The notes under the pieces: generated by a model
The model's input: only the letters and a program-made list of their open reading frames with translations
Told to the model about the DNA's origin: nothing
Database searches by the model: none
In this document: piece by piece, positions 1-64,000 of the stretch
Numbering within the stretch: position 1 is the stretch's first letter
How the letters are laid out: the number at the start of each line of letters is the position of its first letter
Position numbers and translations under genes: made by a program
Assembly: GCF_002224485.1 (NCBI RefSeq)
Contig: NZ_CP022463.1
Span: 278,376 to 342,375 of the forward strand
DNA from: Sinomonas sp. R1AF57
Lineage (GTDB): Bacteria; Actinomycetota; Actinomycetes; Actinomycetales; Micrococcaceae
Reading direction: 5' to 3'
Length of the DNA stretch: 64,000 nt

Positions 1-1
1 C

Positions 2-418
2 ATCTCCAACCGCAACGACGGCGCGCCGCTGGGACGCGAGCTCGAGCTCGCCCGCGTGCTCAAGGCGTTCAAGGACGCCGGGGTGAAGAACATCGTGTGG
101 CTCACCGCGGACGTGCACTACTGCGCCGCGCACCACTACTCGCCCGAGCGTGCGGCCTTCCGCGACTTCGACCCGTTCTGGGAGTTCGTCGCCGGGCCGG
201 TCAACGCCGGCTCCTTCGGTCCCAACGCGATGGACCTGACGTTCGGGCCCACGGTCGAGTTCGCGAAGGCGGGCATCCGGACGAACCAGTCCCCGCGGGA
301 CGGCAAGAGCCAGTTCTTCGGCCATGTCGAGATCGACGGCGGGGACGCCTTCACCGTCTCGCTGCGCAATGCGCTCGGCGAGACGGTCTACTCGAAGACC
401 CTGACCCCCGCGAGCTGA
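2..418 (+). CDS. PhoD-type alkaline phosphatase/phosphodiesterase, C-terminal part
   Basis: This is a 5'-truncated gene; the frame is open from base 2 and ends with TGA at 416-418. The readable 138 residues contain VWLTADVHY, the C-terminal metal-binding block of PhoD-like metallophosphatases (family knowledge), followed by an FWEFVAGPVNAGSFGP block and a beta-rich end (FTVSLRNALGETVY). Such enzymes are normally exported by Tat and hydrolyse phosphomonoesters or diesters outside the cell. The signal peptide and most of the catalytic core lie left of the window, so export and substrate cannot be judged. The gene converges with the SSI-like gene on the other strand. Confidence 0.8.
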   Translation: MSNRNDGAPLGRELELARVLKAFKDAGVKNIVWLTADVHYCAAHHYSPERAAFRDFDPFWEFVAGPVNAGSFGPNAMDLTFGPTVEFAKAGIRTNQSPRDGKSQFFGHVEIDGGDAFTVSLRNALGETVYSKTLTPAS

Positions 419-493
419 CTCCCCGACGGCAGGGACGGGACCCACAGCGTCGGGGGTGTCCGTTCAGGCGCGGTGGGGAGTCGCCTTGTGGGC

Positions 494-514
494 GTTGAGG
501 GGTCATTTCCCTAG
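494..514. repeat. single copy of the dispersed 21-nt GTTGAGGGGTCAT repeat
   Basis: The 21 bases match, with one mismatch, the repeat unit found in both orientations at 52639-52710. The copy lies between the convergent phosphatase and SSI-like genes, and its last four bases (CTAG) contain the stop codon of the SSI-like gene. Confidence 0.7.
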
Positions 515-1005
515 ATCGCGCCGCCAGGCGGGCCGAGCAGCGCCTCGGCGGCCTTCCACGCGGCGATACCGCAGCCGTCGGTCCTGTCGAAGCGCCGCTC
601 GACGCGCGCGCTGCCGGCCGTTCCCATGACCGTCGCGACCTCCGGGCCGCCGTACTGCTGGGTGCAGAGCTGGTTGCCCGGCGGCGGCGTGAGGAGCTCG
701 GGCCGTGCGGCGACGAGCCGGCACGCGTCTGCGGCCCACGGGTGCGTGCTGCCGGGGAGCGGGGCGGGGCCGGCGCAGCGCAGCCTCCACCGCTGCTCCG
801 GCTCACCCGTCCCGCGCACGACGACGACCTCCAGCTCCGCCGTCGGCTCGCCGGGGGTGCCGCTCGAGGTGGGGGGCGCCGTCGTGCGCGGCTCGGAGGA
901 GCCGGGGCCCGCCGGTCCGGGCTGGGCAGCCCAGGCGGCTAGCGCCACGGCGCATGACGCGAGGCCGAGCAGCGCCGGGATCCAGACGCGGCGGACGGGG
1001 CGCAC
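511..1005 (-). CDS. secreted subtilisin-inhibitor-like (SSI family) protein
   Basis: This 164-residue protein starts with a short basic N-terminus and a hydrophobic segment (about residues 8-27), which reads as a signal peptide. A Pro/Thr/Ser-rich linker (about 28-55) and an SSI-like domain follow. The domain shows the family pattern: a first Cys in RLRCAG, then STHPWAADAC, LCTQQYGGP with VATVMGTAGSARVERRF, and a final DGCGIAAW. The spacing of its four cysteines suits the two SSI disulfides. SSI proteins are tight inhibitors of extracellular subtilisin-like proteases. The reactive-site loop is not clearly conserved, so inhibition is inferred from the fold only. Confidence 0.7.
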   Translation of the reverse strand: MRPVRRVWIPALLGLASCAVALAAWAAQPGPAGPGSSEPRTTAPPTSSGTPGEPTAELEVVVVRGTGEPEQRWRLRCAGPAPLPGSTHPWAADACRLVAARPELLTPPPGNQLCTQQYGGPEVATVMGTAGSARVERRFDRTDGCGIAAWKAAEALLGPPGGAI

Positions 1006-1020
1006 GGGTTCCGCGCTCCG

Positions 1021-1500
1021 TCAGGCCTGGGCTACCAAGGCTTCGGCGCCGTCAAGGTCCCGGCTGGCCTGGGCGGAGGCGATGAGCTTCATCATCGAGG
1101 CGTGGAGCTCGCCGGCCTCCTCACGGGTGATCTGCAGGCGGGACATCATGGTCGGCGGCACCGCGAGAGCCTTCTCGCGGAGCGCGGCTCCCTCCGGCGT
1201 GAGCGCGACATCGAGCGCCCGCTCGTTGCCCGGCTGGCGGGTGCGGGTGAGCAGGCCCGCGTCCTCGAGGCGCCGCAGCAGCGGGGTCATCGTCGCCGGC
1301 TCGAGCAGGAGCGCCTCGCTGATGTCCTTCACGGTGCGCGGGCTGCGCTCCCAGAGCGCCAGCATGACGAGGTACTGCGGGTGGGTGAGGCCGAGCTTCT
1401 CGAGGACGGGCCGGTAGGACGCGATCACGCTGCGGCTCGCGACGCTGAGCGCGAAGCAGAGCTGCCTCTCGAGCTTGAGGTCGTCGTATGAGGCGTCCAT
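1021..1500 (-). CDS. OhrR-like MarR-family peroxide-sensing repressor
   Basis: This 159-residue winged-helix protein uses an ATG start at 1498-1500. That start is preferred over longer upstream options because it begins the family-typical N-terminus (LKLERQLCFALS) and leaves the operator outside the gene. The LCFAL cysteine matches the single reactive Cys of OhrR proteins, which is oxidised by organic hydroperoxides and releases DNA (family knowledge). The block LGLTHPQYLVMLALWE and the LLLEPATMTPLLRRLE recognition helix are typical. A perfect palindrome 18 bp upstream suggests autoregulation and control of the divergent small gene. No Ohr peroxidase gene lies next to it. Confidence 0.85.
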   Translation of the reverse strand: MDASYDDLKLERQLCFALSVASRSVIASYRPVLEKLGLTHPQYLVMLALWERSPRTVKDISEALLLEPATMTPLLRRLEDAGLLTRTRQPGNERALDVALTPEGAALREKALAVPPTMMSRLQITREEAGELHASMMKLIASAQASRDLDGAEALVAQA

Positions 1501-1517
1501 GGCGAATCCTTCCGCAT

Positions 1518-1535
1518 TGGTTAGTGCACTAACCA
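1518..1535. promoter_or_regulatory. perfect 18-bp palindromic operator for the OhrR-like regulator
   Basis: TGGTTAGTGCACTAACCA is a perfect palindrome in the divergent region between the MarR gene (start 1500) and the small gene starting at 1592. Its size and position suit a MarR/OhrR dimer. Binding is inferred. Confidence 0.75.
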
Positions 1536-1591
1536 TGAGTGTACTATTCATAGAGGAGCCGGAGGTCCGGCGGTCGAAGGGAGAGCCAGAA

Positions 1592-1816
1592 ATGTCCGGT
1601 GAGAGTGCCGCCCGGAGGTTCATGCACGCCACGGGGAAGCTGCGCGCCATCTTCGGGCCGGCGCATGTGAGCTCCATGACGCACGAGATGACCGAGGAGA
1701 ACAAGCAGCTCCTGGTCCAGCGCGAGGCGGAGGCCCAGCAGTGGGAGACCGTGACCCGCCCCGACGGCAGCACCTACGTGGTCCCCAAGGACCCCACCGA
1801 CCGCTCGCTGCGCTGA
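1592..1816 (+). CDS. small uncharacterised protein, paralogue of the next gene
   Basis: This 74-residue protein starts at ATG 1592, with GGGAGAGCC just upstream as ribosome-binding site; a longer in-frame version would run over the operator. It is related to the next gene: both have a RFxHAxxxxxAIxGPA-like N-terminus and a C-terminal block with an acidic turn followed by Y-x-V-x-KD. It is charged, with no signal peptide or membrane segment. It is divergent from the OhrR-like regulator and may be controlled by the palindrome at 1518-1535. I do not recognise its function. Confidence 0.6.
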   Translation: MSGESAARRFMHATGKLRAIFGPAHVSSMTHEMTEENKQLLVQREAEAQQWETVTRPDGSTYVVPKDPTDRSLR

Positions 1817-1927
1817 CCCCAGGCGCGCTCGGGCCCGCGCGGTCGGAGGCCTTCGGCAGCGTGCTCAGCCCTGAGAGCCAGAGCACACCCGGGCGTACAA
1901 TGGCGCGTACCGGAAGGGGGTGATGAG

Positions 1928-2158
1928 ATGCCCCGCACGCACAAGGCCATGGACAGGTTCTTCCACGCGGCGGACCGTGCCGCCGCGATCTGGGGTCCTG
2001 CCGCTCACGGCGACCCGAACGCGCCGGTGGTCCACAGGCACGATGCCTTCGAGCAGGCGTCGGACCAGGAACTGCTGACGTTCGCGGTCGAGACCGACTC
2101 AGAAGGACACCACTACGCCGTCCGCAAGGACGAGAAGCCCCCTATGACGCACCTCTAG
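1928..2158 (+). CDS. small uncharacterised protein, second copy of the pair
   Basis: This 76-residue protein has a clear Shine-Dalgarno sequence (GGAAGGGGGTGA) before ATG 1928. Its N-terminal RFFHAADRAAAIWGPA block and C-terminal HHYAVRKDEKP block match the preceding 74-residue protein, which suggests tandem duplication and divergence. It is soluble and charged. The function is unknown. It is followed by a strong bidirectional terminator hairpin. Confidence 0.6.
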   Translation: MPRTHKAMDRFFHAADRAAAIWGPAAHGDPNAPVVHRHDAFEQASDQELLTFAVETDSEGHHYAVRKDEKPPMTHL

Positions 2159-2220
2159 AACACACCTTCAGCAGCAGTGCCAGAAGGCCGCCCCGGACGC
2201 GGGCTGGGCCCGAAACAGCG

Positions 2221-2255
2221 AAGCGGAGCCGAAACCCAGGGTTTCGGCTCCGCTT
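2221..2255. terminator. bidirectional hairpin between convergent genes
   Basis: A 17-bp perfect inverted repeat (arm AAGCGGAGCCGAAACCC) has almost no loop. It lies between the small gene ending at 2158 and lysC ending at 2285 on the other strand, so it can serve both. Confidence 0.85.
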
Positions 2256-2284
2256 CCTCCGTTCCGCGCCGTTCTCCGGCAGGG

Positions 2285-3598
2285 TCAGCGGCCGGTGCCG
2301 CCGTACACGGTGGCCTGCGTCTCGGCGTCGAGGTTGAAGGCCGTGTGGATGGCGCGGACCGCGTCGTCGAGCAGGTCGGCGCGCGTGACGACCGAGATGC
2401 GGATCTCCGAGGTGGAGATCATGTTGATGTTGATGCCGGCGTCGGACAGCGCCTGGAAGAACGTCGCCGACACGCCGGGGTGAGAGCGCATGCCGGCCCC
2501 GATGAGGGAGAGCTTGCCGATCTCGGCGTTGTACTCGATGTCCTCGAAGCCGATCTCCTCCTGGGCCTCCTTGAGCGCGGTGAGGGCCTCGGCGCCCTCG
2601 ACGATCGGGAGAGTGAAGGAGATGTCCGTCTTGCCGCGGCCGAGCGTCGAGACGTTCTGGACGATCATGTCGATGTTCGAGTGGGCCTTCGCGATGACCT
2701 GGAAGATCGCGGCGGCCTTGCCGGGGATGTCCGGGACGCCGACGACGGTGACCTTGGCCTCGGAGCGGTCGTGCGCGACGCCGGAGATGATGGGCTGTTC
2801 CAAAGCGACTCCCTCGCTGACGGTGATCTTGTCCTCGGGGCTGGGCAGCACCCACGTCCCCTGGTTGTGGCTGAACGAGGACCGCACGTGCAGCGGGACC
2901 CCGAAGCGGCGCGCGTACTCGACGCAGCGCAGATGGAGGATCTTGGCGCCGGAGGCGGCGAGCTCGAGCATCTCCTCGCTCGAGATCCGCTCGATCTTCT
3001 TGGCCGCGGGGACGACGCGCGGATCGGCCGTGTAGACGCCGTCCACGTCGGTGTAGATCTCGCACACGTCCGCGTTGAGCGCGGCGGCCAGGGCGACGGC
3101 GGTCGTGTCGGAGCCGCCGCGGCCGAGCGTGGTGATGTCGTGGCTCTCGCGGCTCATGCCCTGGAAGCCGGCGACGATCGCGACGTTGCCCTTGTCGAGC
3201 GCGGTGCGCACCCGGTGCGGGTCGACGTCGATGATGCGCGCCTTGCCGTGGATGCCGTCGGTGATCATGCCCGCCTGGGAGCCGGTGAACGACTGGGCCT
3301 TGGCGCCGAGCTGGTTGATCGCCATCGCGAGCAGGGCCATGGAGATGCGCTCGCCGGCGGACAGGAGCATGTCCATCTCGCGCGCGGGTGCGCTGTCCGT
3401 GAGCTCGCCTGCGAGGTCGAGCAGCTCGTCCGTGGTGTCGCCCATGGCGGAGACCACGACGACGACCTCGTGCCCGGCGCGCTGCGTCTCGACGACGCGC
3501 TCGGCCACCCGCTTGATGCCCGCCGCGTCCGCGACGGACGAGCCGCCGAACTTCTGGACGATCAGCTGCCGGGCAGGCAATTCGAGGGGCAACGACAT
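2285..3598 (-). CDS. lysC: aspartate kinase
   Basis: Phosphorylates aspartate, the first step towards lysine, threonine, methionine and diaminopimelate. The 437-residue protein has the KFGGSSV nucleotide/substrate motif at residues 16-22, the [12 protein letters not shown] kinase block, and two C-terminal ACT domains ending in VYGGTGR. Overall it reads like the C. glutamicum enzyme that is feedback-inhibited by lysine plus threonine (family knowledge). Some actinobacterial lysC genes also make a short beta subunit from an internal start near the ACT region; a GTG in VLPSPEDK could serve, but this is unproven. No asd gene follows. The start codon is slightly uncertain because the upstream ribosome-binding site is weak. 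Confidence 0.95.
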
Positions 3599-3706
3599 GC
3601 GGGCACACTCACAGGGGGCTAGAGGCTACAGGGATGGTCCTTGACAGTCTACGCCCGGCCGTTGGCGTCCATGAATTGTGACCGGTCTGCGGACGCCGCG
3701 GGAACC

Positions 3707-3754
3707 GCGCACGACGGCGCGCGGCCCGCCTGGGTGCGGGGCGCCGTCGTGCGC
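3707..3754. terminator. hairpin of paired GCGCCGTCGTGCGC motifs after the oxygenase gene
   Basis: GCGCACGACGGCGC (3707-3720) and GCGCCGTCGTGCGC (3741-3754) form a perfect 14-bp stem 14 bases beyond the stop codon of the oxygenase gene. The arms are copies of the dispersed motif described in the findings. There is no U-tract, so termination is inferred from position. Confidence 0.65.
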
Positions 3755-3767
3755 TGTGGCAGGGAGG

Positions 3768-4793
3768 TCAGCCGGCCAGGTCGGGGTAGTGGATCCGCGC
3801 CGTCTCGGGGTGGGCGCGGAGCCAGCCCTTGAGCACGTTCTGCCCGTACGAGGCGAGCATGGGGTTGTCGGGGTCGTCGGAGACGCCGCGGGCCGCGGCG
3901 GCGAGCTCGGCCGGCAGCTCGACCTTGTCGATGACCGCGTCGAGGCGCGGGGACCAGAAGAACGGCACCGAGTAGCGGTCCACGCCCGCCGGCGGGGCGA
4001 TGACGCGGTGGATAGTGGCCATGAGGTAGCCGTCGGTCGCGACCTCCAGCATCTCTCCGAGGTTCACGACCAGCGCCCCTGGGGTGGGGGGAACATCGAT
4101 CCACTCGTCCTGCCCGTACGGCTTGACCTCGAGCCCGCCGACCTGGTCCTGCAGCAGGAGCGTGACGAAGCCGTAGTCCGCGTGGAGGCCCACGCCCTGG
4201 TCGCCCGCTCCAGGCACGACGCCAGTTCCGACGTAGTGCACGAGCTTGCCCATCCAAGCAGGCGTTCCGGCGAAGGGCTCGTCGAAGTGGTCCTCGGGCA
4301 GGCCGATCGCCACGGAGATGCCGCGCAGGAGCTCCGCCCCGACTGTGCTCATGAGCTCGGCCCATTCCATGGCGGCCTTCTCGAGGTCGGGAAAGGCTGC
4401 GGGCCACTGGTTGGGGCCCTGCAGGCGCAGGTAGGGCTTCTCCGCGGGGACGTCCTCGAGCGGCGCGCGCTCGGGGCCGTAGTCGATCTGCTCGCGGGCA
4501 TCGGCGCGTCCGCGGGTGACCTCGGTGCCGAGCCGGGTGTAGCCGCGGAACTGGGCCGAGGAGCGGTTGTCGAGCGCGAGGCGGTCTTCGAGCGGGAGGC
4601 GGAAGAACTCGGCGACCGTGTCCAGGAGCTCCTGGTCCTGTCCCGGGCGGGCGCCGTAGCCGGTGATCTGGAAGAAGCCGACGTTGTGCGACGCGTCGCG
4701 CAGCGCCTCGAGGAAGTCGGGGGTGAAGGAGCCGTCGGCGCCCCTCGCGGTCGAGAGGTCGAGGACCGGGATGGAGGTTCGTGCAGTGCTCAT
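3768..4793 (-). CDS. isopenicillin-N-synthase-like 2-oxoglutarate/Fe(II) dioxygenase
   Basis: This 341-residue soluble enzyme belongs to the IPNS/DIOX fold. The non-haem iron triad is visible as H204-x-D206 (GLHADYG) and H262 (TIHRV). R273-x-S275 (RYSVPFF) matches the co-substrate carboxylate-binding pair. The N-terminal half has the usual DIOX_N pattern (IPVLDL, NVGFFQITGYG). The start ATG at 4791-4793 gives the normal family N-terminus; the longer open frame overlaps recR. The substrate is unknown. There are no peptide synthetase genes nearby, so penicillin biosynthesis is unlikely. It sits between recR and lysC in the same direction with a 98-bp gap to recR. Confidence 0.85.
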   Translation of the reverse strand: MSTARTSIPVLDLSTARGADGSFTPDFLEALRDASHNVGFFQITGYGARPGQDQELLDTVAEFFRLPLEDRLALDNRSSAQFRGYTRLGTEVTRGRADAREQIDYGPERAPLEDVPAEKPYLRLQGPNQWPAAFPDLEKAAMEWAELMSTVGAELLRGISVAIGLPEDHFDEPFAGTPAWMGKLVHYVGTGVVPGAGDQGVGLHADYGFVTLLLQDQVGGLEVKPYGQDEWIDVPPTPGALVVNLGEMLEVATDGYLMATIHRVIAPPAGVDRYSVPFFWSPRLDAVIDKVELPAELAAAARGVSDDPDNPMLASYGQNVLKGWLRAHPETARIHYPDLAG

Positions 4794-4891
4794 GGATCCA
4801 GCATGCGCCCGCGCGAGAGGGGAGCGTAACAATCTGTCACGAACCGGCGGCGGGGTATCATCCCCCGCCGTTGCCGCGGGTGATCGCGCCC

Positions 4892-5491
4892 TCAGCTGAT
4901 CGCGTTCCGGCGGCCCTCGAAGGCGCGGCCGAGTGTGATCTCGTCCGCGTACTCGAGGTCTCCGCCCACCGGCAGGCCTGACGCGAGCCGCGTGACGGTC
5001 ACCCCGATGGTCTTGAGCATGCGCGCGAGATACGTGCTCGTGGCCTCGCCCTCGAGGTTGGGGTTGGTCGCGAGGATGATCTCGGTGACCTGGTCGTCGT
5101 TGAGGCGCGTGAGCAGCTCCCGGATGCGCAGCTGGTCGGGGCCGATTCCCGCGATGGGGTTGATGGCTCCACCGAGCACGTGGTACCGGCCGCGGTACGC
5201 GCGCGTCCGTTCGATCGCGAGCACGTCCTTGGACTCCTCGACCACGCAGATCACGCTCGGATCGCGGCGGGTGTCGCGGCAGATCGCGCACGTGTCCTGC
5301 TCGGAGACGTTGCCGCAGATCTGGCAGAACTTGACCCGCTCCTTGACTCCGACGATCGCGGCGGCCAGCCGCTTCATGTCATCGGAGTCGGCCTCGAGGA
5401 TGTGGAAGGCGAGCCGCTGCGCCGACTTCGGGCCGATGCCCGGGAGCCGGCCGAGCTCATCGATCAGATCTTGGACTGCGCCTTCATACAC
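4892..5491 (-). CDS. recR: recombination mediator RecR
   Basis: RecR works with RecF and RecO to load RecA at single-strand gaps. The 199-residue protein is full length. It has the N-terminal helix-hairpin-helix ([15 protein letters not shown]), a Cys4 zinc finger (C56, C59, C68, C71) and a TOPRIM domain with VVEES, followed by [12 protein letters not shown]. It begins 9 bases after dnaX ends, so the two are very probably one transcript, the common bacterial dnaX-recR arrangement. Confidence 0.97.
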
Positions 5492-5500
5492 CCCACTACG

Positions 5501-8467
5501 CTACCGCGGCGGAAGGGGCGCACCGTCGAGGGAGCGTTCCTCGATGAGCTTCCCGCCCAGGATCCGCTCGACAGCGGCCCGGCCGAACAGCGACGAGCCC
5601 TCGATCGTCTCGTCGTCCGCGCTGGGGATCTCCTCGACATACTGGGGCGCCCCCTGGGCCGGCGGCTGCTGGGCGGACTGCTGCTGCACCGACTGCTGCG
5701 CGGCCGCGCTGCGGCTCAGCCGCTCGTACATGCTCAGCTTCCGGCCGCCGTCGCCCCGCCCGGACCCTGCGGGGGAGGCCGGTGCGGGGGAGGGGGCCGA
5801 TGGGGGGGATGACTGGGGCGGCTGGGCTGCTGCAGGGGCGTACGACGGCGCCGGGTCAGGCTCCGCGGTCGGCCTCGCCTCTGCCGGGGCCTGGGCGCCG
5901 CCGGATCGGAGGTTGGGCTCCGTGCCCACGGTCCACACGCCCGGCGAGGTCTCCTTGGCGTACGACCACGGATCACCGGCCGAGGTCTTGGTTGGCCCGG
6001 GCGTTGCAGTGCCCGCGGCTTCCGGGGCGCTCGGAGCGGCGCTGTGGTCCGGGGCGGTGCTGCGCGAGCGGCTCGGGGCGTAGCCCTCGTCCTCCGGGTA
6101 CGGGGCGTCCCAGTCGCTCGGAGGCTCCTCGTCCGAGTACGGGATGTCGTCGTAGGGGGTCGGCTCGGCGGCGGGGCGGCGGGCGGGTGCTGCTGCTGGC
6201 GCCGGCGCCGGCGTCGATGCCGGGGTGGGGGCGGCAGCCCGCGAGGGCTCCGGTGCCGGGGGTGCCGCCGGCCGACCCGCGTCGGCGCCAGCTGACGAGG
6301 GCGTGGACGGTGCCGACAGCGCGGGCGGTGCCGCCCCCGTGGATGGCTGGGAGGCCCCTGGGGAGGATTGGACGGCCGGTGCCGAGGCCCGGGACGGCTC
6401 CGCGACCCGGGCGGATCGCGTCGGTTCGGCTGTCGGGGTTGGAGAGGGGGCCGGCGCCAGACCCCAGGCGATGTCCGCGGCCGAGGGAGCTGCCACCGGT
6501 GCAGGAGCAGGAGCCGCCTCGGGCTGGGCAGCCCTGCCCGCGGTGGCGTGGGGCGCTGCAGCCTGAGCCCGCGGCGCCTGGGCGGAGGGTCCCTGAGCCG
6601 GCGTGGGTCTGCCGGGTTCGGGCACACTCGTGCCCGGGGGCGGGTCAGCCGGCGCTTTTGGGCGCTGGTCGCCCCCCGCCGTCGGCGCGGTTCCCGGCCC
6701 GTTGCCCCCGGTCACGGCGTCGATCTGGCAGTCGACCCCGATCACGTCCTGGATGGCCTTGCGCAGGTTCTCGGAGTGGTCGCCGCGTGTGAACGCCGAG
6801 GCCAGGCCCGAGGTCCCGAAGGCCAGGGCGAGTGTTCGGCCGTCGTACCCCGCGACGGATGCGTTCGGGCCGACGAGGGCCCACGTGCTGCGCTTGACCT
6901 TCGCGAGCGCGTCGAGGATCTCGGGCCAGGCGCGGCGCACCATCTCGACGCTCCCCGCGCCTCCACCCTGCGCCGAGGTCACCCCGTGTGGTGCCGAGGT
7001 CACCTCCTGTGGTGTCGAGGTCACCCTGTTTGGTCCCGAGGTCACCCTGTTTGGTCCCGAGGAAGACGGCGTCGGCTCGGTGGCACGCGGTTCGGCGGCA
7101 ACGGCTGTTGGTCGTTCGGCCACCGGCGCCGTCGCGCGCGGCTCCGCTTGCCGTCCGTTCCGTTCGGGTACGGCCGGCGCCTTCTGCCCATCGGCGCCCC
7201 GCAGTTCGGCGGCGGGCGCCGGGGCGGCAGGTGCCTCAGCAGCCGGCGCTGGGGCGGCAGGTGCCTGGGCGGCGTGAGCCGGCTCCGCGCCGTCGTGCGC
7301 GAAGGAGAGCCGACGCTCGAGGCGGTCGACGCGGGCAGCCCAGCCCCGCTCGTTCGCATCGGCGGCCGGGAGCATGAGGCGGGCACAGAGGAGCTCGAGG
7401 TGGAGGCGGGGCGACGTGGCCCCGGTCATCTCGTTGAACGCCTCGTTGGTGACGTCGGCGGCACGCGACAGCTCGGCAGCACCGAGGTTCTGCCCCTGCA
7501 CGCGCATCCGCGCCAGCTGGTCGGCGGGGACTCCGCGGAGGATGGACTCGGCGGCGTCGGGCAGCGCCTGGACGATGATGAGGTCGCGGAACCGCTCGAG
7601 CAGGTCCTCGACGAAGCGGCGCGGGTCGTGGCCCGTCTGGATCACACGGTCGACGGCGCGGAACACCGTGCCGGAATCGCCCGCAGCCATGGCATCCACG
7701 ACGTCGTCGAGCAGCGCCGCGTGGGTGTAGCCCAGGAGCGCCACGGCGAGCTCGTAGTCGATCCCGTCGGTCCCGGCGCCAGCCATGAGCTGGTCGAGCA
7801 CAGACAGGGAATCGCGCACCGACCCGCCGCCGGCTCGGATCACGAGGGACAGCACCCCGGGGGCCACCGTGACGTTCTCGGCGGCGCACAGCTGCTCGAG
7901 GTACGCCAGCAGCGGCTCCGGCGGCACGAGGCGGAAGGGATAGTGGTGCGTCCGGGACCGGATGGTGCCGATGACCTTGTCCGGCTCCGTGGTCGCGAAG
8001 ATGAACTTGATGTGCTCCGGCGGCTCCTCGACGATCTTCAGCAGCGCGTTGAAGCCCGCCGAGGTGACCATGTGGGCCTCGTCGATGATGAAGATCTTGT
8101 AGCGGTCCCGGACCGGGGCGAACGTGGCGCGCTCGCGGAGGTCGCGCGCGTCGTCGACGCCGCCGTGGCTCGCCGCGTCGATCTCGATCACATCGAGGGA
8201 CCCGGCGCCGCCGCGCGCGAGTTCGACGCAGCTCGGGCAGACGCCGCACGGGTCCGGTGTCGGGCCCTTCTCGCAGTTGAGGCAGCGCGCCAGGATGCGC
8301 GCCGAGGTGGTCTTGCCGCAGCCGCGCGGGCCGGAGAAGAGGTAGGCGTGGCTGATGCGGTCCTTGCGCAGCGCCGTCATGAGCGGCTCGGTGACGTGTT
8401 CCTGCCCGATCACGTCCTTGAACGTGTCCGGCCGATACCGGCGGTACAGGGCAGCTGGAGCAGTCAC
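5501..8467 (-). CDS. dnaX: DNA polymerase III gamma/tau subunit, with a long Pro/Ala-rich tail and an in-frame 21-nt repeat array
   Basis: Clamp-loader ATPase of the replisome. With a GTG start at 8465-8467 (VTAPAALYRRYRP) the protein has 988 residues. Visible parts are Walker A GPRGCGKT (46-53), the zinc cysteines (C64, C74, C77, C80), Walker B IIDEAH (127-132) and the SVRDSL sensor. From about residue 400 a low-complexity Pro/Ala/Glu region begins. It is interrupted by a folded segment (WPEILDALAKVKRSTWALVG) at about 500-580 and ends in a conserved C-terminus (MYERLSRSAA, GRAAVERILGGKLIEE). Residues about 469-499 are encoded by four and a third 21-nt repeats (6972-7062), giving VTS every seventh residue. 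The upstream SRP RNA occupies most of the space before the start codon. Confidence 0.95.
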   Translation of the reverse strand: MTAPAALYRRYRPDTFKDVIGQEHVTEPLMTALRKDRISHAYLFSGPRGCGKTTSARILARCLNCEKGPTPDPCGVCPSCVELARGGAGSLDVIEIDAASHGGVDDARDLRERATFAPVRDRYKIFIIDEAHMVTSAGFNALLKIVEEPPEHIKFIFATTEPDKVIGTIRSRTHHYPFRLVPPEPLLAYLEQLCAAENVTVAPGVLSLVIRAGGGSVRDSLSVLDQLMAGAGTDGIDYELAVALLGYTHAALLDDVVDAMAAGDSGTVFRAVDRVIQTGHDPRRFVEDLLERFRDLIIVQALPDAAESILRGVPADQLARMRVQGQNLGAAELSRAADVTNEAFNEMTGATSPRLHLELLCARLMLPAADANERGWAARVDRLERRLSFAHDGAEPAHAAQAPAAPAPAAEAPAAPAPAAELRGADGQKAPAVPERNGRQAEPRATAPVAERPTAVAAEPRATEPTPSSSGPNRVTSGPNRVTSTPQEVTSAPHGVTSAQGGGAGSVEMVRRAWPEILDALAKVKRSTWALVGPNASVAGYDGRTLALAFGTSGLASAFTRGDHSENLRKAIQDVIGVDCQIDAVTGGNGPGTAPTAGGDQRPKAPADPPPGTSVPEPGRPTPAQGPSAQAPRAQAAAPHATAGRAAQPEAAPAPAPVAAPSAADIAWGLAPAPSPTPTAEPTRSARVAEPSRASAPAVQSSPGASQPSTGAAPPALSAPSTPSSAGADAGRPAAPPAPEPSRAAAPTPASTPAPAPAAAPARRPAAEPTPYDDIPYSDEEPPSDWDAPYPEDEGYAPSRSRSTAPDHSAAPSAPEAAGTATPGPTKTSAGDPWSYAKETSPGVWTVGTEPNLRSGGAQAPAEARPTAEPDPAPSYAPAAAQPPQSSPPSAPSPAPASPAGSGRGDGGRKLSMYERLSRSAAAQQSVQQQSAQQPPAQGAPQYVEEIPSADDETIEGSSLFGRAAVERILGGKLIEERSLDGAPLPPR
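6972..7062. repeat. 21-nt tandem repeat array inside dnaX
   Basis: Four units (6972, 6993, 7014, 7035) and a partial fifth share the core CGAGGTCACC followed by a variable half. The period of 21 keeps the dnaX frame and encodes VTS every seven residues. The same core and period recur, in the opposite orientation, in the intergenic array at 14832-14936. Confidence 0.85.
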
Positions 8468-8528
8468 AGAGAGAACCCTACCAATCAGGACCGAGGCCCG
8501 GCCCGGGTTATCCACAGGTACGAAAAGG

Positions 8529-8612
8529 CCCCTCATGCACCCGCCAGAGCCCACCTACCCTTGCTACCTTCCGGTCCTGGGGGAGTTCAGCAGGATGACG
8601 CCACATGAGGGG
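8529..8612 (-). ncRNA. ffs: small bacterial signal recognition particle RNA (4.5S type)
   Basis: The minus strand reads CCCCTCATG at the 5' end, the conserved apical block CAGGACCGGAAGGTAGCAAG in the middle, and TGCATGAGGGG at the 3' end, so the ends pair to form the SRP stem. GGACCGGAAGGTAGCA is the Ffh-binding symmetric/asymmetric loop signature. The position directly before dnaX is typical of actinobacteria. The exact ends may extend a few bases further. Confidence 0.93.
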
Positions 8613-8659
8613 CTGCAGACCATCTTAGCGGAGTTGGGCCGATGCCTCGAATCGGCCGC

Positions 8660-9220
8660 TCAGCTGGTCGCGCTCGGGCTCGGGCTCGGGGTGGCAGACG
8701 GCGAGGGCGAGCCCTTCTGCTGGGCCTTCGCGGGCGCCTTCTGGATGGCCTCGGCCGCCTTCTTCACGGAGTCGCCGTAGGTCCCGTCGAGTGCGCGGTC
8801 CTTGACGGTCTGGGCGTCCTTCACGGCGTCTCCCGCGGGCGCGTCGGCGAGCGTCTTGAGATCCTGCTGCAGCTTCTCGGGCACATGCTTGAACACCGCT
8901 GGATGCCGGGTGAGCGCCCGGGCCGCGCGCTGGGCGTGCTGTCCGTACTGGTCGCTCCCGTCCTGCCGGATCACGACGGCGAGCACGCGCCTCAGCGCGA
9001 CCCGCGCCAGACGCTGGGCCCCCGGGCCCGGATGCCCGGAGGCCGACGGCGACGGTGACGGGGTGGACGCCGCAGCGGCGGGAGCCACCGACTGGGGCGC
9101 CGTGCTCGCGAAGGCCGCAGCTGTCCCGCCGCCGGCGAGCAGGGCTGCCGTGAGCGCAGCCGCGGCCCCTGCCTTCCAGGGTCGGCGGGAGCGTGTGGAG
9201 TGGTCTGTCGTCGGGAGCAT
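8660..9220 (-). CDS. secreted protein of unknown function
   Basis: This 186-residue protein starts at ATG 9218-9220 behind a good GGAAGG site. Residues about 10-40 form a basic-hydrophobic-Ala signal peptide (twin Arg in RSRRPWKAGAAAALTAALL, possibly Tat). A Ser/Pro/Ala linker, a helical central region (residues about 70-155, rich in Ala, Arg and Lys) and a Ser-Pro tail follow. I find no catalytic motif and do not recognise a family. It is divergent from the response regulator at 9370 and may be its target, which is only inference. Confidence 0.6.
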   Translation of the reverse strand: MLPTTDHSTRSRRPWKAGAAAALTAALLAGGGTAAAFASTAPQSVAPAAAASTPSPSPSASGHPGPGAQRLARVALRRVLAVVIRQDGSDQYGQHAQRAARALTRHPAVFKHVPEKLQQDLKTLADAPAGDAVKDAQTVKDRALDGTYGDSVKKAAEAIQKAPAKAQQKGSPSPSATPSPSPSATS

Positions 9221-9369
9221 GGTGGTGCCTTCCGTTCTGGGGGTAGCGGCTGATTCGCGCCTCATGCAGCCCATGGTTCCCCGCGCCGGCAAGCGCCGGG
9301 TTCGCTCCATGTTCGGGGACTGTAAAGTCTCGCGGCCGTCCGGGAAGGCAGGGGCGAGCGCGCGCCGTC

Positions 9370-10104
9370 GTGCGCTTGAATGAGTCTGTGGAGGAGCGCA
9401 GGCAGAGCGCAGGCGGTGAACGCGGGCTCGTGCTCGTGGTCGAGGACGAGGCCGCCATTGCCGACCTGGAGCGCCTGTACCTCACGCGGGCCGGGTACGG
9501 CGTGCACGTGGAGCGGGACGGAGCCGCCGCGCTCGCCCGCGTCCGGCAGCTGCGGCCCGTGGCCATCGTGCTCGACGTCGGGCTGCCCGGCCTGGACGGG
9601 GTGGAGGTCTGCCGCCGGCTGCGCGAGGAAGGCGACTGGACTCCCGTCATCTTCGTCACCGCGCGCGACGACGAGGTGGACCGCGTGCTCGGCCTGGAGC
9701 TCGGCGCCGACGACTACCTGACCAAGCCGTTCTCGCCGCGCGAGCTCGTGGCCCGGGTCAGGGGCATCCTGCGCCGGGCGGCGGGCCCGCAGGCGCCGCC
9801 CGTCCTGGCGGTCGGCCGCGTCCGGCTGGACCTCGGACGCCGCACCGCCGAGGCCGACGGGCGGCACGTGGCGCTCACGGCGATGGAGTTCGACCTCCTC
9901 GCGTACCTCATGTCCCAGCCCGGGCGGGTGTTCAGCCGCGAGCAGCTCCTCGCCGCCGTCTGGGGGCAGGCGGACTACGGCGGGGGCCGCACCGTGGACG
10001 TCCATGTGGCGCAGCTGCGGGCCAAGCTCGGCGAGGCGAGTCCCCTGCGCACATCGAGGGGAGTCGGCTACAGCGCGGCGGACGAACGGCCCCGGGCGCC
10101 ATGA
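9370..10104 (+). CDS. OmpR-family response regulator
   Basis: The 244-residue protein has a receiver domain (LVVEDE acidic pocket, phospho-acceptor Asp in IVLDVGLPG, conserved Thr/Lys in FVTARDD and LTKPFSPREL). It also has a C-terminal winged helix (ALTAMEFDLLAYLMSQPGRVFSREQLL, RTVDVHVAQLRAKLGE). The GTG start at 9370 lies inside a copy of the GCGCCGTCGTGCGC motif (9362-9375); GTG 9388 is an alternative. The gene overlaps the following kinase by 4 bp (ATGA), so translation is coupled. The signal is unknown. Confidence 0.92.
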   Translation: MRLNESVEERRQSAGGERGLVLVVEDEAAIADLERLYLTRAGYGVHVERDGAAALARVRQLRPVAIVLDVGLPGLDGVEVCRRLREEGDWTPVIFVTARDDEVDRVLGLELGADDYLTKPFSPRELVARVRGILRRAAGPQAPPVLAVGRVRLDLGRRTAEADGRHVALTAMEFDLLAYLMSQPGRVFSREQLLAAVWGQADYGGGRTVDVHVAQLRAKLGEASPLRTSRGVGYSAADERPRAP

Positions 10105-11444
10105 GGCGATGGCTGCGCTCGCTGCACGCGCGCGTCACCCTCGTCATGGCCGTGGTGGCCGCGATCGCCACGGTCGTGGCAGGCCTCGTCGGCGCCCAGC
10201 TCATCCGCTCGGCAGCCGTGGACCAGGCCCGCACCGACCTCGCCCGGGCGGCGACGGCGCTGAGCGCCTCGGGAAACGTGACGGACCTCGCCTCCCTCAG
10301 GGAGCAGGCGTTCGGGGAAGCCGGGCGGATCGCACTCGTCCAGCCGGACGGGACCGTCTCCGGTGCGGGGCGCCGGCTCGTGAGCCCGGAGGTGGTGAAG
10401 AAGGTCCTCGCCGGCCAGTCGGTGTCCCAGGCGGAAACCGTGCTCGGCGTGCCCGTGGTGGTCGAGGCGCGGCCGATTGCCGCCGGGGGCGGGCTCGTGC
10501 TCGCCGAGCCCGTCTCGGCCGTCACGCAGGCTGCCGGGCCGCTCGTGGCGCGGCTCCTATGGGCGCTGCTGATCGGGCTCGCTGCGGCGGTCCTGGGCGG
10601 GGCGCTCGTGGCACGATGGGTCGCCAGGCCGCTCGTGCGGATGGCGGGGGCGGCGCGGCGGCTCGCGGGCGGCGAGCGGGGAGTGGCGGTCGACGGCGGC
10701 GGCCCGGCGGAGATTGCGGAGGTCTCCAGGGCGCTCGCAGGCCTTGACGCCTCGCTCACGTCCAGCGAAGCCCGTCAGCGCGAGTTCCTCCTGTCCATCT
10801 CCCACGAGATGCGCACCCCGCTCACGGCGCTGCAGGGCTATGCGGAGGCGCTCGCGGACGGCATCATCCCGCCGGCCGAGGTGCCCGGCGTCGGACGGAC
10901 GCTCGCGGCCGAGACGGAGCGCCTGGACCACTTCGTCCGCGACCTCCTCGAGCTCGCCCGGCTCGAGGCCGACGACTTCCGGATCGACGCAGCGGAGGTC
11001 GACGCCGCCGAGGTCCTCCCAGCCGTCGTGGAGGCGTGGCGCGGCGTGTGGGAGCCGGCGGGAGTCGCGGTGCGGGCGGAGGTGTCCGGACCGCTGATCG
11101 TCTCCACCGACCCCCGGCGGCTGCGCCAGCTGCTCGACGGGCTCGTCGAGAACGCCCTCCGGGCCGCACCCCGGGGCGCGCCCGTGGTGCTCGCAGGGCG
11201 GGAGGAGGGCGGCGCCGTCGTGCTCGAGGTGCGCGACGGCGGCCCCGGGCTCAGCGACGAGGACCTTGCCCGCGCGTTCGACCGCGGCGTCCTCCGCGAC
11301 CGGTACGCGGGGGAGCGGAAGGTCGGCACCGGTCTCGGGCTCTCGATCGCCTCCCGGCTGGCGGCCCGGCTCGGCGGGCGGCTCAGCGCCGGGAGGGCGC
11401 CAGAGGGCGGGGCCGCGTTCTCGCTGAGGCTTCCGCGCGCGTGA
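10101..11444 (+). CDS. sensor histidine kinase, partner of the preceding regulator
   Basis: This 447-residue membrane kinase has TM1 at about residues 12-34, an extracytoplasmic loop of about 110 residues and TM2 at about 148-172. A HAMP linker follows, then a HisKA domain with the H-box SISHEMRTPLTAL, and an HATPase domain with N-box VENALRA, DGGPGL and GTGLGLSIAS. It is coupled to the response regulator by a 4-bp overlap. The short sensor domain has no motif I recognise. Confidence 0.92.
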   Translation: MRRWLRSLHARVTLVMAVVAAIATVVAGLVGAQLIRSAAVDQARTDLARAATALSASGNVTDLASLREQAFGEAGRIALVQPDGTVSGAGRRLVSPEVVKKVLAGQSVSQAETVLGVPVVVEARPIAAGGGLVLAEPVSAVTQAAGPLVARLLWALLIGLAAAVLGGALVARWVARPLVRMAGAARRLAGGERGVAVDGGGPAEIAEVSRALAGLDASLTSSEARQREFLLSISHEMRTPLTALQGYAEALADGIIPPAEVPGVGRTLAAETERLDHFVRDLLELARLEADDFRIDAAEVDAAEVLPAVVEAWRGVWEPAGVAVRAEVSGPLIVSTDPRRLRQLLDGLVENALRAAPRGAPVVLAGREEGGAVVLEVRDGGPGLSDEDLARAFDRGVLRDRYAGERKVGTGLGLSIASRLAARLGGRLSAGRAPEGGAAFSLRLPRA

Positions 11445-11514
11445 CGCCTCGGGCCCGATTCGGCACACGGCGCACAGTCGGGTATTCTGGAGCCTGCTCT
11501 TGATGAGCAAGCCT

Positions 11515-11600
11515 GGAGGATTCGCCTAGCGGCCTATGGCGCACGCCTGGAACGCGTGTTGGGTTAACAGCCCTCGGGGGTTCAAATCCCCCATCCTCCG
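11515..11600 (+). tRNA. tRNA-Ser, anticodon GGA
   Basis: An 86-nt class II tRNA. The acceptor arms GGAGGAT (11515-11521) and ATCCTCC (11593-11599) pair, with discriminator G at 11600. The anticodon arm is CACGC-CTGGAAC-GCGTG with GGA, followed by a long variable arm and GGTTCAAATCC for the T arm. CCA is not encoded. Confidence 0.96.
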
Positions 11601-11607
11601 CGCATGT

Positions 11608-11639
11608 GGAAGCCCCCGGTCCTCGGACCGGGGGCTTCC
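11608..11639 (+). terminator. terminator after tRNA-Ser
   Basis: A 15-bp perfect stem (GGAAGCCCCCGGTCC with its complement) is followed by TTTCTCC, eight bases beyond the tRNA. Confidence 0.88.
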
Positions 11640-11728
11640 TTTCTCCCTCCCACCGGCATGGTGCGAAATTCACAGGTTTGGCCGGGCGGCCATGGTCTTT
11701 CGGCCCCTGTTCAAGAAGCCCTCGGGTC

Positions 11729-11748
11729 ACGCACAATGAATCGTGCGT
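11729..11748. promoter_or_regulatory. inverted repeat upstream of the M23 peptidase gene
   Basis: ACGCAC-8-GTGCGT lies 71 bp before the peptidase start, in a region with no other gene. It is a possible operator; I cannot name the regulator. Confidence 0.3.
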
Positions 11749-11819
11749 CAGCCGGGGGCGCTTGTATACCGGTAGCGCCGTCGGGGCGGCGCGGCGACTG
11801 ATTGGGGAGTCCGAACACC

Positions 11820-12986
11820 ATGCTCCGAGCCTCTGCTCACCGTGCCACACGCCTCCGCGCCCGCTCCGCTGGCGTGCTCCTCGCGGCCCTCAGTTCGATA
11901 GCGCTTGCTGCGACGCCTGCCATGGCATCCGACGTCCTCCCCATCATGGCCGATCCGAACGCCTCGGTCAGCTTCTACCGCACCGACGTGCTCACGGTCG
12001 GCGCCGGCCAGAGCACCGGCACCAGCCCCAGCGGCCCCGTCAACGTCGCCTCCGTGGATCTCCACCGTCCCGAGGCGGGCAAGCTCTACGCGCCGCTCGA
12101 GACCCTGGTCCCGACCTCCGGGTTCGGGTACCGCACCAGTCCGCTCACGCGCACGGCCGGCGAGTTCCACTGGGGGCAGGACTTCGCAGCCGCCTGCGGC
12201 ACGCGCGTGTACGCGGCCGACGCCGGCGTGGTGCGGGCCGCTGGCTGGCACCCCTGGGGCGGTGGGAACCGGGTCGAGATCGACCACGGCAACGGGATCA
12301 TCACGACCTACAACCACATGCTCGGTGCAGCAGTGAAGACGGGTGAGACGGTGCAGGTCGGGCAGGTGATCGGCCTCGTCGGCTCGACGGGCTCGTCGAC
12401 GGGCTGCCACCTTCACTTCGAGACGATCCGCGACGGGCAGCACGTGGACCCGATGACGTTCACGTTCATCCCGATCGCGCAGATGGCTGCGCTCGGCTCC
12501 GTGGTCATCACGGACTACACTCCCAAGGACGGCCAGTCCACGAACGAGCGCCAGAACTGGGCGATCCCCGCGCAGGCCGCCGAGCCGACCCCCGGCGAAG
12601 TGGTGGTCCCGGCCCCGACCGCCCCGGCTCCACCGCCGCTCGTCGACCCGACCCCGACCGGCTCGCCTGCCGCGCCGCCGTCGTCCACGACCACCCCGGC
12701 GGCGCCCGCCCCGGCACCGGCCCCCGCCCCGGCGCCGGCTCCCGCGCCGGCACCGGCTCCCGCGCCGGCTCCGGCTCCCGCGCCGGCTCCGGCTCCGACC
12801 GAGACCACGGCACCGGCGCCGACGCCGACGCCCACACCAACACCGACACCGACTCCGACTGCGGTGGCGCCGAGTCCGACTCCCACGGCTACCGCCGCAC
12901 CGAGCACCACGACCACCACGACGACGACCACGACGGCCCCGCAGCCGACCGCCACGGCGACGCCCACTCCCACGCCGACCAAGTAG
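11820..12986 (+). CDS. secreted M23-family cell-wall endopeptidase with Pro-rich tail
   Basis: This 388-residue protein has a signal peptide (about 1-37, cleavage near AMA-S) and an M23 (LytM) domain at about 100-212. The zinc ligands are visible: H117xxxD121 (FHWGQDF) and H197-L-H199. The C-terminal 150 residues are low-complexity Ala-Pro repeats followed by Thr-Pro repeats, a likely wall-spanning linker. The ATG at 11820 follows GGGGAG; an in-frame TTG at 11802 lies within that site and is less likely. It probably cleaves peptidoglycan cross-links outside the membrane. Confidence 0.9.
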   Translation: MLRASAHRATRLRARSAGVLLAALSSIALAATPAMASDVLPIMADPNASVSFYRTDVLTVGAGQSTGTSPSGPVNVASVDLHRPEAGKLYAPLETLVPTSGFGYRTSPLTRTAGEFHWGQDFAAACGTRVYAADAGVVRAAGWHPWGGGNRVEIDHGNGIITTYNHMLGAAVKTGETVQVGQVIGLVGSTGSSTGCHLHFETIRDGQHVDPMTFTFIPIAQMAALGSVVITDYTPKDGQSTNERQNWAIPAQAAEPTPGEVVVPAPTAPAPPPLVDPTPTGSPAAPPSSTTTPAAPAPAPAPAPAPAPAPAPAPAPAPAPAPAPAPTETTAPAPTPTPTPTPTPTPTAVAPSPTPTATAAPSTTTTTTTTTTAPQPTATATPTPTPTK

Positions 12987-13039
12987 CCACCGGAGCGAAG
13001 GTCCGCCCGACCCGCGCACCCTCCCCTAGACTCGGTCGG

Positions 13040-13543
13040 GTGAGCCTTACTGACATTGCCCTGATCCTCAACGACGGAACCGAGACGACGTTCGGCAGCT
13101 TCGCCGGACGGGCTGTGCTCGTGGTGAACGTCGCCTCCAAGTGCGGCTTCACCAGGCAGTACGACGGTCTCGAAGCGCTCTACCGCCAGTACCGAGAGCG
13201 CGGGCTCGTGGTGCTCGGGGTGCCGTGCAACCAGTTCGCCGGGCAGGAGCCGGGCAGCGACGCCGAGATCGAGGAGTTCTGCCGCGTGAACTTCGGCGTG
13301 ACCTTCCCGCTCACAGCCAAGTCCGATGTCCTCGGCAAGCACCAGCATCCGCTCTACGCCGCCCTCACGGGCTTCCCGGCAGGGTATGACCTCGGCGAGA
13401 AGGTCAAGTGGAACTTCGAGAAGTTCCTCGTCGACCCCGAGGGCGAGGTCGTCGGCCGCTTCCGCTCCGCGGTCGAGCCGGACGCTCCCGAGCTCGTCGC
13501 TGCGATCGAGGATGCCCTCCCCGCGACGGTCTCGGCCGCCTGA
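13040..13543 (+). CDS. glutathione peroxidase-family (thiol) peroxidase
   Basis: Reduces hydroperoxides using thiols; bacterial members usually use thioredoxin. The 167-residue protein contains the peroxidatic Cys35 in NVASKCGFT, the VPCNQFAGQEP block with Q65, and the Trp in KWNFEKFLVD. These make up the family catalytic set. Cys, not selenocysteine, is used. The GTG start at 13040 gives the normal family length. No signal peptide is present, so it acts in the cytoplasm. Confidence 0.92.
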   Translation: MSLTDIALILNDGTETTFGSFAGRAVLVVNVASKCGFTRQYDGLEALYRQYRERGLVVLGVPCNQFAGQEPGSDAEIEEFCRVNFGVTFPLTAKSDVLGKHQHPLYAALTGFPAGYDLGEKVKWNFEKFLVDPEGEVVGRFRSAVEPDAPELVAAIEDALPATVSAA

Positions 13544-13560
13544 CGACAGGGGTTCACGCG

Positions 13561-13630
13561 CCGCCGCCCCCGGCCGCCCCCGGCCGGCCCTGGCCCGGCC
13601 CGGCCCTGGCCCGGCCTCTGGCCCGGCAGC
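13561..13630. repeat. GGCCCTGGCCCGG-rich low-complexity stretch
   Basis: Short imperfect repeats of CCCCGGCCG and GGCCCTGGCCC fill the gap between the convergent peroxidase and TetR genes. They can fold into several GC hairpins and may end both transcripts. Confidence 0.5.
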
Positions 13631-13649
13631 CGCAGCAGGCCTTGCGGCC

Positions 13650-14225
13650 TCACGGCGCCCAGGCGCGTGAGACGGCGTCGAGCCCGGCGTTGTAGGCGGC
13701 GTCCCAGTCGGCGTCGGGCGGCGCGATGCCTGCGAGTTCGAGGCTCACGAGGCCATGGACCTGGGCCCAGATCACTGCCGCCACGTCCTCGAGGGAGGCC
13801 TGCCTCATGCTCCCCTCCGCCTGTGCTGCCGCGATCGACCGGCGAAGCGGCTCCATGGAGCCGTCCGCGGTCTCCGGATCCGCCACGCATTCCGCATAGG
13901 AGGCCAGCGCTCCTCCGAACATGAGCCGGTAGAGCGCGGGATGCGCGAGCGCCCACTCGCGGTACGCGATCCCGAGAGCCGGGAGGCCGCCGTCGGCCGC
14001 CGCCCGCTGCGCATCGCCGAACGAGGCGAACCCGCTGTCGATGACGGCGGAGAGCAGCTCCGACTTGCCCCCGAAGAGCGAGTACACCGCCGTGGTCGAG
14101 GTTCCCGCGGCGGCCGCGACCTGCCTCAGCGTCACCCGCGCGGGGCCCTCCCGGTCCACAAGCTCGGCGGTGACGTCGAGAAGGCGGGAACGGAGCACGC
14201 TGTCGTGCAGGACGGGCCTTGCCAT
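13650..14225 (-). CDS. TetR-family repressor (WHG-type ligand domain)
   Basis: The 191-residue protein has an N-terminal TetR helix-turn-helix (VTLRQVAAAAGTSTTAVYSLFGGKSELL). Its C-terminal domain has YREWALAHPALYRLMFG and WAQVHGLVSLELAG, typical of the TetR_C_13/WHG subgroup. It is divergent from the DUF4188 gene with an operator-like palindrome between, so it probably represses that gene and itself. Confidence 0.9.
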   Translation of the reverse strand: MARPVLHDSVLRSRLLDVTAELVDREGPARVTLRQVAAAAGTSTTAVYSLFGGKSELLSAVIDSGFASFGDAQRAAADGGLPALGIAYREWALAHPALYRLMFGGALASYAECVADPETADGSMEPLRRSIAAAQAEGSMRQASLEDVAAVIWAQVHGLVSLELAGIAPPDADWDAAYNAGLDAVSRAWAP

Positions 14226-14241
14226 GCCCTCAGTGTATTCA

Positions 14242-14265
14242 TAACGTTGTTACGTAACGCAGTTA
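14242..14265. promoter_or_regulatory. palindromic operator between TetR and DUF4188 genes
   Basis: A 24-bp imperfect palindrome is centred on GTTACGTAAC, with outer TAAC and GTTA half-sites. It lies in the 87-bp divergent intergenic region and is a good candidate for the adjacent TetR protein. Confidence 0.65.
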
Positions 14266-14312
14266 CAAAACCGAGTTGCAGAACGTTCTGAGCAGACAGC
14301 GAGGGCAGGGCC

Positions 14313-14798
14313 ATGGCACAGGAGGTCTTCCCCGGCCGGTACACGGCCGCGACGGACGGAGACATCACGGTCTTCCTCATCGGGATGCGGGCCAACCGCT
14401 GGTGGAAGCTCGGGCCGGTGCTCCGCGTCGCGTCCGCAATGCCGCGGATGCTCGGGCACCTCGAGCGGGCCCCGGACGCCGGGATGCTCGCGTGGCACCA
14501 GTGGCTCGGCCGCACCACCCTGCTCGTGAGCTACTGGAAGAGCCCGGAGCACCTCCATCGCTTCGCAGCCGACCGCGACGCCCCGCACCTCAAGCCCTGG
14601 CGCGACTTCATGCGCACGGTGGCAGGCACGGGCGACATCGGCGTCTGGCACGAGACCTATCAGGTGCCCGCATCCGGAATCGAGGTCGTGTACAACGGCA
14701 TGCCGGCATTCGGCCTCGCCCGGGCCACGCGGCACGTGCCCGTCACCGCCGGTCTCAACACCGCGCGGCAGCGGCTGCGTGCGCAGAGGGCAGGCTGA
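14313..14798 (+). CDS. DUF4188 family protein
   Basis: This 161-residue protein matches the DUF4188 family as I remember it: PGRYTAATDGDITVFLIGMR at the start, NRWWKLGPV, and HETYQVPASGIEVVYNGMPAFGLA near the end. Members have a dimeric alpha/beta-barrel-like fold and no firmly established reaction; some are annotated as monooxygenase-like. It is divergent from a TetR gene and probably induced by that repressor's ligand. It is soluble. Confidence 0.8.
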   Translation: MAQEVFPGRYTAATDGDITVFLIGMRANRWWKLGPVLRVASAMPRMLGHLERAPDAGMLAWHQWLGRTTLLVSYWKSPEHLHRFAADRDAPHLKPWRDFMRTVAGTGDIGVWHETYQVPASGIEVVYNGMPAFGLARATRHVPVTAGLNTARQRLRAQRAG

Positions 14799-14831
14799 CG
14801 CACGACGGCGAGTGGCCGGCGTCGTGCTTCA

Positions 14832-14936
14832 GGGGTGACCTCGCGCTCACACGGGGTGACCTCGCGGTCAGAGGGGGTGACCTCGCGGTCAGACGGGGTG
14901 ACCTCGGGCTCAGACGGGGTGACCTCGGCGGTCAGT
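14832..14936. repeat. intergenic 21-nt tandem repeat array (GGGGTGACCTCG units)
   Basis: Five units of exactly 21 nt begin at 14832, 14853, 14874, 14895 and 14916. Each starts GGGGTGACCTCG and ends in a variable GGTCAG-like half. The array lies between convergent genes and its last five bases overlap the stop region of the HAD gene. Read on the minus strand it has the same core and period as the array in dnaX. Confidence 0.9.
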
Positions 14937-15822
14937 CGGCGAGGGCCAGCGAATCCCGCCACCGGGCGAGGAAGGCGAGGCCGGCGTCGTCGTGGATCAC
15001 GTCGTCGTCGAGGCCCAGGTACGCCGCGGTGAGGACCTCGTAGGGCTTGGCGGGGACGCCGTCGGAGGGGCGGACGTCCACGTGCGAGACGACGTGGTCG
15101 TTGTGGTGCAGCCAGTCCGCCATCGCGTAGTCGGTGCGGGAGTCGCCCACGGTGTACCAGGCGGCGGGGACGATGCTGTCGCGGCGCAGGAGTTCGCACG
15201 CGCGGGACGCCCCGAGGTCCTTGCCCAGACGCACGGACTCGATGTCGGTGGAGATGATGGTGGGGTCCACGCGGTAGTCCACTGTGTCGTCGCTGCCGGG
15301 CACGTGGTGGTCCAGACGCACGACCCCGAGGTCGTGCCTGCCCATCGCAGCCATCGCGTCGGCGTCGAACAGCTCCTGCTCGGCGCGGTAGTCCGCGTTC
15401 GAGACTTCCACATGCTGCTCGACGGAGACCATGGCCCGCTTCGTCTCGTCGAAGAACATGTGGGCGGAGTACTTCTCGGCGACGAGCGTCCGGATGTCGT
15501 CCGCGAAGGCGTCAGGCACCGCGAGGCTGTGGTCCACGTGCACCACGCCCGGTCCCTGGGCGGTGAACGAGAACCACGTCGCGCCCTTCTCGCAGATCGC
15601 GTGCACGGTGAAGCCCGAGGGCATCCCGGCCGCGAGCATGGGCTCCATGACCTGTTCGCGGATGAACGCGTCCGAGCGGCCGGTGTTGAAGATGATCGGG
15701 ATGCCTGCCGTGCCGAGCTCGCCGAGGAGCCTGATGATCTCCGGCTTCACGTCACGTGTCGCGGGGCTCGCGATGGGGCCGTCGACGTCGAGCAGGAGGG
15801 CGAAGGCGGGCGTGGTCTCCAT
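14932..15822 (-). CDS. HAD-superfamily hydrolase (Cof-like)
   Basis: This 296-residue protein starts at ATG 15820-15822 and has the HAD motif I LLLDVDGPIASP, with the nucleophile/acid Asp pair. Motif II is FNTGRSD, and the late Lys and Asp motifs are LGKDLGAS and TVGDSRTDYAM. The cap inserted between motifs II and III points to a Cof-like phosphatase acting on a sugar phosphate or similar small molecule; the substrate is unknown. The longer open frame upstream is not used because the region lacks a ribosome-binding site and family similarity. Confidence 0.8.
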   Translation of the reverse strand: METTPAFALLLDVDGPIASPATRDVKPEIIRLLGELGTAGIPIIFNTGRSDAFIREQVMEPMLAAGMPSGFTVHAICEKGATWFSFTAQGPGVVHVDHSLAVPDAFADDIRTLVAEKYSAHMFFDETKRAMVSVEQHVEVSNADYRAEQELFDADAMAAMGRHDLGVVRLDHHVPGSDDTVDYRVDPTIISTDIESVRLGKDLGASRACELLRRDSIVPAAWYTVGDSRTDYAMADWLHHNDHVVSHVDVRPSDGVPAKPYEVLTAAYLGLDDDVIHDDAGLAFLARWRDSLALAD

Positions 15823-15979
15823 GCCGCCATTCTTCCATTGGGGCCTTCGGCGCAAGAATCCGCCTGCCGAGATGACGGGCCCCCGCGAGGCCCACGGGGC
15901 GGGTAACCGTTTGGCCACAATGCCCCGGCCGCTCCCGGCCCGGCTCCCCCCGGAGGCGGTGCGAGCCTAGTCTTGAGGC

Positions 15980-16279
15980 GTGATTTTCAAAGCGGTGGGC
16001 GAAGGACGTCCGTACCCCGACCATGGCTACACGTCCCCCAAGGACTGGGCTGCGCTGCCCCCGCGACCGGTGCGCCTCGACGAGCTCGTGACGACGAAGA
16101 GGACCCTCGACCTCGAGGCGCTCCTGGCCGAGGACTCCACCTTCTTCGGCGACCTGTTCCCGCACGTGGTGCAGTACAAGGGCGTCCTCTACCTCGAGGA
16201 CGGCCTCCACCGCGCGGTCCGCACGGCACTGCACCAGCGCACCGCGATCCACGCCCGCGTCCTCGACCTGGACTCGTGA
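15980..16279 (+). CDS. conserved small actinobacterial protein
   Basis: This 99-residue soluble protein starts at GTG 15980. It contains PPRPVRLDELVTTKRTLDL, ALLAEDSTFFGDLFPHVVQ and YLEDGLHRAVRTAL, a pattern I associate with a widely conserved actinobacterial protein with a ParB-like core sometimes labelled as an antitoxin. No toxin partner is present. It lies 7 bp upstream of the LytR_C gene and is probably co-transcribed. The function is unknown. Confidence 0.7.
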   Translation: MIFKAVGEGRPYPDHGYTSPKDWAALPPRPVRLDELVTTKRTLDLEALLAEDSTFFGDLFPHVVQYKGVLYLEDGLHRAVRTALHQRTAIHARVLDLDS

Positions 16280-16286
16280 GCAGACG

Positions 16287-16925
16287 ATGGCACGCAAGCC
16301 GAAGGACCCGACCGTCTACCACGGACACCACGTGGTCAACGGCCGCCAGCTGCGCGAGCAGTTCCGCGAAGACCCCGAGGGGCTCCAGGACCCGTCCCGC
16401 ATGTGGCGGCGGGTCCGGCACGGTGTGGCCATCGCCCTCCTCGCGCTGATCGTGGTCTTCGGCGCGGGCACCGCCTGGGCCATCCTCTCCGGCTACCTCA
16501 CCATTCCGCAGCCGAACGCCCAGCCGGCCCTGCCGGCCTGCCCCACCGGGACCTACGACTACGTCCCCGCGGACCAGATCAGCGTGAACGTGCTCAACGC
16601 GGCATTCCGCGAGGGCCTCGCACGCCAGGTCGCCGACCAGCTCGCGGCGCGCAAGTTCGTGATCAAGGACGTGGGGAACGCGACCTATCCGACCGAGGCC
16701 GCCGCCGTGATCCGTGGAGGCATCGCGGGGGAGGCCGCCGCGTTCACGCTCCAGCGCAACGTCCCCGGGAGCATCTACGTGCGCGACGGTCGCAGCGACG
16801 CGAGCCTGGACCTCATCCTCGCCCCCGGCTACAAGACCCTGACCGACGCCGCGCTCATCGACCAGACTCCGGGCACCATCACCTGCGACCTGCCGACGTC
16901 GACGGCGACGCCGCCGGTCCGCTAG
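16287..16925 (+). CDS. membrane-anchored LytR_C domain protein
   Basis: This 212-residue protein has a basic cytoplasmic N-terminus, a single transmembrane helix (about residues 47-70), a short Pro-rich linker with a Cys (ALPACPTGTYDY) and an extracytoplasmic LytR C-terminal domain. The domain shows ISVNVLNAAFREGLARQVADQL, FVIKDVGNA and LDLILAPGY. Such domains occur in cell-envelope proteins, often at the C-terminus of LytR-CpsA-Psr enzymes, but no catalytic LCP domain is present here. The 3' end overlaps the opposing TetR gene by 47 bp. Confidence 0.8.
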   Translation: MARKPKDPTVYHGHHVVNGRQLREQFREDPEGLQDPSRMWRRVRHGVAIALLALIVVFGAGTAWAILSGYLTIPQPNAQPALPACPTGTYDYVPADQISVNVLNAAFREGLARQVADQLAARKFVIKDVGNATYPTEAAAVIRGGIAGEAAAFTLQRNVPGSIYVRDGRSDASLDLILAPGYKTLTDAALIDQTPGTITCDLPTSTATPPVR

Positions 16926-17571
16926 CACCCCGCACCGGCCTGCCCTCCGCGTCGAAGCGCGCGCCGACCCCGAGCTGGATGAAGCGCACGGTGGCGGCCG
17001 TGCGGCGCTCCGCCTCGTCGTCGTGCGCCGCACCCTCCTCCTCGCGGCCCCGGTCCGCGCTCGCGGTGAGGGAGCCGTGCACGAGCCCCACCAGCTCGTC
17101 GACGTCGGCCTGGGGCAGGTAGCCCTCCGCCATCGCGTCCTGGAGGATCCCGGTCAGGAGCATGTTCAGCTCGCCCACGTGGTCGCCGAGCTTGGCGAAG
17201 GACGACGGCGAGAGCACGGCCCGCATGGCCGGCCCCGGGGGAAGGTGGCGGCGGGAGAGGTCCTCGACCTGGGCGCGGATGTACACGGCCAGACGGTCGA
17301 TTGGGTTTTCGAGCCCGGCCAGCTGGGCCTTGAGCTCGGCGAGGAAGCGGCCCGTCTCGTCGAGCGCGTACCCGATGAGGAGTTCCTCCATGTCCGCGTA
17401 ATAGTTGTACACAGCCGTGCGACCGACGCCGGCCTGCCGCGCGACGTCCGTCATGGTGAGTCCCGGGAGGCCCCGCGTGAAGAGCAGCTCGCCGAAGGCG
17501 TCGAGGATCCTGCGCTGCGTCAGGGCTCGCTGGGCTGCATTCGACTCGGCCTGGATGCGGGGCATACTCAC
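16879..17571 (-). CDS. TetR-family transcriptional regulator
   Basis: The 230-residue protein has an N-terminal HTH (LTMTDVARQAGVGRTAVYNYYADMEELL) and a helical ligand domain. Its Gly/Ser/Ala-rich C-terminal tail is encoded where the gene overlaps the LytR_C gene by 47 bp. The tail may be dispensable. It sits upstream of, and divergent from, the riboswitch-controlled gene, with about 390 bp between the two starts. The target is unknown. Confidence 0.85.
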   Translation of the reverse strand: MSMPRIQAESNAAQRALTQRRILDAFGELLFTRGLPGLTMTDVARQAGVGRTAVYNYYADMEELLIGYALDETGRFLAELKAQLAGLENPIDRLAVYIRAQVEDLSRRHLPPGPAMRAVLSPSSFAKLGDHVGELNMLLTGILQDAMAEGYLPQADVDELVGLVHGSLTASADRGREEEGAAHDDEAERRTAATVRFIQLGVGARFDAEGRPVRGASGPAASPSTSAGRR

Positions 17572-17643
17572 ATTTTACGTCGGTGTGTCACCAAAAGTGC
17601 GGCTGAGGGGCCATGTGGCGCGGCGCCGGGCCAGTGGGCGCGA

Positions 17644-17672
17644 TTGACACAGTGGGTGAGGTCCGACACACT
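17644..17672 (+). promoter_or_regulatory. possible promoter for the riboswitch transcript
   Basis: A perfect TTGACA (17644-17649) is followed after 17 bp by CACACT (17667-17672), about 50 bp before the riboswitch. The -10 match is poor, so this is tentative. Confidence 0.35.
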
Positions 17673-17722
17673 GAACCGGTGCCGCCCCCGGGCTGCGCTA
17701 CAAGTCAATAGGCCGATGATCT

Positions 17723-17907
17723 GCGGCGGGAGAGTCCTGCCGGTGCAGCCAGCGGGTGCCGTAGGAGCAAATCCTCCCCAGGAATCTCTCAGGCCCACGT
17801 ACCGCCGCGGTGAGGCAACTCTGGAAAGCAGCCCGCGCAGAGCGGGCTCACCGACGGTGCAAAGCGGCGACAGCCGCGGAAACTCTCAGGTTCATGACAG
17901 AGCGGGG
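17723..17907 (+). promoter_or_regulatory. tandem glycine riboswitch
   Basis: Both aptamers are readable. The first runs from CGGGAGAGTCCTGC through GCCGTAGGAGCAAATCCTCC and AATCTCTCAGGC to GGCAACTCTGGAAAGC. The second contains CACCGACGGTGCAAAG, GAAACTCTCAGG and ATGACAGAGCGGGG. These are the hallmark conserved segments of the glycine riboswitch. Downstream, GCCGGG/CCCGGC (17923-17940) forms a hairpin. CCCAG (17929-17933) could instead pair with CTGGG (17946-17950), which overlaps the GGGAG ribosome-binding site. Control of translation is therefore plausible but inferred. Confidence 0.92.
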
Positions 17908-17958
17908 AGGACAGCCATCCATGCCGGGCCCAGTCCCGGCCAGACCTGGGAGTCCTCC

Positions 17959-18768
17959 ATGACGAGACAGACGCTCACCGCGCCACCGCGCACCTCCGCT
18001 TCCACCGAGCCCCTTCGGACCCGCCTCGAGATCGTGCCCACCGAGGAGATCGTTCCCGCGATCGCCACCACGGTTCCCCAGGGCACCGCCCTGACGGTCA
18101 CCTGCCTCCCGCACCATGGGATCGAGGCCACGGCCCAGGCCGCGGTCCGCCTGGCCGGCCTCGGGTACAGCGTTGTGCCCCACCTGGCGGCGCGGAGCAT
18201 CGTAGACCGCTCCCGGCTCGCGAAGACGCTGCGCGACTTCGAGTCCGCGGGGATCGAGGAGGTCTTCGCGATCAGTGGGGACGCCGTCCGCCCCGCCGGC
18301 CCGTACGCCACCTCCCTGGACCTCATGGAGGACATCGCGGACCTCACCGGCGGGCGGCTCGCGATCGGCATCGCCGGGTACCCCGAGGGCCATCCCCAGC
18401 GCACCGCCGTCGAGCTCCTCGACTCGCTCCTCGCCAAGCAGCACCTCGCGGCCAACGTGGTCACGCAGATGTGCTTCTCGGCGCCCGCGATCACCGCCTT
18501 CGCCGCGCTCCTGCGGCAGGAGGGCCTGGACCTGCCGGTGTGGGCCGGGGTCCCCGGCCGCGTCCCGCGCGCGCGGCTCATCTCGCTCGCCGCCAAGATC
18601 GGCGTGGGCCCGTCGCTGAAGTTCATCAGCCGCAAGGGACCGCTGGCCCGCAGGCTGCTGAGCGGCGACGCCTACTCGTCGGAGCGGCTCATCGGCGAGC
18701 TGTCGGCGTCCCGCGCGGGGCTGGCCGGCATCCACCTCTTCACCTTCAACAACCTCGGTCTGGTCTGA
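17959..18768 (+). CDS. methylenetetrahydrofolate reductase-like protein under glycine riboswitch control
   Basis: This 269-residue protein starts at ATG 17959 behind GGGAG. It reads as a MetF-type TIM barrel: EIVPTEEIVPAIATTVPQGTALTVTCLPHHG, then AARSIVDRSRLAKTLRDF, EVFAISGDA, IGIAGYPEGHPQ, NVVTQMCFSA and HLFTFNN. These match the folate and FAD regions of the family (VHLTC, GD, YPExHP and TQ.F motifs). It is shorter than typical E. coli MetF. It would reduce 5,10-methylene-THF, or run in reverse. The glycine riboswitch suggests a role in one-carbon flow from glycine rather than in methionine synthesis, which is inference. Confidence 0.8.
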   Translation: MTRQTLTAPPRTSASTEPLRTRLEIVPTEEIVPAIATTVPQGTALTVTCLPHHGIEATAQAAVRLAGLGYSVVPHLAARSIVDRSRLAKTLRDFESAGIEEVFAISGDAVRPAGPYATSLDLMEDIADLTGGRLAIGIAGYPEGHPQRTAVELLDSLLAKQHLAANVVTQMCFSAPAITAFAALLRQEGLDLPVWAGVPGRVPRARLISLAAKIGVGPSLKFISRKGPLARRLLSGDAYSSERLIGELSASRAGLAGIHLFTFNNLGLV

Positions 18769-18781
18769 GGGGACGGCGAAC

Positions 18782-19015
18782 ATGGCCTACGCACCCAGCA
18801 TCGCGCGCGTCGCGCGCCACTCCTGGCACGAACTGCGCCGCGGCGCCCTCGTCCACATCACCGCCCACGGCGAGTACATCGGCCCGGGAACGGTCGACGG
18901 CGCGAGCCGCGACGGCTCGGTCCTCTGGATCCAGTTCGGTGGCATCGAGGGGCGCCGCATGTTCCACAGCAGCGACGACGTGGTGATCGCCGTCGGCTCG
19001 CGCCCCTCGCGGTAG
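18782..19015 (+). CDS. small uncharacterised protein
   Basis: A 77-residue soluble protein 13 bp after the MTHFR-like gene, probably in the same riboswitch-controlled transcript; GAGGGG precedes ATG 18782. The sequence (VHITAHGEYIGPGTVDG, VLWIQFGGIEGRRMFH) suggests a small beta-barrel. The function is unknown. Confidence 0.55.
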   Translation: MAYAPSIARVARHSWHELRRGALVHITAHGEYIGPGTVDGASRDGSVLWIQFGGIEGRRMFHSSDDVVIAVGSRPSR

Positions 19016-19043
19016 CCCCCCCATACCTGGGGACACACAGAAG

Positions 19044-19085
19044 GCGGGCACGACGGCGGAGGCGAACCCGCGCCGTCGTGCCCGC
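19044..19085. terminator. hairpin built from inverted GCCGTCGTGC motifs
   Basis: A perfect 15-bp stem (arm GCGGGCACGACGGCG) with a 12-nt loop lies between the convergent 77-residue gene and the sugar isomerase gene. Confidence 0.75.
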
Positions 19086-19107
19086 GTTCCGCGCGCAGCG
19101 GCTTCCG

Positions 19108-20112
19108 TCAGGCCTGGTTGCTGAAGGCGGCGTCGAAGGAGGCGGTGGAGGGGGCGAAGTCGAACTTCTTCAGGGCCGCCAGGGCCTCGGGCGCCCCTAT
19201 GAGCCGGTCCATGCCGGCGTCCTCCCATTCGACGGAGATGGGGCCGGTGTAGCCGATCGCCGTGAGGGCGCGGAAGCAGTCCTCCCACGGGACGTCGCCA
19301 CGGCCGGCCGAGACGAAGTCCCAGCCGCGGTGGGGGTCGCCCCAGGGCAGGTGCGAGGAGAGGATCCCGGCCCGGCCGTTGCCCATCCGCATCCGGGTGT
19401 CCTTGCAGTCCACGTGGTAGATCCGGTCCGCGAAGTCGGTGATGAACGCGACCGGGTCCAGGCCCTGCCACATCATGTGGGAGGGGTCCCAGTTCAGCCC
19501 GAAGGCCTCGCGGTGGCCGATCGCCTCGAGCGCCCGCCGGGTGGAGAAGTAGTCGTAGGCGATCTCGGAGGGGTGGACCTCGTGGGCGAACCGGACGCCG
19601 CACTCGTCGAAGACGTCCAGGATCGGGTTCCACCGGCCGGCGAAGTCCTGGTAGCCCGCCTCGATCACCTCGGCGGGAACCGGCGGGAACATCGCCACGT
19701 ACTGCCAGATCTTCGACCCGGTGAACCCGACAACCGTGTCCACACCGAGGGCTCTGGCGAGGCGGGCGGTGTTCTTGAGGTCCTCGGCGGCGCGCTGGCG
19801 CACGCCCTCGGGGTCGCCGTCGCCCCAGACGGCGGAGCCGACGATGGCCTGGTGGCGGAAGTCGATCGGGTCGTCGCACACGGCCTGGCCCTTGAGGTGG
19901 TTCGAGATCGCCCAGAGCCTGAGACCGTGGCGCTCGAGGATGCCGAGGCGTTCGTCGATGTAGGCCGCATCGTCCCAGCGGGCGGCGTCGAGGTGTTCGC
20001 CGGAGACGGCGATCTCGAGGCCGTCGTAGCCCCAGCCGGCCGCGAGCTCGGCGACTTCCTCGAGCTTGAGGTCGGCCCACTGGCCGGTGAACAGGGTGAA
20101 CGGGCGGGGCAT
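19108..20112 (-). CDS. sugar phosphate isomerase/epimerase-family protein (AP-endonuclease-2 TIM barrel)
   Basis: Last gene of a seven-gene operon. The 334-residue TIM barrel has the metal-binding pattern of the xylose isomerase-like fold: [39 protein letters not shown] and YHVDCKDT, with a late Glu in ISVEWEDAG. These supply the Glu/Asp/His metal ligands of the family. Related proteins act as isomerases or epimerases, or cleave 3-keto-glycosides, next to Gfo/Idh/MocA dehydrogenases. Substrate unknown. It starts 39 bp after the dehydrogenase gene upstream of it. Confidence 0.85.
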
Positions 20113-20151
20113 CGTGATCTCCTTCAGTTCTCGCGGCAGGGGTAGGCCGTG

Positions 20152-21306
20152 TCAGACCTGGACGGTGATGGATTTGGCGGCGGCGGATTCCTCGATGGCG
20201 GCCAGGACGCGCTGGACCTGGAGGCCTTCGTCGAAGGAAGGGGAGGGGGCGGTGCCGTCGCGGATCGCGGTGAGGAAGTCGCGGACCTGGTGGGTGAAGG
20301 TGTGCTCCCAACCGATCATGTGGCCCTGGGGCCACCACGCGCCGGCGTAGGGGTGGCCGGGCTCGGTGACGACGATGCGGCGGAAGCCCTGTTCCTCGGC
20401 GGGGGCGGTGGCGTCGAGGAACTCGAGCTCGCCGAGGCGCTCGAGGTCGAACGCGATGGCCCCAGCCGAGCCGTAGGCCTCGATGCGCAGGGAGTTCTTC
20501 CGCCCGGTGGCGGCGCGGGAGACCTCCACGGAGGCCACGGCCCCGGAGGCCAGGGACAGGGTGGCCCAGGCGGCGTCGTCGACCGTGACGTCCTCGGGCC
20601 CGTCGGGACCTGGGCGCTGGGCGGTGAAGGTGTGGAGCCGGCCGGAGGCCTCGGTGACGGTGTCCCCGGTGAGGTACTGGACCTGGTCGATGGCGTGGGA
20701 GGCGATGTCGCCCAGCGCGCCGGACCCGGCGGCCTCCTTGCGCAGGCGCCAGGTCATGGGGGCGTTCTCGTCGGCGAGCCAGTCCTGGAGGTAGGAGGCG
20801 CGGACCTCCCGGACGGTGCCGATGCGGCCGGCGGCGATGAGCTGGCGGGCGTAGGCCAGGGCCGGGACGCGGCGGTAGTTGAACCCCACCATGGAGACGA
20901 TTCCGCGGGCCCGGGCAGCGCGGGCGGCCTGGGCCATCCGCTCGGACTCGGGCAGGGTGTTGGCCAGGGGCTTCTCGACCAGGACGTGCTTGCCGGCCTC
21001 GAGGGCGGCCACCGCGATCTCGGCGTGGAGCCAGCCGGGGGCGCAGATGTCCACGATGTGCACATCGTCCCGGGCGATCACCTCGCGCCAGTCGGTGGCG
21101 GACTCGGCCCACCCGTACCGTGCGGCGGCCTCGGCGACCTCCTCGGCGTGGCGGCCCACGAGGACCTTCTGCTCCACGGCCGGGACATCGAAGAACGCCC
21201 CCACGTTCCGCCACGCGTGAGAGTGGGCCTTGCCCATGAACGCATACCCGATCACCGCCACACCCAGGGTCGGCTGGGGCTGGGCCATGGCCTGCTCCGA
21301 TTTCAC
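20152..21306 (-). CDS. Gfo/Idh/MocA-family NAD(P)-dependent sugar dehydrogenase
   Basis: A 384-residue oxidoreductase. It has a Rossmann fold (GVAVIGYAFMGKAHSHAW), the catalytic-site motif EKPLANT with its Lys, and a C-terminal GFO_IDH_MocA domain (GSGALGDIASHAIDQVQYL). The start is GTG at 21304-21306 behind AAGGAG. It most likely oxidises a sugar, inositol or glycoside imported by the adjacent ABC system. It is paired with the isomerase-like protein downstream, and a second such pair opens the operon. Confidence 0.88.
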   Translation of the reverse strand: MKSEQAMAQPQPTLGVAVIGYAFMGKAHSHAWRNVGAFFDVPAVEQKVLVGRHAEEVAEAAARYGWAESATDWREVIARDDVHIVDICAPGWLHAEIAVAALEAGKHVLVEKPLANTLPESERMAQAARAARARGIVSMVGFNYRRVPALAYARQLIAAGRIGTVREVRASYLQDWLADENAPMTWRLRKEAAGSGALGDIASHAIDQVQYLTGDTVTEASGRLHTFTAQRPGPDGPEDVTVDDAAWATLSLASGAVASVEVSRAATGRKNSLRIEAYGSAGAIAFDLERLGELEFLDATAPAEEQGFRRIVVTEPGHPYAGAWWPQGHMIGWEHTFTHQVRDFLTAIRDGTAPSPSFDEGLQVQRVLAAIEESAAAKSITVQV

Positions 21307-21336
21307 ATGTACTCCTTCAGTTCGGGTGTCCGCGGC

Positions 21337-22176
21337 CTACTTGACGGCGCCGGCGGACAGGCCCGCGACAAGGTGCTTCTGCACCAGAATGAATCCGATG
21401 AGGACGGGAAGCGAGACCACGACGGATGCGGCCATGAGCTGGTTCCAGAACACGTCCGATTCGCTCGCGTAGGACTTGAGCCCCAAGGACAGCGTCTTGG
21501 TCGACTCGTTCGTCAGGACGGAGGCGAAGAGGACCTCTCCCCAGGCCGAGATGAACGAGTAGACCGCCACGGCGATGATGCCCGGCTTCGCGACGGGGAG
21601 GATGACCCGGACGAGGGCGCCCATCCTGCCGGTGCCGTCGATCATGGCGGCCTCCTCGAGCTCCTTCGGGATCGAGGCGAAGTAGCCGGTGAGCATCCAG
21701 ATCGCGAACGGCAGGGTGAACGTCATGTAGGTGATGATCAGGCCCAGGTACGAGCCCTGGAGCTGGATCCCGGTGATGTTCCGGATCTGCGTGAAGATCA
21801 GGTACAGCGGCAGCAGGAAGAGGATTCCGGGGAACATCTGGGTCGAGAGGACCACAAGGCTGAACGGGCGCTTGCCCCTGAAGGGCAGCCGCGCGATGGC
21901 GTAGGCGGCGAGGACCGCGACCGTGACCGAGAAGACCGTGGCGCACGTGGTGATGATCAGGCTGTTCTGGAAGTACTTGGCCAGGGGGACCGTGGACCAG
22001 ATGTCGATGAACGGCGCGAGCGTGACCTCGCGCGGGATCCACTGGAACAGCCCGGAGACGTCCTTGAGGGGCTTCAGCGAGGTCGAGACCACCACGTAGA
22101 GCGGGATCGCCACCCACAGCGAGAGGAACGTCAGGACGACGGCGCGCAGGATGCGGAAGTTGCGGGTCTCAATCAT
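21337..22176 (-). CDS. carbohydrate ABC importer permease (MalG-like)
   Basis: This 279-residue inner-membrane protein has six predicted helices and the EAA coupling loop ELEEAAMIDGTGRMGALVRVILP, which binds the ATPase. It belongs to the CUT1 class. The start overlaps the end of the preceding permease gene by 8 bp. No ATPase is encoded in the operon, so a shared MsiK-type ATPase elsewhere probably drives import (typical of actinobacteria). Confidence 0.93.
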   Translation of the reverse strand: MIETRNFRILRAVVLTFLSLWVAIPLYVVVSTSLKPLKDVSGLFQWIPREVTLAPFIDIWSTVPLAKYFQNSLIITTCATVFSVTVAVLAAYAIARLPFRGKRPFSLVVLSTQMFPGILFLLPLYLIFTQIRNITGIQLQGSYLGLIITYMTFTLPFAIWMLTGYFASIPKELEEAAMIDGTGRMGALVRVILPVAKPGIIAVAVYSFISAWGEVLFASVLTNESTKTLSLGLKSYASESDVFWNQLMAASVVVSLPVLIGFILVQKHLVAGLSAGAVK

Positions 22177-23155
22177 TCTCGTTCCCCTTGGGAAGGACCA
22201 TGCGGATGTAGAACACGGAGGCGATGAACAGGGCGATGAGGAGGAGGACGCTCATGGCCCCGCCGAGGCCGAAGTTCCAGCTTCCGAACGAGTTCTGGTA
22301 GATGAGCGGCGAGACCAGGGTGGCTTCCTTGGGCGACGCCGCCCCGAAGAGCACGAAGGGGATGTTGAACTGGTTGAACGTCCACAGCGACATGACGAGC
22401 AGGAGGACGCCGTTGGCCGGCCGGACCATCGGGAGCGTGATGGTGCGGAACTGCTGCCACAGGGTCGCGCCGTCGATCGAGGCCGCCTCGTAGACGTCGT
22501 TGGGGACGTTCTGCAGGGCTGCCAGGAGCATCAGGAACGCGAAGGGCCACAGCTGCCAGATGTTCACGACCACCATCGCGCCGAAGGAGTTCTGGCCGAG
22601 GAGCCAGAACGGCCGCTCGTCCCCGAAGAGGTGGAGCGTGTCGACGAGGATCTGGTTCACCGCGCCGTCGCGCTGGTTGAACATGAAGGCCCAGGCGATG
22701 GTGCCGACGTAGGCCGGGAGGGCGTAGGGGACCAGGAAGAAGGTCCGCAGGAGGCCGCGGCCCTTGAAGTTGGAGGTCAGGAACACCGCTCCGGCCATGC
22801 CGAGGGCCCACGAGCAGCCCACCACGAGCACGGTGTACAGGAGGGTCCGGCCCAGGGTCGAGAAGAAGGCCTGGCCGATGGTGCTGTCGGGGTTGAGGCC
22901 GTTGACGAAGTTCTGCAGGCCCACGAACGGGGCCGCGAGCCAGTTGGTGAGGTTGAGCTGGTTGAGGGAGATGAACGCGATCCACACGCCCAGGAGCATC
23001 GGGCCGATGTGGATGAGCAGCTCGAGCAGCGCTGCCGGGGCGACGAGGCCGTACGGCAGGAACGACCGGCGACGGCGGCGGGGAGCGTGGGCGGGCGACG
23101 GAGCCGGCTCGCGCTCGCTGCCCCGCTTCGTGGAGGGCATGGTGGTCTGCGACAT
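22169..23155 (-). CDS. carbohydrate ABC importer permease (MalF-like)
   Basis: This 328-residue permease starts at ATG 23153-23155 with GAGGAG before it. A basic Pro-rich N-terminus of about 35 residues precedes six helices. The EAA loop is visible as VYEAASIDGATLWQQFRTITLP. It forms the translocation pore with the MalG-like partner. Confidence 0.92.
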   Translation of the reverse strand: MSQTTMPSTKRGSEREPAPSPAHAPRRRRRSFLPYGLVAPAALLELLIHIGPMLLGVWIAFISLNQLNLTNWLAAPFVGLQNFVNGLNPDSTIGQAFFSTLGRTLLYTVLVVGCSWALGMAGAVFLTSNFKGRGLLRTFFLVPYALPAYVGTIAWAFMFNQRDGAVNQILVDTLHLFGDERPFWLLGQNSFGAMVVVNIWQLWPFAFLMLLAALQNVPNDVYEAASIDGATLWQQFRTITLPMVRPANGVLLLVMSLWTFNQFNIPFVLFGAASPKEATLVSPLIYQNSFGSWNFGLGGAMSVLLLIALFIASVFYIRMVLPKGNEND

Positions 23156-23209
23156 GGAGACTCCTCGGGCGGGGTGCGGGGCCTGGCGGCCCCGCACCTG
23201 CGCTCATGG

Positions 23210-24547
23210 CTACTGGGCAGCAGCCATCTGGTTGTTGGCGTCGGTCAGTGCGGACTTGATGTCCGCCTCGCTGACGGAGCCCGTCGCCGCCTTGGCGAAG
23301 AGGCCCTTCATCGCCGTGCCGTTCAGGGTCTCCATCTGGCCTTCCTTGGCGATGAGCGGCATCGGCTTGGCGTGGTTGGCCAGGGCGTCCTGCTTCGCCT
23401 TGACCTCTTCCGTCTGGAAGGCCGGGTCCTTGTCGGTCACGCCGTTGACCACAGGCAGGGACGAGAAGGCCTTGTTGAGGTAGGCCTGCTCGTCGTCGCT
23501 CGTGAGCCAGCCTGCGAGCTTGAACGCGTTGTCCTTGTTCTTGCTGTTCTTGAACACGCTGATGTTGATGCCGGCGACGTGGCTCTGCGTGCCCTCGTCA
23601 CCCGTGGCCCCGGCGGTCATCATCGGGACCGCCGCAACGCCCCAGTCCTTGAAGTCGCGGGCGGTGAAGTTCTTGATCGGGCTCTGGTCGAACATCATCG
23701 CGGCCTTGCCGTTGATGAGGTTGTCCACCTTCTGGGCGCCGTCGACAATCTCGGCGTCGGAGGGCGCGATCACCTTGTCCGTGGCCATGAGGTCGATGAA
23801 CTGCTTGACACCCTTGAGCTGCTCGGCGCTGTCGAACGTCGGCTTGCCGGAGGAGTCGAAGAGCTCGCCGCCGTTCTGGAGGCCGCGGACGAATGCCTGG
23901 TGCGCGTTCTGCTGCACCGAGGCGCCGGCAACGGTGAAGCCCCACTGGTCCGGCTTGCCGTCTCCGTTGGTGTCCTTCGTGAGCTTCTTCGCGTCGGCCA
24001 CGAACTCGTCCCACGTGGCGGGGGCCTTGTCGATCCCCGCGGCCTTGAAGAGCTTGGTGTTGTAGTACAGGTTGTAGGCGAGGCCGTAGATCGGCACCGA
24101 GGTGGGGGTCTTGCCGGGGGCGCCGCCGGTGGACCAGCTGGACTGGACGAAGCGGTCCTTGCCGCCGACCGCCTCGAGGAGCTTGCCCTCGACCGGCTCG
24201 AACGCCCCGGTCTCCTGGAGGGTCACGGCCCACGTGTTGCCGATGTTGAGGACGTCGGGGCCGTCGCCGCTAGTCACGGCGGTGAGGATGCGGTTGTACA
24301 GGTCCGGCCAGCCGATGACCTCGAGCTTGACCTTGACGCCGGTCTTCTCCGTGAACCGGTCGAGGGACGGCTTGAGCTTCGCCGCGGTGTCCTCGATGCT
24401 GTTGCCCTGGTTCGACGCCCAGTAGGTGATGGTGTCGCCTGAGGCGTTTCCGCCTCCGCCGGATCCGCCCGAGCCGCAGGCCGCGAGGCCCATGGTCATG
24501 GCTGCCGCGGCTGCGACGGCGGAGAGGAACTTGAGTGGTTTCTTCAT
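23210..24547 (-). CDS. sugar ABC importer solute-binding lipoprotein
   Basis: This 445-residue extracellular binding protein starts at ATG 24545-24547. Its lipoprotein signal peptide ends LAAC with the lipidated Cys at residue 24, followed by a Gly/Ser linker. The rest is a CUT1 cluster-B binding protein (ITYWASNQGNS, VKVKLEVIGWPDLYNRILTA, DVLNIGNTWA, AATGSVSEADIKSAL). Third-position composition matches its neighbours. The ligand is unknown; the two sugar dehydrogenases suggest a sugar, polyol or glycoside. Confidence 0.93.
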   Translation of the reverse strand: MKKPLKFLSAVAAAAAMTMGLAACGSGGSGGGGNASGDTITYWASNQGNSIEDTAAKLKPSLDRFTEKTGVKVKLEVIGWPDLYNRILTAVTSGDGPDVLNIGNTWAVTLQETGAFEPVEGKLLEAVGGKDRFVQSSWSTGGAPGKTPTSVPIYGLAYNLYYNTKLFKAAGIDKAPATWDEFVADAKKLTKDTNGDGKPDQWGFTVAGASVQQNAHQAFVRGLQNGGELFDSSGKPTFDSAEQLKGVKQFIDLMATDKVIAPSDAEIVDGAQKVDNLINGKAAMMFDQSPIKNFTARDFKDWGVAAVPMMTAGATGDEGTQSHVAGINISVFKNSKNKDNAFKLAGWLTSDDEQAYLNKAFSSLPVVNGVTDKDPAFQTEEVKAKQDALANHAKPMPLIAKEGQMETLNGTAMKGLFAKAATGSVSEADIKSALTDANNQMAAAQ

Positions 24548-24599
24548 CGTTGCTCCGGTTCTCGTCGTTGAGTCAGTGGGGAGTGGGCTGCCGGCGGCA

Positions 24600-25712
24600 C
24601 TAGGCGCCGAGGGTGGGGGCGGTCGGGTCCCAGTCCTCGGGGAGGGCGGGCGCGGCAAGGGCACTGCTCTCGACGTCGACGAAGCTGCGCGTCTCGATCG
24701 ATTCGGCGATGGCCACCATGGCGTCGAGCACGTGGAACGCGAGCTCGCCCTGGGCGCGGTGGGGGCGCCCCTCGCGGATCGCCCGGGCCATCTCGAGGAC
24801 GCCGGCACCGCGGCTCGCGGTCGAACCGACGCTCGGGACCGTGGTCCAGTCCTCCTCCCCGAGGCGGCAGATGCGGATGTCGCCGTCGAACATGTTCGGG
24901 TCGGGGAGCGCGATCGTGGCCTCCGTGCCCGCGATCTCGACGAAGCCGGCCCGCTTCAGCGCCGAGTCGAAGCTGAAGACGCTCTGGGACGACGTGGCGC
25001 CTTCGAACTCCGCCATGGCGCTCACGTGCGTGGGAACCGTCACGGAGAACTCCTCGCCGGCCTTGGGGCCGGAGCCGATCACGCGGATGTCCCGGGACCT
25101 GGAGCCGAGGGCGGCGACCCGCTTGATCGAGCCGAAGACCTGGACGAGGGTCGTGAGGTAGTAGGGGCCGATGTCGAAGAGCGGGCCCGCTCCCTCCTGG
25201 AAGAGGAAGGCGGGGTTGGGGTGCCACGACTCCGGTCCGGGGGACTGCATGAGCGTCAGCGCGGTCAGCGGGGTTCCGATGTCGCCGCGCTGGATCATGC
25301 GGAACGCGGTCTGCAGGCCGGCGCCCAGGAACGTGTCCGGAGCGCATCCGAGGCGGACGCCCGCGGCGTCGGCCGCCTTGAGGAGCGCCTTCCCGCTCTC
25401 CCGGTCCAGGGAGAAGGGCTTCTCGCTCCACACGTGCTTCCCGGCCTCGACGGCGAGGGTGCCCACCTCCACGTGGGCCGCGGGGACCGTGAGGTTCACG
25501 ACGATCTCCACCTCGGGGTGGCCGATCACTGTGTCCACGCCCCCGTGCACGGGGATGCCGTACTCCCCGGCGCGCGCCTTGGCCGCCTCCGGGAAGATGT
25601 CGCCGATGGCCAGCACCTTCACGTCGGGGAAGCTCGTGAGGTTGTCCAGGTACTGCTTGCTGATGAATCCCGCGCCGATGACGCCGACGCCGACGGGTCC
25701 CCGCGCGCTCAT
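24600..25712 (-). CDS. Gfo/Idh/MocA-family sugar dehydrogenase (second copy in operon)
   Basis: A 370-residue oxidoreductase with Rossmann motif GVGVIGAGFISKQYLDN, catalytic SEKPFSLD and the family HNPAF-like block WHPNPAFLFQEGAGPLFDIGPYYL. It is of a different subfamily from the operon's other member, so the two probably act on different intermediates. It overlaps the preceding isomerase gene by 4 bp (ATGA). Confidence 0.88.
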   Translation of the reverse strand: MSARGPVGVGVIGAGFISKQYLDNLTSFPDVKVLAIGDIFPEAAKARAGEYGIPVHGGVDTVIGHPEVEIVVNLTVPAAHVEVGTLAVEAGKHVWSEKPFSLDRESGKALLKAADAAGVRLGCAPDTFLGAGLQTAFRMIQRGDIGTPLTALTLMQSPGPESWHPNPAFLFQEGAGPLFDIGPYYLTTLVQVFGSIKRVAALGSRSRDIRVIGSGPKAGEEFSVTVPTHVSAMAEFEGATSSQSVFSFDSALKRAGFVEIAGTEATIALPDPNMFDGDIRICRLGEEDWTTVPSVGSTASRGAGVLEMARAIREGRPHRAQGELAFHVLDAMVAIAESIETRSFVDVESSALAAPALPEDWDPTAPTLGA

Positions 25713-26449
25713 GCCTGGACCTTCCCGGCCGAGACGAACCCGAAGCTCTGCTCGACGGCGTCGAACATGTCTCCCCTGAAGTCGTCGAGCTCGACGACGG
25801 CTGCCTCCAGTGCGGTCGCCGCGCCGATCACCTCGAACACGGGGATGCTGCCCTGGCCGAGCGGGAGCTGGTCCGAGGGCTCACACGTGACGGGGCCGTC
25901 CTTGATGTGGATGAACTTCACGCGGTCGCCGAGCCGGCCCAGCAGCTCCACCGGGTCCTGGCCGCCGACCGCTGCCCAGTAGGTGTCCAGCTCCAGGACG
26001 ACCTCCGGGTCGAGGTGGTCTGCGAGGTGCTCGAGGGGAGTGCGGCCCTCGATCAGGTCCTCGATCTCCCACCAGTGGTTGTGGTAGCCGACGCGGAGGC
26101 CGTACTCCGAGGCCTTCTTCGCAGCCTCGTTGAGCTGCCGCGCGGTCTCCTTGATGCTCTCGAGGTCCTTCCACCGCTCGGCGGGGACATGGGGGTCGAT
26201 CACTGTGCCGATCCCGAGGTCACGGGCGGCGGCGAGGATCTCGTCCTGGTCTTCCTGCAGCAGCGGAGCGTGGCCCGACGGCGCAGTCAGTCCGTTCTCC
26301 GCGAGCGCGGCGCGCAGCTCCGCGGCCTTCGCGACGAAGCGGTAGGGCTCTACCTGCGTGAAGCCGATCTCGGCCAGACGCCTGATGGTGCCGGGAAGAT
26401 CCTCTTCGAGGGATTTCCGCACGGTGTAGAGCTGGATCGAAAGTGACAC
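25709..26449 (-). CDS. sugar phosphate isomerase/epimerase-family protein, first gene of the operon
   Basis: This 246-residue TIM barrel starts at GTG 26447-26449 behind GAGGAG. The metal-site blocks are visible: VEPYRFV, GYHNHWWEIED, LELDTYWAAVGG and FIHIKDG. It resembles inosose dehydratase/IolE-type or 3-keto-sugar-acting members, but the substrate cannot be read from sequence. Translation is coupled to the following dehydrogenase. Confidence 0.87.
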   Translation of the reverse strand: MSLSIQLYTVRKSLEEDLPGTIRRLAEIGFTQVEPYRFVAKAAELRAALAENGLTAPSGHAPLLQEDQDEILAAARDLGIGTVIDPHVPAERWKDLESIKETARQLNEAAKKASEYGLRVGYHNHWWEIEDLIEGRTPLEHLADHLDPEVVLELDTYWAAVGGQDPVELLGRLGDRVKFIHIKDGPVTCEPSDQLPLGQGSIPVFEVIGAATALEAAVVELDDFRGDMFDAVEQSFGFVSAGKVQA

Positions 26450-26540
26450 TGTCTCTCCTCGTGGGTGGGGACGGTGGGCAGTCGTCGCGGTCGGAGGTGC
26501 GCGGCGAGTGAGCTGCCTCACAGCAAACCTAGGAGTGCTT

Positions 26541-26554
26541 TTGACGAACGTCAA
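26541..26554. promoter_or_regulatory. candidate operator in the ROK/sugar operon divergent region
   Basis: TTGACGAACGTCAA is an inverted repeat with outer GCTT/AAGC half-sites. It lies in the 178-bp divergent region between the sugar operon (start 26449) and the ROK repressor (start 26628). Confidence 0.55.
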
Positions 26555-26627
26555 GCAAAAGATCTCGGTTCACCGTCATTCTTCTGAGGTCATAGCGTGC
26601 AGAAGGGGTGCGTGCTATCACTGATGC

Positions 26628-27848
26628 ATGACGTCGCCATCCAACGCCCCCTCCGCGGCCGTCGAGGCCAGCGGCAGCCTCGCGCGTGCCGGCGACCTGT
26701 TCCAGCTCCTGCGGGACGGAAAGCCCTGGACGCGGGCAGAGCTGGCCATGACGACAGGCCTCGCACGGTCCACGGTCGCCGGCAAAGTGGACCTCCTGCT
26801 CACCTCGGGCCTTGTCGTGTCCGTGGGCGAGGCGCTCTCGAGCGGGGGCCGCCCGCCGTCCCGCTTCGCGTTCCACGCCCAGGCGCGCACCGTGCTCGCG
26901 GCCGACGTCGGCGCGAGCCACGTTCGCGTGGCCCTCACCGACCTCAACGGAGAGGTCCTCTCGGAGCGGCGGGCAGAGAAGCCGGTCGCGGAGGGCCCCG
27001 AGGCGGTGCTCGGCTATGTCGTGGAGTCCGGCAAGAAGCTCCTCGCCGAGAGCGGCCGCCCCGAGAGCCGGCTCGCCGGCGTCGGCATCGGCCTCCCCGG
27101 GCCGGTCGAGCACGCCACCGGCAGGCCGGTGAAGCCCCCGATCATGCCCGGCTGGGACGGGTTCGACGTCGTCGGATTCGTCCAGCGCACACTCCCCGTC
27201 CCCGTCCTCGTGGACAACGACGTCAACATCATGGCGCTCGGCGAGCGCGCCGCGTACTGGCCGGACGTCGACGACCTGCTCTTCATCAAGGTGGCCACCG
27301 GCATCGGCTCGGGCATCATCTCCAGCGGCCAGCTCCAGCGCGGTGCGGACGGCACGGCCGGCGACCTCGGGCACGTCCGCGTGGCGCGCGGCTCCGACGT
27401 GGTGTGCCGGTGCGGCAACGTGGGATGCCTCGAGGCCCTCGCGTCCGGCGGCGCCGTCGCCCGTTTCCTCGCAGAGCAGGGCGTCGAGGCCCAGGCGGGC
27501 GCCGACGTCGTCGGCCTCGCCGCGAACGGCAACCTCGCCGCGATCCAGGCCCTGCGGCAGGCGGGGCGGGACATCGGCGAGGTCCTCGCGACGTGCGTGA
27601 ACCTGCTCAACCCCAGCGTGATCGTGCTCGGGGGGTCGATGGCGGCGGCCGGCGACCACATCATGGCGGGCGTGCGGGAGGTCGTCTACCACCGCTCGCC
27701 CCCGCTCGCCACGACGAACCTGCGCATCGTGCTCTCCCGCGCCGGCGAGCGGGCCGCCGTGATGGGCGCGAGCCAGCTCGTCTCCCAGCACGTGCTCTCG
27801 CCCGCAGGCGTGGAGGCTGCCCTGGCCGCGACGGCGAACGCCGGATGA
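26628..27848 (+). CDS. ROK-family transcriptional repressor
   Basis: This 406-residue protein has an N-terminal winged helix (WTRAELAMTTGLARSTVAGKVDLLLTSGLV) and a ROK sugar-kinase-like domain. The domain has the ATP-like LAADVGASH loop, the EXGH-like DLGHVRVA site and the zinc motif CRCGNVGCLE. ROK repressors release DNA on binding a sugar (family knowledge). Being divergent from the importer operon, it is the likely local repressor. Confidence 0.92.
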   Translation: MTSPSNAPSAAVEASGSLARAGDLFQLLRDGKPWTRAELAMTTGLARSTVAGKVDLLLTSGLVVSVGEALSSGGRPPSRFAFHAQARTVLAADVGASHVRVALTDLNGEVLSERRAEKPVAEGPEAVLGYVVESGKKLLAESGRPESRLAGVGIGLPGPVEHATGRPVKPPIMPGWDGFDVVGFVQRTLPVPVLVDNDVNIMALGERAAYWPDVDDLLFIKVATGIGSGIISSGQLQRGADGTAGDLGHVRVARGSDVVCRCGNVGCLEALASGGAVARFLAEQGVEAQAGADVVGLAANGNLAAIQALRQAGRDIGEVLATCVNLLNPSVIVLGGSMAAAGDHIMAGVREVVYHRSPPLATTNLRIVLSRAGERAAVMGASQLVSQHVLSPAGVEAALAATANAG

Positions 27849-28741
27849 CGCCCCGCACCCTGCGGGACGGTCAGCGCTGCGAGGTCTGGACCGCGCCGGC
27901 CGACGGCGGTGAGCCCGAGCTCGCCTTCGTCACGGCGCAGACCCTGTTCGAGGCGCCCAACTGGCTCGCCGACGGGCGCCTCCTGCTCAACGGCGACGGA
28001 CGTCTGTGGTTCCTCGCGCCCGACGGCGGCGGCCCCGAGCCGCTGCCCGCGACCGGCCTGCCGCCGGTCAACAACGACCACGTCCCCGCCCCCGACGGCA
28101 CCGCCGCCTTCTGCTCCGCCGACGACGGCCACATCTACCGCGTCCCGCTCACGGGTGGCGCGGCGGAGCGCGTCACGCACGACGACGGGGCGCGCCACTT
28201 CCTCCACGGGGTCAGCCCGGACGGCGGGCGGCTCGGATACGTCGAGATCCACGACGGCGACGGCCGCCGCCGGGGGCGCCTCGCAGTCCTCGACCTCGCA
28301 GACGGCACGGTGGCCCGCCCCGATGTCGGGGACGGGCACTGCGACGGCCCCGAGTTCACGCCCGACGGGGCATGGATCCTCCTCAACACCGAGTCGTTCG
28401 GCGGGGGCGCAGGCCATGCCCAGCTCGCACGCGTCCCCGCTCACGGGCACGGCTCCCTCGAGCGGCTCCACGAGAGCGGCCGCGTGGACTGGTTCCCGCA
28501 CATCTCGCCGGACGGGAGGCACGGAGCCTACGTGAGCTTCCCGTCCGGCACCCTCGGCCACCCCGCCGACGTCCCGGTGCACGTGGTCCTCGTCGACTCT
28601 TCCGACTGGGCTGCCGAACGTCGCCGGATCGAGGTGTTCGGCGGGCAGGGGACCATGAACGTCAACAGCTGGGCACCGGACAGCAGCCGGTTCGCGTACG
28701 TCGGCTACCCGATCGGGGACGGGCTCCGATCCGGCGCGTGA
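27845..28741 (+). CDS. TolB-like beta-propeller protein
   Basis: This 298-residue protein overlaps the ROK gene by 4 bp (ATGA) and is translationally coupled to it. Repeated blades carry WLADGRLLLNGDGRLWFLAPDG, SPDGGRLGYVEI, TPDGAWILLNTES and SPDGRHGAYVSFPSG, the WD40-like/PD40 pattern. No signal peptide is present, so it is cytoplasmic. Related proteins sit in sugar-catabolic clusters and some are lyases, but no catalytic residues can be assigned here. Confidence 0.75.
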   Translation: MTPRTLRDGQRCEVWTAPADGGEPELAFVTAQTLFEAPNWLADGRLLLNGDGRLWFLAPDGGGPEPLPATGLPPVNNDHVPAPDGTAAFCSADDGHIYRVPLTGGAAERVTHDDGARHFLHGVSPDGGRLGYVEIHDGDGRRRGRLAVLDLADGTVARPDVGDGHCDGPEFTPDGAWILLNTESFGGGAGHAQLARVPAHGHGSLERLHESGRVDWFPHISPDGRHGAYVSFPSGTLGHPADVPVHVVLVDSSDWAAERRRIEVFGGQGTMNVNSWAPDSSRFAYVGYPIGDGLRSGA

Positions 28742-28805
28742 GGCACCTCCCACAGGGTATACAGCCCTCACCGAGACAGTGAGGCTATCTTCACGAGGAG
28801 GACTC

Positions 28806-29897
28806 ATGCGCGCGCTGCAGGAATATGCCGGCCTGCTCAAGGAAAGCGGACCGTGGTGCACCATCCACGCGAACGTCAGCACGGGGACGGTCGACACGCT
28901 CGAGGCCACGGACGTGCTGGGCGAGAACATCGGCCGGATGCTCGCCGCCGCCGGAGCGGACAAGAGCTGCCGGACCGCGGCCGAGAGGCTCGACTGGGCC
29001 GCCAAGGGCCTTCCCGCCCCGATCTCCAGGTTCGTGCTCATCCGCGGCGGCGAGGTGGTGGTCAACGAGGTCCTGCCGGGTGCTCCGAGCACTCCGCTGG
29101 TTGACGTGGGGCCGATCCCGAACCTCGTCCCGCTCGCCGAGCACCGGGGCACCGACCTGGTCTACCTCGAGGTCGAGGCCGAGCGGGCCGACGCCGAGAT
29201 CCGGCGGCACCGGGCGTCCGCGCGGTCCCCGCTCGCCGAGCAGGAGGTCCATGGGGACACCGAGAACCTCAAGAAGGTGCCCTCCGGCGGCTGGTCCCAG
29301 GGCCGCTACCAGCGGCGCACCGAAGAGGTCTGGCGCAGGAACGGCGCCGAGGTCGCAGCGGAGGTGGACCGGCTCGTCGAGGCCGGGGGCGTCGACCTCG
29401 TCATCCTGTCCGGCGACGAGCGCGCCCTCGAGAAGATCCGCGAGTCGCTCGGCGAGCGCGCAGCGAAGCTCGTCCGGGTCGTGCCCATGAACTCCGCCGC
29501 CCCCGGTGCCGACCGTGAACGCTACGAGGAGCAGGTCGGCGCCATCGTGGACGAGGTCGCCGCGACCCGGCAGGCCCGGCTCCTCGATCGGATGGCCGAG
29601 GGCCGAGGGGCGCTCGCGGCCCACGGCTGGGGCGCGGTGATCCACGCGCTGCAGGGCGCTCGGGTCGACACGCTGCTCCTCGCCCCGAGTGCCGTCGTCC
29701 AGCGGCGCGTCCTCGCCCTCGACGACGCGCCCTGGGTGGCGTCCACAGAAGCCGAGGCCGTCGGTGCGGGCGTGCTCGGCCACGCGGATCCCTCGGCGAC
29801 GCTCCTGCGCGCGGCCGTGCTCACCGACGCGGACACGGTGCTGGTCCCCTCGGACGTGCTCGACGGCGGCGAGGCCGCCTCGCTGCTTCGCTGGTAG
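28806..29897 (+). CDS. Rv2629-family eRF1-like (baeRF2) protein
   Basis: This 363-residue protein starts at ATG 28806, after GAGGAGGACTC. It reads as a bacterial eRF1/Vms1-related protein of the Rv2629 type: LVYLEVEAERADAEI, then GGWSQGRYQRRTEEVWRRNGAEVAAEVDRLV, VILSGDERALEKI, and VHTLLL-like VDTLLLAPS at the end. Members are described as ribosome-associated hibernation or peptidyl-tRNA-acting factors (from memory). No GGQ motif is present. It is a single-gene unit. Confidence 0.8.
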   Translation: MRALQEYAGLLKESGPWCTIHANVSTGTVDTLEATDVLGENIGRMLAAAGADKSCRTAAERLDWAAKGLPAPISRFVLIRGGEVVVNEVLPGAPSTPLVDVGPIPNLVPLAEHRGTDLVYLEVEAERADAEIRRHRASARSPLAEQEVHGDTENLKKVPSGGWSQGRYQRRTEEVWRRNGAEVAAEVDRLVEAGGVDLVILSGDERALEKIRESLGERAAKLVRVVPMNSAAPGADRERYEEQVGAIVDEVAATRQARLLDRMAEGRGALAAHGWGAVIHALQGARVDTLLLAPSAVVQRRVLALDDAPWVASTEAEAVGAGVLGHADPSATLLRAAVLTDADTVLVPSDVLDGGEAASLLRW

Positions 29898-29940
29898 GAG
29901 GGCATCCCGGGGACGCCGGCCCCTGCGGGCGGTCCCGCTG

Positions 29941-30582
29941 TCAGTCGGAGGCGCGACGGGCCGTGAGGACGGTGTCGGTCAGCACGGCCGTCTGTCCCTC
30001 TGGCCCAGTCGCCGTGCGGCCCTCGGTCTCGCGCGTCTCCACCGTCCACTCGTGCGGACGCAGCCCGAGCGCGGCGGCGAGCTCGTCCGCCGAGGGCAGC
30101 GGCGCCTCGCCGTCGTGCGCGTGCTGGGACCACGGCGGGAAGGCCGTGTGGCCGACCACGAGCAGCATCCCGCCCGGCGCGACCGCACGGGAGGCCGCGA
30201 GCAGGATGTGCTCGCGCGGCAGCTCGACGGGCGAGTGCAGGAAGGCCGCGGTGACCAGGGTGTAGTCGCCCACGGGCTCCCACGTCGCGAGGTCGTGGCG
30301 CTCCCAGGTGATGCGGTCGGAGACGCCGGCGTCGAGGGCGTGCTTGGCGGCCCGGCCGAGCGCGACCGAGGAGACGTCGACCGCGGTCACCACCCACCCG
30401 CGCTCGGCCAGCCAGATCGCGTCGGCGCCTTCGCCGCAGCCCAGGTCCAGCGCCCGCCCGGGCGCGAGCATCCCGGCTTCCCGCACCAGCGCGGCGTTCG
30501 GCTTCCCGCTCCACACGGCGTCGCGCTCGCGGTAGAACCCGTCCCAGAATTCGCCCGTCGTGGGCTTCGGCTCGTTCGTCAT
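29941..30582 (-). CDS. class I SAM-dependent methyltransferase
   Basis: The 213-residue protein has motif I ALDLGCGEGADAIWLA, the acidic motif II VTAVDVSS and post-motif TLVTAAFLHSP. The fold resembles the thiopurine/TehB-like group. The N-terminus (FWDGFYRERDAVWSGKPN) fits that group. A copy of GCCGTCGTGC (30109-30118) lies in the coding region and encodes part of a His-Asp-Gly linker. The substrate is unknown. Confidence 0.87.
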   Translation of the reverse strand: MTNEPKPTTGEFWDGFYRERDAVWSGKPNAALVREAGMLAPGRALDLGCGEGADAIWLAERGWVVTAVDVSSVALGRAAKHALDAGVSDRITWERHDLATWEPVGDYTLVTAAFLHSPVELPREHILLAASRAVAPGGMLLVVGHTAFPPWSQHAHDGEAPLPSADELAAALGLRPHEWTVETRETEGRTATGPEGQTAVLTDTVLTARRASD

Positions 30583-30700
30583 GAACCACTCCTATCGGGA
30601 GCCCGCGCGTGGCACAAGGGGCGTGCGCCCCGGCGGCCGTCGCGAGGCCTTCCCGCTGCCGGTGGCACTACGTACCCTCGGGGGCAAGGAGGTGTGAAGC

Positions 30701-30889
30701 ATGAACGCAGTGCAGGGCGACCGCATCGTCATCCGGGGCCGCACGGTGGACTCCGCAGACCGCCACGGGGAGATCCTCGAGGTCCGTGGAGCGAACGGGG
30801 AGCCGCCGTACCTTGTGAAGTTCGACGACGGCCACGAATCCGTCGTCTTCCCCGGCGGGGACTTCTCGGTCGAGAAGGCGGCGAGCTGA
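30701..30889 (+). CDS. DUF1918 protein
   Basis: A 62-residue small beta-barrel protein: VQGDRIVIRGRTVDSADRHGEILEVRG followed by PPYLVKFDDGHESVVFPG matches DUF1918, a family common in actinobacteria with no known role. GGAGGTGTGAAGC gives a strong ribosome-binding site. Confidence 0.85.
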   Translation: MNAVQGDRIVIRGRTVDSADRHGEILEVRGANGEPPYLVKFDDGHESVVFPGGDFSVEKAAS

Positions 30890-30918
30890 CGGCCACAGAC
30901 GACAAACTTTTGGCACGT

Positions 30919-30938
30919 TGTGGCAAGCGATTGCCACA
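30919..30938 (+). promoter_or_regulatory. LacI-type operator before a Gfo/Idh/MocA gene
   Basis: TGTGGCAAGCGATTGCCACA has perfect 8-bp arms around a GCGA centre, the AAnCGnTT-type core used by LacI-family repressors. It sits 20 bp upstream of the gene at 30959. No LacI gene is visible in the window. Confidence 0.7.
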
Positions 30939-30958
30939 GCGGCCCCGTCCACCGGACA

Positions 30959-32071
30959 ATGGAAGGCGTGTCCGCTGATCCTGCCCCGGTCCGCGCCGTC
31001 CTCGTCGGCGCAGGAGCCATCGCCCGCTCCCACGCGAAGGCCATCGCGGCCACCCCAGGCGTGGAGCTGGCCGCGATCGTGAGCCGCGGGGCGTCGAGCG
31101 CACGCGTCTTGGCCGAGGAGGTCGCGGCGTCCGGTTCCCGCCGACCGCAGGCTGTGGGGAGCCTGGGTGAGGCGCTCGGCCGGGGCCGCGCCGCCGGGTC
31201 GTCGGACGGCGCGGCGCCGCTCGTCGTCGTCGCGACCCCGACCTCGTCCCACCTCGCCGTCGCCGCCGAGGCGTTGGATGCAGGTGCCCACGCGTTCATC
31301 GAGAAGCCGCTCGACGTCGATCTGGACGCGGCGCGGGCTTTCGCCCGCGATGCGCGTGAGGCGGGGGAGGGCCGCGTGGTCTCCGTCGTGAGCCAGCACC
31401 GCTTCGACGCCGCCAGCCTTTCCGTGCGCGACGCTGTCCGCGCGGGCCGGCTCGGAACCGTGGCCTCCGCGGTCGCGACCGTCCCGTGGTGGCGCAGCGC
31501 GGCGTACTTCCAGGCCTCCCCGTGGCGCGGCACCTTCGCCGGCGACGGCGGCGGCGCACTCATGAACCAGGGCATCCACACGCTCGACCTCGTCGTGGCC
31601 CTCCTCGGCCGCCCGGTGGAGGTCATGGCGATGACGGCGCGAACGGTGCACGCCATCGAGGCCGAGGACACGGCTGGAGTGCTGCTCCGCTTCGAGTCGG
31701 GCGCGATCGCGACCGTCCATGCGAGCACGGCGGCCTACCCCGGCCTCTCGTCCCGCCTCCAGGTCTCGGGAAGCCTGGGGTCGGCGGTGATCGAGAACGA
31801 GACCCTCGTCTACCTGCACACCGACTCCGCGCCGAACGCCCCGGACTACGGCCTGTACGGCGCCGGGAACCAGCTCGCCGTGGCGGCCGCGGCCCCACGG
31901 GCAGACCCCACCGAGTCGCCCGCGGGCCTCGCCCGCCAGTACGCGGACGTGGTCGGCGCCATCCGCGCCAAGCGTGCGCCGGCCGTGACGGTCGACGCCG
32001 CGCTGCTCACCCTGGGCGTGGTCGAGGCCGCCTACCGTTCGGCGCGCGAACGCCGGGCCGTCGCGCTGTAG
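30959..32071 (+). CDS. Gfo/Idh/MocA-family dehydrogenase, orphan
   Basis: A 370-residue oxidoreductase with Rossmann motif VRAVLVGAGAIARSHAKAI, catalytic IEKPLDVD and the block GGGALMNQGIHTLDLVVALLG. ATG 30959 is used although no good ribosome-binding site is seen; GTG 30968 is an alternative, and the gene may be leaderless. It is monocistronic and lies behind a LacI-type operator, so it is probably induced by a sugar. Its substrate is unknown. Confidence 0.85.
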   Translation: MEGVSADPAPVRAVLVGAGAIARSHAKAIAATPGVELAAIVSRGASSARVLAEEVAASGSRRPQAVGSLGEALGRGRAAGSSDGAAPLVVVATPTSSHLAVAAEALDAGAHAFIEKPLDVDLDAARAFARDAREAGEGRVVSVVSQHRFDAASLSVRDAVRAGRLGTVASAVATVPWWRSAAYFQASPWRGTFAGDGGGALMNQGIHTLDLVVALLGRPVEVMAMTARTVHAIEAEDTAGVLLRFESGAIATVHASTAAYPGLSSRLQVSGSLGSAVIENETLVYLHTDSAPNAPDYGLYGAGNQLAVAAAAPRADPTESPAGLARQYADVVGAIRAKRAPAVTVDAALLTLGVVEAAYRSARERRAVAL

Positions 32072-32104
32072 AGGCACGCGCCCGCGCGGGAACCGGGCTC
32101 AGCC

Positions 32105-32845
32105 TCAGAGGCAGCCGTCCGGGCCGCACACCTCTCCGCCGAGGGTCTCGGCGTCGTCCCCAGCGCCCGGGCCTGCGGGCTGGCCGACCATCACGAGCGG
32201 GTTGGCCTCGCGCCACGCGGTCTCGAGGGCCTGGGTGAAGAGCTCGGCGGGCTGGGCACCGGAGATTCCGTACTTGCTGTCCAGGACGAAGAAGGGCACG
32301 CCCTGGATGCCCAGCGCCCGGGCCCGGCTGATGTCTGCGCGGACAGCGTCGCGGTACGTGCCGGCGTCGAGCGCCGCGGAGATCTCCGCACTCTCGAGCC
32401 CGGCCTCCGTCCCGACCGCTAGCAGGACCTCGCGGGAGCCGATGTCGAGGCCCTGCTCGAAGTGGGCCGAGAGCAGGGCCTCCTTGACCGAGTCGGCCAT
32501 GGCGTTCCCGCCGCGGGCCTTGGCGAGGTGGATGAGCTCGTGGCCGGAGAACGAGTTGGCAACCACGATCCGGTCGAAGTCGTAGTGGAGGCCCTCCCCG
32601 GAGGCGACCTCGGCAACGTGGTCGAACATCTGCTGCACGCGCTCGGCCGGCATGCCCTTGCGGGTGCTCAGGTAGTCGAGCTCAGTGCCGTCGTAGTGCT
32701 CGGGCAGCGTGGGGTCGAGCTGGTAGCTGTGCCAGGTGACCGTGATCTGGTCCTTGTGGGGGAAGGCGGCCAGGGCCCTCTCGAAGCGGCGCTTGCCGAT
32801 GAAGCACCAGGGGCAGGCAATGTCGGACCAGATGTCAATGTTCAT
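32105..32845 (-). CDS. DsbA-family (FrnE-like) oxidoreductase
   Basis: A 246-residue cytoplasmic thioredoxin-fold protein. The active-site motif CPWC lies at residues 11-14 (SDIACPWCFIGKRRFE), with the cis-Pro in GVPFFVLDSKYGISGAQP. The helical insertion and the C-terminal CGPDGC pair match FrnE-like members of the DsbA group. No signal peptide is present. It is likely a dithiol-disulfide isomerase-type enzyme or polyketide-type oxidoreductase homologue; the exact role is unknown. Confidence 0.9.
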   Translation of the reverse strand: MNIDIWSDIACPWCFIGKRRFERALAAFPHKDQITVTWHSYQLDPTLPEHYDGTELDYLSTRKGMPAERVQQMFDHVAEVASGEGLHYDFDRIVVANSFSGHELIHLAKARGGNAMADSVKEALLSAHFEQGLDIGSREVLLAVGTEAGLESAEISAALDAGTYRDAVRADISRARALGIQGVPFFVLDSKYGISGAQPAELFTQALETAWREANPLVMVGQPAGPGAGDDAETLGGEVCGPDGCL

Positions 32846-32942
32846 GAAACCTTCAAGTTATCCTCTGCCCAGAGTATTCCAACTCTTCTACGTCTTGTAG
32901 AGAAGTAGGAGTCGGCGAGTTCGTCTTCCCGCACCAGCACCA

Positions 32943-32989
32943 CGCACGACGGCGCCGCCCGCCTCTCGGGGGGTCGGCGCCGTCGTTCG
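32943..32989. terminator. hairpin of GCACGACGGC motifs downstream of aceB
   Basis: The arms CGCACGACGGCGCC (32943-32956) and GGCGCCGTCGTTCG (32976-32989) pair with one mismatch. This is the dispersed GCCGTCGTGC motif again. Confidence 0.6.
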
Positions 32990-33004
32990 CTCCAGGTGGG
33001 ATGA

Positions 33005-33055
33005 GTTGAGGGGCCCCGTGTCCGCGCAGCACCACTACGCGGGAGGCCCCTCAAC
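33005..33055. terminator. nested hairpin with GTTGAGGGGCC arms downstream of aceB
   Basis: An 11-bp outer stem (GTTGAGGGGCC/GGCCCCTCAAC) encloses an inner CCGCG/CGCGG stem. The arms share GTTGAGGGG with the dispersed 21-nt repeat at 494 and 52639. Confidence 0.7.
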
Positions 33056-33179
33056 GGTGACCCCGGATGTCCCGCCCCCGGCCTTCGGGGTGCCTGTTGC
33101 GATGGAAGCGCGCGGGATCCGGGAGATTCATTGGGCCCGGGTTTCGACTTCGCTCAACCAGCGGGCCCAGCGGCCGAGG

Positions 33180-34853
33180 CTAGGCCGCGGCGAACTGCCG
33201 CTCGGGCAGGCCGGCCTCGAACTCGTCCTCCTTGCCCGCGGTCTCGCACAGGAAGCGCGCGTAGGCAGGCATGGTCAGGAAGGTCGGGAACTCGGCGCCG
33301 AGGGCGCACTCCTCGAACAGCTCGCGGGCGTCGCGGAAGCGGTCGCCGTCGAAGCGCTCGAGCTTGGCGAACTCCTCGTCGAGGATCTCCTCGACCCACT
33401 GGCGGGTCACGATCTCACCCTGGTCAGTGATGGCCCGGGAGTAGATCCACTGCCAGATCTGCGAGCGGGAGATCTCCGCGGTCGCGGCGTCCTCCATGAG
33501 GTTGTGGATCGCGACCGCGCCGGAGCCCCGCAGCCACGCCTCGATGTAGCGGATGCCGACCTCGATGTTGTTGCGGATCCCGCCCTCAGTGATGGTGCCC
33601 TGGCACGTGCTCAGGTCGATGAGCGCGCGGTCGTCGGGGGTGACGTCTTCGCGGAGCCGGTCGATCTGGTTCGGCCTGTCGCCCAGCACGGAGTCGAACA
33701 CCTCGCGCGCCACCGGCACCAGGTCCGGGTGCGCGACCCACGAGCCGTCGAAGCCGTCGTCGGCCTCGCGCTGCTTGTCGGCACGGACCTTCTCGAAGGC
33801 GGTCGCGTTGATCTCCGGGTCCTTGCGGTTGGGCACGAAGGCGGCCATGCCGCCGATCGCCATGGCACCGCGGCGGTGGCACGCCCGGACGAGCTGCTCG
33901 GTGTAGGCCCGCATGAACGGCTGCGTCATGGTGACCTGGGAGCGGTCGGGGGTCACGAAGCGCGGTCCGCGGGTGCGGAAGTTCTTGATGATGGAGAAGA
34001 TGTAGTCCCATCGGCCCGCGTTGAGGCCCGCGGCATGGTCGCGCAGCTCGAAGAGGATCTCCTCCATCTCGAAGGCGGCCGTGATCGTCTCGATGAGCAC
34101 CGTGGCGCGGATGGTGCCCTGGGGGATCCCGAGGAGGTCCTGGGCCAGGACGAAGATGTCGTTCCAGAGGCGGGCCTCGAAGCGGTTCTCGATCTTCGGC
34201 AGGTAGAAGTACGGGCCGTGGCCGAGGGAGAGCAGGCGCTTGGCGTTGTGGAAGAAGAACAGGCCGAAGTCCACGATCCCGCCCGCGATCGGCTTGCCGT
34301 CCACGAGCATGTTCTTCTCGGGCAGGTGCCAGCCGCGGGGGCGCACGACAATGGTCGGCCGCTCCTCGAATGGGCGGAGCCGGTACTCCTTGCCCTCAGG
34401 GCTCGTGAAGTCGATGCGGTCCTCGAGCGCGTCGATCAGGTTGATCTGGCCGCGGATCACGTTGCGCCATGACGGCGTCTGGGAGTCCTCCATGTCAGCC
34501 AGCCAGACCTTCGCCCCCGAGTTGAGCGCGTTGATCGTCATCTTCCGGTCCACCGGGCCGGTGATCTCGACGCGGCGGTCGGTCAGGCCGGGCGCCGGCG
34601 GTGCAACGCGCCAGTTCGGGTCGTTGCGGATCTCGGCGGTCTCGGCGGGGAAGCGCGGGTCGACACCCTTCGCGATCTCGGCGCGCCGCGCATGGCGCGC
34701 TTCGAGGAGCTCCTGGCGGCGCTCGGCCGTGGCCCGGTGGAGGCGCGCGACGAACTCGAGGGCGTCCGGGGTGAGGATCTCGTTCTGGCGGGCCATCGGC
34801 TGGGCCGTGAGGGTCACGCCGTTGATCGTGAAGTTGTCGGTGAACGTGTTCAT
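33180..34853 (-). CDS. aceB: malate synthase A
   Basis: Condenses glyoxylate with acetyl-CoA to malate, the second step of the glyoxylate shunt. The 557-residue protein is of the A type. Visible blocks are [19 protein letters not shown] (catalytic region), [29 protein letters not shown] and [24 protein letters not shown] (metal-binding Glu), and the late catalytic Asp in [20 protein letters not shown]. It lies 84 bp downstream of aceA in the same direction, with a hairpin between. Confidence 0.97.
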
Positions 34854-34875
34854 GGGAGGTCTCCTGGGTGATGTA

Positions 34876-34919
34876 CGACGCCGGGTGGGCCGGGATGCGG
34901 TCCCAGCCCACCGGCGTCG
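34876..34919 (-). terminator. intercistronic hairpin between aceA and aceB
   Basis: CGACGCCGG(G)TGGGC pairs with GCCCACCGGCGTCG with one bulge and a small inner stem. It could stabilise the aceA part of the transcript or cause partial termination. Confidence 0.5.
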
Positions 34920-34937
34920 TCGGCCTGTGCCGAATCG

Positions 34938-36272
<1,335 letters not shown>

Positions 36273-36453
36273 GGCGGGTCTCCTTCGACTCGGTGCGGTG
36301 ATGGTGCGGCGGTGGTTTCGGCTTCGCCCAACCACCGTGGGCTTCGCTCAACCACCGTGCTGTTCTTCGTGGGAACAACTTTTCCGTGTCTGCAACCCCC
36401 GCAACAGGGAAAAATGCTGGAAAGAAATGCGGATCTTCACGTATTCTCAAGAA

Positions 36454-37998
36454 ATGCCGCGTTCGACGTCGCCCGCCCCCGCCCGCACCCAGCCCGCCGC
36501 CGGGTGGGGCCGCCCCGCAGAGCCGCCCGCCGCCGTCGTGCGCCGGACCGGGACCACCGCGCCCGAAGCGGGCGTCGACGTCATCGCGCTCGGCCGTCGT
36601 GTACGCCACCTGAGGAAGGCCGCCGGGCTCACGCTCGACGACCTGGGCGCCGCGGTGGGCGCGGCCGCGAGCCAGCTCAGCCTCATCGAGAACGGCAAGC
36701 GCGAGCCCAAGCTCAGCCTGCTGCAGCAGCTTGCGGGTGCCCTCGGCGTGGGAGTCGACGCGCTCCTCGGCGCCGAGCCGCCGAGCCGCCGAGCCGCCCT
36801 CGAGATCGAGCTCGAGCGCTACCAGCGCAGCCCCCTCTACGAGAACCTCAACCTGCCCAAGATCCGCGTTTCCTCACGCCTGCCGCTGGACGTGCTCGAG
36901 TCCCAGCTGGGGCTGCTGCGCGAGCTCGAGCGCAAGATGAACGAGCAGGTCGCCACGCCGGAGGAGGCCCGGCGGGCGAACGGCGAGCTGCGCAGGATGA
37001 TGCGCGAGCGCGGCAACTACTTCCCCGAGTACGAGGCAGAGGCGCAGAAGGTCCTCGCCCAGGTCGGCTACACGTCCGGGCCGCTGAGCCAGCACACGAT
37101 CTCCGACATCGCCACGCACCTGGGCTTCACCCTGTACCACGTGGGGGACCTGCCCCACTCGACGCGGTCCGTCACCGACCTGAAGAACCGCAGGATTTAC
37201 CTGACGCACAACCAGCGGTCCGACCACGACCCCCGTTCGGTGCTCCTCCAGGCCCTCGGGCACTACGTCCTCGGGCACGAGACCCCGCGCTCCTACGGGG
37301 ACTTCCTCGCACAGCGCGTTGCGACCAACTACTTCGCCGCCGCGCTCCTCCTCCCCGAGAAGGCCACGGTCGAGTTCCTGCAGCGGGCCAAGGCCGCCAA
37401 GGAGATCTCGGTGGAGGACCTGCGCGACTCGTTCGCGGTGAGCTACGAGACCGCCGCGCACCGGTTCACGAACCTGGCCACCCAGCACCTCGGCCTCACC
37501 ACCCACTTCCAGAAGACCCACCAGTCCGGGATCATCTACAAGGCCTACGAGAACGACGGCGTCAACTTCCCGATGGACCACACCGGCGCGATCGAGGGAC
37601 AGCCCTCGTGCAAGGCCTGGACGAGCCGGGCGGTCTTCGACGTGCCGGACAAGTTCAGCTCCTACAGCCAGTACACGGACACGGTCACAGGCACGTTCTG
37701 GTGCACGGCCCGGACAGAGCGCAGCGCGAGCGGGGAGTTCTCCCTGAGCATCGGGGTCCCGTACCAGCACGTGAAGTGGTTCCGGGGGAGGGAAACGACG
37801 GCGCGCGCCGTCTCACGCTGCCCCGACCCGGACTGCTGCCGCCGCCCGCCCATGGAGCTCAGCGACCACTGGGCCGGCTACGCCTGGCCGTCGGCACGGG
37901 CGCACTCGCACCTGCTCGCGGCCATGCCGCCGGGGGCGTTCCCGGGCGTGGACGAGACCGAGGTCTACTCGTTCCTCGAAGCGCACTCCGGCGCCTGA
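36454..37998 (+). CDS. ramB: RamB/ScfR-type transcriptional regulator of acetate metabolism
   Basis: This 514-residue regulator has an N-terminal XRE helix-turn-helix (LTLDDLGAAVGAAASQLSLIENGKREPKLSLLQQLAGAL). A long IrrE/M78-like middle domain and a C-terminal domain with conserved Cys residues (CPDPDCC) follow. In M78-like relatives the zinc motif reads HELGHYVLGH; here it is ALGHYVLGH, so peptidase activity is unlikely. In corynebacteria RamB represses aceA/aceB and related genes (established). Its divergence from aceA suggests a local autoregulated circuit. ATG 36454 is chosen; ATG 36427 in frame is possible. Confidence 0.85.
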   Translation: MPRSTSPAPARTQPAAGWGRPAEPPAAVVRRTGTTAPEAGVDVIALGRRVRHLRKAAGLTLDDLGAAVGAAASQLSLIENGKREPKLSLLQQLAGALGVGVDALLGAEPPSRRAALEIELERYQRSPLYENLNLPKIRVSSRLPLDVLESQLGLLRELERKMNEQVATPEEARRANGELRRMMRERGNYFPEYEAEAQKVLAQVGYTSGPLSQHTISDIATHLGFTLYHVGDLPHSTRSVTDLKNRRIYLTHNQRSDHDPRSVLLQALGHYVLGHETPRSYGDFLAQRVATNYFAAALLLPEKATVEFLQRAKAAKEISVEDLRDSFAVSYETAAHRFTNLATQHLGLTTHFQKTHQSGIIYKAYENDGVNFPMDHTGAIEGQPSCKAWTSRAVFDVPDKFSSYSQYTDTVTGTFWCTARTERSASGEFSLSIGVPYQHVKWFRGRETTARAVSRCPDPDCCRRPPMELSDHWAGYAWPSARAHSHLLAAMPPGAFPGVDETEVYSFLEAHSGA

Positions 37999-38003
37999 GC
38001 GGA

Positions 38004-38019
38004 CCGGGAGGGGTCCCGG
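38004..38019. terminator. short hairpin between convergent ramB and small gene
   Basis: CCGGGA-GGGG-TCCCGG lies 6 bases after the ramB stop codon and 17 bases from the opposing gene's stop. It is short and has no U-tract. Confidence 0.35.
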
Positions 38020-38035
38020 GCGGGAACGCCGGAGC

Positions 38036-38269
38036 TCAGCCGGGGAAGGGCGCGGCCGGGATGTCCGCCTTGCCGTCGTGGTCGCCGTCGCCGTAGGCCC
38101 GCATGGCGATGCGCTCCGCGAGTTCCTCGTTCATCTCGTAGGGGGGAACCTGCCGGAACGCATGGACCTCGCGCTTGCCGGGCTTCTGCCTTGCCTCGGC
38201 TGTCGCACCCGTTTCCGACACGGGCTGGGCTTCGTGATCGGAATCCGTGCGCTTCTTGAACAGGCTCAT
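38036..38269 (-). CDS. small uncharacterised charged protein
   Basis: A 77-residue protein. ATG 38267-38269 follows a strong GGGAGGTCAGG site, which decides the start. It is hydrophilic (MSLFKKRTDSD, KREVHAFRQVPPYEMNEELAERIAMRAYG) with no membrane segment. The function is unknown. Confidence 0.6.
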   Translation of the reverse strand: MSLFKKRTDSDHEAQPVSETGATAEARQKPGKREVHAFRQVPPYEMNEELAERIAMRAYGDGDHDGKADIPAAPFPG

Positions 38270-38391
38270 CCTGACCTCCCGTAGGTGGATCACATCACCT
38301 TTTCACGATACGCCGGGGGACTGGGAAGTCTAGGGGAGCATGGCCGTGATGCCCCGGGCGCCGCCGTCCCACGGCGTGGGCGGCCGCAGTC

Positions 38392-39339
38392 TCAGCCGTG
38401 GAACGCGCGGTACGCTTCTTCCGCCGCGGGGTGCAGGGGGATGCCGCTGGTGTTGATGAGGGTCTCCGGGCTCAGGAACTGCACGCCGAGGCTCGAGGCC
38501 GGCACGAGCTCGTTCGCGTGCTGCAGCAGCAGGTCCACGGTCGCGCGGACCACCTCCGCGCCGAGGTCCTCGCGGCAGAGCAGCAGGTTGGCGACTCCCA
38601 CCGTCCACACGGCCGGGATGCCCTGGTAGCTGTCCTCCTGGACCAGCACCCGGTCGTAGAAGCCGCCGTAGGCTGCCCGGATGGCCGGGATGAGCGGGGA
38701 GAGGTCCAGCAGGCGCAGGCTCACCTCCTTCGTCGCCGCGGCGATCGCGGCGGTCGGGACGCCGCCGGACCAGAAGAGCGCCTCGACGGTCCCGCTCCGC
38801 AGCGCGGCGAGCCCCTGGTTCAGCCCGAGCGGCATCGCGCGGACCGTGATTCCCGCCGCGTCGAGCAGGCGGTGCGCCGTGAGCGACGTCCCCGAGCGTG
38901 GATCGCCCACGGCGACCGCGTGGCCCGCGAGATCCGTCACAGCTGCGATGCCGCTGTCGGTGCGCACGACGCAGTGGACGTAGTTCTCGTACACCTTGCC
39001 GAGGGCGGTCATCCCCCCGCCGCGCTGGACCGCGGCGTCCGCGAGCGCGATGGCCAGCGTGGCCTCGCCGCGGGCGAGCCGGTCCATGTTGTCCAGGCTG
39101 CCGCCGGTCTCGAGGGCGGACGCCTCCGCCGCTACGCCGTGGCGGCGGAGGGAGCCCGCGAGGAGGGTCGCGAACTCGAGGTAGAAGCCGCCGGGCTCGC
39201 CGCCGGCGACGGTCATCGTCCCTCCCGGCGGGTTCGGGCCGCAGGCCGCGGCCGGGAGCACGGCGCCGGCGAGGGCAGCCGCGAGACCCGCGCGGAGGGC
39301 AGTCCGGCGGGGGAAGCCTCCTGAGGCGGAATCAGGCAT
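38392..39339 (-). CDS. TAXI-type solute-binding lipoprotein, probably a sensor subunit
   Basis: This 315-residue exported protein has a twin-Arg N-terminus (FPRRTALRAG) and a lipobox ending AAAC at Cys33. It has the TAXI (TRAP-associated extracytoplasmic immunogenic) fold: GGEPGGFYLEFATLLAG, TGGSLDNMDRLARGEATLAIALADAA, VGDPRSGTSLTAHRLLDAAGI. No TRAP membrane subunits are nearby. Its start overlaps the end of the sensor kinase by 8 bp, so it probably presents ligand to the kinase rather than serving transport. Ligands of the family include carboxylates such as glutamate or 2-oxoglutarate. Confidence 0.85.
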   Translation of the reverse strand: MPDSASGGFPRRTALRAGLAAALAGAVLPAAACGPNPPGGTMTVAGGEPGGFYLEFATLLAGSLRRHGVAAEASALETGGSLDNMDRLARGEATLAIALADAAVQRGGGMTALGKVYENYVHCVVRTDSGIAAVTDLAGHAVAVGDPRSGTSLTAHRLLDAAGITVRAMPLGLNQGLAALRSGTVEALFWSGGVPTAAIAAATKEVSLRLLDLSPLIPAIRAAYGGFYDRVLVQEDSYQGIPAVWTVGVANLLLCREDLGAEVVRATVDLLLQHANELVPASSLGVQFLSPETLINTSGIPLHPAAEEAYRAFHG

Positions 39340-40804
39340 CGGTGGCCTCCACGCCGTCGTGCGGGAGGGCGCCGTCGTGCGCGGCAGCCGGCGCGGCGCT
39401 GGGCGCGGCGGGGAACTCCAGCCGGGCGACGAGGCCGTGCGGCTCGGCGGCGGCGAGGGCGAGCCGCCCGCCGTTCGCACCGGCGAGCCGCTCCACGATG
39501 GTGAGCCCGAGCCCGGTGCCGCGGGTGTCCCGGTTGCGCGGCGACCGCCAGAAGCGGGTCGTCGAGGAGGCGAGCTCCTCGGGGGAGAGGCCGGGGCCGT
39601 CGTCGGCCACCTCGATCGCCACCGCGCCGTCCCCGGCTGCCGCGCTGACCCGGATGCGGGCGCCGGGGGCGTACTTGACGGCGTTCTCGAGCAGCTCGCC
39701 GACCATGTCCGCGAGGTCCGAGCTGTTGCACACAAGCCGCAGCGGCGGGACGGGGGCGTCCTCGAGCACGAGCCGTGCCCCGGAGCGGGCCGCGGCGGGC
39801 GCGGCCCGCTCGACGGCCTCCTGGAGCACCGTCCAGGGATCCAGGAGCGCTGCGCGCTCACCCAACGAGGCGCCCGCGCCGCCGGGCCCGGAGCCCTCGT
39901 GGACCCTGTGCTCGGCGGCGGCGAGGCGAAGCAGCCCGTCCAGGATCTCCTCGACGTGCTCGAGCTCGTTCGTCACGCCCGCCGCCGCGGCCCGCTGGGA
40001 CGGGGTCGTGAGCTCGAGCGCCAGGAGGTCCGCCCGCAGGCGCAGCGCGCCGATGGGGTTGCGGAGCTGGTGGGAGGCATCCGCGATGAGCTGCCGCTGG
40101 GCCTCCATGCTCGCTCCGACGTGCTCTGCCATCGCCGAGAAGGCCCGGCTGAGCTCCTGCAGCTCGGGCGGGCCCTCCCCGCGCAGCCGGGTGGCCCGCC
40201 CGGACTCCTCGAAGTCGGCGACGGCGGCCGTGAGCCGGTGCACGGGCCGCAGCACCCACCCGGTGGCCCGCTCGGCGCCGACGATGAGGAGCGCCCACCC
40301 CGCCAGCGCCCCGAGGCCCACGAGGAGCCAGCGTTCGCGCAGCTTCTGCTCGGCCGCGCCCAGATCGACGTCCAGCACCGCCTCGCCGAGCACCTGGCTC
40401 GCCGTCCCGAAGGAGCGGGCGACCACCTCGGACCGCGGGCCGAACGGCTGCACGGGCGCGAGTGTCGTGTCGCTGAGGTTGAGCCGGGCACGGCCGAGCG
40501 CATCGCGCACGTCCGGGCGGTCGGGGCTGAGGCCGCCGGAGGCCAGCGTCGCCTGCGGGGTGCGGATGACGATCCCCTCGCCGTAGAGCGCCGAGTACCG
40601 GTCCATCTCGCGCTGCAGCTGGGACGTCTCCCCAGACGCCACCGCGTCATCCGCGACCTGCGCGAACCGGTTGAGCGCCGCGACGCGGTTGATCTGCAGC
40701 TCCTGGGTCAGCTCGCGGCTGACGGAGGCGAGGATCGAGGCGGAGACCACTGCGACGATGAGGATCGAGAACAGGCTCAGGATGCCCAGCACCCGCAGCC
40801 TCAC
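39332..40804 (-). CDS. sensor histidine kinase of the TAXI-linked system
   Basis: This 490-residue membrane kinase has TM1 at about 7-28, an extracytoplasmic domain to about 160, TM2 at about 163-183 and a HAMP linker. Its HisKA domain has H-box IADASHQLRNPIGALRLRADLLAL and its HATPase domain has ELLENAVKYAP, DDGPGLSPEE and GTGLGLTIVERL. The C-terminal tail contains two copies of the GCCGTCGTGC motif (39353, 39371), encoding His-Asp-Gly. It overlaps the response regulator by 4 bp and the TAXI gene by 8 bp. Confidence 0.92.
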   Translation of the reverse strand: MRLRVLGILSLFSILIVAVVSASILASVSRELTQELQINRVAALNRFAQVADDAVASGETSQLQREMDRYSALYGEGIVIRTPQATLASGGLSPDRPDVRDALGRARLNLSDTTLAPVQPFGPRSEVVARSFGTASQVLGEAVLDVDLGAAEQKLRERWLLVGLGALAGWALLIVGAERATGWVLRPVHRLTAAVADFEESGRATRLRGEGPPELQELSRAFSAMAEHVGASMEAQRQLIADASHQLRNPIGALRLRADLLALELTTPSQRAAAAGVTNELEHVEEILDGLLRLAAAEHRVHEGSGPGGAGASLGERAALLDPWTVLQEAVERAAPAAARSGARLVLEDAPVPPLRLVCNSSDLADMVGELLENAVKYAPGARIRVSAAAGDGAVAIEVADDGPGLSPEELASSTTRFWRSPRNRDTRGTGLGLTIVERLAGANGGRLALAAAEPHGLVARLEFPAAPSAAPAAAHDGALPHDGVEATDA

Positions 40805-41493
40805 GCGGTCGTCCCCTGGCCCGGGACGCCGCCCTCGATGCGGTACCCCACGCCGCGGACGTTGATGATGAATCCCGGCAGCCCGAGCTTGGACCGCAGG
40901 CCGCTCAGGTGGACGTCGAGGGAGCGGGAGCTGGCGAGGAATGCGTCCCCCCAGAGCGCATCCAGGATCTGCTCCCGTGTCACGACCGAGCCGGCGTGCC
41001 TGGCCAGGAGCGCGAGGAGCTCGAACTCGGTCGCGGTGAGGTTCAGCTCCCGGGGCCCGACGGCGGCCACTCGCCGGTCGAGGTCGACGCTCACCTCCCC
41101 GGCCTGGAGCCGGTGCGGCTCGGTGCCGCCCCCGCGCGCCGCGCGCCGGGCCACCGCCTCGATGCGGGCGAGCAGCTCGATGAGCTTGACCGGCTTGACG
41201 AGGTAGTCGTCCGCGCCGGAGCGGAGGCCGAGGACCACGCTGCGCTCGTCGTCGCGCGCGGTGAGGATGAGGATGGGCGCGTCGGTGACCTGGCGCAGCT
41301 TGCGGAGCACCTCGAGGCCGTCCATGTCGGGAAGGCCGAGGTCGAGCAGGATCATGTCGTGCTCGCGGTGCGCGAGGAGGGCGTCCGCCCCGCGGCCCAC
41401 GCGGGCCGCCTGATGCCCCGCGGAGCGGGCGGAGGCCAGCAGCGCGGAGGCCATCGCGTCGTCGTCCTCGACGATCAGCACCCGCATTGACAT
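40801..41493 (-). CDS. OmpR-family response regulator of the TAXI-linked system
   Basis: This 230-residue regulator has a receiver (LIVEDDDAMA, phospho-Asp in MILLDLGLPDMDG, ILTARDD, LVKPVKLIEL) and a winged helix (LTATEFELLALLARHAGSVVTREQILDALWG). It is the first gene of the regulator-kinase-TAXI operon and divergent from an MHS transporter that it probably controls. ATG 41485-41487 is an alternative start. Confidence 0.93.
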   Translation of the reverse strand: MSMRVLIVEDDDAMASALLASARSAGHQAARVGRGADALLAHREHDMILLDLGLPDMDGLEVLRKLRQVTDAPILILTARDDERSVVLGLRSGADDYLVKPVKLIELLARIEAVARRAARGGGTEPHRLQAGEVSVDLDRRVAAVGPRELNLTATEFELLALLARHAGSVVTREQILDALWGDAFLASSRSLDVHLSGLRSKLGLPGFIINVRGVGYRIEGGVPGQGTTA

Positions 41494-41533
41494 TCCCTCC
41501 GCATCCCCGCCCGAGACTACCCGAGCCGAAGAC

Positions 41534-41551
41534 TTAAGGAACTGTTAGGAA
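41534..41551 (+). promoter_or_regulatory. direct repeats, possible response-regulator site
   Basis: TTAAGGAA and TTAGGAA are spaced 11 bp apart in the 109-bp region between the divergent regulator and transporter genes, the arrangement OmpR-type dimers bind. Confidence 0.4.
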
Positions 41552-41602
41552 TGCGCCCTCCGGCTTGGGGCAGTGTCCCGCGTCACCCTAGCGTCGGTGT
41601 CC

Positions 41603-43021
41603 ATGAGCATCACACACCCCGGGTCTTCGAGCAGCGCTGCTCAGACCAGGCGAGCCATCGCCAACACCCTCAAGGGCTCCGCAGGGAACCTCATCGAGTG
41701 GTACGACCTCTACGTCTATGCGGCGTTCTCGGCGTACTTCGCGAGCTACTTCTTCAACGCGAAGGATCCTGCCCAGGCGCAGATCGATGCGTACCTCACG
41801 TTCGCGCTCACCTTCCTCATGCGTCCCGTCGGCTCGTGGTTCTTCGGCCGCTACGCGGACCGCCACGGCCGCCGCGCCGCCCTGACGCTCAGCGTGAGCC
41901 TCATGGGCGTCGGCTCGCTGCTCGTCGCGGTGCTGCCCGGCACCGCCCAGATCGGCGTGTGGTCCACCGTCCTCATGTACGCGTCGCGCCTGCTGCAGGG
42001 CTTCTCCGTGGGCGGCGAGTACGGCACGAGCGCCACCTACATGTCCGAGGTTGCGACCGCGAAGCGCCGCGGCTTCTTCTCGAGCTTCCAGTACGTGACG
42101 CTCGTGGGCGGGCAGGTCCTCGCGCTCCTCTCACTCGTGATCCTCCAGTCCACGCTCGGCGAGGCCGACCTCAAGGCGTGGGGCTGGCGCATCCCCTTCG
42201 CGATCGGCGCCGTCGCCGCCCTGATCGTCCTGTGGCTGCGCCGCACCATGGACGAGACCATCTCCATGGAACAGGTCGCTGCTGCGAAGGGCCATGGCTC
42301 CGCGTCCGGTGAGGGGGGCGAGTTCGAGGCGGTCCAGCCCGGAACGCTCAAGCTCCTCTTCACCAAGCACTGGAAGCCGTTCGCCGTCGTCGTGTTCCTG
42401 ACCATGGGCGGCACCTGCGCGTTCTACCTCTACACGACCTACATCCTGAGCTTCATGAACAACGTCTCGGGCATCCCGAAGACGCAGACCTCGGTGATCA
42501 ACTTCTGGGCGCTGTTCGTGTTCATGCTCCTGCAGCCGGTGTTCGGGCTGCTCTCGGACAAGCTCGGCCGCCGCCCGCAGCTGATCGTGTTCGGCGTCCT
42601 CGGCGCCATCTTCACCTGGCCGATCATGTCCACCCTCGCCGGGGTCAAGGACCCGATGATCGCGTTCCTGCTCATGCTCGCGGGCCTCGTCATCGTGGTG
42701 AACTACACCTCGATCAGCGCCCTCGTGAAGGCAGAGCTCTTCCCGTCCTCCGTCCGCGCCCTCGGCGTTGGCCTGGGCTACGCCGTGGCGAACTCGCTGT
42801 TCGGCGGCACGGTGCCGTTCATCGGCGAGTGGCTCTCCAGCGCCGGGCACAAGGAGTGGCTGTTCACCTACGTGACCATCACCATCGTGATCTCGCTCGT
42901 GGTGTACATCTTCTTCCTGCCGAACAAGAAGCACACCCCGCTCGACGCCGAGTTCGGCGCCGCGTTCGGCGCCTCCGCCACCGCGGACGACGACGGCCGC
43001 GAACCTTCCCGGGTCGGCTGA
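41603..43021 (+). CDS. MHS-family organic-acid:H+ symporter
   Basis: This 472-residue, 12-helix major facilitator protein is close to KgtP/ShiA/ProP-type metabolite:H+ symporters. It shows GSAGNLIEWYDLYVYAAFSAYFAS, the loop signature GRYADRHGRRAAL, and RLLQGFSVGGEYGTSATYMSE in helices 4-5. The substrate is probably a carboxylate such as 2-oxoglutarate. ATG 41603 is preferred over 41573, which lacks a ribosome-binding site. Control by the divergent regulator is inferred. Confidence 0.9.
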   Translation: MSITHPGSSSSAAQTRRAIANTLKGSAGNLIEWYDLYVYAAFSAYFASYFFNAKDPAQAQIDAYLTFALTFLMRPVGSWFFGRYADRHGRRAALTLSVSLMGVGSLLVAVLPGTAQIGVWSTVLMYASRLLQGFSVGGEYGTSATYMSEVATAKRRGFFSSFQYVTLVGGQVLALLSLVILQSTLGEADLKAWGWRIPFAIGAVAALIVLWLRRTMDETISMEQVAAAKGHGSASGEGGEFEAVQPGTLKLLFTKHWKPFAVVVFLTMGGTCAFYLYTTYILSFMNNVSGIPKTQTSVINFWALFVFMLLQPVFGLLSDKLGRRPQLIVFGVLGAIFTWPIMSTLAGVKDPMIAFLLMLAGLVIVVNYTSISALVKAELFPSSVRALGVGLGYAVANSLFGGTVPFIGEWLSSAGHKEWLFTYVTITIVISLVVYIFFLPNKKHTPLDAEFGAAFGASATADDDGREPSRVG

Positions 43022-43037
43022 CCCGGACTCGTCTGAA

Positions 43038-43087
43038 GGTCACGTCCTGTTGGTCTATGTCCTGTCATTGACCAACAGGACGTGACC
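43038..43087. terminator. 18-bp perfect inverted repeat after the MHS gene
   Basis: GGTCACGTCCTGTTGGTC (43038-43055) and its exact complement (43070-43087) are separated by 14 bases. It can act as terminator of the MHS gene. It may belong to the dispersed repeats discussed in the findings. Confidence 0.75.
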
Positions 43088-43148
43088 CTTAGACGGGGGA
43101 GAGGACGGGGCAGAGGGGAGACGGGGAAGAGGTGGAAGAATACTCGCC

Positions 43149-43841
43149 GTGAAGTCCCCCGCACGCTACGCGTCCATCGGCAGCCCCTTCTTCGCCGTGT
43201 TCCTCGCGTCCATGGCCGTGGTCCTCATCCTGAGCAACATCGGAGCCTCGAAGGGCGTCCAGCTCGGCCCGATCATCACCGACGGCGGCTTCTTCCTGTT
43301 CCCGCTCGCGTACATCCTCGGTGATGTGGTGAGCGAGGTGTACGGCTTCCGGGCCGCTCGGACCGCCATCGTGACGACGTTCTCGCTCTCGCTCTTCGCC
43401 TCCGCCTGCTACTGGGCCATCATCGCCCTGCCCGGGTTCGACGACGAGTTCGGCGCCGCGAAGCAGGCCGCCCTCGAGGGCGCGCTGGGCCCGGTGCCGC
43501 AGATCGTCGTCGGCTCCCTCCTCGCGTTCCTCGCGGGCCAGCTGACCAACTCCTGGATCCTCGTGAAGATGAAGGCGCAGGTGGGCGAGCGCACCCTGTG
43601 GGCCCGCCTCATGGGCTCCTCGGTGGCCGGTGAGTTCATCGACACGCTCATCTTCTGCGCGGTCGCGGCCCCCGTCATCGGAATCGCGGACGCCGGCGCG
43701 TTCGTCAACTACGTCCTGGTCGGGTTCGTCTACAAGACCGGCGTCGAGTTCCTCTTCGTCCCGGTCACCTCCCTCGTGATCCGGTGGGTGAAGCGTCTCG
43801 AGCCGAGCTACGCCGTCGCGACCGAACGTGTCCACGCCTAG
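43149..43841 (+). CDS. queuosine-precursor transporter (YhhQ/QPTR family)
   Basis: This 230-residue membrane protein has about six helices, with SNIGASKGVQLGPIITDGGFFLFPLAYILGDVVSEVYGFRAAR and LTNSWILVKMK, the conserved blocks of the YhhQ (ECF-like vitamin/queuine precursor) family. It imports preQ0, preQ1 or queuine. The tgt gene 1.3 kb away supports this. It starts at GTG 43149. Confidence 0.92.
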   Translation: MKSPARYASIGSPFFAVFLASMAVVLILSNIGASKGVQLGPIITDGGFFLFPLAYILGDVVSEVYGFRAARTAIVTTFSLSLFASACYWAIIALPGFDDEFGAAKQAALEGALGPVPQIVVGSLLAFLAGQLTNSWILVKMKAQVGERTLWARLMGSSVAGEFIDTLIFCAVAAPVIGIADAGAFVNYVLVGFVYKTGVEFLFVPVTSLVIRWVKRLEPSYAVATERVHA

Positions 43842-43880
43842 TACGCCCTTTCGGCCACGGACCGTCCCCGTGATACGAAC

Positions 43881-45116
43881 ATGGGGATGACCCCCCGTCC
43901 CAGCCCCGCCTCCGCTGCCACCCGCCCACCCCGCCGGACCGCCGGCGTCGGACTGCTCCTGGTCTCGATCGGCCTCATCGCCCTGACCATGCGCGGCCCC
44001 TTCGTCGCAGTGGCGCCCGTGGTGCGCCACCTCGAGGACGAACTGGGCCTCTCGGCGTGGGAGCTCGGGCTGCTGACGGGCATCCCCGTCCTGTGCTTCG
44101 CCCTCGCCTCACCTCTCGCCTCCCTCTCCGCCCGGCGCCTAGGGGCGGAGGTGGCCGTGACGCTGAACCTCCTCGGCGTGCTGGCCGGGGTCGTGCTCCG
44201 CTCGCTCGACGGCACGGTCGTGACGATGCTCGGCACGGTCCTCCTCGGTGTTGCCATCACGGTCGGCAACATCGCCGTCCCGCTCATCATCCGGCGCGAC
44301 TTCACCCCCGCCCGCCAGGGCATGGCGATGGGCGTCTACACGGCCGCGCTCAACGTCGGCTCGTTCGTGACGTCCGTGGCGTCGGCACCCCTCGCGGACG
44401 CGTGGGGCTGGCGGCTGTCGCTCGCCTCGAGCGCCCTCTTCGCCGTCGTGGCCCTCGTGTTCTGGGCGGCCGCGGTGGGGGTGCGCCGCGCCGCGGTTCC
44501 CGAACCCGTCGCCGCCGAGGGAGGCAGGACGCACGACGGCGGCCGCCGCCGGGGCGTCGCCGTCACCGTTGCGCTGGTGGTCGGCTTCGGCGGTCAGGCC
44601 TTCTCCTACTACGGCGTCACCGCATGGCTGCCGAGCCTCCTGTCCGACGAGCTCGGGCTGTCCTCGACGTCGGCCGGCGCCGGGGCGTCGCTGTTCCAGA
44701 TCCTCGCCATCGTCGGCGCGCTCGGCACGCCGCTCCTGGCCCGCCGTGCCGGGACCATGACCGCCGTCGTGACGCTCGGCGTGCTGTGGCTCGCCGTTCC
44801 GGTGGGGCTTCTGGCCGCGCCGAGCCTGTGGGCGGTGTGGTCCTCGCTGGGCGGCGCCGCGCAGGGCGGGGGCATCACCCTGATCTTCAGCGCCATCCTC
44901 GCGATCGCCCGGGACCAGGCCTCCGCGGGACGCATGTCCGCGATCGTGCAGGGGGTCGGCTACGCGTTCGGGGCGGTGGCGCCCACGCTCATCGGGTCCG
45001 TCCACGCCGCGGCAGGATCGTGGACGCCGCCGCTGCTCATGGTGCTCGGGTCGGTCCTGTGCTTCGCGGTGGGGACGTTCGCCGGCCTGCGGATGGCCGC
45101 CCACCGGCGAGGCTGA
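43881..45116 (+). CDS. MFS transporter, CynX/NimT type
   Basis: This 411-residue, 12-helix carrier has LIALTMRGPFVAVAPVVRHLEDELGLS and GLLTGIPVLCFALASPLASLSARRLG, the cyanate/nitroimidazole transporter-like pattern. The central loop carries GRTHDGGRR, encoded by a copy of the GCACGACGGC motif. No ribosome-binding site is obvious; ATG 43887 is an alternative start. The substrate is unknown; its place between the queuosine transporter and tgt may be coincidental. Confidence 0.87.
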   Translation: MGMTPRPSPASAATRPPRRTAGVGLLLVSIGLIALTMRGPFVAVAPVVRHLEDELGLSAWELGLLTGIPVLCFALASPLASLSARRLGAEVAVTLNLLGVLAGVVLRSLDGTVVTMLGTVLLGVAITVGNIAVPLIIRRDFTPARQGMAMGVYTAALNVGSFVTSVASAPLADAWGWRLSLASSALFAVVALVFWAAAVGVRRAAVPEPVAAEGGRTHDGGRRRGVAVTVALVVGFGGQAFSYYGVTAWLPSLLSDELGLSSTSAGAGASLFQILAIVGALGTPLLARRAGTMTAVVTLGVLWLAVPVGLLAAPSLWAVWSSLGGAAQGGGITLIFSAILAIARDQASAGRMSAIVQGVGYAFGAVAPTLIGSVHAAAGSWTPPLLMVLGSVLCFAVGTFAGLRMAAHRRG

Positions 45117-45138
45117 GCCGGGCACACGCCGTCGTGCG

Positions 45139-47053
<1,915 letters not shown>

Positions 47054-47097
47054 CGCCCGAGGCAGGGACACCCGGGTTGATTTGTGCGCGCCCATGA

Positions 47098-47116
47098 TTC
47101 CGACGTACTGTCGGAA
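47098..47116. promoter_or_regulatory. first TetR operator of the ABC exporter
   Basis: TTCCGAC-GTACT-GTCGGAA has perfect 7-bp arms. It is followed two bases later by a second palindrome with the same half-sites. Confidence 0.8.
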
Positions 47117-47118
47117 TG

Positions 47119-47139
47119 TTTCCGACAGCGTGTCGGAAA
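47119..47139. promoter_or_regulatory. second TetR operator of the ABC exporter
   Basis: TTTCCGACA-GCG-TGTCGGAAA has perfect 9-bp arms, 36 bp before the permease start. Together with the first palindrome it gives four half-sites for the same dimeric repressor. Confidence 0.85.
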
Positions 47140-47174
47140 AAATCTTGTTCATCCTCGGCCCCCAAGGACCCCAC

Positions 47175-48317
47175 ATGTTCCTCGCGCTGCGCGAACTCAG
47201 ATTCGCCCGCGGCCGGTTCACGCTCATGGGCGCAGTGATCGCGCTGATCGCCGTGCTCGTCGTGCTGCTCTCCGGCCTGTCCTCCGGCCTCGTCAACGAC
47301 GGCGTCTCGGGCCTGAAGGCCACGCCGGCCACGGCCTTCGCCTTCGACAAGGGCACCATCACCGACAACGCCTTCAGCCGCTCCCTCGTCGATCCCAAGC
47401 AGCTCGACGCGTGGAAGAAGGCCCCCGGAGTGGCCGACGCCGAGCCGATGGGCGTCAGCATCGTCAACGGGACCACCGGGTCCGGCAAGCAGGTCGACCT
47501 GACTCTGTTCGGCATCGAGCCGGCCGGATTCCTCGCCCCCGCGGTGTCCAGCGGTACCGGGCTGAACGCCCCGGACGGCATCGTCGTGTCGGAGACGGCG
47601 AAGTCCGCCGGCGTCGAGCTCGGCACCAAGATCACCCTGGACCGGGTCGGCACGGAGCTGACCGTGGTCGGATTCACCGACGGCCAGGCAACCTTCGGGC
47701 ATGTCGACGTCGCCTACCTGCCGATCGGCACGTGGCGGCTCCTCGCCTCGAACACCGCCAAGCCGGGCGTGCCCACCCAGGCGCAGCTCGACGCCGCGGA
47801 CTACGCCTACTCGAGCGTCGTGGCGCTCCGCGCGGCCGATGGCGCGTCCCCCGACTTCGCGGGCTCCGACGCCACCGCCGGCACCATGACCATGACCAAG
47901 GCGAAGGCCTTCAACGCCTCCCCGGGCTACGAGGCCGAGACCATGACCCTGAGCATGATCCAGGCCTTCCTCTACGCGATCTGCGCCCTCGTGGTCGGTG
48001 CGTTCTTCACCGTCTGGACCATCCAGCGCACGCACGAGCTCGCCGTCCTCCGCGCCATGGGCGCCTCCGCCCGCTACCTCCTGCGCGACGGCCACGCCCA
48101 GGCCGCGATCCTCCTGGTCGGCTTCACGGCGCTCGGCGTGGCCGTGGGCGTCGGCTTCGGTGCCATGATCCCGGATGCCGTCCCGTTCGCCCTCGAGGCC
48201 GCGCCGATCGCGCTCGCCACGGCCCTCACCCTCGTCCTCGGGCTCATCGGCGCGGGAGTGGCCATCCTGCGCATCGCCCGAATCGACCCCATCAACGCCC
48301 TCGGAGGAGCCCGATGA
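47175..48317 (+). CDS. MacB/FtsX-type ABC exporter permease
   Basis: This 380-residue protein has TM1 at about 17-40, a large extracytoplasmic MacB_PCD-like domain (about 45-255) and a C-terminal FtsX block with three helices (SMIQAFLYAICALVVGAFFTVWTIQRTHELAVLRAMGAS). The RTHELAVLRAMGAS loop contacts the ATPase. It is controlled by the TetR operators upstream and overlaps the ATPase gene by 4 bp. The substrate is unknown; such systems export drugs, peptides or lipids. Confidence 0.9.
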   Translation: MFLALRELRFARGRFTLMGAVIALIAVLVVLLSGLSSGLVNDGVSGLKATPATAFAFDKGTITDNAFSRSLVDPKQLDAWKKAPGVADAEPMGVSIVNGTTGSGKQVDLTLFGIEPAGFLAPAVSSGTGLNAPDGIVVSETAKSAGVELGTKITLDRVGTELTVVGFTDGQATFGHVDVAYLPIGTWRLLASNTAKPGVPTQAQLDAADYAYSSVVALRAADGASPDFAGSDATAGTMTMTKAKAFNASPGYEAETMTLSMIQAFLYAICALVVGAFFTVWTIQRTHELAVLRAMGASARYLLRDGHAQAAILLVGFTALGVAVGVGFGAMIPDAVPFALEAAPIALATALTLVLGLIGAGVAILRIARIDPINALGGAR

Positions 48318-49009
48318 CCGCGCCAGCCAACGCCGCCGCACCCGCGCTGGAGATCGTCGACGCCGTCCTGGAGCTCGGGGACGGCGACGCCACCGTCCGC
48401 GCCCTCGACTCCGTGTCCCTGGCCGTGCAGCCGGGCGAATTCACCGCCGTCGTCGGCCCCTCCGGCTCCGGGAAGTCCTCGCTCCTCGCAATGGCCGGCC
48501 TGCTCGGGAAGCCGACGAGCGGCGTCGTGCGCGTCCACGGCACCGACGTGACCGCCCTCGGCAAGAGCGCGGCCGCGAAGTTCCGCCGTGAGACCGTCGG
48601 GTTCGTGTTCCAGTCGGGCAACCTCATCCCGGCGCTCAGCGCCGCGGACCAGCTGCGGCTCGCGGCGAAGCTCGCCGGACGGCGCGTCGACCCGCAGCCG
48701 CTGCTCGAGGCCGTCGGCATGGGCCACCGCGCCGGGCACCGTCCCGGCCAGCTCTCGGGCGGCGAGCGGCAGCGGGTAGGGATCGCCCGGGCGCTCGTGA
48801 ACCGCCCGTCCCTCCTCCTCGTCGACGAGCCCACGGCAGCGCTGGACCGGCGCCGAAGCCACGAGGTCGTCGAGCTCCTTGCCCAGCAGGCGCACGCCGC
48901 CGGCGTCGCGGTCGTCATGGTCACCCACGACCACGACGTGATCTCGCACTGCGACCGCGTCCTCGAGATGACCGACGGCCGGCTCAGCGAGGTGGCACTG
49001 ATGGCGTGA
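48314..49009 (+). CDS. ABC exporter ATPase (LolD/MacB type)
   Basis: The 231-residue ATPase has Walker A VGPSGSGKSS, Q-loop FVFQSGNLIP, signature LSGGERQRVGIARAL, Walker B LLLVDEPTAALD and H-loop VTHDHDV. It pairs with the FtsX-type permease through the ATGA overlap. Confidence 0.95.
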   Translation: MTAPANAAAPALEIVDAVLELGDGDATVRALDSVSLAVQPGEFTAVVGPSGSGKSSLLAMAGLLGKPTSGVVRVHGTDVTALGKSAAAKFRRETVGFVFQSGNLIPALSAADQLRLAAKLAGRRVDPQPLLEAVGMGHRAGHRPGQLSGGERQRVGIARALVNRPSLLLVDEPTAALDRRRSHEVVELLAQQAHAAGVAVVMVTHDHDVISHCDRVLEMTDGRLSEVALMA

Positions 49010-49140
49010 TGCGGCACCGGTGCCAGCCACGGCCCAGGCTGTGCACCGCCTATGCCGCGCCACAGCGATGGCACAGCCGGCGCCCGTACCCTGCTGGAAA
49101 GAAAAGGGACCGCCTCTGGGGCGCGGGGAAGGCGGTGCAC

Positions 49141-50499
49141 ATGCCGGGCAGGCGACGGCCAGGATGGTTCCGCCACCTCCTGGGCGGCTCGGCACGCGCA
49201 CGACGCCGCCGCCTCATCCTCGTCGTCATCGTCGCCGTGCTCTTCAGCGGGGCTGCGGTCGGGGCGGTGGCGGGGCAGGGCACGGACCGGAACCGTGCCG
49301 CTTCCGCGTCCCGGGGCAAGGGCCCCACTCCGCCGCCCTCGGCCGTCGGGGTCACGCCGTCGCCGGCCCCAGCGGCACCCACCGCCACCGCGCCACCCAG
49401 CCAGACGCCGTCGCCCGCGAACCCGCAGCCGGCCTGGCAGGACATGCCCGCGGACATCGCGGCCATCGCCGAGGACTTCCTCGACGAGCAGGGCGCCGCG
49501 GGACTCGCGGTCGCGGTATCGACCGGGAGCGGCGGGACGGCGTCCGCGCGCTACCTGACGACGGCGGGCCAGGCCGCCGCGGGCACCGCGTGGACTGAGG
49601 ACACCCGGTCAGCGTACCGCAGCATCACCAAGAGCTTCGTGGGCACGGTGGTGCTCCAGCTGGTGGGGGAGGGCCGGCTCGGGCTCGACGACCCCGTCGC
49701 CCGGTACGTGCCCGACGTCGCCGGCGTCGAGCTCGACGGCACCGCCGCCGGGGACCGGATCACCGTGCGGGAGGCCCTCGAGATGCGCACCGGCCTCGCC
49801 GAGTTCTCCGGCACGCAGGAGTTCTCGGACAGGCTCGACGCCGACTACACCCGCTCCTTCTCGGACAGCGAGCTCCTGGGCTACGCCTTCGACGAGCCCC
49901 TCGACTTCGCCCCGGGCAGCCAGTACGAGTACAGCAACACGAACTACGTGCTCCTCGGCGAGGTCGTCCGCGCGGTCACAGGCACACCCTGGGACCAGGA
50001 GGTGCAGGCGCGCGTCCTCGCGCCGCTCGGGCTCACCTCCGTGGCGTACTCCGGGGCGCAGGACCCGGCCGGTCCCGTCGCGACCCCGTACCAGACCGGC
50101 GATTCCGGCCTTGAGAGCCTCGCCCAGGTCAGCCCGTCCCTCTACGGCGCATCGGGAGGCTACTTCGGAAACATCGCAGACCTGCTCACGTGGGGACGCG
50201 CCCTCGGATCCGGGCAGCTCCTGCCGCCCGGGCTCCAGTCGCAGCGGCTCGCCGCCGTCTCCGACCCGGGCGCGGACAATCCGGGGAGCCCCTACTACAC
50301 GGCGTACGGTCTGGCGGCCGGTGAGATCGACGGCTGGTGGGGCCACTCCGGGACGGGCCTGGGCTACGAGGCCCTGACGCTCTACAACCCGGCAACCGGA
50401 ACCACCGTGGCGATCCTGATCAACACCCAGCTGCCGAACCCGAACGGACCGGCCATCCTCTTCGACCGCCTCGAGGGCCTGCTCGCGGACCTCGGCTAG
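49141..50499 (+). CDS. membrane-anchored serine beta-lactamase/DD-peptidase-fold protein
   Basis: This 452-residue protein starts at ATG 49141 (GGGGAAGG upstream). It has a basic N-terminus, one TM segment (about 25-46), a Pro/Ser/Thr linker (about 60-100) and a class C beta-lactamase-like domain. The catalytic SxxK is S161-I-T-K164, the Tyr motif is YSN (QYEYSNTNY), and the third box is HSGTG. It acts outside the membrane on peptidoglycan, esters or beta-lactams. Resistance cannot be claimed from the fold. Confidence 0.88.
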   Translation: MPGRRRPGWFRHLLGGSARARRRRLILVVIVAVLFSGAAVGAVAGQGTDRNRAASASRGKGPTPPPSAVGVTPSPAPAAPTATAPPSQTPSPANPQPAWQDMPADIAAIAEDFLDEQGAAGLAVAVSTGSGGTASARYLTTAGQAAAGTAWTEDTRSAYRSITKSFVGTVVLQLVGEGRLGLDDPVARYVPDVAGVELDGTAAGDRITVREALEMRTGLAEFSGTQEFSDRLDADYTRSFSDSELLGYAFDEPLDFAPGSQYEYSNTNYVLLGEVVRAVTGTPWDQEVQARVLAPLGLTSVAYSGAQDPAGPVATPYQTGDSGLESLAQVSPSLYGASGGYFGNIADLLTWGRALGSGQLLPPGLQSQRLAAVSDPGADNPGSPYYTAYGLAAGEIDGWWGHSGTGLGYEALTLYNPATGTTVAILINTQLPNPNGPAILFDRLEGLLADLG

Positions 50500-50520
50500 C
50501 TCGCATCTTCCGGAACGCGC

Positions 50521-50534
50521 TGTACCGGAGTACA
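50521..50534. promoter_or_regulatory. short palindrome upstream of the DUF3311-mctP genes
   Basis: TGTAC-CGGA-GTACA lies about 86 bp before the DUF3311 start, near an A/T-rich TATAAA (50551-50556) that could serve as -10. The regulator is unknown. Confidence 0.35.
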
Positions 50535-50619
50535 AAAACTATGGGGGACATATAAACCTTCGCCCAGTCCCTGGCCCACTGGGGGGCCAGAGGCCGGACG
50601 GGACGACCAGGAGGTTTCG

Positions 50620-50967
50620 TTGTCCGATCTCAACGGGCCCACGCGCGACACCCCGACCCGCGCGCCGGCCAGGCCCCTGCCGTACATCATCGCTGCAATC
50701 CTTCTCGCGGCGGCAATCATTCTCCCGCTCATGCCGCAGCTGTACTCCTACGACCAGCCGCGCTGGGGCGGCATGCCGTTCTTCTACTGGTACCAGCTGC
50801 TCTGGGTTCCCATCTCGGCGGCCCTGAGCGGCATCGCGTACTGGCTCGTCACCAGCGAGGACCGACGACGGCGCGTGGCGGCCCGCGCGCCGGGCTCGCC
50901 GGGAGCGGGCGGCGGCAGGGCGCCGTCGTCCGGCGGAGCGATGCGGGACCGGGGTGAGCGGCGGTGA
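50620..50967 (+). CDS. DUF3311 small membrane subunit
   Basis: This 115-residue protein has two helices (about 20-40 and 55-77) and a basic tail. TTG 50620 is preceded by AGGAGG, which decides the start. DUF3311 proteins accompany sodium/solute symporters of the MctP type as a small partner. It overlaps mctP by 4 bp (GTGA). Confidence 0.85.
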   Translation: MSDLNGPTRDTPTRAPARPLPYIIAAILLAAAIILPLMPQLYSYDQPRWGGMPFFYWYQLLWVPISAALSGIAYWLVTSEDRRRRVAARAPGSPGAGGGRAPSSGGAMRDRGERR

Positions 50968-52622
50968 ACGGGCGCCCGATCGACTGGGTCGCGCTCATCA
51001 TCGTCATCCTGCTGTTCGCGATCGTGGCCGTCATGGGGTTCCTGGCCGCGCGCTGGCGCAGGTCGCAGGAGGAGACGGGCCTGCACAGCCTCGACGAATG
51101 GGGCCTCGGCGGACGCGGGTTCGGCACGTGGATCACCTGGTTCCTGCTCGGCGGCGACCTCTACACGGCGTACACGTTCGTGGCCGTCCCCGCCGCGATG
51201 TGGGCCACGGGCGCCGTCAGCGGGTTCTTCGCCGTGCCCTACACGATCGTGCTGTACCCGATCATCTTCATCATCATGAGCCGGCTCTGGTCGGTGTCGC
51301 ACCGGCACGGGTATGTCACGAGCGCGGACTTCGTGGGCGGCCGCTACGGGAGCCGCTGGCTGTCCCTCGCCGTCGCCGTCACCGGCATCGTCGCGACCAT
51401 GCCGTACATCGCCCTGCAGCTCGTGGGCATCAAGGCCGTCCTCACCGTGCTCGGCCTCGGGAGCCCCGACAACGCCCTCCTGACCGACCTGCCGCTCATC
51501 CTCGCGTTCGTCGTGCTCGCCGCGTACACCTACACGTCCGGCCTCCGCGCGCCGGCGATGATCGCCGTCGTCAAGGACCTGCTGATCTACCTCGCGGTGA
51601 TCGTCGCCGTGATCTACCTGCCGATCAAGTTCGGCGGCTGGGACACCATCTTCGGCGCGGCGCAGACCAAGCTCGGCACCGTCAGCCAGGCCACGGGCAA
51701 GCCGGCCGGCGTGTTCATCCCGACCGAGGGCAGCTACTCGGCGTACTGGACCCTCGCGCTCGGCTCCGCCATGGCGCTGTTCATGTACCCGCACTCCGTC
51801 ACGGGCGTGCTGGCCTCGAAGGCGCGCAACACGATCCGCCGCAACGCCGCGATCCTGCCGCTGTACTCGCTCATGCTCGGGTTCCTCGCGCTCCTGGGCT
51901 TCGTGGCGATCAAGGCCGGGACCAAGCCGATCGACCTCGACGGGTCGACCAACCCGCAGCTCGTGGTGCCGCAGCTCTTCCTCGACCACTTCCCCTCGTG
52001 GTTCGCCGGGATCGCGCTCGCGGCCATCGCGATCGGTGCGCTCGTGCCGGCGGCCATCATGTCCATCGCGGCGGCGAACCTGTTCACCCGCAACGTCTAC
52101 CGGGACTTCTTCCGTCCGGACGCGGACCCGAAGACCGAGGCGAACGTGTCCAAGATCGTCTCGCTCGTGGTCAAGGTCGGGGCGCTCGTCTTCGTGATCG
52201 GCATGGACCAGTCAGCGGCGATCAACATGCAGCTCCTCGGAGGCATCTGGATCCTGCAGACCTTCCCGGCCGTCGTCGGAGGGCTGTACACGAGGTGGTT
52301 CGACCGGTGGGCGCTCCTGGTGGGCTGGGCCGTCGGCATCGCCTTCGGCACCATCTCGGCGTACAACGTGGTCAACCCCGTCACGCACGCGCACTTCGGC
52401 GGTTCGACGGCCGCGATCCCGGGCACGAACTTCACGGTGTACATCGCGGTGACCGCGTTCGCGCTCAACCTGATCGTCGCCGTCGTGCTCACCCTCATCC
52501 TGCGGGCGTTCAAGGTCCCGCAGGGGCTCGACGAGACCCGGCCGTCCGACTTCGGGGCCGACGAGACGGACCCGAAGGTGAAGCAGATCGAGGCGACGAA
52601 CCAGATGGGCCCCATCGCGTAG
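50964..52622 (+). CDS. mctP: monocarboxylate uptake permease, SSS family
   Basis: This 552-residue sodium/solute symporter has about 13 helices, including WGLGGRGFGTWITWFLLGGDLYTAYTFVAVP and FMYPHSVTGVLASKARNTIRRNAAILPLYSLMLGFLA. The DUF3311 partner and the sequence fit MctP, which takes up pyruvate, lactate, acetate and propionate. It complements the acetate/glyoxylate genes at 33-38 kb. Downstream lies the 21-nt repeat hairpin. Confidence 0.88.
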   Translation: MNGRPIDWVALIIVILLFAIVAVMGFLAARWRRSQEETGLHSLDEWGLGGRGFGTWITWFLLGGDLYTAYTFVAVPAAMWATGAVSGFFAVPYTIVLYPIIFIIMSRLWSVSHRHGYVTSADFVGGRYGSRWLSLAVAVTGIVATMPYIALQLVGIKAVLTVLGLGSPDNALLTDLPLILAFVVLAAYTYTSGLRAPAMIAVVKDLLIYLAVIVAVIYLPIKFGGWDTIFGAAQTKLGTVSQATGKPAGVFIPTEGSYSAYWTLALGSAMALFMYPHSVTGVLASKARNTIRRNAAILPLYSLMLGFLALLGFVAIKAGTKPIDLDGSTNPQLVVPQLFLDHFPSWFAGIALAAIAIGALVPAAIMSIAAANLFTRNVYRDFFRPDADPKTEANVSKIVSLVVKVGALVFVIGMDQSAAINMQLLGGIWILQTFPAVVGGLYTRWFDRWALLVGWAVGIAFGTISAYNVVNPVTHAHFGGSTAAIPGTNFTVYIAVTAFALNLIVAVVLTLILRAFKVPQGLDETRPSDFGADETDPKVKQIEATNQMGPIA

Positions 52623-52638
52623 GAGGTCCCTCCGGCCC

Positions 52639-52710
52639 GTTGAGGGGTCATGTCCCTAGGTTGAGGAGCCAGGGATATGACCCCTCAAGCTAGGGACATG
52701 ACCCCTCAAC
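52639..52710. repeat. inverted 21-nt repeats forming a long hairpin between convergent genes
   Basis: A unit starting GTTGAGGGGTCATGTCCCTA (52639-52659) faces its inverted copy (52690-52710). A diverged inverted copy (52669-52689) sits between. The 28-bp arms pair with one mismatch. It lies between mctP (ends 52622) and the opposing gene (ends 52725) and can terminate both. A single copy is at 494-514. Confidence 0.88.
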
Positions 52711-52724
52711 CGTTGGAGGGAGTG

Positions 52725-53837
52725 TCAGGCGCGGACGGCGTCGAGCTCGACCTCGATCCGCCGGTCCAGCTCGTCCTGCTCGAAGGCCGTGGACCCCCCA
52801 TGGGCGCGCAGGTGCAGGAGACTGCCCAGCCGCAGCATCCGCCAGCCGCGCTCCTCGGCGTGGTCCTTCGCGCTGACAGCCCGCGTGATCTCCTTGTCGT
52901 ACAGGTTCGGCTCGTTGAGGGCCCGCTGCCGCACGCGCTGCGCCATGCGTGCCCGGAACGGGTCGGTCTCGGCGTCCTCGGGGGTGCGCAGCAGCTCGCC
53001 GTAGGCGGCCGCGCGGTCCTCCTGCCCGGCCTCCCTCGCCAGGTGCGCGGCGAGGCCGAGCGCGGACTCGATCGACGCCCAGCGCGCGGGGTTCCCGTCG
53101 TAGGGGAGCACGGCGAGCAGGTCCGCGACCTTGAGCGCCCCCTCGGCGTCGCGCTGGCCGATGTAGAGCTCGTAGGCGAGGGCCCGCAGGTCGGCCAGGC
53201 ACGCGCCCGACTTGACGTTGACGCCCCTGGCCAGGCGCGCGGCGAGCTCGTGGACCGCATGGCGCCCGGGGTGGGCGGCGTCGATGGCGCGCATGAGGTC
53301 CTCGGGCTTGTCCTCGGGCGCGGGGAGGCGCGCGAGGATCGACGCGTTCGCGCGCTCGGGACGTGCCGACGCCGCGCCGGGGACGTGGACCACCTCTCCG
53401 GTGTCCAGGGCGATGTCCGAGGGGCCGCGGAGGGGCGCCGCCGGAACTGTCTCGACCGTGGGGGGTGCAACGGCCGGGGCGCCCGCCTCGTCGGCGGGAG
53501 CCGTCACCTCGGCGTCTGGGGCCTCCGCCTCGGCAGCCGAAGCCCCCGCGCTCGCGGCGGGGCCGGCGAAGAGGAGGTCGGCGGGCCGCACGGCATTGCC
53601 GCGGGCCGCGCGGACCCGCGTGCCGTGGGCGACGCGGAGGTTGGTGTGGTTGTCGAGGACCGCGAAGTACAGGGCGGGCTGGCCGTAGTCGTCGAGGACC
53701 GTGTCCACTTCGAGGACCTCCGCGCTGTCCTTGCCGTCGGGCAGGAGCAGCCGCTGGCCGGGCCTCAGGTCGTGGGCGTCGATAGCGTGGAACTCGGTGG
53801 TTCCGGGCCGCTCGTGCGGTCCCGAGCTGTGCTGCAT
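52725..53837 (-). CDS. uncharacterised protein with a helical C-terminal domain
   Basis: This 370-residue soluble protein has an N-terminal small beta domain (residues about 20-80: DAHDLRPGQRLLLPDGKDSAEVLEVDTVL). A low-complexity Ala/Glu/Pro linker (about 90-145) and a helical C-terminal domain (about 165-365: YELYIGQRDAEGALKVADLLAVLPYDGNPARW) follow, the latter with a TPR-like look. I think the C-terminal part is the DUF6707 family, but I am not certain. The function is unknown. Confidence 0.7.
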   Translation of the reverse strand: MQHSSGPHERPGTTEFHAIDAHDLRPGQRLLLPDGKDSAEVLEVDTVLDDYGQPALYFAVLDNHTNLRVAHGTRVRAARGNAVRPADLLFAGPAASAGASAAEAEAPDAEVTAPADEAGAPAVAPPTVETVPAAPLRGPSDIALDTGEVVHVPGAASARPERANASILARLPAPEDKPEDLMRAIDAAHPGRHAVHELAARLARGVNVKSGACLADLRALAYELYIGQRDAEGALKVADLLAVLPYDGNPARWASIESALGLAAHLAREAGQEDRAAAYGELLRTPEDAETDPFRARMAQRVRQRALNEPNLYDKEITRAVSAKDHAEERGWRMLRLGSLLHLRAHGGSTAFEQDELDRRIEVELDAVRA

Positions 53838-53927
53838 GGGTCCTCCGTGGTGGCTGTCGGTCCAGTGACCACCATATAAAGGATTGGTAACGGAGTGTTT
53901 CAGGCGCGCTGGCCCAAGCCTCCGACC

Positions 53928-54467
53928 CTACGCCGGAAGGCCCGCGAACGCGAGCGCCTGGCGCACGAGCTCGCCCCGCCCGCCCACGAACTCCATCTGC
54001 ACCGGCCCGCTGAGCACCTCGGCCGGGGACATCCAGGTCAGCTCAAGGGCGTCCTGCCGGGGCTGGCACTCGCCGGCCACCGGGATCACGTACGCGAGCG
54101 CGACGGCGTGCTGGCGCTCGTCCGTGAAGCCCGTCTGCGAGGGCGACGGGAAGTACTCCACGACCGTGAACGGCACGGGGCTGACGGGCAGCTGGGGAAG
54201 GGCGAGCGGTCCGAGGTCCTTCTCGAGGTGGCGCAGGAGGGCGCCGCGGATCGTCTCCTTGTACAGCACGCGTCCGGAGACGAGGCTGCGCATCATGTTG
54301 CCCTCGTCGTCGGCCTGGAGCAGGAGTCCGACCTCGTTGACGTAGCCGAGCGGGTCGAGCCGCACCGGCAGCGCCTCGACGTACAGCATCGGCAGGCGAT
54401 TCCGCGCCTCGTAGAGGTCCTCGGGCGAGAGCCAGCCGGGATACGGGTCGGGAGTGCGCAGAGCCAT
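53928..54467 (-). CDS. Nudix-fold protein (DUF4916) with degenerate Nudix box
   Basis: This 179-residue protein matches the actinobacterial DUF4916 group as I recall it (WLSPEDLYEARNRLPMLYVEALPVR). The Nudix box region reads GRVLYKETIRGALLRHLEKDLG. The first G and E are present, but the metal-binding REUxEE is replaced by RHLEKD, so hydrolase activity is doubtful. It begins 2 bp after the VOC gene ends and is co-transcribed with it. Confidence 0.8.
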   Translation of the reverse strand: MALRTPDPYPGWLSPEDLYEARNRLPMLYVEALPVRLDPLGYVNEVGLLLQADDEGNMMRSLVSGRVLYKETIRGALLRHLEKDLGPLALPQLPVSPVPFTVVEYFPSPSQTGFTDERQHAVALAYVIPVAGECQPRQDALELTWMSPAEVLSGPVQMEFVGGRGELVRQALAFAGLPA

Positions 54468-54469
54468 GC

Positions 54470-55183
54470 CTACTGTTCTACCCCATGACTGGGCGGAGCT
54501 GTGAGGATCGTGACCTCACCGCCGTCCGGCGTCGGGACGCGCACGACGGCGCCCTGCCGCCCCTGCGCCTCGCCCACCTCGGGTGACCACCCGGCCCGCG
54601 CGAGCCGTGAGGCGAGGGTGCCCACGTCGCCGTCGTACTCGAGGACCAGGTCTCCGCCGCGCAGCACCGGCGCCTCGCGCAGGGCCAGCACGCCGCCGTT
54701 CTTCGCGGTGAACTCGGTAGCCGGGGCGGGGGCTCCCGCTGTGCGGGGTCTGGCGCCGATCGCGGAGAGCGCGAGCGCCGCCCCCGGAAGGTCAGGGGTG
54801 AGCCACTCCATGCGGACCGCGAGGGCGCGGTCCGCGTCGGCGCACGTGGCACCGTGGGCGGACGGCTCGGCCAGGAAGCTGAACCCGTCCGGCCCGGTGA
54901 TCCGCACGCGCACACCGCCGATCGCGTCCTCGATGCTCGCGCGCCCCCCGTCCTGCCGGGTGCGGCGGGTGAAGGCCTCCGGCTCGCGGATCTCCACCCC
55001 GAACGACGTCATCCCGTCGCCGGGCGAGCCTGCGGGGACGGCCCGGAGCCGGACGCGGCCGCTCCCGGCGTCGAGCACGGCCCAGCCGCTGCCCTCCTCG
55101 GTGACGACGAGGCCCACGTCCTCCAGGAGCCTCCGGAGCTCGGGCAGGGCGGACGTGTAGCGGGTGGGGCGGACGCGCAGCAT
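54470..55183 (-). CDS. VOC-superfamily-like protein
   Basis: A 237-residue soluble protein starting at ATG 55181-55183 (GGAAG upstream). Two similar halves are suggested: SALPELRRLLEDVGLVVTEEGSGWAVLDAGSGRVRL and the later LVLEYDGDVGTLASRLARAGW. Each has the beta-alpha-beta-beta-beta look of glyoxalase/bleomycin-resistance modules. Metal ligands cannot be assigned. It is the first gene of a two-gene unit with the Nudix-fold gene. Confidence 0.6.
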   Translation of the reverse strand: MLRVRPTRYTSALPELRRLLEDVGLVVTEEGSGWAVLDAGSGRVRLRAVPAGSPGDGMTSFGVEIREPEAFTRRTRQDGGRASIEDAIGGVRVRITGPDGFSFLAEPSAHGATCADADRALAVRMEWLTPDLPGAALALSAIGARPRTAGAPAPATEFTAKNGGVLALREAPVLRGGDLVLEYDGDVGTLASRLARAGWSPEVGEAQGRQGAVVRVPTPDGGEVTILTAPPSHGVEQ

Positions 55184-55266
55184 CAGGCTTCCTTTCGGTC
55201 GTTCCCATCCTCCCACCGGGGCCTGTCTCCTTGCGCCTTCGGGCCGCTCGCGTAGAGGCTTGGCGC

Positions 55267-55857
55267 ATGGCCCCGGAACTGCCCGAACTCCTCGTCGCCG
55301 ACGCCGCCGCGTGGCACGGATGGCTCGCCGCCCACCACGCCGAGAGCCCGGGAGTGTGGCTCGTCCTGACCAAGAAGGGCGGAACGGTGACGGCCCTGCA
55401 GTACGAGGACGCGGTCCTCGAGGCGCTCTGCTACGGCTGGATCGACGGCCAGCTGCGCGCCCGCGACGCCGCCAGCTCGGCGATCCGCTTCACGCCCCGC
55501 CGCAAGGGGAGCCGGTGGTCGCGGTCCAACGTCGAGCGCGTGGCCCGGCTCGAGGCCGAGGGACGGATGACGGCGGCGGGCCGGGCCGTCGTCGACGCCG
55601 CCAAGGCGGACGGGCGCTGGGAGGCGGCCTACGGCGGGGCCGCGACCGTTGAGGTGCCCGACGACCTCGCTGCTGCGATCGCCGCCGTCCCCGAGGCGCA
55701 GGCGATGTTCGACGTCCTCACCTCCACGAACCGGTTCGCCCTGGTGTACCGCGTCACCGATGTGAAGCGGCCGGAGACCCGGGCACGGAAGATCGCCGAG
55801 TTCGTGGCGATGCTCGCGCGGCACGAGACGCCCTACCCGCAGAAGAGACGGCCCTGA
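55267..55857 (+). CDS. YdeI/OmpD-associated family protein
   Basis: This 196-residue protein starts at ATG 55267. It shows the family blocks SPGVWLVLTKKG, LQYEDAVLEALCYGWIDGQLRARD, FTPRRKGSRWSRSNVERVARLEAEGRMT, and a C-terminal VYRVTDVKRPETRARKIAEFV. Family members are of unclear function, sometimes linked to resistance to cationic compounds or bacteriocins. Cytoplasmic. Confidence 0.85.
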   Translation: MAPELPELLVADAAAWHGWLAAHHAESPGVWLVLTKKGGTVTALQYEDAVLEALCYGWIDGQLRARDAASSAIRFTPRRKGSRWSRSNVERVARLEAEGRMTAAGRAVVDAAKADGRWEAAYGGAATVEVPDDLAAAIAAVPEAQAMFDVLTSTNRFALVYRVTDVKRPETRARKIAEFVAMLARHETPYPQKRRP

Positions 55858-56000
55858 CCCCCTGCCCCCTTCGCCTCTGCTGGCCGGGCCATGCTGGGGG
55901 GAGCGTGGTCCTTGGGACAGAACGGCAACACCCGAGGTGTCCTCCTCCCGCAGCTGGCCCTCGTGGACACGCGGGGCTCACAGCCCTCGGCCCTCCCTGC

Positions 56001-57668
56001 CTAGCCGGCCGTCAGGGGCACGCGCCACGAGACGCGGGTACCCGCACCCGGGATGCTGTCGATGCTGCTTGTCCCGTCCAGGGAGCGGGCCCGGCGCTGG
56101 ATGTTGGCCAGCCCGCTGGCCCGGGCCGGGCTGGCGAATCCCTTCCCGTCGTCCTCGACGAGCACTTCCACGGCATCGGCGAGGGCGGTCAGCGCGACCG
56201 TGATGCTGGTGGCGCCCGAATGCCGGGCAGCGTTGCTGACTGTCTCGGTCACGACGGCCAGGACCTGCCGGGCCAGCGGAGACGGCAGGTCCTCCAGCCT
56301 GCCCTCGACCGTGATCTTGGGGGTGATGCCCGTGCTCCGGAGGCACTCGTGGACCGTGTCGAACAGCGAGCGGGAGAGGCCCTCGCGGTCCGTCTGCTTG
56401 GCGCGGAGCGAGTAGATGGTGTTCCTCAGCTCCCGGATGCTCTCGTCCAGTTCCTCGGTGAGCTTCGTGATGCGCGCCTCCGCGGCGGGGTCCGTGGCGA
56501 AGCGCCGGAGGTTCTGGATGCCCAGGCCCGCGGCGAACAGGCGCTGGATCACCAGGTCGTGCAGGTCCTGGGCAATGCGGTCGCGGTCCACCGAGATGAG
56601 CGCCTCTTCGCGCTGCCGGTGGGCGATGTTCAGGTCGAGGGCCAGCCCCACGTGGGAGCCGAACGCGGCCCCGGACTCAAGGTCCGCCTGGGTGAACTGG
56701 CTGCCGCCGGCCTGGCGTGCGAGCAGCAGGAGCCTGTCACCGGAGGTGCCGTGCCCGATCGGGATCGCCAGCACGTGTCCGAGCTTCTCGCCGCTGCCCG
56801 GGCCGAACACCTCCTCGGGATCCCGCAGCACCAGCGGCCTCCGCTCCGCGTCCGCATCCCTCAGGGACGGGGGGCAGAGGACTTCCTGCCCGGCCACCAC
56901 GGCGAGCGCGCCGACCGCCGTGTACACCTCCATCGACTCCCCGTCCGGGGCAGCGACGACTGCGAGCACGGCGTCCGAGGCCCGCAGCGCGTGCTCCGCC
57001 ACGAGGTCCAGATCAGCGTCGGGCGAGGGGGAGTCCTCGACGATGAGGGAGGTGCTGGCCTCCATGCCCGCCTCGAGCCACCGCTGCCGCCGGCGGCTGT
57101 CCTCGTACAGCCGGGCGTTCTGGATCGCGACGCCGGCCGCCGCCGCCAACGCGGCCGCCAGCTCCTCGTCCTCCGCCGTGTAGTCCTCCCCGCCTGCCTT
57201 CTCGGTCAGGTACAGGTTGCCGAAGACCGCCTCCCGCACCCTGATCGGGACGCCGAGGAAGGTCGTCATCGGAGGATGGTTCTCCGGGAACCCTACGGAG
57301 AGCGGATGCTCGTGGAGGTCGTGGAGCCGCAGGGGCTTCGGCTCGCGGATCAGCTGCCCCAGGACCCCGTGTCCCGTGGGCACGTCCCCCATGACCCGCT
57401 GCTGATCCTCGTCGATGCCCACGGTGATGAAGTGGGTGAGCGTGTCGTCGGGGCCCACCACGCCGATCGCCGCGTAGCGCGAATTGAGGAGTTCCGCCGC
57501 GGACTGGGCCAACTGCTCGAGGACCGACTGCAGGCTCAGGTCCTCCGCCATCGACACGATCGCGGTCATGAGGCCGTTCATGTGGCCCTGCACGCGCACC
57601 AGCTCGTGGGCACGTTCAATGAACTCGTTCAGCAGCTCTTGGGCCCTGCGGGGCATTCTGTGAGGCAT
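56001..57668 (-). CDS. DevS/DosS-like two-GAF sensor histidine kinase
   Basis: This 555-residue soluble kinase has GAF-A at about 45-195, GAF-B at about 210-350, a HisKA_3 domain with VDRDRIAQDLHDLVIQRLFAAGL, and an HATPase domain (ETVSNAARHSGA, DDGKGF, GLANIQRRA). GAF-A resembles mycobacterial DevS/DosT; H131 in VGFPENHPPM appears to match the haem-ligand histidine there (from memory). A role in sensing O2, NO or redox state is therefore plausible. ATG 57666-57668 follows GGGAG. No DevR regulator is adjacent, so it is an orphan here. Confidence 0.88.
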   Translation of the reverse strand: MPHRMPRRAQELLNEFIERAHELVRVQGHMNGLMTAIVSMAEDLSLQSVLEQLAQSAAELLNSRYAAIGVVGPDDTLTHFITVGIDEDQQRVMGDVPTGHGVLGQLIREPKPLRLHDLHEHPLSVGFPENHPPMTTFLGVPIRVREAVFGNLYLTEKAGGEDYTAEDEELAAALAAAAGVAIQNARLYEDSRRRQRWLEAGMEASTSLIVEDSPSPDADLDLVAEHALRASDAVLAVVAAPDGESMEVYTAVGALAVVAGQEVLCPPSLRDADAERRPLVLRDPEEVFGPGSGEKLGHVLAIPIGHGTSGDRLLLLARQAGGSQFTQADLESGAAFGSHVGLALDLNIAHRQREEALISVDRDRIAQDLHDLVIQRLFAAGLGIQNLRRFATDPAAEARITKLTEELDESIRELRNTIYSLRAKQTDREGLSRSLFDTVHECLRSTGITPKITVEGRLEDLPSPLARQVLAVVTETVSNAARHSGATSITVALTALADAVEVLVEDDGKGFASPARASGLANIQRRARSLDGTSSIDSIPGAGTRVSWRVPLTAG

Positions 57669-57779
57669 GAGCGCAACTCCCGGGAGGACGTGGGGCGAGC
57701 ATGGCTGCCCCCATCATCAGCGGCACGAACTGGTCAGGCAAGGCTCGGCGGCCTTCGCGGGGGCGGGACGGGCGCTCCT

Positions 57780-59762
57780 TCAGCGCCCCAGGGCCTGGGC
57801 GGCCACGAGCGCCGCGGCCGCGCTCCACGCCTGCGGCCGGCACGAGGAGGGGTAGGGCAGGGCCCGGTCCGCCTCCTCCGATCCCTCCCCGGAGAACACT
57901 TCGGGGAGGGAGTGGCCGAACGACTCCGACGCCCGCACGAGCCCGCGCGCCACGGCCGCCGCCTCGGCCCGGAACCCGTCGGCCAGCAGGCCACGGATGG
58001 CGATGCCCGTGTCGTGGCTCCACACCGAGCCGCAGTGGTAGCTCAGCGGCCAGTAGCCCGCCGCGGCGGTGGAGAGCGTCCGGATCCCGAAGCCGCTGAA
58101 CAGCTCGGGACCCGTGAGCCGTTCCACCACCCGTTCGGCTTCGTCGGCGTCGAGGAGTCCCGTGCCCAGAAGGTGCCCCATGTTGGATCCGGGCGGGTCC
58201 AAGGGCGTCCCGGCGCCGTCGAGAGCCATGGCCGGGAAGGGGCCCGCGCCGTCGTCCACCCAGAACTGCTCGCGGAACCGCCGCCGGAGCCCTGCGGCGA
58301 GGTCGCGCAGGGCCGCCGCCTGCTCGCGCAGGCCAGCGCCGCCCCCGGGCTCGCGCAGCTCCTCGAACAGCGCCGCCGCCTCGTGCGCCGCCTGGAATGC
58401 GTAGGCCTGGACCTCCGCGAGCGCGATCGGCCCCTCGGCGCGGCGCCCGTCGAGGAACTGCATGGCGTCCGCGGAGTCCTTCCAGCCCTGGTTGCTGAGC
58501 CCGTGCCCCGACTCGTCCCGGTACGCGAGGAACCCGCCCGCTCCGGCCTCGAGCAGCCAGGCGGCGGCACGTCGCGCGGCAGGCAGCAGCGCCCGCACGA
58601 CCTCGGGCGCCCGGCCCGTGCGCCACAGCTCGCCGAGGAGGCACAGCCACAGGGGAGTGGAGTCGACCGACCCGTAGTACACCGGCGGGAGGCGCAGCTG
58701 GTCCCCGCCCGGGCCGCCGTCGATCACGAGCTCGCGTGCCCGGACCTCGTGGGGGATCTTCCCTGGGTCCTCGGCGGAGGAGGGATCGTGCCGCTGGCCC
58801 TGATAGGCCGCGAGCGTGCGCAGGGTGCCCGCGGCGAGCGCCGTGTCGAGGGGGAGCAGGAGCCGTGCGGCCCACAGCGAGTCGCGCCCGAACAGGGTGA
58901 AGTACCACGGTGCGCCCGCCGCGAGGAACGGCGCGTCCGGCACCTTCGCGGTGGCCAGGCGCAGCCCGGCCAACTCCGCCAGCGACCCGGCGACCAGCCG
59001 CCCGACCGCGTCCTGCCGCGCTTCCGCCTCCACCCCGCCGTCCGGGGCAGCGCGCACGACGGCGCCGGCGTCCTCGAGCTCCACGCTCCACTCCGCGCGG
59101 AACGGCTCGCCCTGTTCGAGGACGGCGCGCCAGGACAGGGCCGGGTGGCCGGTGGGGAAGCCGTCGGTGTCGTCGCCGTCGCTGTCGAGTGCCGTCGTGA
59201 CGCTCGCGGCCCCGCCTCCGGGCAGCCCCGGCCCTGCCGTGAGCACCGCCCGGTGCTCGCCGTGCGCCCAGGCCAGCCCTCCGCGGTCGTGCGTCCCGCT
59301 GCCCTGCGGGCCGGGCCCCTCGGGCGGGACGGTGCCGGCGGCGCGCCCCACGCGCACGGCGTCCATGGGCGCGAAGTCGGCGCTGAGGTGGACCGTGAGG
59401 GTGCACTCGAGCCGGGGCAGGGACGTGCTCAGCTCGATCCGGTGCCGGACCCTGCCGGGTTCGACGCTCCAGTGCTGCCGGACCCGCACTGCCGGGTCGA
59501 GGGTGGGGCCGGGGATGTTCCTCGCGAGGCCGTCGACCGTGAGCCGGGGCCCGCGGCCGGTGACGCCCACGGGCTGCGGCTCGGCGCCGTCGACCATGAC
59601 GAGGGCGCGGTCGAGGAAGCGCGTGTCCGCGTGGAAGACCCCCGTGACACCGCCTCCGGGAGGCTCGGGCGCGAGGCGGCCGTCCGGCCCGAGCCAGATC
59701 TGCGTGGGCGCGGCGAGGGCCACGTGCTGCCGGTGGAGTGAGGGCTGGAGGGGGGCGCTCAT
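57780..59762 (-). CDS. glycogen-debranching-type amylo-alpha-1,6-glucosidase family enzyme
   Basis: This 660-residue cytoplasmic protein has an N-terminal GDE_N_bis-like beta domain (about 15-230: GVFHADTRFLDRALVMVDG). An (alpha/alpha)6 barrel follows: FTLFGRDSLWAARLLLPLD, SVDSTPLWLCLLGELW, KDSADAMQFLDG, SGFGIRTLSTAAAGYWPLSYHCGSVWSHDTGIAIRGL. The Asp/Glu pairs in RDS and KDSADAM suit the catalytic site of the trehalase/GH63-like fold. Substrate: glycogen branch stubs or a related alpha-glucoside. The N-terminal half contains a GCACGACGGC copy (59054). Confidence 0.83.
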   Translation of the reverse strand: MSAPLQPSLHRQHVALAAPTQIWLGPDGRLAPEPPGGGVTGVFHADTRFLDRALVMVDGAEPQPVGVTGRGPRLTVDGLARNIPGPTLDPAVRVRQHWSVEPGRVRHRIELSTSLPRLECTLTVHLSADFAPMDAVRVGRAAGTVPPEGPGPQGSGTHDRGGLAWAHGEHRAVLTAGPGLPGGGAASVTTALDSDGDDTDGFPTGHPALSWRAVLEQGEPFRAEWSVELEDAGAVVRAAPDGGVEAEARQDAVGRLVAGSLAELAGLRLATAKVPDAPFLAAGAPWYFTLFGRDSLWAARLLLPLDTALAAGTLRTLAAYQGQRHDPSSAEDPGKIPHEVRARELVIDGGPGGDQLRLPPVYYGSVDSTPLWLCLLGELWRTGRAPEVVRALLPAARRAAAWLLEAGAGGFLAYRDESGHGLSNQGWKDSADAMQFLDGRRAEGPIALAEVQAYAFQAAHEAAALFEELREPGGGAGLREQAAALRDLAAGLRRRFREQFWVDDGAGPFPAMALDGAGTPLDPPGSNMGHLLGTGLLDADEAERVVERLTGPELFSGFGIRTLSTAAAGYWPLSYHCGSVWSHDTGIAIRGLLADGFRAEAAAVARGLVRASESFGHSLPEVFSGEGSEEADRALPYPSSCRPQAWSAAAALVAAQALGR

Positions 59763-59844
59763 GCCGCCACGCTACCGCCGCGGTCCGACACTCCAACAGG
59801 CCCGAGGGTGGCGCGCGCGCGTGGGTGCGTCGGAGACTGGGGGC

Positions 59845-60186
59845 ATGTCGATCTTCCGACGCCGCCGCGCCGAGCACGACGACGGCCAGTCACCGCCGCA
59901 GGCGGGCGAGGCCCCCGAGGCGCGCCTGCACGCGACCGTCTCCGGGATGGTGCAGGGGGTGGGCTTCCGCTACTCCACGCTCGGCGAGGCGGACAGGCTC
60001 GGGCTCGTCGGCTCGGCGGGCAACCTCCCAGACGGGACTGTCGAGGTCACGGCGGAGGGGTCCCGGGAGGATGTCGAAGCCCTGCTGGCGTGGCTCCGGT
60101 CGGAGGACGCCCCGGGACGCGTGGACGAGGTCGAGGCCTCCATCGGGCCCGGGACCGGCGAGTTCTCCCGGTTCCGCGTGTTCTGA
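59845..60186 (+). CDS. acylphosphatase
   Basis: Hydrolyses acyl phosphates. This 113-residue protein has a basic, polar N-terminal extension of about 25 residues before the 88-residue domain. The catalytic Arg42 is in GMVQGVGFRYS, and Asn60 is in GNLPDGTVEV. The usual VRN has become SAGN, but the Asn is kept. The start ATG 59845 follows GGGGGC, a weak site. Confidence 0.9.
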   Translation: MSIFRRRRAEHDDGQSPPQAGEAPEARLHATVSGMVQGVGFRYSTLGEADRLGLVGSAGNLPDGTVEVTAEGSREDVEALLAWLRSEDAPGRVDEVEASIGPGTGEFSRFRVF

Positions 60187-60240
60187 CGCTGCGGCCCCTG
60201 TGGCCGCCGGCTGCGCCCCGCTGCTGCGCCCTGCGGCCGG

Positions 60241-61056
60241 CTACGCCCAGCCGCGCAGGTAGTCGAGCTGCGCCGCGACTGAGTTCTCGGCGGCAGGACG
60301 GACGCTGGGGTCGATGTCGCTGTAGACGGCGTCGGTGACGGCGGCGATCGGCGCGTCCTGCCCCAGCTGGGAGAGCGCGGAGCGGATCTGGCCGAGCCGC
60401 TCCTCGCGGTGGGCGAGGTAGGCGCGGGCAACCTCGGAGACGTCCGGGAGCACGGGCCCGTGGGCCGGGAGGACGGTCGCCGGGCCGAGGGCCTCAAGGC
60501 GGGCCAGGGACGCGAGGTAGTCGCCGAGCCGGCCGTCGGGGAACACGATCACCGTGGTCCCGCGGCCCAGGATGGTGTCGCCCGTGAGCACGGAGCCGTG
60601 CGCGCCGTCGTCGGGGAGGTGGAGGCAGACCGAGTCCGCGGTGTGCCCCGGTGTGGCGAGGACCTCGATCCGCACGCCCGCGGCGTCGAGCCGCTCGCCG
60701 TCGTCGAGCGCCGGGGCGCCGATGCAGAGCGCGGCGTCGCGGGCGCGGACCGGTGCACCCGTGCGGCGGTGGAACTCCTCCGCGGCCTCCGTGTGGTCGG
60801 GGTGGTGGTGGGTCAGGACGATGAGCTCGACCCGGCCGGCCGCGGCCAGCTCATCCAGGTGCGTCCCGTCCAGCGGGCCCGGGTCCACCACGACCACCGA
60901 CTCCGAGCCCGGAGCCGACACCACGTACGAATTGGTCCCGTCCAGGCTCATCGGCCCCGGGTTCGGGGCGAGGCGGTACCGGGTCAGCGCGGAGCTCTCG
61001 ACCCACCGCGCTGCCGGAGCGGGGGTGCCGGGGGAGGAGGAGACGTCGTCGGCCAT
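60241..61056 (-). CDS. metallo-beta-lactamase-fold hydrolase (LACTB2-like)
   Basis: The 271-residue protein has the zinc motif H83-x-H85-x-D87-H88 (LTHHHPDH), ATPGHTADSVCLHL and SVLTGDTILGRG. The late AHGP and a C-terminal helical extension place it near LACTB2/glyoxylase-type hydrolases or RNases. The N-terminus resembles NPGPMSLDGTNSYVV, typical of the group. It starts 13 bp after the iron ABC ATPase gene and is probably the last gene of that transcript. Confidence 0.9.
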   Translation of the reverse strand: MADDVSSSPGTPAPAARWVESSALTRYRLAPNPGPMSLDGTNSYVVSAPGSESVVVVDPGPLDGTHLDELAAAGRVELIVLTHHHPDHTEAAEEFHRRTGAPVRARDAALCIGAPALDDGERLDAAGVRIEVLATPGHTADSVCLHLPDDGAHGSVLTGDTILGRGTTVIVFPDGRLGDYLASLARLEALGPATVLPAHGPVLPDVSEVARAYLAHREERLGQIRSALSQLGQDAPIAAVTDAVYSDIDPSVRPAAENSVAAQLDYLRGWA

Positions 61057-61069
61057 GCGCCCAGCCTAG

Positions 61070-62218
61070 CTACTCGACCGGGAAGGCCACGCCCTCGCCG
61101 ATGACCTTGAGGGCCAGGTCCATCCCGGAGCGGGCCATCGCCGCGTTCCAGTGGCGGATCGTGATGATCTCTCCGCCGCCGGGGATGCGCGGGTCGGCGG
61201 GGCGCTCGGGGAGCTTGATCCGCACCGAGGACTCGGGGCCGAAGTAGTCCCAGTCCAGCACGGTGCCGTGGATCCGGGAGTCCGCCGCGATGCGGATCTG
61301 CTCGGGGCGCAGCATGATCTGCACGCGGCCCTGGGCCGGCGGGCGCCGGACGGGGATGGCCCCGAGCGAGCACATGGCGAGGGACCCCTCGAGCCAGGCG
61401 TCGAGGATGACCGCGTCCCCGAGGAACTCGGCGGTGGCCCGGTCCGCAGGCCGCGTGTACACGACGAACGGGTTGCCGATCTGCGCGAGCTTGCCCCCGC
61501 GCATGACGGCCACCTGGTCGGCGAACGAGAGTGCCTCGGCCTGATCGTGGGTCACGAGGATCGTGGTCACGCCGGCCTCGTGCAGGACCTTGCCGATCGC
61601 GCGGCGCGTGGCCACGCGCAGGCCGGCGTCGAGCGCCGAGAACGGCTCGTCGAGGAGCATGATCTCCGGCTCGCACGCCATGGCGCGGGCGAGTGCGATG
61701 CGCTGCTGCTGGCCGCCCGAGAGCTGGTGGGGACGCCGCTTGGCGTAGGAGGGGTCGAGGGCCACCATGTCCAGGAGCTCCTCGATCCGCTGCGCCACGG
61801 CGGCCCGTCCGCGGAACTTCTCGCGGTCCAGCCCGAACGCGATGTTCTGCCCGACGGACAGGTGCGGGAACAGGGCGCCGTCCTGGGCCACGTAGCCGAT
61901 GTTGCGCCGGTGCGCGGGGACCCACGTGTCGCCGGCCACCTCGCGGCCGCCCAGCAGGATGCGCCCCGTGTCGGGCGCCTCGAAGCCGGCGATGAGCCGC
62001 AGGAGGGTCGTCTTGCCGGACCCGCTCGGGCCCACGATCGCCGTGGTGCCCCCGCGCGCCACCCACAGGTTGATCCCCTTGAGGACCTGCTGGTGGCCGA
62101 AGTTCTTCGTCACCGCCTCGATGTCGAGGTGGTGGTCCGCCGTCTCCGCGATCTGCGGCGCGATGCGCGGCTCGGGGAGCCGGGCCGCGGCGGTGGGGGT
62201 GGGGATCTGTTCGGTCAC
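61070..62218 (-). CDS. iron(III)-type ABC importer ATPase
   Basis: This 382-residue FbpC/PotA-class ATPase has Walker A VGPSGSGKTTLL, Q-loop VAQDGALFPHLSV, signature LSGGQQQRIALARAM, Walker B IMLLDEPFSALD, the H-loop THDQAEAL and a C-terminal TOBE-like domain (IMLRPEQIRIAAD). It overlaps the permease by 4 bp. With the double-length permease and the binding protein it forms an iron(III) or similar importer. Confidence 0.92.
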   Translation of the reverse strand: MTEQIPTPTAAARLPEPRIAPQIAETADHHLDIEAVTKNFGHQQVLKGINLWVARGGTTAIVGPSGSGKTTLLRLIAGFEAPDTGRILLGGREVAGDTWVPAHRRNIGYVAQDGALFPHLSVGQNIAFGLDREKFRGRAAVAQRIEELLDMVALDPSYAKRRPHQLSGGQQQRIALARAMACEPEIMLLDEPFSALDAGLRVATRRAIGKVLHEAGVTTILVTHDQAEALSFADQVAVMRGGKLAQIGNPFVVYTRPADRATAEFLGDAVILDAWLEGSLAMCSLGAIPVRRPPAQGRVQIMLRPEQIRIAADSRIHGTVLDWDYFGPESSVRIKLPERPADPRIPGGGEIITIRHWNAAMARSGMDLALKVIGEGVAFPVE

Positions 62219-63816
62219 TGTCCGGCTGCTTTCTTGGACTGCTGGAACAACAGGTACGTCATGGGCGCCGAGAGGGCGATCATGAGGAGCGCGTACGGCG
62301 CCGCGCCCATGTAGTCGATCTCGCTCGAGAGGCTCCAGAACTCGGTGGCCAGGGTCTTGGTGCCGATCGGGGAGAGGAGGAGGGTCGCGGTCAGTTCGTT
62401 GACGACGGCAAGGAACACGAGCGCTGCACCGCCGGCGGCCGCGGGGGCGGCCAGCCGCAGGGTCACGCGCACGAACGCCATGATGGGCGGCCTGCCGAGC
62501 GCCTGCGCCGCTTCCTCAAGCTCCTTGGGCGCCTGCGCGAGGCCGGCGCGGAGGTTGACGAGCGCGCGCGGGAGGAACAGGAGCACGTAGGCGGCGACGA
62601 GGAGGCCCGTGCTCTGGTAGACGCCGGGGACCGCTCGCAGGGCGACTGTGACGAACGCGAGGGCGAGGACGATCCCCGGCATCGAGCTGGTCACGTAGTT
62701 GGACAGCTCGAGCGCGCGGGAGAGCCAGCCCGGGAACCGGACGGCGAGGAACGCGAGCGGGAACGCGGCGACCGTGGTCACGATCGCGCCGAGCAGCCCG
62801 AGCCACAGGCTCGAGCCGAGCGCCCCCGCCAGTTCCGACGTCTCCCAGATCCGCGCGCCGCCGGCGATCGCCCAGCGGCCGACGACCCACAGGGGCACCC
62901 CGACGGCGAGCACGGCCACTGCCGCGAGCGCGGCCTGGGCGAGCGGCTGCCACGTGCCGAGCGGCAGCCGCGTGGGCGTGGCCTGCGCCCCCGAGCCGAT
63001 CCGCGCGTACCGGGCGTTGCCGCGCAGCCGCGCCTCGGCGAGCAGGAAGACCAGGCAGACGGCCACGAGCACGGACGCGAGCATGTTCCCGGCGGTGCCG
63101 TTGAACGTGGAGCGGTACTGCTCCATGATCGCGGTGGTGAAGGTGTCGAACCGGATCATCGCGAACGCGCCGTACTCCGCCAGCAGGTGCAGCGCCACAA
63201 GCAGCGCGCCGCCCGCGACGGCGATGCGCAGCTGCGGGAGCACCACCCGGAAGAAGACGCGCCACGCTCCGAGCCCGAGCGAGGCCGCCGACTGCTCGAT
63301 CGCCGGGTCGAGCCGCGAGAGGGTGGCCGCCGCGGGGATGTACACGAGCGGGTAGTACGAGAGGGTCGCGATGAGCACGCCCGAGAAGAGGCCCTCGAGG
63401 CCCGGGGCGGCGGACACCCACGCGTAGGAGTTGACGAACGCCGGGATCGCGAGCGGCGCGGCGAGCAGCACGGCCCAGATCCGGTTCCCCCGCAGGCTCG
63501 TCCGCTCCACGAGCCATGCCCCGCCCACGCCGATCACGATGCACAGCGGTACCGAGATCGCGGCGAGCAGGAGTGTGTTGCCCAGAAGCTCGAGCGTGCG
63601 CGGCCGGACGATGAGCGCGACCGCCGTGTCCCATCCGGTCGCGACCGTCATGACGACGACGAAACCGAGCGGGATGAGCGAGGCCGCCGCGATGAGGCAG
63701 GAGAGCAGGACGACGCCGAGAGGCGGGCGAGGGCGCTTGCCCTCGCCCGCCGTCGTGCTCGCCCCGCCCGACGCGGCAGGTGCGGCGGGGATCAAGGGGG
63801 CTGGGAGCGTTGCCAA
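62215..63816 (-). CDS. iron(III)-type ABC importer permease (fused double permease)
   Basis: This 533-residue protein carries two permease modules with about 12 helices and two EAA-like loops: AIEQSAASLGLGAWRVFFRVVLPQL and ELEEAAQALGRPPIMAFVRVTLRL. This is the FbpB architecture. TTG 63814-63816 is the likely start, 3 bp after the binding-protein stop; the ribosome-binding site is weak and lies in the binding-protein end. Confidence 0.92.
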   Translation of the reverse strand: MATLPAPLIPAAPAASGGASTTAGEGKRPRPPLGVVLLSCLIAAASLIPLGFVVVMTVATGWDTAVALIVRPRTLELLGNTLLLAAISVPLCIVIGVGGAWLVERTSLRGNRIWAVLLAAPLAIPAFVNSYAWVSAAPGLEGLFSGVLIATLSYYPLVYIPAAATLSRLDPAIEQSAASLGLGAWRVFFRVVLPQLRIAVAGGALLVALHLLAEYGAFAMIRFDTFTTAIMEQYRSTFNGTAGNMLASVLVAVCLVFLLAEARLRGNARYARIGSGAQATPTRLPLGTWQPLAQAALAAVAVLAVGVPLWVVGRWAIAGGARIWETSELAGALGSSLWLGLLGAIVTTVAAFPLAFLAVRFPGWLSRALELSNYVTSSMPGIVLALAFVTVALRAVPGVYQSTGLLVAAYVLLFLPRALVNLRAGLAQAPKELEEAAQALGRPPIMAFVRVTLRLAAPAAAGGAALVFLAVVNELTATLLLSPIGTKTLATEFWSLSSEIDYMGAAPYALLMIALSAPMTYLLFQQSKKAAGQ

Positions 63817-63819
63817 GGG

Positions 63820-64000
63820 TTAGAGCAGGCCTGCCTGCGTCATGAGCTCGGTGACCTTCTTCGAGTTGAGCTTGGCGGGGTCGACGGCCGGCGCCTGGAG
63901 GTCGGCGAGCGGGACGAGCTTCTCGTTCGACGGGACGTCGGAGCCGACGGCGTACTCGAACGAGGTGCCCTTCTGCAGGACCTCCTGGCCCTTCTTGCCG
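63820..64000 (-). CDS. iron(III)-type solute-binding protein, C-terminal end
   Basis: Only the last 60 residues are in the window (stop TAA at 63820-63822). They read GKKGQEVLQKG, FEYAVGSDVPSNEKLVPLADL and LNSKKVTELMTQAGLL, the C-terminus of FbpA-type iron(III)-binding proteins (EYPV.. and late Gln/Leu-rich helix). The signal peptide and ligand residues lie beyond the right edge. Confidence 0.85.
   Translation of the reverse strand, partial: GKKGQEVLQKGTSFEYAVGSDVPSNEKLVPLADLQAPAVDPAKLNSKKVTELMTQAGLL

Follow-up and report, generated by a model that had tools for sequence, protein, structure and literature searches.

A dispersed 21-bp tandem repeat of Sinomonas and its partner gene, encoding a predicted AbiEi-like winged helix with a Vsr-like nuclease domain

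The analysed stretch of 64,000 nucleotides from Sinomonas sp. R1AF57 (hereafter the window; its genome is called G000) carries the same 21-bp tandem repeat inside dnaX and between two convergent open reading frames (ORFs), together with units of a second 21-bp family. The features are as follows.

495..510, minus strand: single unit of the second 21-bp family, one mismatch
5501..8554, minus strand, 5' end provisional: dnaX ORF carrying an array (Pfam DNA_pol3_delta2, gamma3, AAA)
6970..7046, minus strand: array in dnaX, four cores, terminal half-unit at 6970-6983, in a variable linker
14313..14798, plus strand: ORF on the far side of the intergenic array, convergent to 14932..15918
14834..14931, plus strand: intergenic 21-bp array, five cores
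14932..15918, minus strand, 5' end provisional: ORF with its stop codon next to the intergenic array
52640..52712: outward pair of the second 21-bp family (GGACATGACCCCTCAA), a minus unit at 52640-52655 and two plus units at 52673-52709

The shared repeat of the two places, pointed out in an earlier note, is borne out by exact GGTGACCTCG cores at 6974, 6995, 7016 and 7037 on the minus strand and at 14834, 14855, 14876, 14897 and 14918 on the plus strand, in 21-bp steps. TRF assigns a period of 21 to both arrays, with 4.3 copies at 6972-7062 and 5.1 copies at 14832-14939; the window yields 38 TRF rows, and short tandem repeats of other kinds are plentiful in it. The unit reads GGTGAC[C/T]TCG-NNNN-CACACGG, with 10 nearly fixed, four variable and seven mostly fixed bases. 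The five units described as exact at 14832-14936 have cores at regular steps, but the units are not identical and the last copy is the half-unit GGTGACCTCGGCGG. With up to one mismatch, the core occurs 35 times in the window versus 12.0 ± 3.7 times (maximum 28) in 100 shuffles.

In dnaX, GGTGACC runs in the sense of the gene and the array codes for VTS-xxxx repeats, and the terminal end of the intergenic array touches the stop codon of the opposite-strand ORF. The site of the intergenic array is empty in three named Sinomonas. For dnaX, no exact tandem pair was found in 79 dnaX-bearing loci (including those of S. cellulolyticus, S. atrocyanea, S. susongensis and S. albida), where just 11 degenerate pairs, isolated and chance-like, occur in nine loci; the relatives G003 and G014, however, carry the array at the same linker and in the same orientation with different units, so the dnaX array is not confined to G000.

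Across the genome, exact GGGGTGACCTCG occurs 154 times and the core forms 121 exact tandem pairs, with 0 for the reversed-motif control in each case. The earlier note would have taken the similarity as coincidence given no further copies and unrelated codons in the dnaX of relatives, which is not what was found. Among 61 arrays of the 21-bp unit that were read, 19 overlap called genes, those for DnaX, an E2 acyltransferase and LigD among them; some of these arrays run with the sense of the gene and others against it. The arrays are dispersed, sites in relatives lack them, those in protein linkers are in frame, and close relatives differ in their units, all of which agrees with the suggestion that the repeat is mobile or recombining and can sit within coding sequence.

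Most neighboring arrays face outward. Within 1.5 kb of each other, adjacent arrays in the four genomes of dialect A (defined below) comprise 49 divergent (outward), one convergent and six same-strand pairs, and 12 outward and 0 convergent pairs were seen by eye within 2 kb among the listed places of dialect B. Long-gap pairs enclose host DNA of up to about 1.15 kb, and orthologous array sites are retained between species that are ~25% divergent in the DNA between arrays. The pairing is incomplete in G000, where 27 of 69 arrays have no partner with the same core; at one of these (L100), a nearby degenerate opposite array stands on the wrong side. For 42 intergenic arrays, the terminal end lies ≤15 bp from a facing stop codon in 22 and the other end in three. 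At the E2 locus, read for mirrored arrays in 12 of the 15 Sinomonas genomes (all except G001, G006 and G007), 10 of 12 show them, some decayed, while G005 has another repeat on one side and G009 has none; another comparison of this locus read 8 of the 15.

Several familiar explanations of such repeats were considered and rejected. RNA hairpin terminators fail as a general basis, since sense-strand folding of 55 arrays is on average no better than that of shuffles (mean z -0.46, four arrays below -3) and the Rfam search found no family at the arrays; the antisense strand gives a mean z of -1.74. A CRISPR array is disfavored by the lack of unique spacers, the variable part being 4 nt and often recurring within one array. 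Plasmid-borne spread is represented by seven weak matches (28-33% identity) in 72,556 plasmid records, and the host sequence enclosed by the long-gap pairs argues against a composite transposon or MITE there. The gaps of 8, 18-19 and 28-29 bp within pairs seemed quantised, as if by helical phasing, but a unit built of 10- and 11-bp halves explains these values. Replication-strand polarity (KOPS- or Chi-like) was judged by eye from the list of places and set aside, at least as a strong bias.

Comparison of 15 Sinomonas genomes revealed two core dialects, GGTGAC (A) and CCC[CG]AY (B). Tandem GGTGACCTCG, counted in four genomes, occurs 121 times in G000, 48 in G003, 45 in G014 and 29 in G008; the other genomes were assessed for dialect A by a 12-mer count, which is 21 in each of the gene-lacking G004 and G013. 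Tandem CCCSAYNTCGGC of dialect B occurs 92 times in G011, 76 in G010, 38 in G007 and 29 in G002, and 0-2 times in the other 11 genomes. Reversed-motif controls for the dialect counts are 0. The eight genomes high in either dialect are exactly the eight that carry one orthologous gene (473-710 bits); the other seven lack it, their best match being 162 bits at 40% identity. The association of gene presence with high array count (8/8 versus 0/7) has a Fisher p of 1.6e-4. Each of the eight orthologues has own-dialect arrays on both flanks, as judged by eye, one of them always upstream, and the units of these arrays vary between close relatives. The partnership of gene and arrays is well supported. 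The CCCGAY/CCCCAY split is unclean in G002, whose 29 tandem places are 14 CCCGA, 11 CCCCA and four mixed, although it shares its recognition residues with G011 and has CCCCA-type arrays beside the gene; this slightly lowers our confidence in the two proposals made below. In one linker, mean mismatches per unit are 0.50, 0.50 and 1.25 in the gene-lacking G012, G013 and G004, versus 0.29 in the gene-bearing G003, G014 and G008 (G000 left out), a single-linker comparison that hints weakly at decay of arrays in gene-lacking genomes.

The partner gene of G000 lies outside the window.

G000:C1:1997304-1998266: partner gene, 321-aa product, bracketed by outward own-dialect arrays

The N-terminus of the protein matches Pfam AbiEi_4 (PF13338, E 7.3e-7, 29.6 bits, cut-off 25). 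The DUF559 profile reaches 12.9 bits, below the Pfam cut-off of 20.6, NCBIfam gave no match near cut-off, and a sequence search of solved structures found none below E 0.8. Its structure model (pLDDT 86) resembles AbiEi 6y8q (E 1.6e-6), the homing endonuclease I-Bth0305I 3r3p (E 4.7e-3, TM 0.80 to the target, 2.5 Å over 102 columns) and Vsr 1vsr (E 0.01). The predicted fold is thus an N-terminal AbiEi-like winged helix followed by a C-terminal Vsr/I-Bth0305I-like nuclease domain. All 27 aligned members have E213, D244 and K261, and E255 is nearly invariant. Residues 44 and 46 of the recognition helix differ between the dialects, and 4 of the 10 columns that separate three protein groups fall in this 9-residue helix; the match of residues to dialects is not independent of descent, because the protein groups coincide with clades.

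The second 21-bp family, whose pair in the window sits between convergent gene ends (by eye), turned out to have a flanking paralogue of its own when one was searched for. Among other family members in Micrococcaceae (22 + 26 loci, all used), 32 of 48 have repeats common to both flanks, versus 0 of 30 control loci, which are E2-type genes including three second pieces of genes already counted. Over all family genes, shared flank repeats occur in 39 of 56, and 17 fall below the flank threshold. Four of six further weak paralogues in G000 have no shared flank repeat, and none of seven loci examined in G006 proved to hold the gene of its CTGGGGA family (eight matches).

We propose, with a probability of roughly 0.6, that the arrays and the AbiEi-like/Vsr-like gene make up a two-part system, with the arrays as its dispersed DNA component. 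One winged helix would occupy each 21-bp unit, so that protomers two helical turns apart would line up along the same side of the DNA, and the choice between GGTGAC and CCC[CG]AY would be set by the recognition helix. That the repeats may form a binding array, read at every second helical turn, as suggested earlier, agrees with a winged-helix protein whose recognition helix varies with the dialect. We infer that the nuclease domain may nick or cut at or near bound arrays, and that repair copying array sequence would let them spread, lengthen and stay alike within a genome; any benefit of this putative nuclease-driven spread to the host is likewise conjectural. Arrays would survive where harm is small, immediately after stop codons or within the flexible linkers of proteins like DnaX, which may tolerate them because 21 bp equal seven codons. 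The outward orientation has no account in this mechanism. The same gene with differently spelled arrays in related species suggests that a type of repeat-keeping system has gone unrecognised. On a broader scale, there is about an even chance that the AbiEi-like winged-helix/Vsr-like nuclease genes common in Micrococcaceae are a large unrecognised class of repeat keepers, each sustaining a dispersed population of outward arrays or doublets of its own through cutting and copying akin to homing. A few changes of the recognition helix would then respell every copy, and one DNA-binding specificity would shift along with hundreds of genomic sites.

The placement just behind stop codons and the retention of orthologous sites would also suit domesticated arrays, kept by selection and coated by the protein as a transcription roadblock or insulator at gene ends, with a nuclease-like domain that just dimerises or bends DNA. 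We consider this unlikely, as nearly a third of the arrays read (19/61) overlap genes in both orientations and the acidic and lysine residues of the nuclease domain are invariant. Still less probable is a protein confined, like AbiEi, to repression of its own promoter, while slippage and recombination multiplied the arrays with no help from the nuclease. AbiEi-type proteins bind 23-bp operator repeats (PMC7319586), the eight genomes each have an array upstream of the gene, and the units vary between close relatives in a VNTR-like manner; passive spread nevertheless leaves unexplained the dozens of dispersed sites, the exclusive dialects, the outward pairs and the absence from gene-lacking genomes.

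Uptake sequences have species dialects and are located at gene ends and tolerant coding sites, much as the arrays are. Biased uptake of a species' own DNA, tagged by the arrays, would result in dialects and inverted pairs; such a drive appears very improbable, as the arrays accompany a single specific nuclease-like gene and stand on both its sides. Finally, the abundance of other short tandem repeats in the window might suggest that GC-rich repeats merely coincide, a reading left with next to no probability by the empty reversed-motif controls, the outward pairing and the co-occurrence with the gene.

If the two-part system is real, it would assign a function to the hypothetical AbiEi/DUF559-like proteins, which are a common group, and account for the seven-residue repeats in linkers of DnaX, E2 and similar proteins. 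The species would then provide a natural series of DNA-binding helices, each varying in step with hundreds of sites. Mycobacteriophage stoperators and Sal-box/TTF-I terminators are oriented sites at gene ends; unlike these, the Sinomonas sites are tandem, also intragenic and tied to a nuclease-like gene. The predicted catalytic domain shares the fold of the EDxHD/Vsr-like I-Bth0305I (3r3p) and fits the DUF559/Vsr type by fold and conserved acidic and basic residues, not by profile cut-off; in contrast to I-Bth0305I, the DNA-binding domain differs, the gene lies outside any intron or intein, and the sites are many repeats instead of one allele. The winged helix is that of the antitoxins of the AbiE type IV toxin-antitoxin systems (S. 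agalactiae AbiEi and Rv2827c), separate copies of which bind 23-bp repeat operators (PMC7319586), but in Sinomonas a nuclease-like domain replaces the antitoxin C-terminal domain and hundreds of units are dispersed.

A close parallel is the REPIN-RAYT system or REPtron, in which a single-copy gene stands beside its own repeats, doublets are inverted, several families each have a gene, and gene and repeats co-evolve and coexist over species splits (PMC3116915, PMC8266576, PMC8049555). In Sinomonas, dispersed repeats are likewise tied to one gene with the repeat beside it (8/8 genomes) and array doublets are inverted. The predicted enzyme, however, joins an AbiEi winged helix to a Vsr-like nuclease domain and is not a Y1 HUH tyrosine transposase; the repeats are 21-mers in direct tandem, lacking strong structure on the sense strand, instead of short extragenic palindromes in hairpin doublets; and the arrays often lie inside genes, with pairs that may span ~1.15 kb of host DNA. 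By this analogy, the Sinomonas system would work like REPIN-RAYT with an unrelated enzyme and, if so, may be its independent counterpart, a second route by which a repeat population persists in a compact bacterial genome.

The earlier note had reported the same 21-nt-period repeat inside dnaX and as an intergenic array, and the two arrays are confirmed, apart from minor corrections. The exact core GGTGACCTCG occurs nine times in the window at 21-bp steps. The two arrays, together with two structured RNAs of the window that exceed the Rfam gathering score, are as follows:

dnaX, minus strand, array with four exact cores at 21-bp steps
14834-14927, plus strand, intergenic array with five exact cores at 21-bp steps
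8521-8617, minus strand, small SRP RNA
17717-17814, plus strand, glycine riboswitch

The closest matches of the window dnaX are from Sinomonas (S. albida, 91% over residues 1-420), and on this basis its genome is treated as a member of that genus. The source genome (G000) is a single contig of 3,939,870 bp, in which the window spans C1:278376-342375. Further copies are found throughout: GGGGTGACCTCG is present 154 times (88 on the plus and 66 on the minus strand) with 121 core pairs exactly 21 bp apart, and the reversed motif gives 0 copies and 0 pairs.

The window and 45 further stretches, covering all but four of the 154 cores and all but one of the 121 pairs, were analyzed for array anatomy. 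These G000 stretches hold 61 arrays of at least two units, a number that varies with the degeneracy allowed per unit and leaves out three single cores. The unit reads GGTGAC[C/T]TCG-NNNN-CACACGG, and arrays terminate in the half-unit GGTGACCTCGGCGG. Forty-two arrays are intergenic, and 19 overlap genes called by a simple codon-usage caller, which is the sole basis of calls without a Pfam match. The terminal end lies within 15 bp of a facing stop codon in 22 of the 42 intergenic arrays, the other end in 3. Array-bearing genes with a Pfam match encode an E2 acyltransferase (E2), a phosphoribosyltransferase/StiP fusion, an AAA/chorismate-binding fusion, an HrpA-like helicase, LigD, TilS, a TetR regulator, MazG, MoeA, AidB, XdhC, a LUD protein, a DUF4194 protein, TsaE, an ACPS-type protein, and DnaX; in E2, LigD, TilS, and DnaX the array sits between annotated domains.

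Neighboring arrays face outward. With a more lenient core (69 arrays in G000; 27, 27, and 32 in the relatives G003, G014, and G008), neighbors within 1.5 kb form 49 divergent pairs (minus then plus), 6 same-strand pairs, and 1 convergent pair, the last sitting between two divergent pairs of locus L085. Paired arrays overlap or are separated by 8 bp up to about 1.15 kb, and the DNA inside long-gap pairs is host DNA, either intergenic with hairpins or coding segments. In G000, 27 of the 69 arrays lack a same-core partner; at L100, a degenerate opposite array lies near an unpaired one, on the wrong side. By eye, inverted short repeats of GGGGA-, GGCACTT-, and GGAACTT-type, perhaps other families, are nested inside outer outward arrays at L161, L176, and L140.

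No array is found at the 14834 site in S. cellulolyticus, S. atrocyanea, or S. albida, and none of 79 dnaX loci compared has an exact tandem pair, but G003 and G014 each carry an array of five units in that dnaX linker, oriented as in the window. The dnaX alleles thus compared have units that differ between G003 and G014, though their partner gene copies (see below) are 99% identical. At the 14834 site S. susongensis has an unrelated 18-bp tandem array (L003, about 4940-5005), directly behind the orthologue of the stop codon at window 14932. Core counts among 98 relatives are 79 in G003, 71 in G014, 70 in G008, 21 each in G004 and G013, 3-14 in nine other Sinomonas, and at most 12 outside the genus. 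E2 carries mirrored 21-bp arrays in two linkers round the E3-binding domain in 10 of 12 genomes parsed, with cores CCCCAT/CCCCAC in G011, CCCCAC in G002, and CCCGAC in G010. Tandem CCCSAYNTCGGC is counted 92 times in G011, 76 in G010, 38 in G007, and 29 in G002, 0-2 times in each of the other 11 Sinomonas genomes, and 0 times reversed; the tandem form of the GGTGAC dialect, counted in four genomes, occurs 121 times in G000, 48 in G003, 45 in G014, and 29 in G008. The GGTGAC and CCC dialects separate cleanly, but within the latter CCCGA and CCCCA do not: the 29 places in G002 comprise 14 CCCGA, 11 CCCCA, and 4 mixed. Among the CCC-dialect places listed, which leave out G007 and part of G011, arrays within 2 kb of each other form 12 divergent pairs and no convergent one, as read by eye.

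One gene (G000:C1:1997304-1998266) is enclosed by outward arrays at L097 (G000), L131 (G003), and L164 (G008). When its protein was searched against all 15 Sinomonas genomes, an orthologue (67-100% identity, 473-710 bits) was found in exactly eight, namely G000, G003, G014, G008, G011, G010, G007, and G002, and not in the other seven, whose best matches reach at most 40% identity and 162 bits (gene-array co-occurrence, Fisher p 1.6e-4, which takes no account of descent). By eye, own-dialect outward arrays flank the gene on both sides in 8/8 genomes; the upstream gene end is common to seven loci, G011 being the exception. In Pfam, the protein exceeds the cut-off for AbiEi_4 and scores below that for DUF559. 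Its structure model (pLDDT 86, pTM 0.83) matches AbiEi 6y8q (E 1.6e-6) and Rv2827c 1zel (E 1.9e-4), and the C-terminal domain matches the nuclease I-Bth0305I 3r3p (E 4.7e-3, TM 0.80 to target) and Vsr 1vsr (E 0.01); E213, D244, and K261 are invariant in 27/27 aligned members.

The recognition helix of the model comprises residues 39-47. Residue 44 is S or A where the dialect is GGTGAC (four genomes), N in G010 and G007, and R in G011 and G002; residue 46 in these three groups is T, I/L, and V, respectively. Ten alignment columns separate these three protein groups, four in the helix (39, 40, 44, 46) and six elsewhere (hypergeometric p 6e-5, 315 columns), and the residue-dialect match is to be read with caution as the groups follow the tree. 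G002 groups with G011 by residues and gene-side arrays, yet is mixed genome-wide.

A second 21-bp family, GGACATGACCCCTCAA, forms an outward pair at 52640-52712 of the window, with 12 copies in the 358,078 bases examined and 0 reversed. Among six more G000 paralogues examined for its gene, L270 (C1:2725759-2726142) has this family on both flanks, outward, L267 is bordered left and right by a hairpin doublet, and four have no shared flank repeat. Comparing the left and right 450 bp of each gene, a common segment scoring at least 18 was found in 7/8 orthologues (8/8 at threshold 15), 16/22 Sinomonas paralogues, and 16/26 genes of other Micrococcaceae genera, against 0/30 control loci and 0/86 outer flanks (3/86 at threshold 15). 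Tandem 19-bp units adjoin 14 of the 22 Sinomonas paralogues, six on both sides, and hairpin-like doublets occur at the loci of other genera.

Other repeats were also seen. CGCCGTCGTGCG, often forming a hairpin with GCACGACGGCG behind genes (window and G000 L080-L124), is present 60 times, spread over 56 different 500-bp bins of the analyzed sequence, against about 1 expected. A further 21-bp family, CTGGGGANNNCGGNGCANAA, is found in S. susongensis (G006), with a divergent pair at L003:17541-17795 and copies on G006:C4, C23, and C33; its partner gene was not found at seven G006 loci examined. At L273 (G006:C1:278300-281600), a 19-bp direct repeat, GGTTCGATTCGCCACAACT, tRNA-like by eye, flanks a paralogue left and right.

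Binding of AbiEi to two 23-bp repeats is described in PMC7319586, as are four bound species of Rv2827c when four repeats of this kind are present. By analogy, each 21-bp unit may be bound by one winged helix. The predicted nuclease domain, intact in eight species, would introduce nicks or cuts at the arrays, and the arrays would be copied and homogenized during repair. Binding, cutting, and repair copying would together account for array dispersal and growth, for the single core of each genome, and for gene dependence, but not for the outward orientation, for which a dimer that requires a pair of arrays facing opposite ways is a guess.

The arrangement mirrors that of REPIN-RAYT as described in PMC3116915, PMC8266576, and PMC8049555. 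Unlike REPIN-RAYT, the gene-array system has neither a Y1 transposase nor a palindromic REP, and therefore is not a member. Among the open-access titles and abstract openings listed, none connects dispersed repeats with AbiEi, DUF559, or Vsr-like genes. Because neither its enzyme nor its repeat comes from a described repeat-keeping system, we rate the gene-array system as a new kind of such system, though it could count as a variant of the REPtron kind if the arrangement is weighed over the parts.
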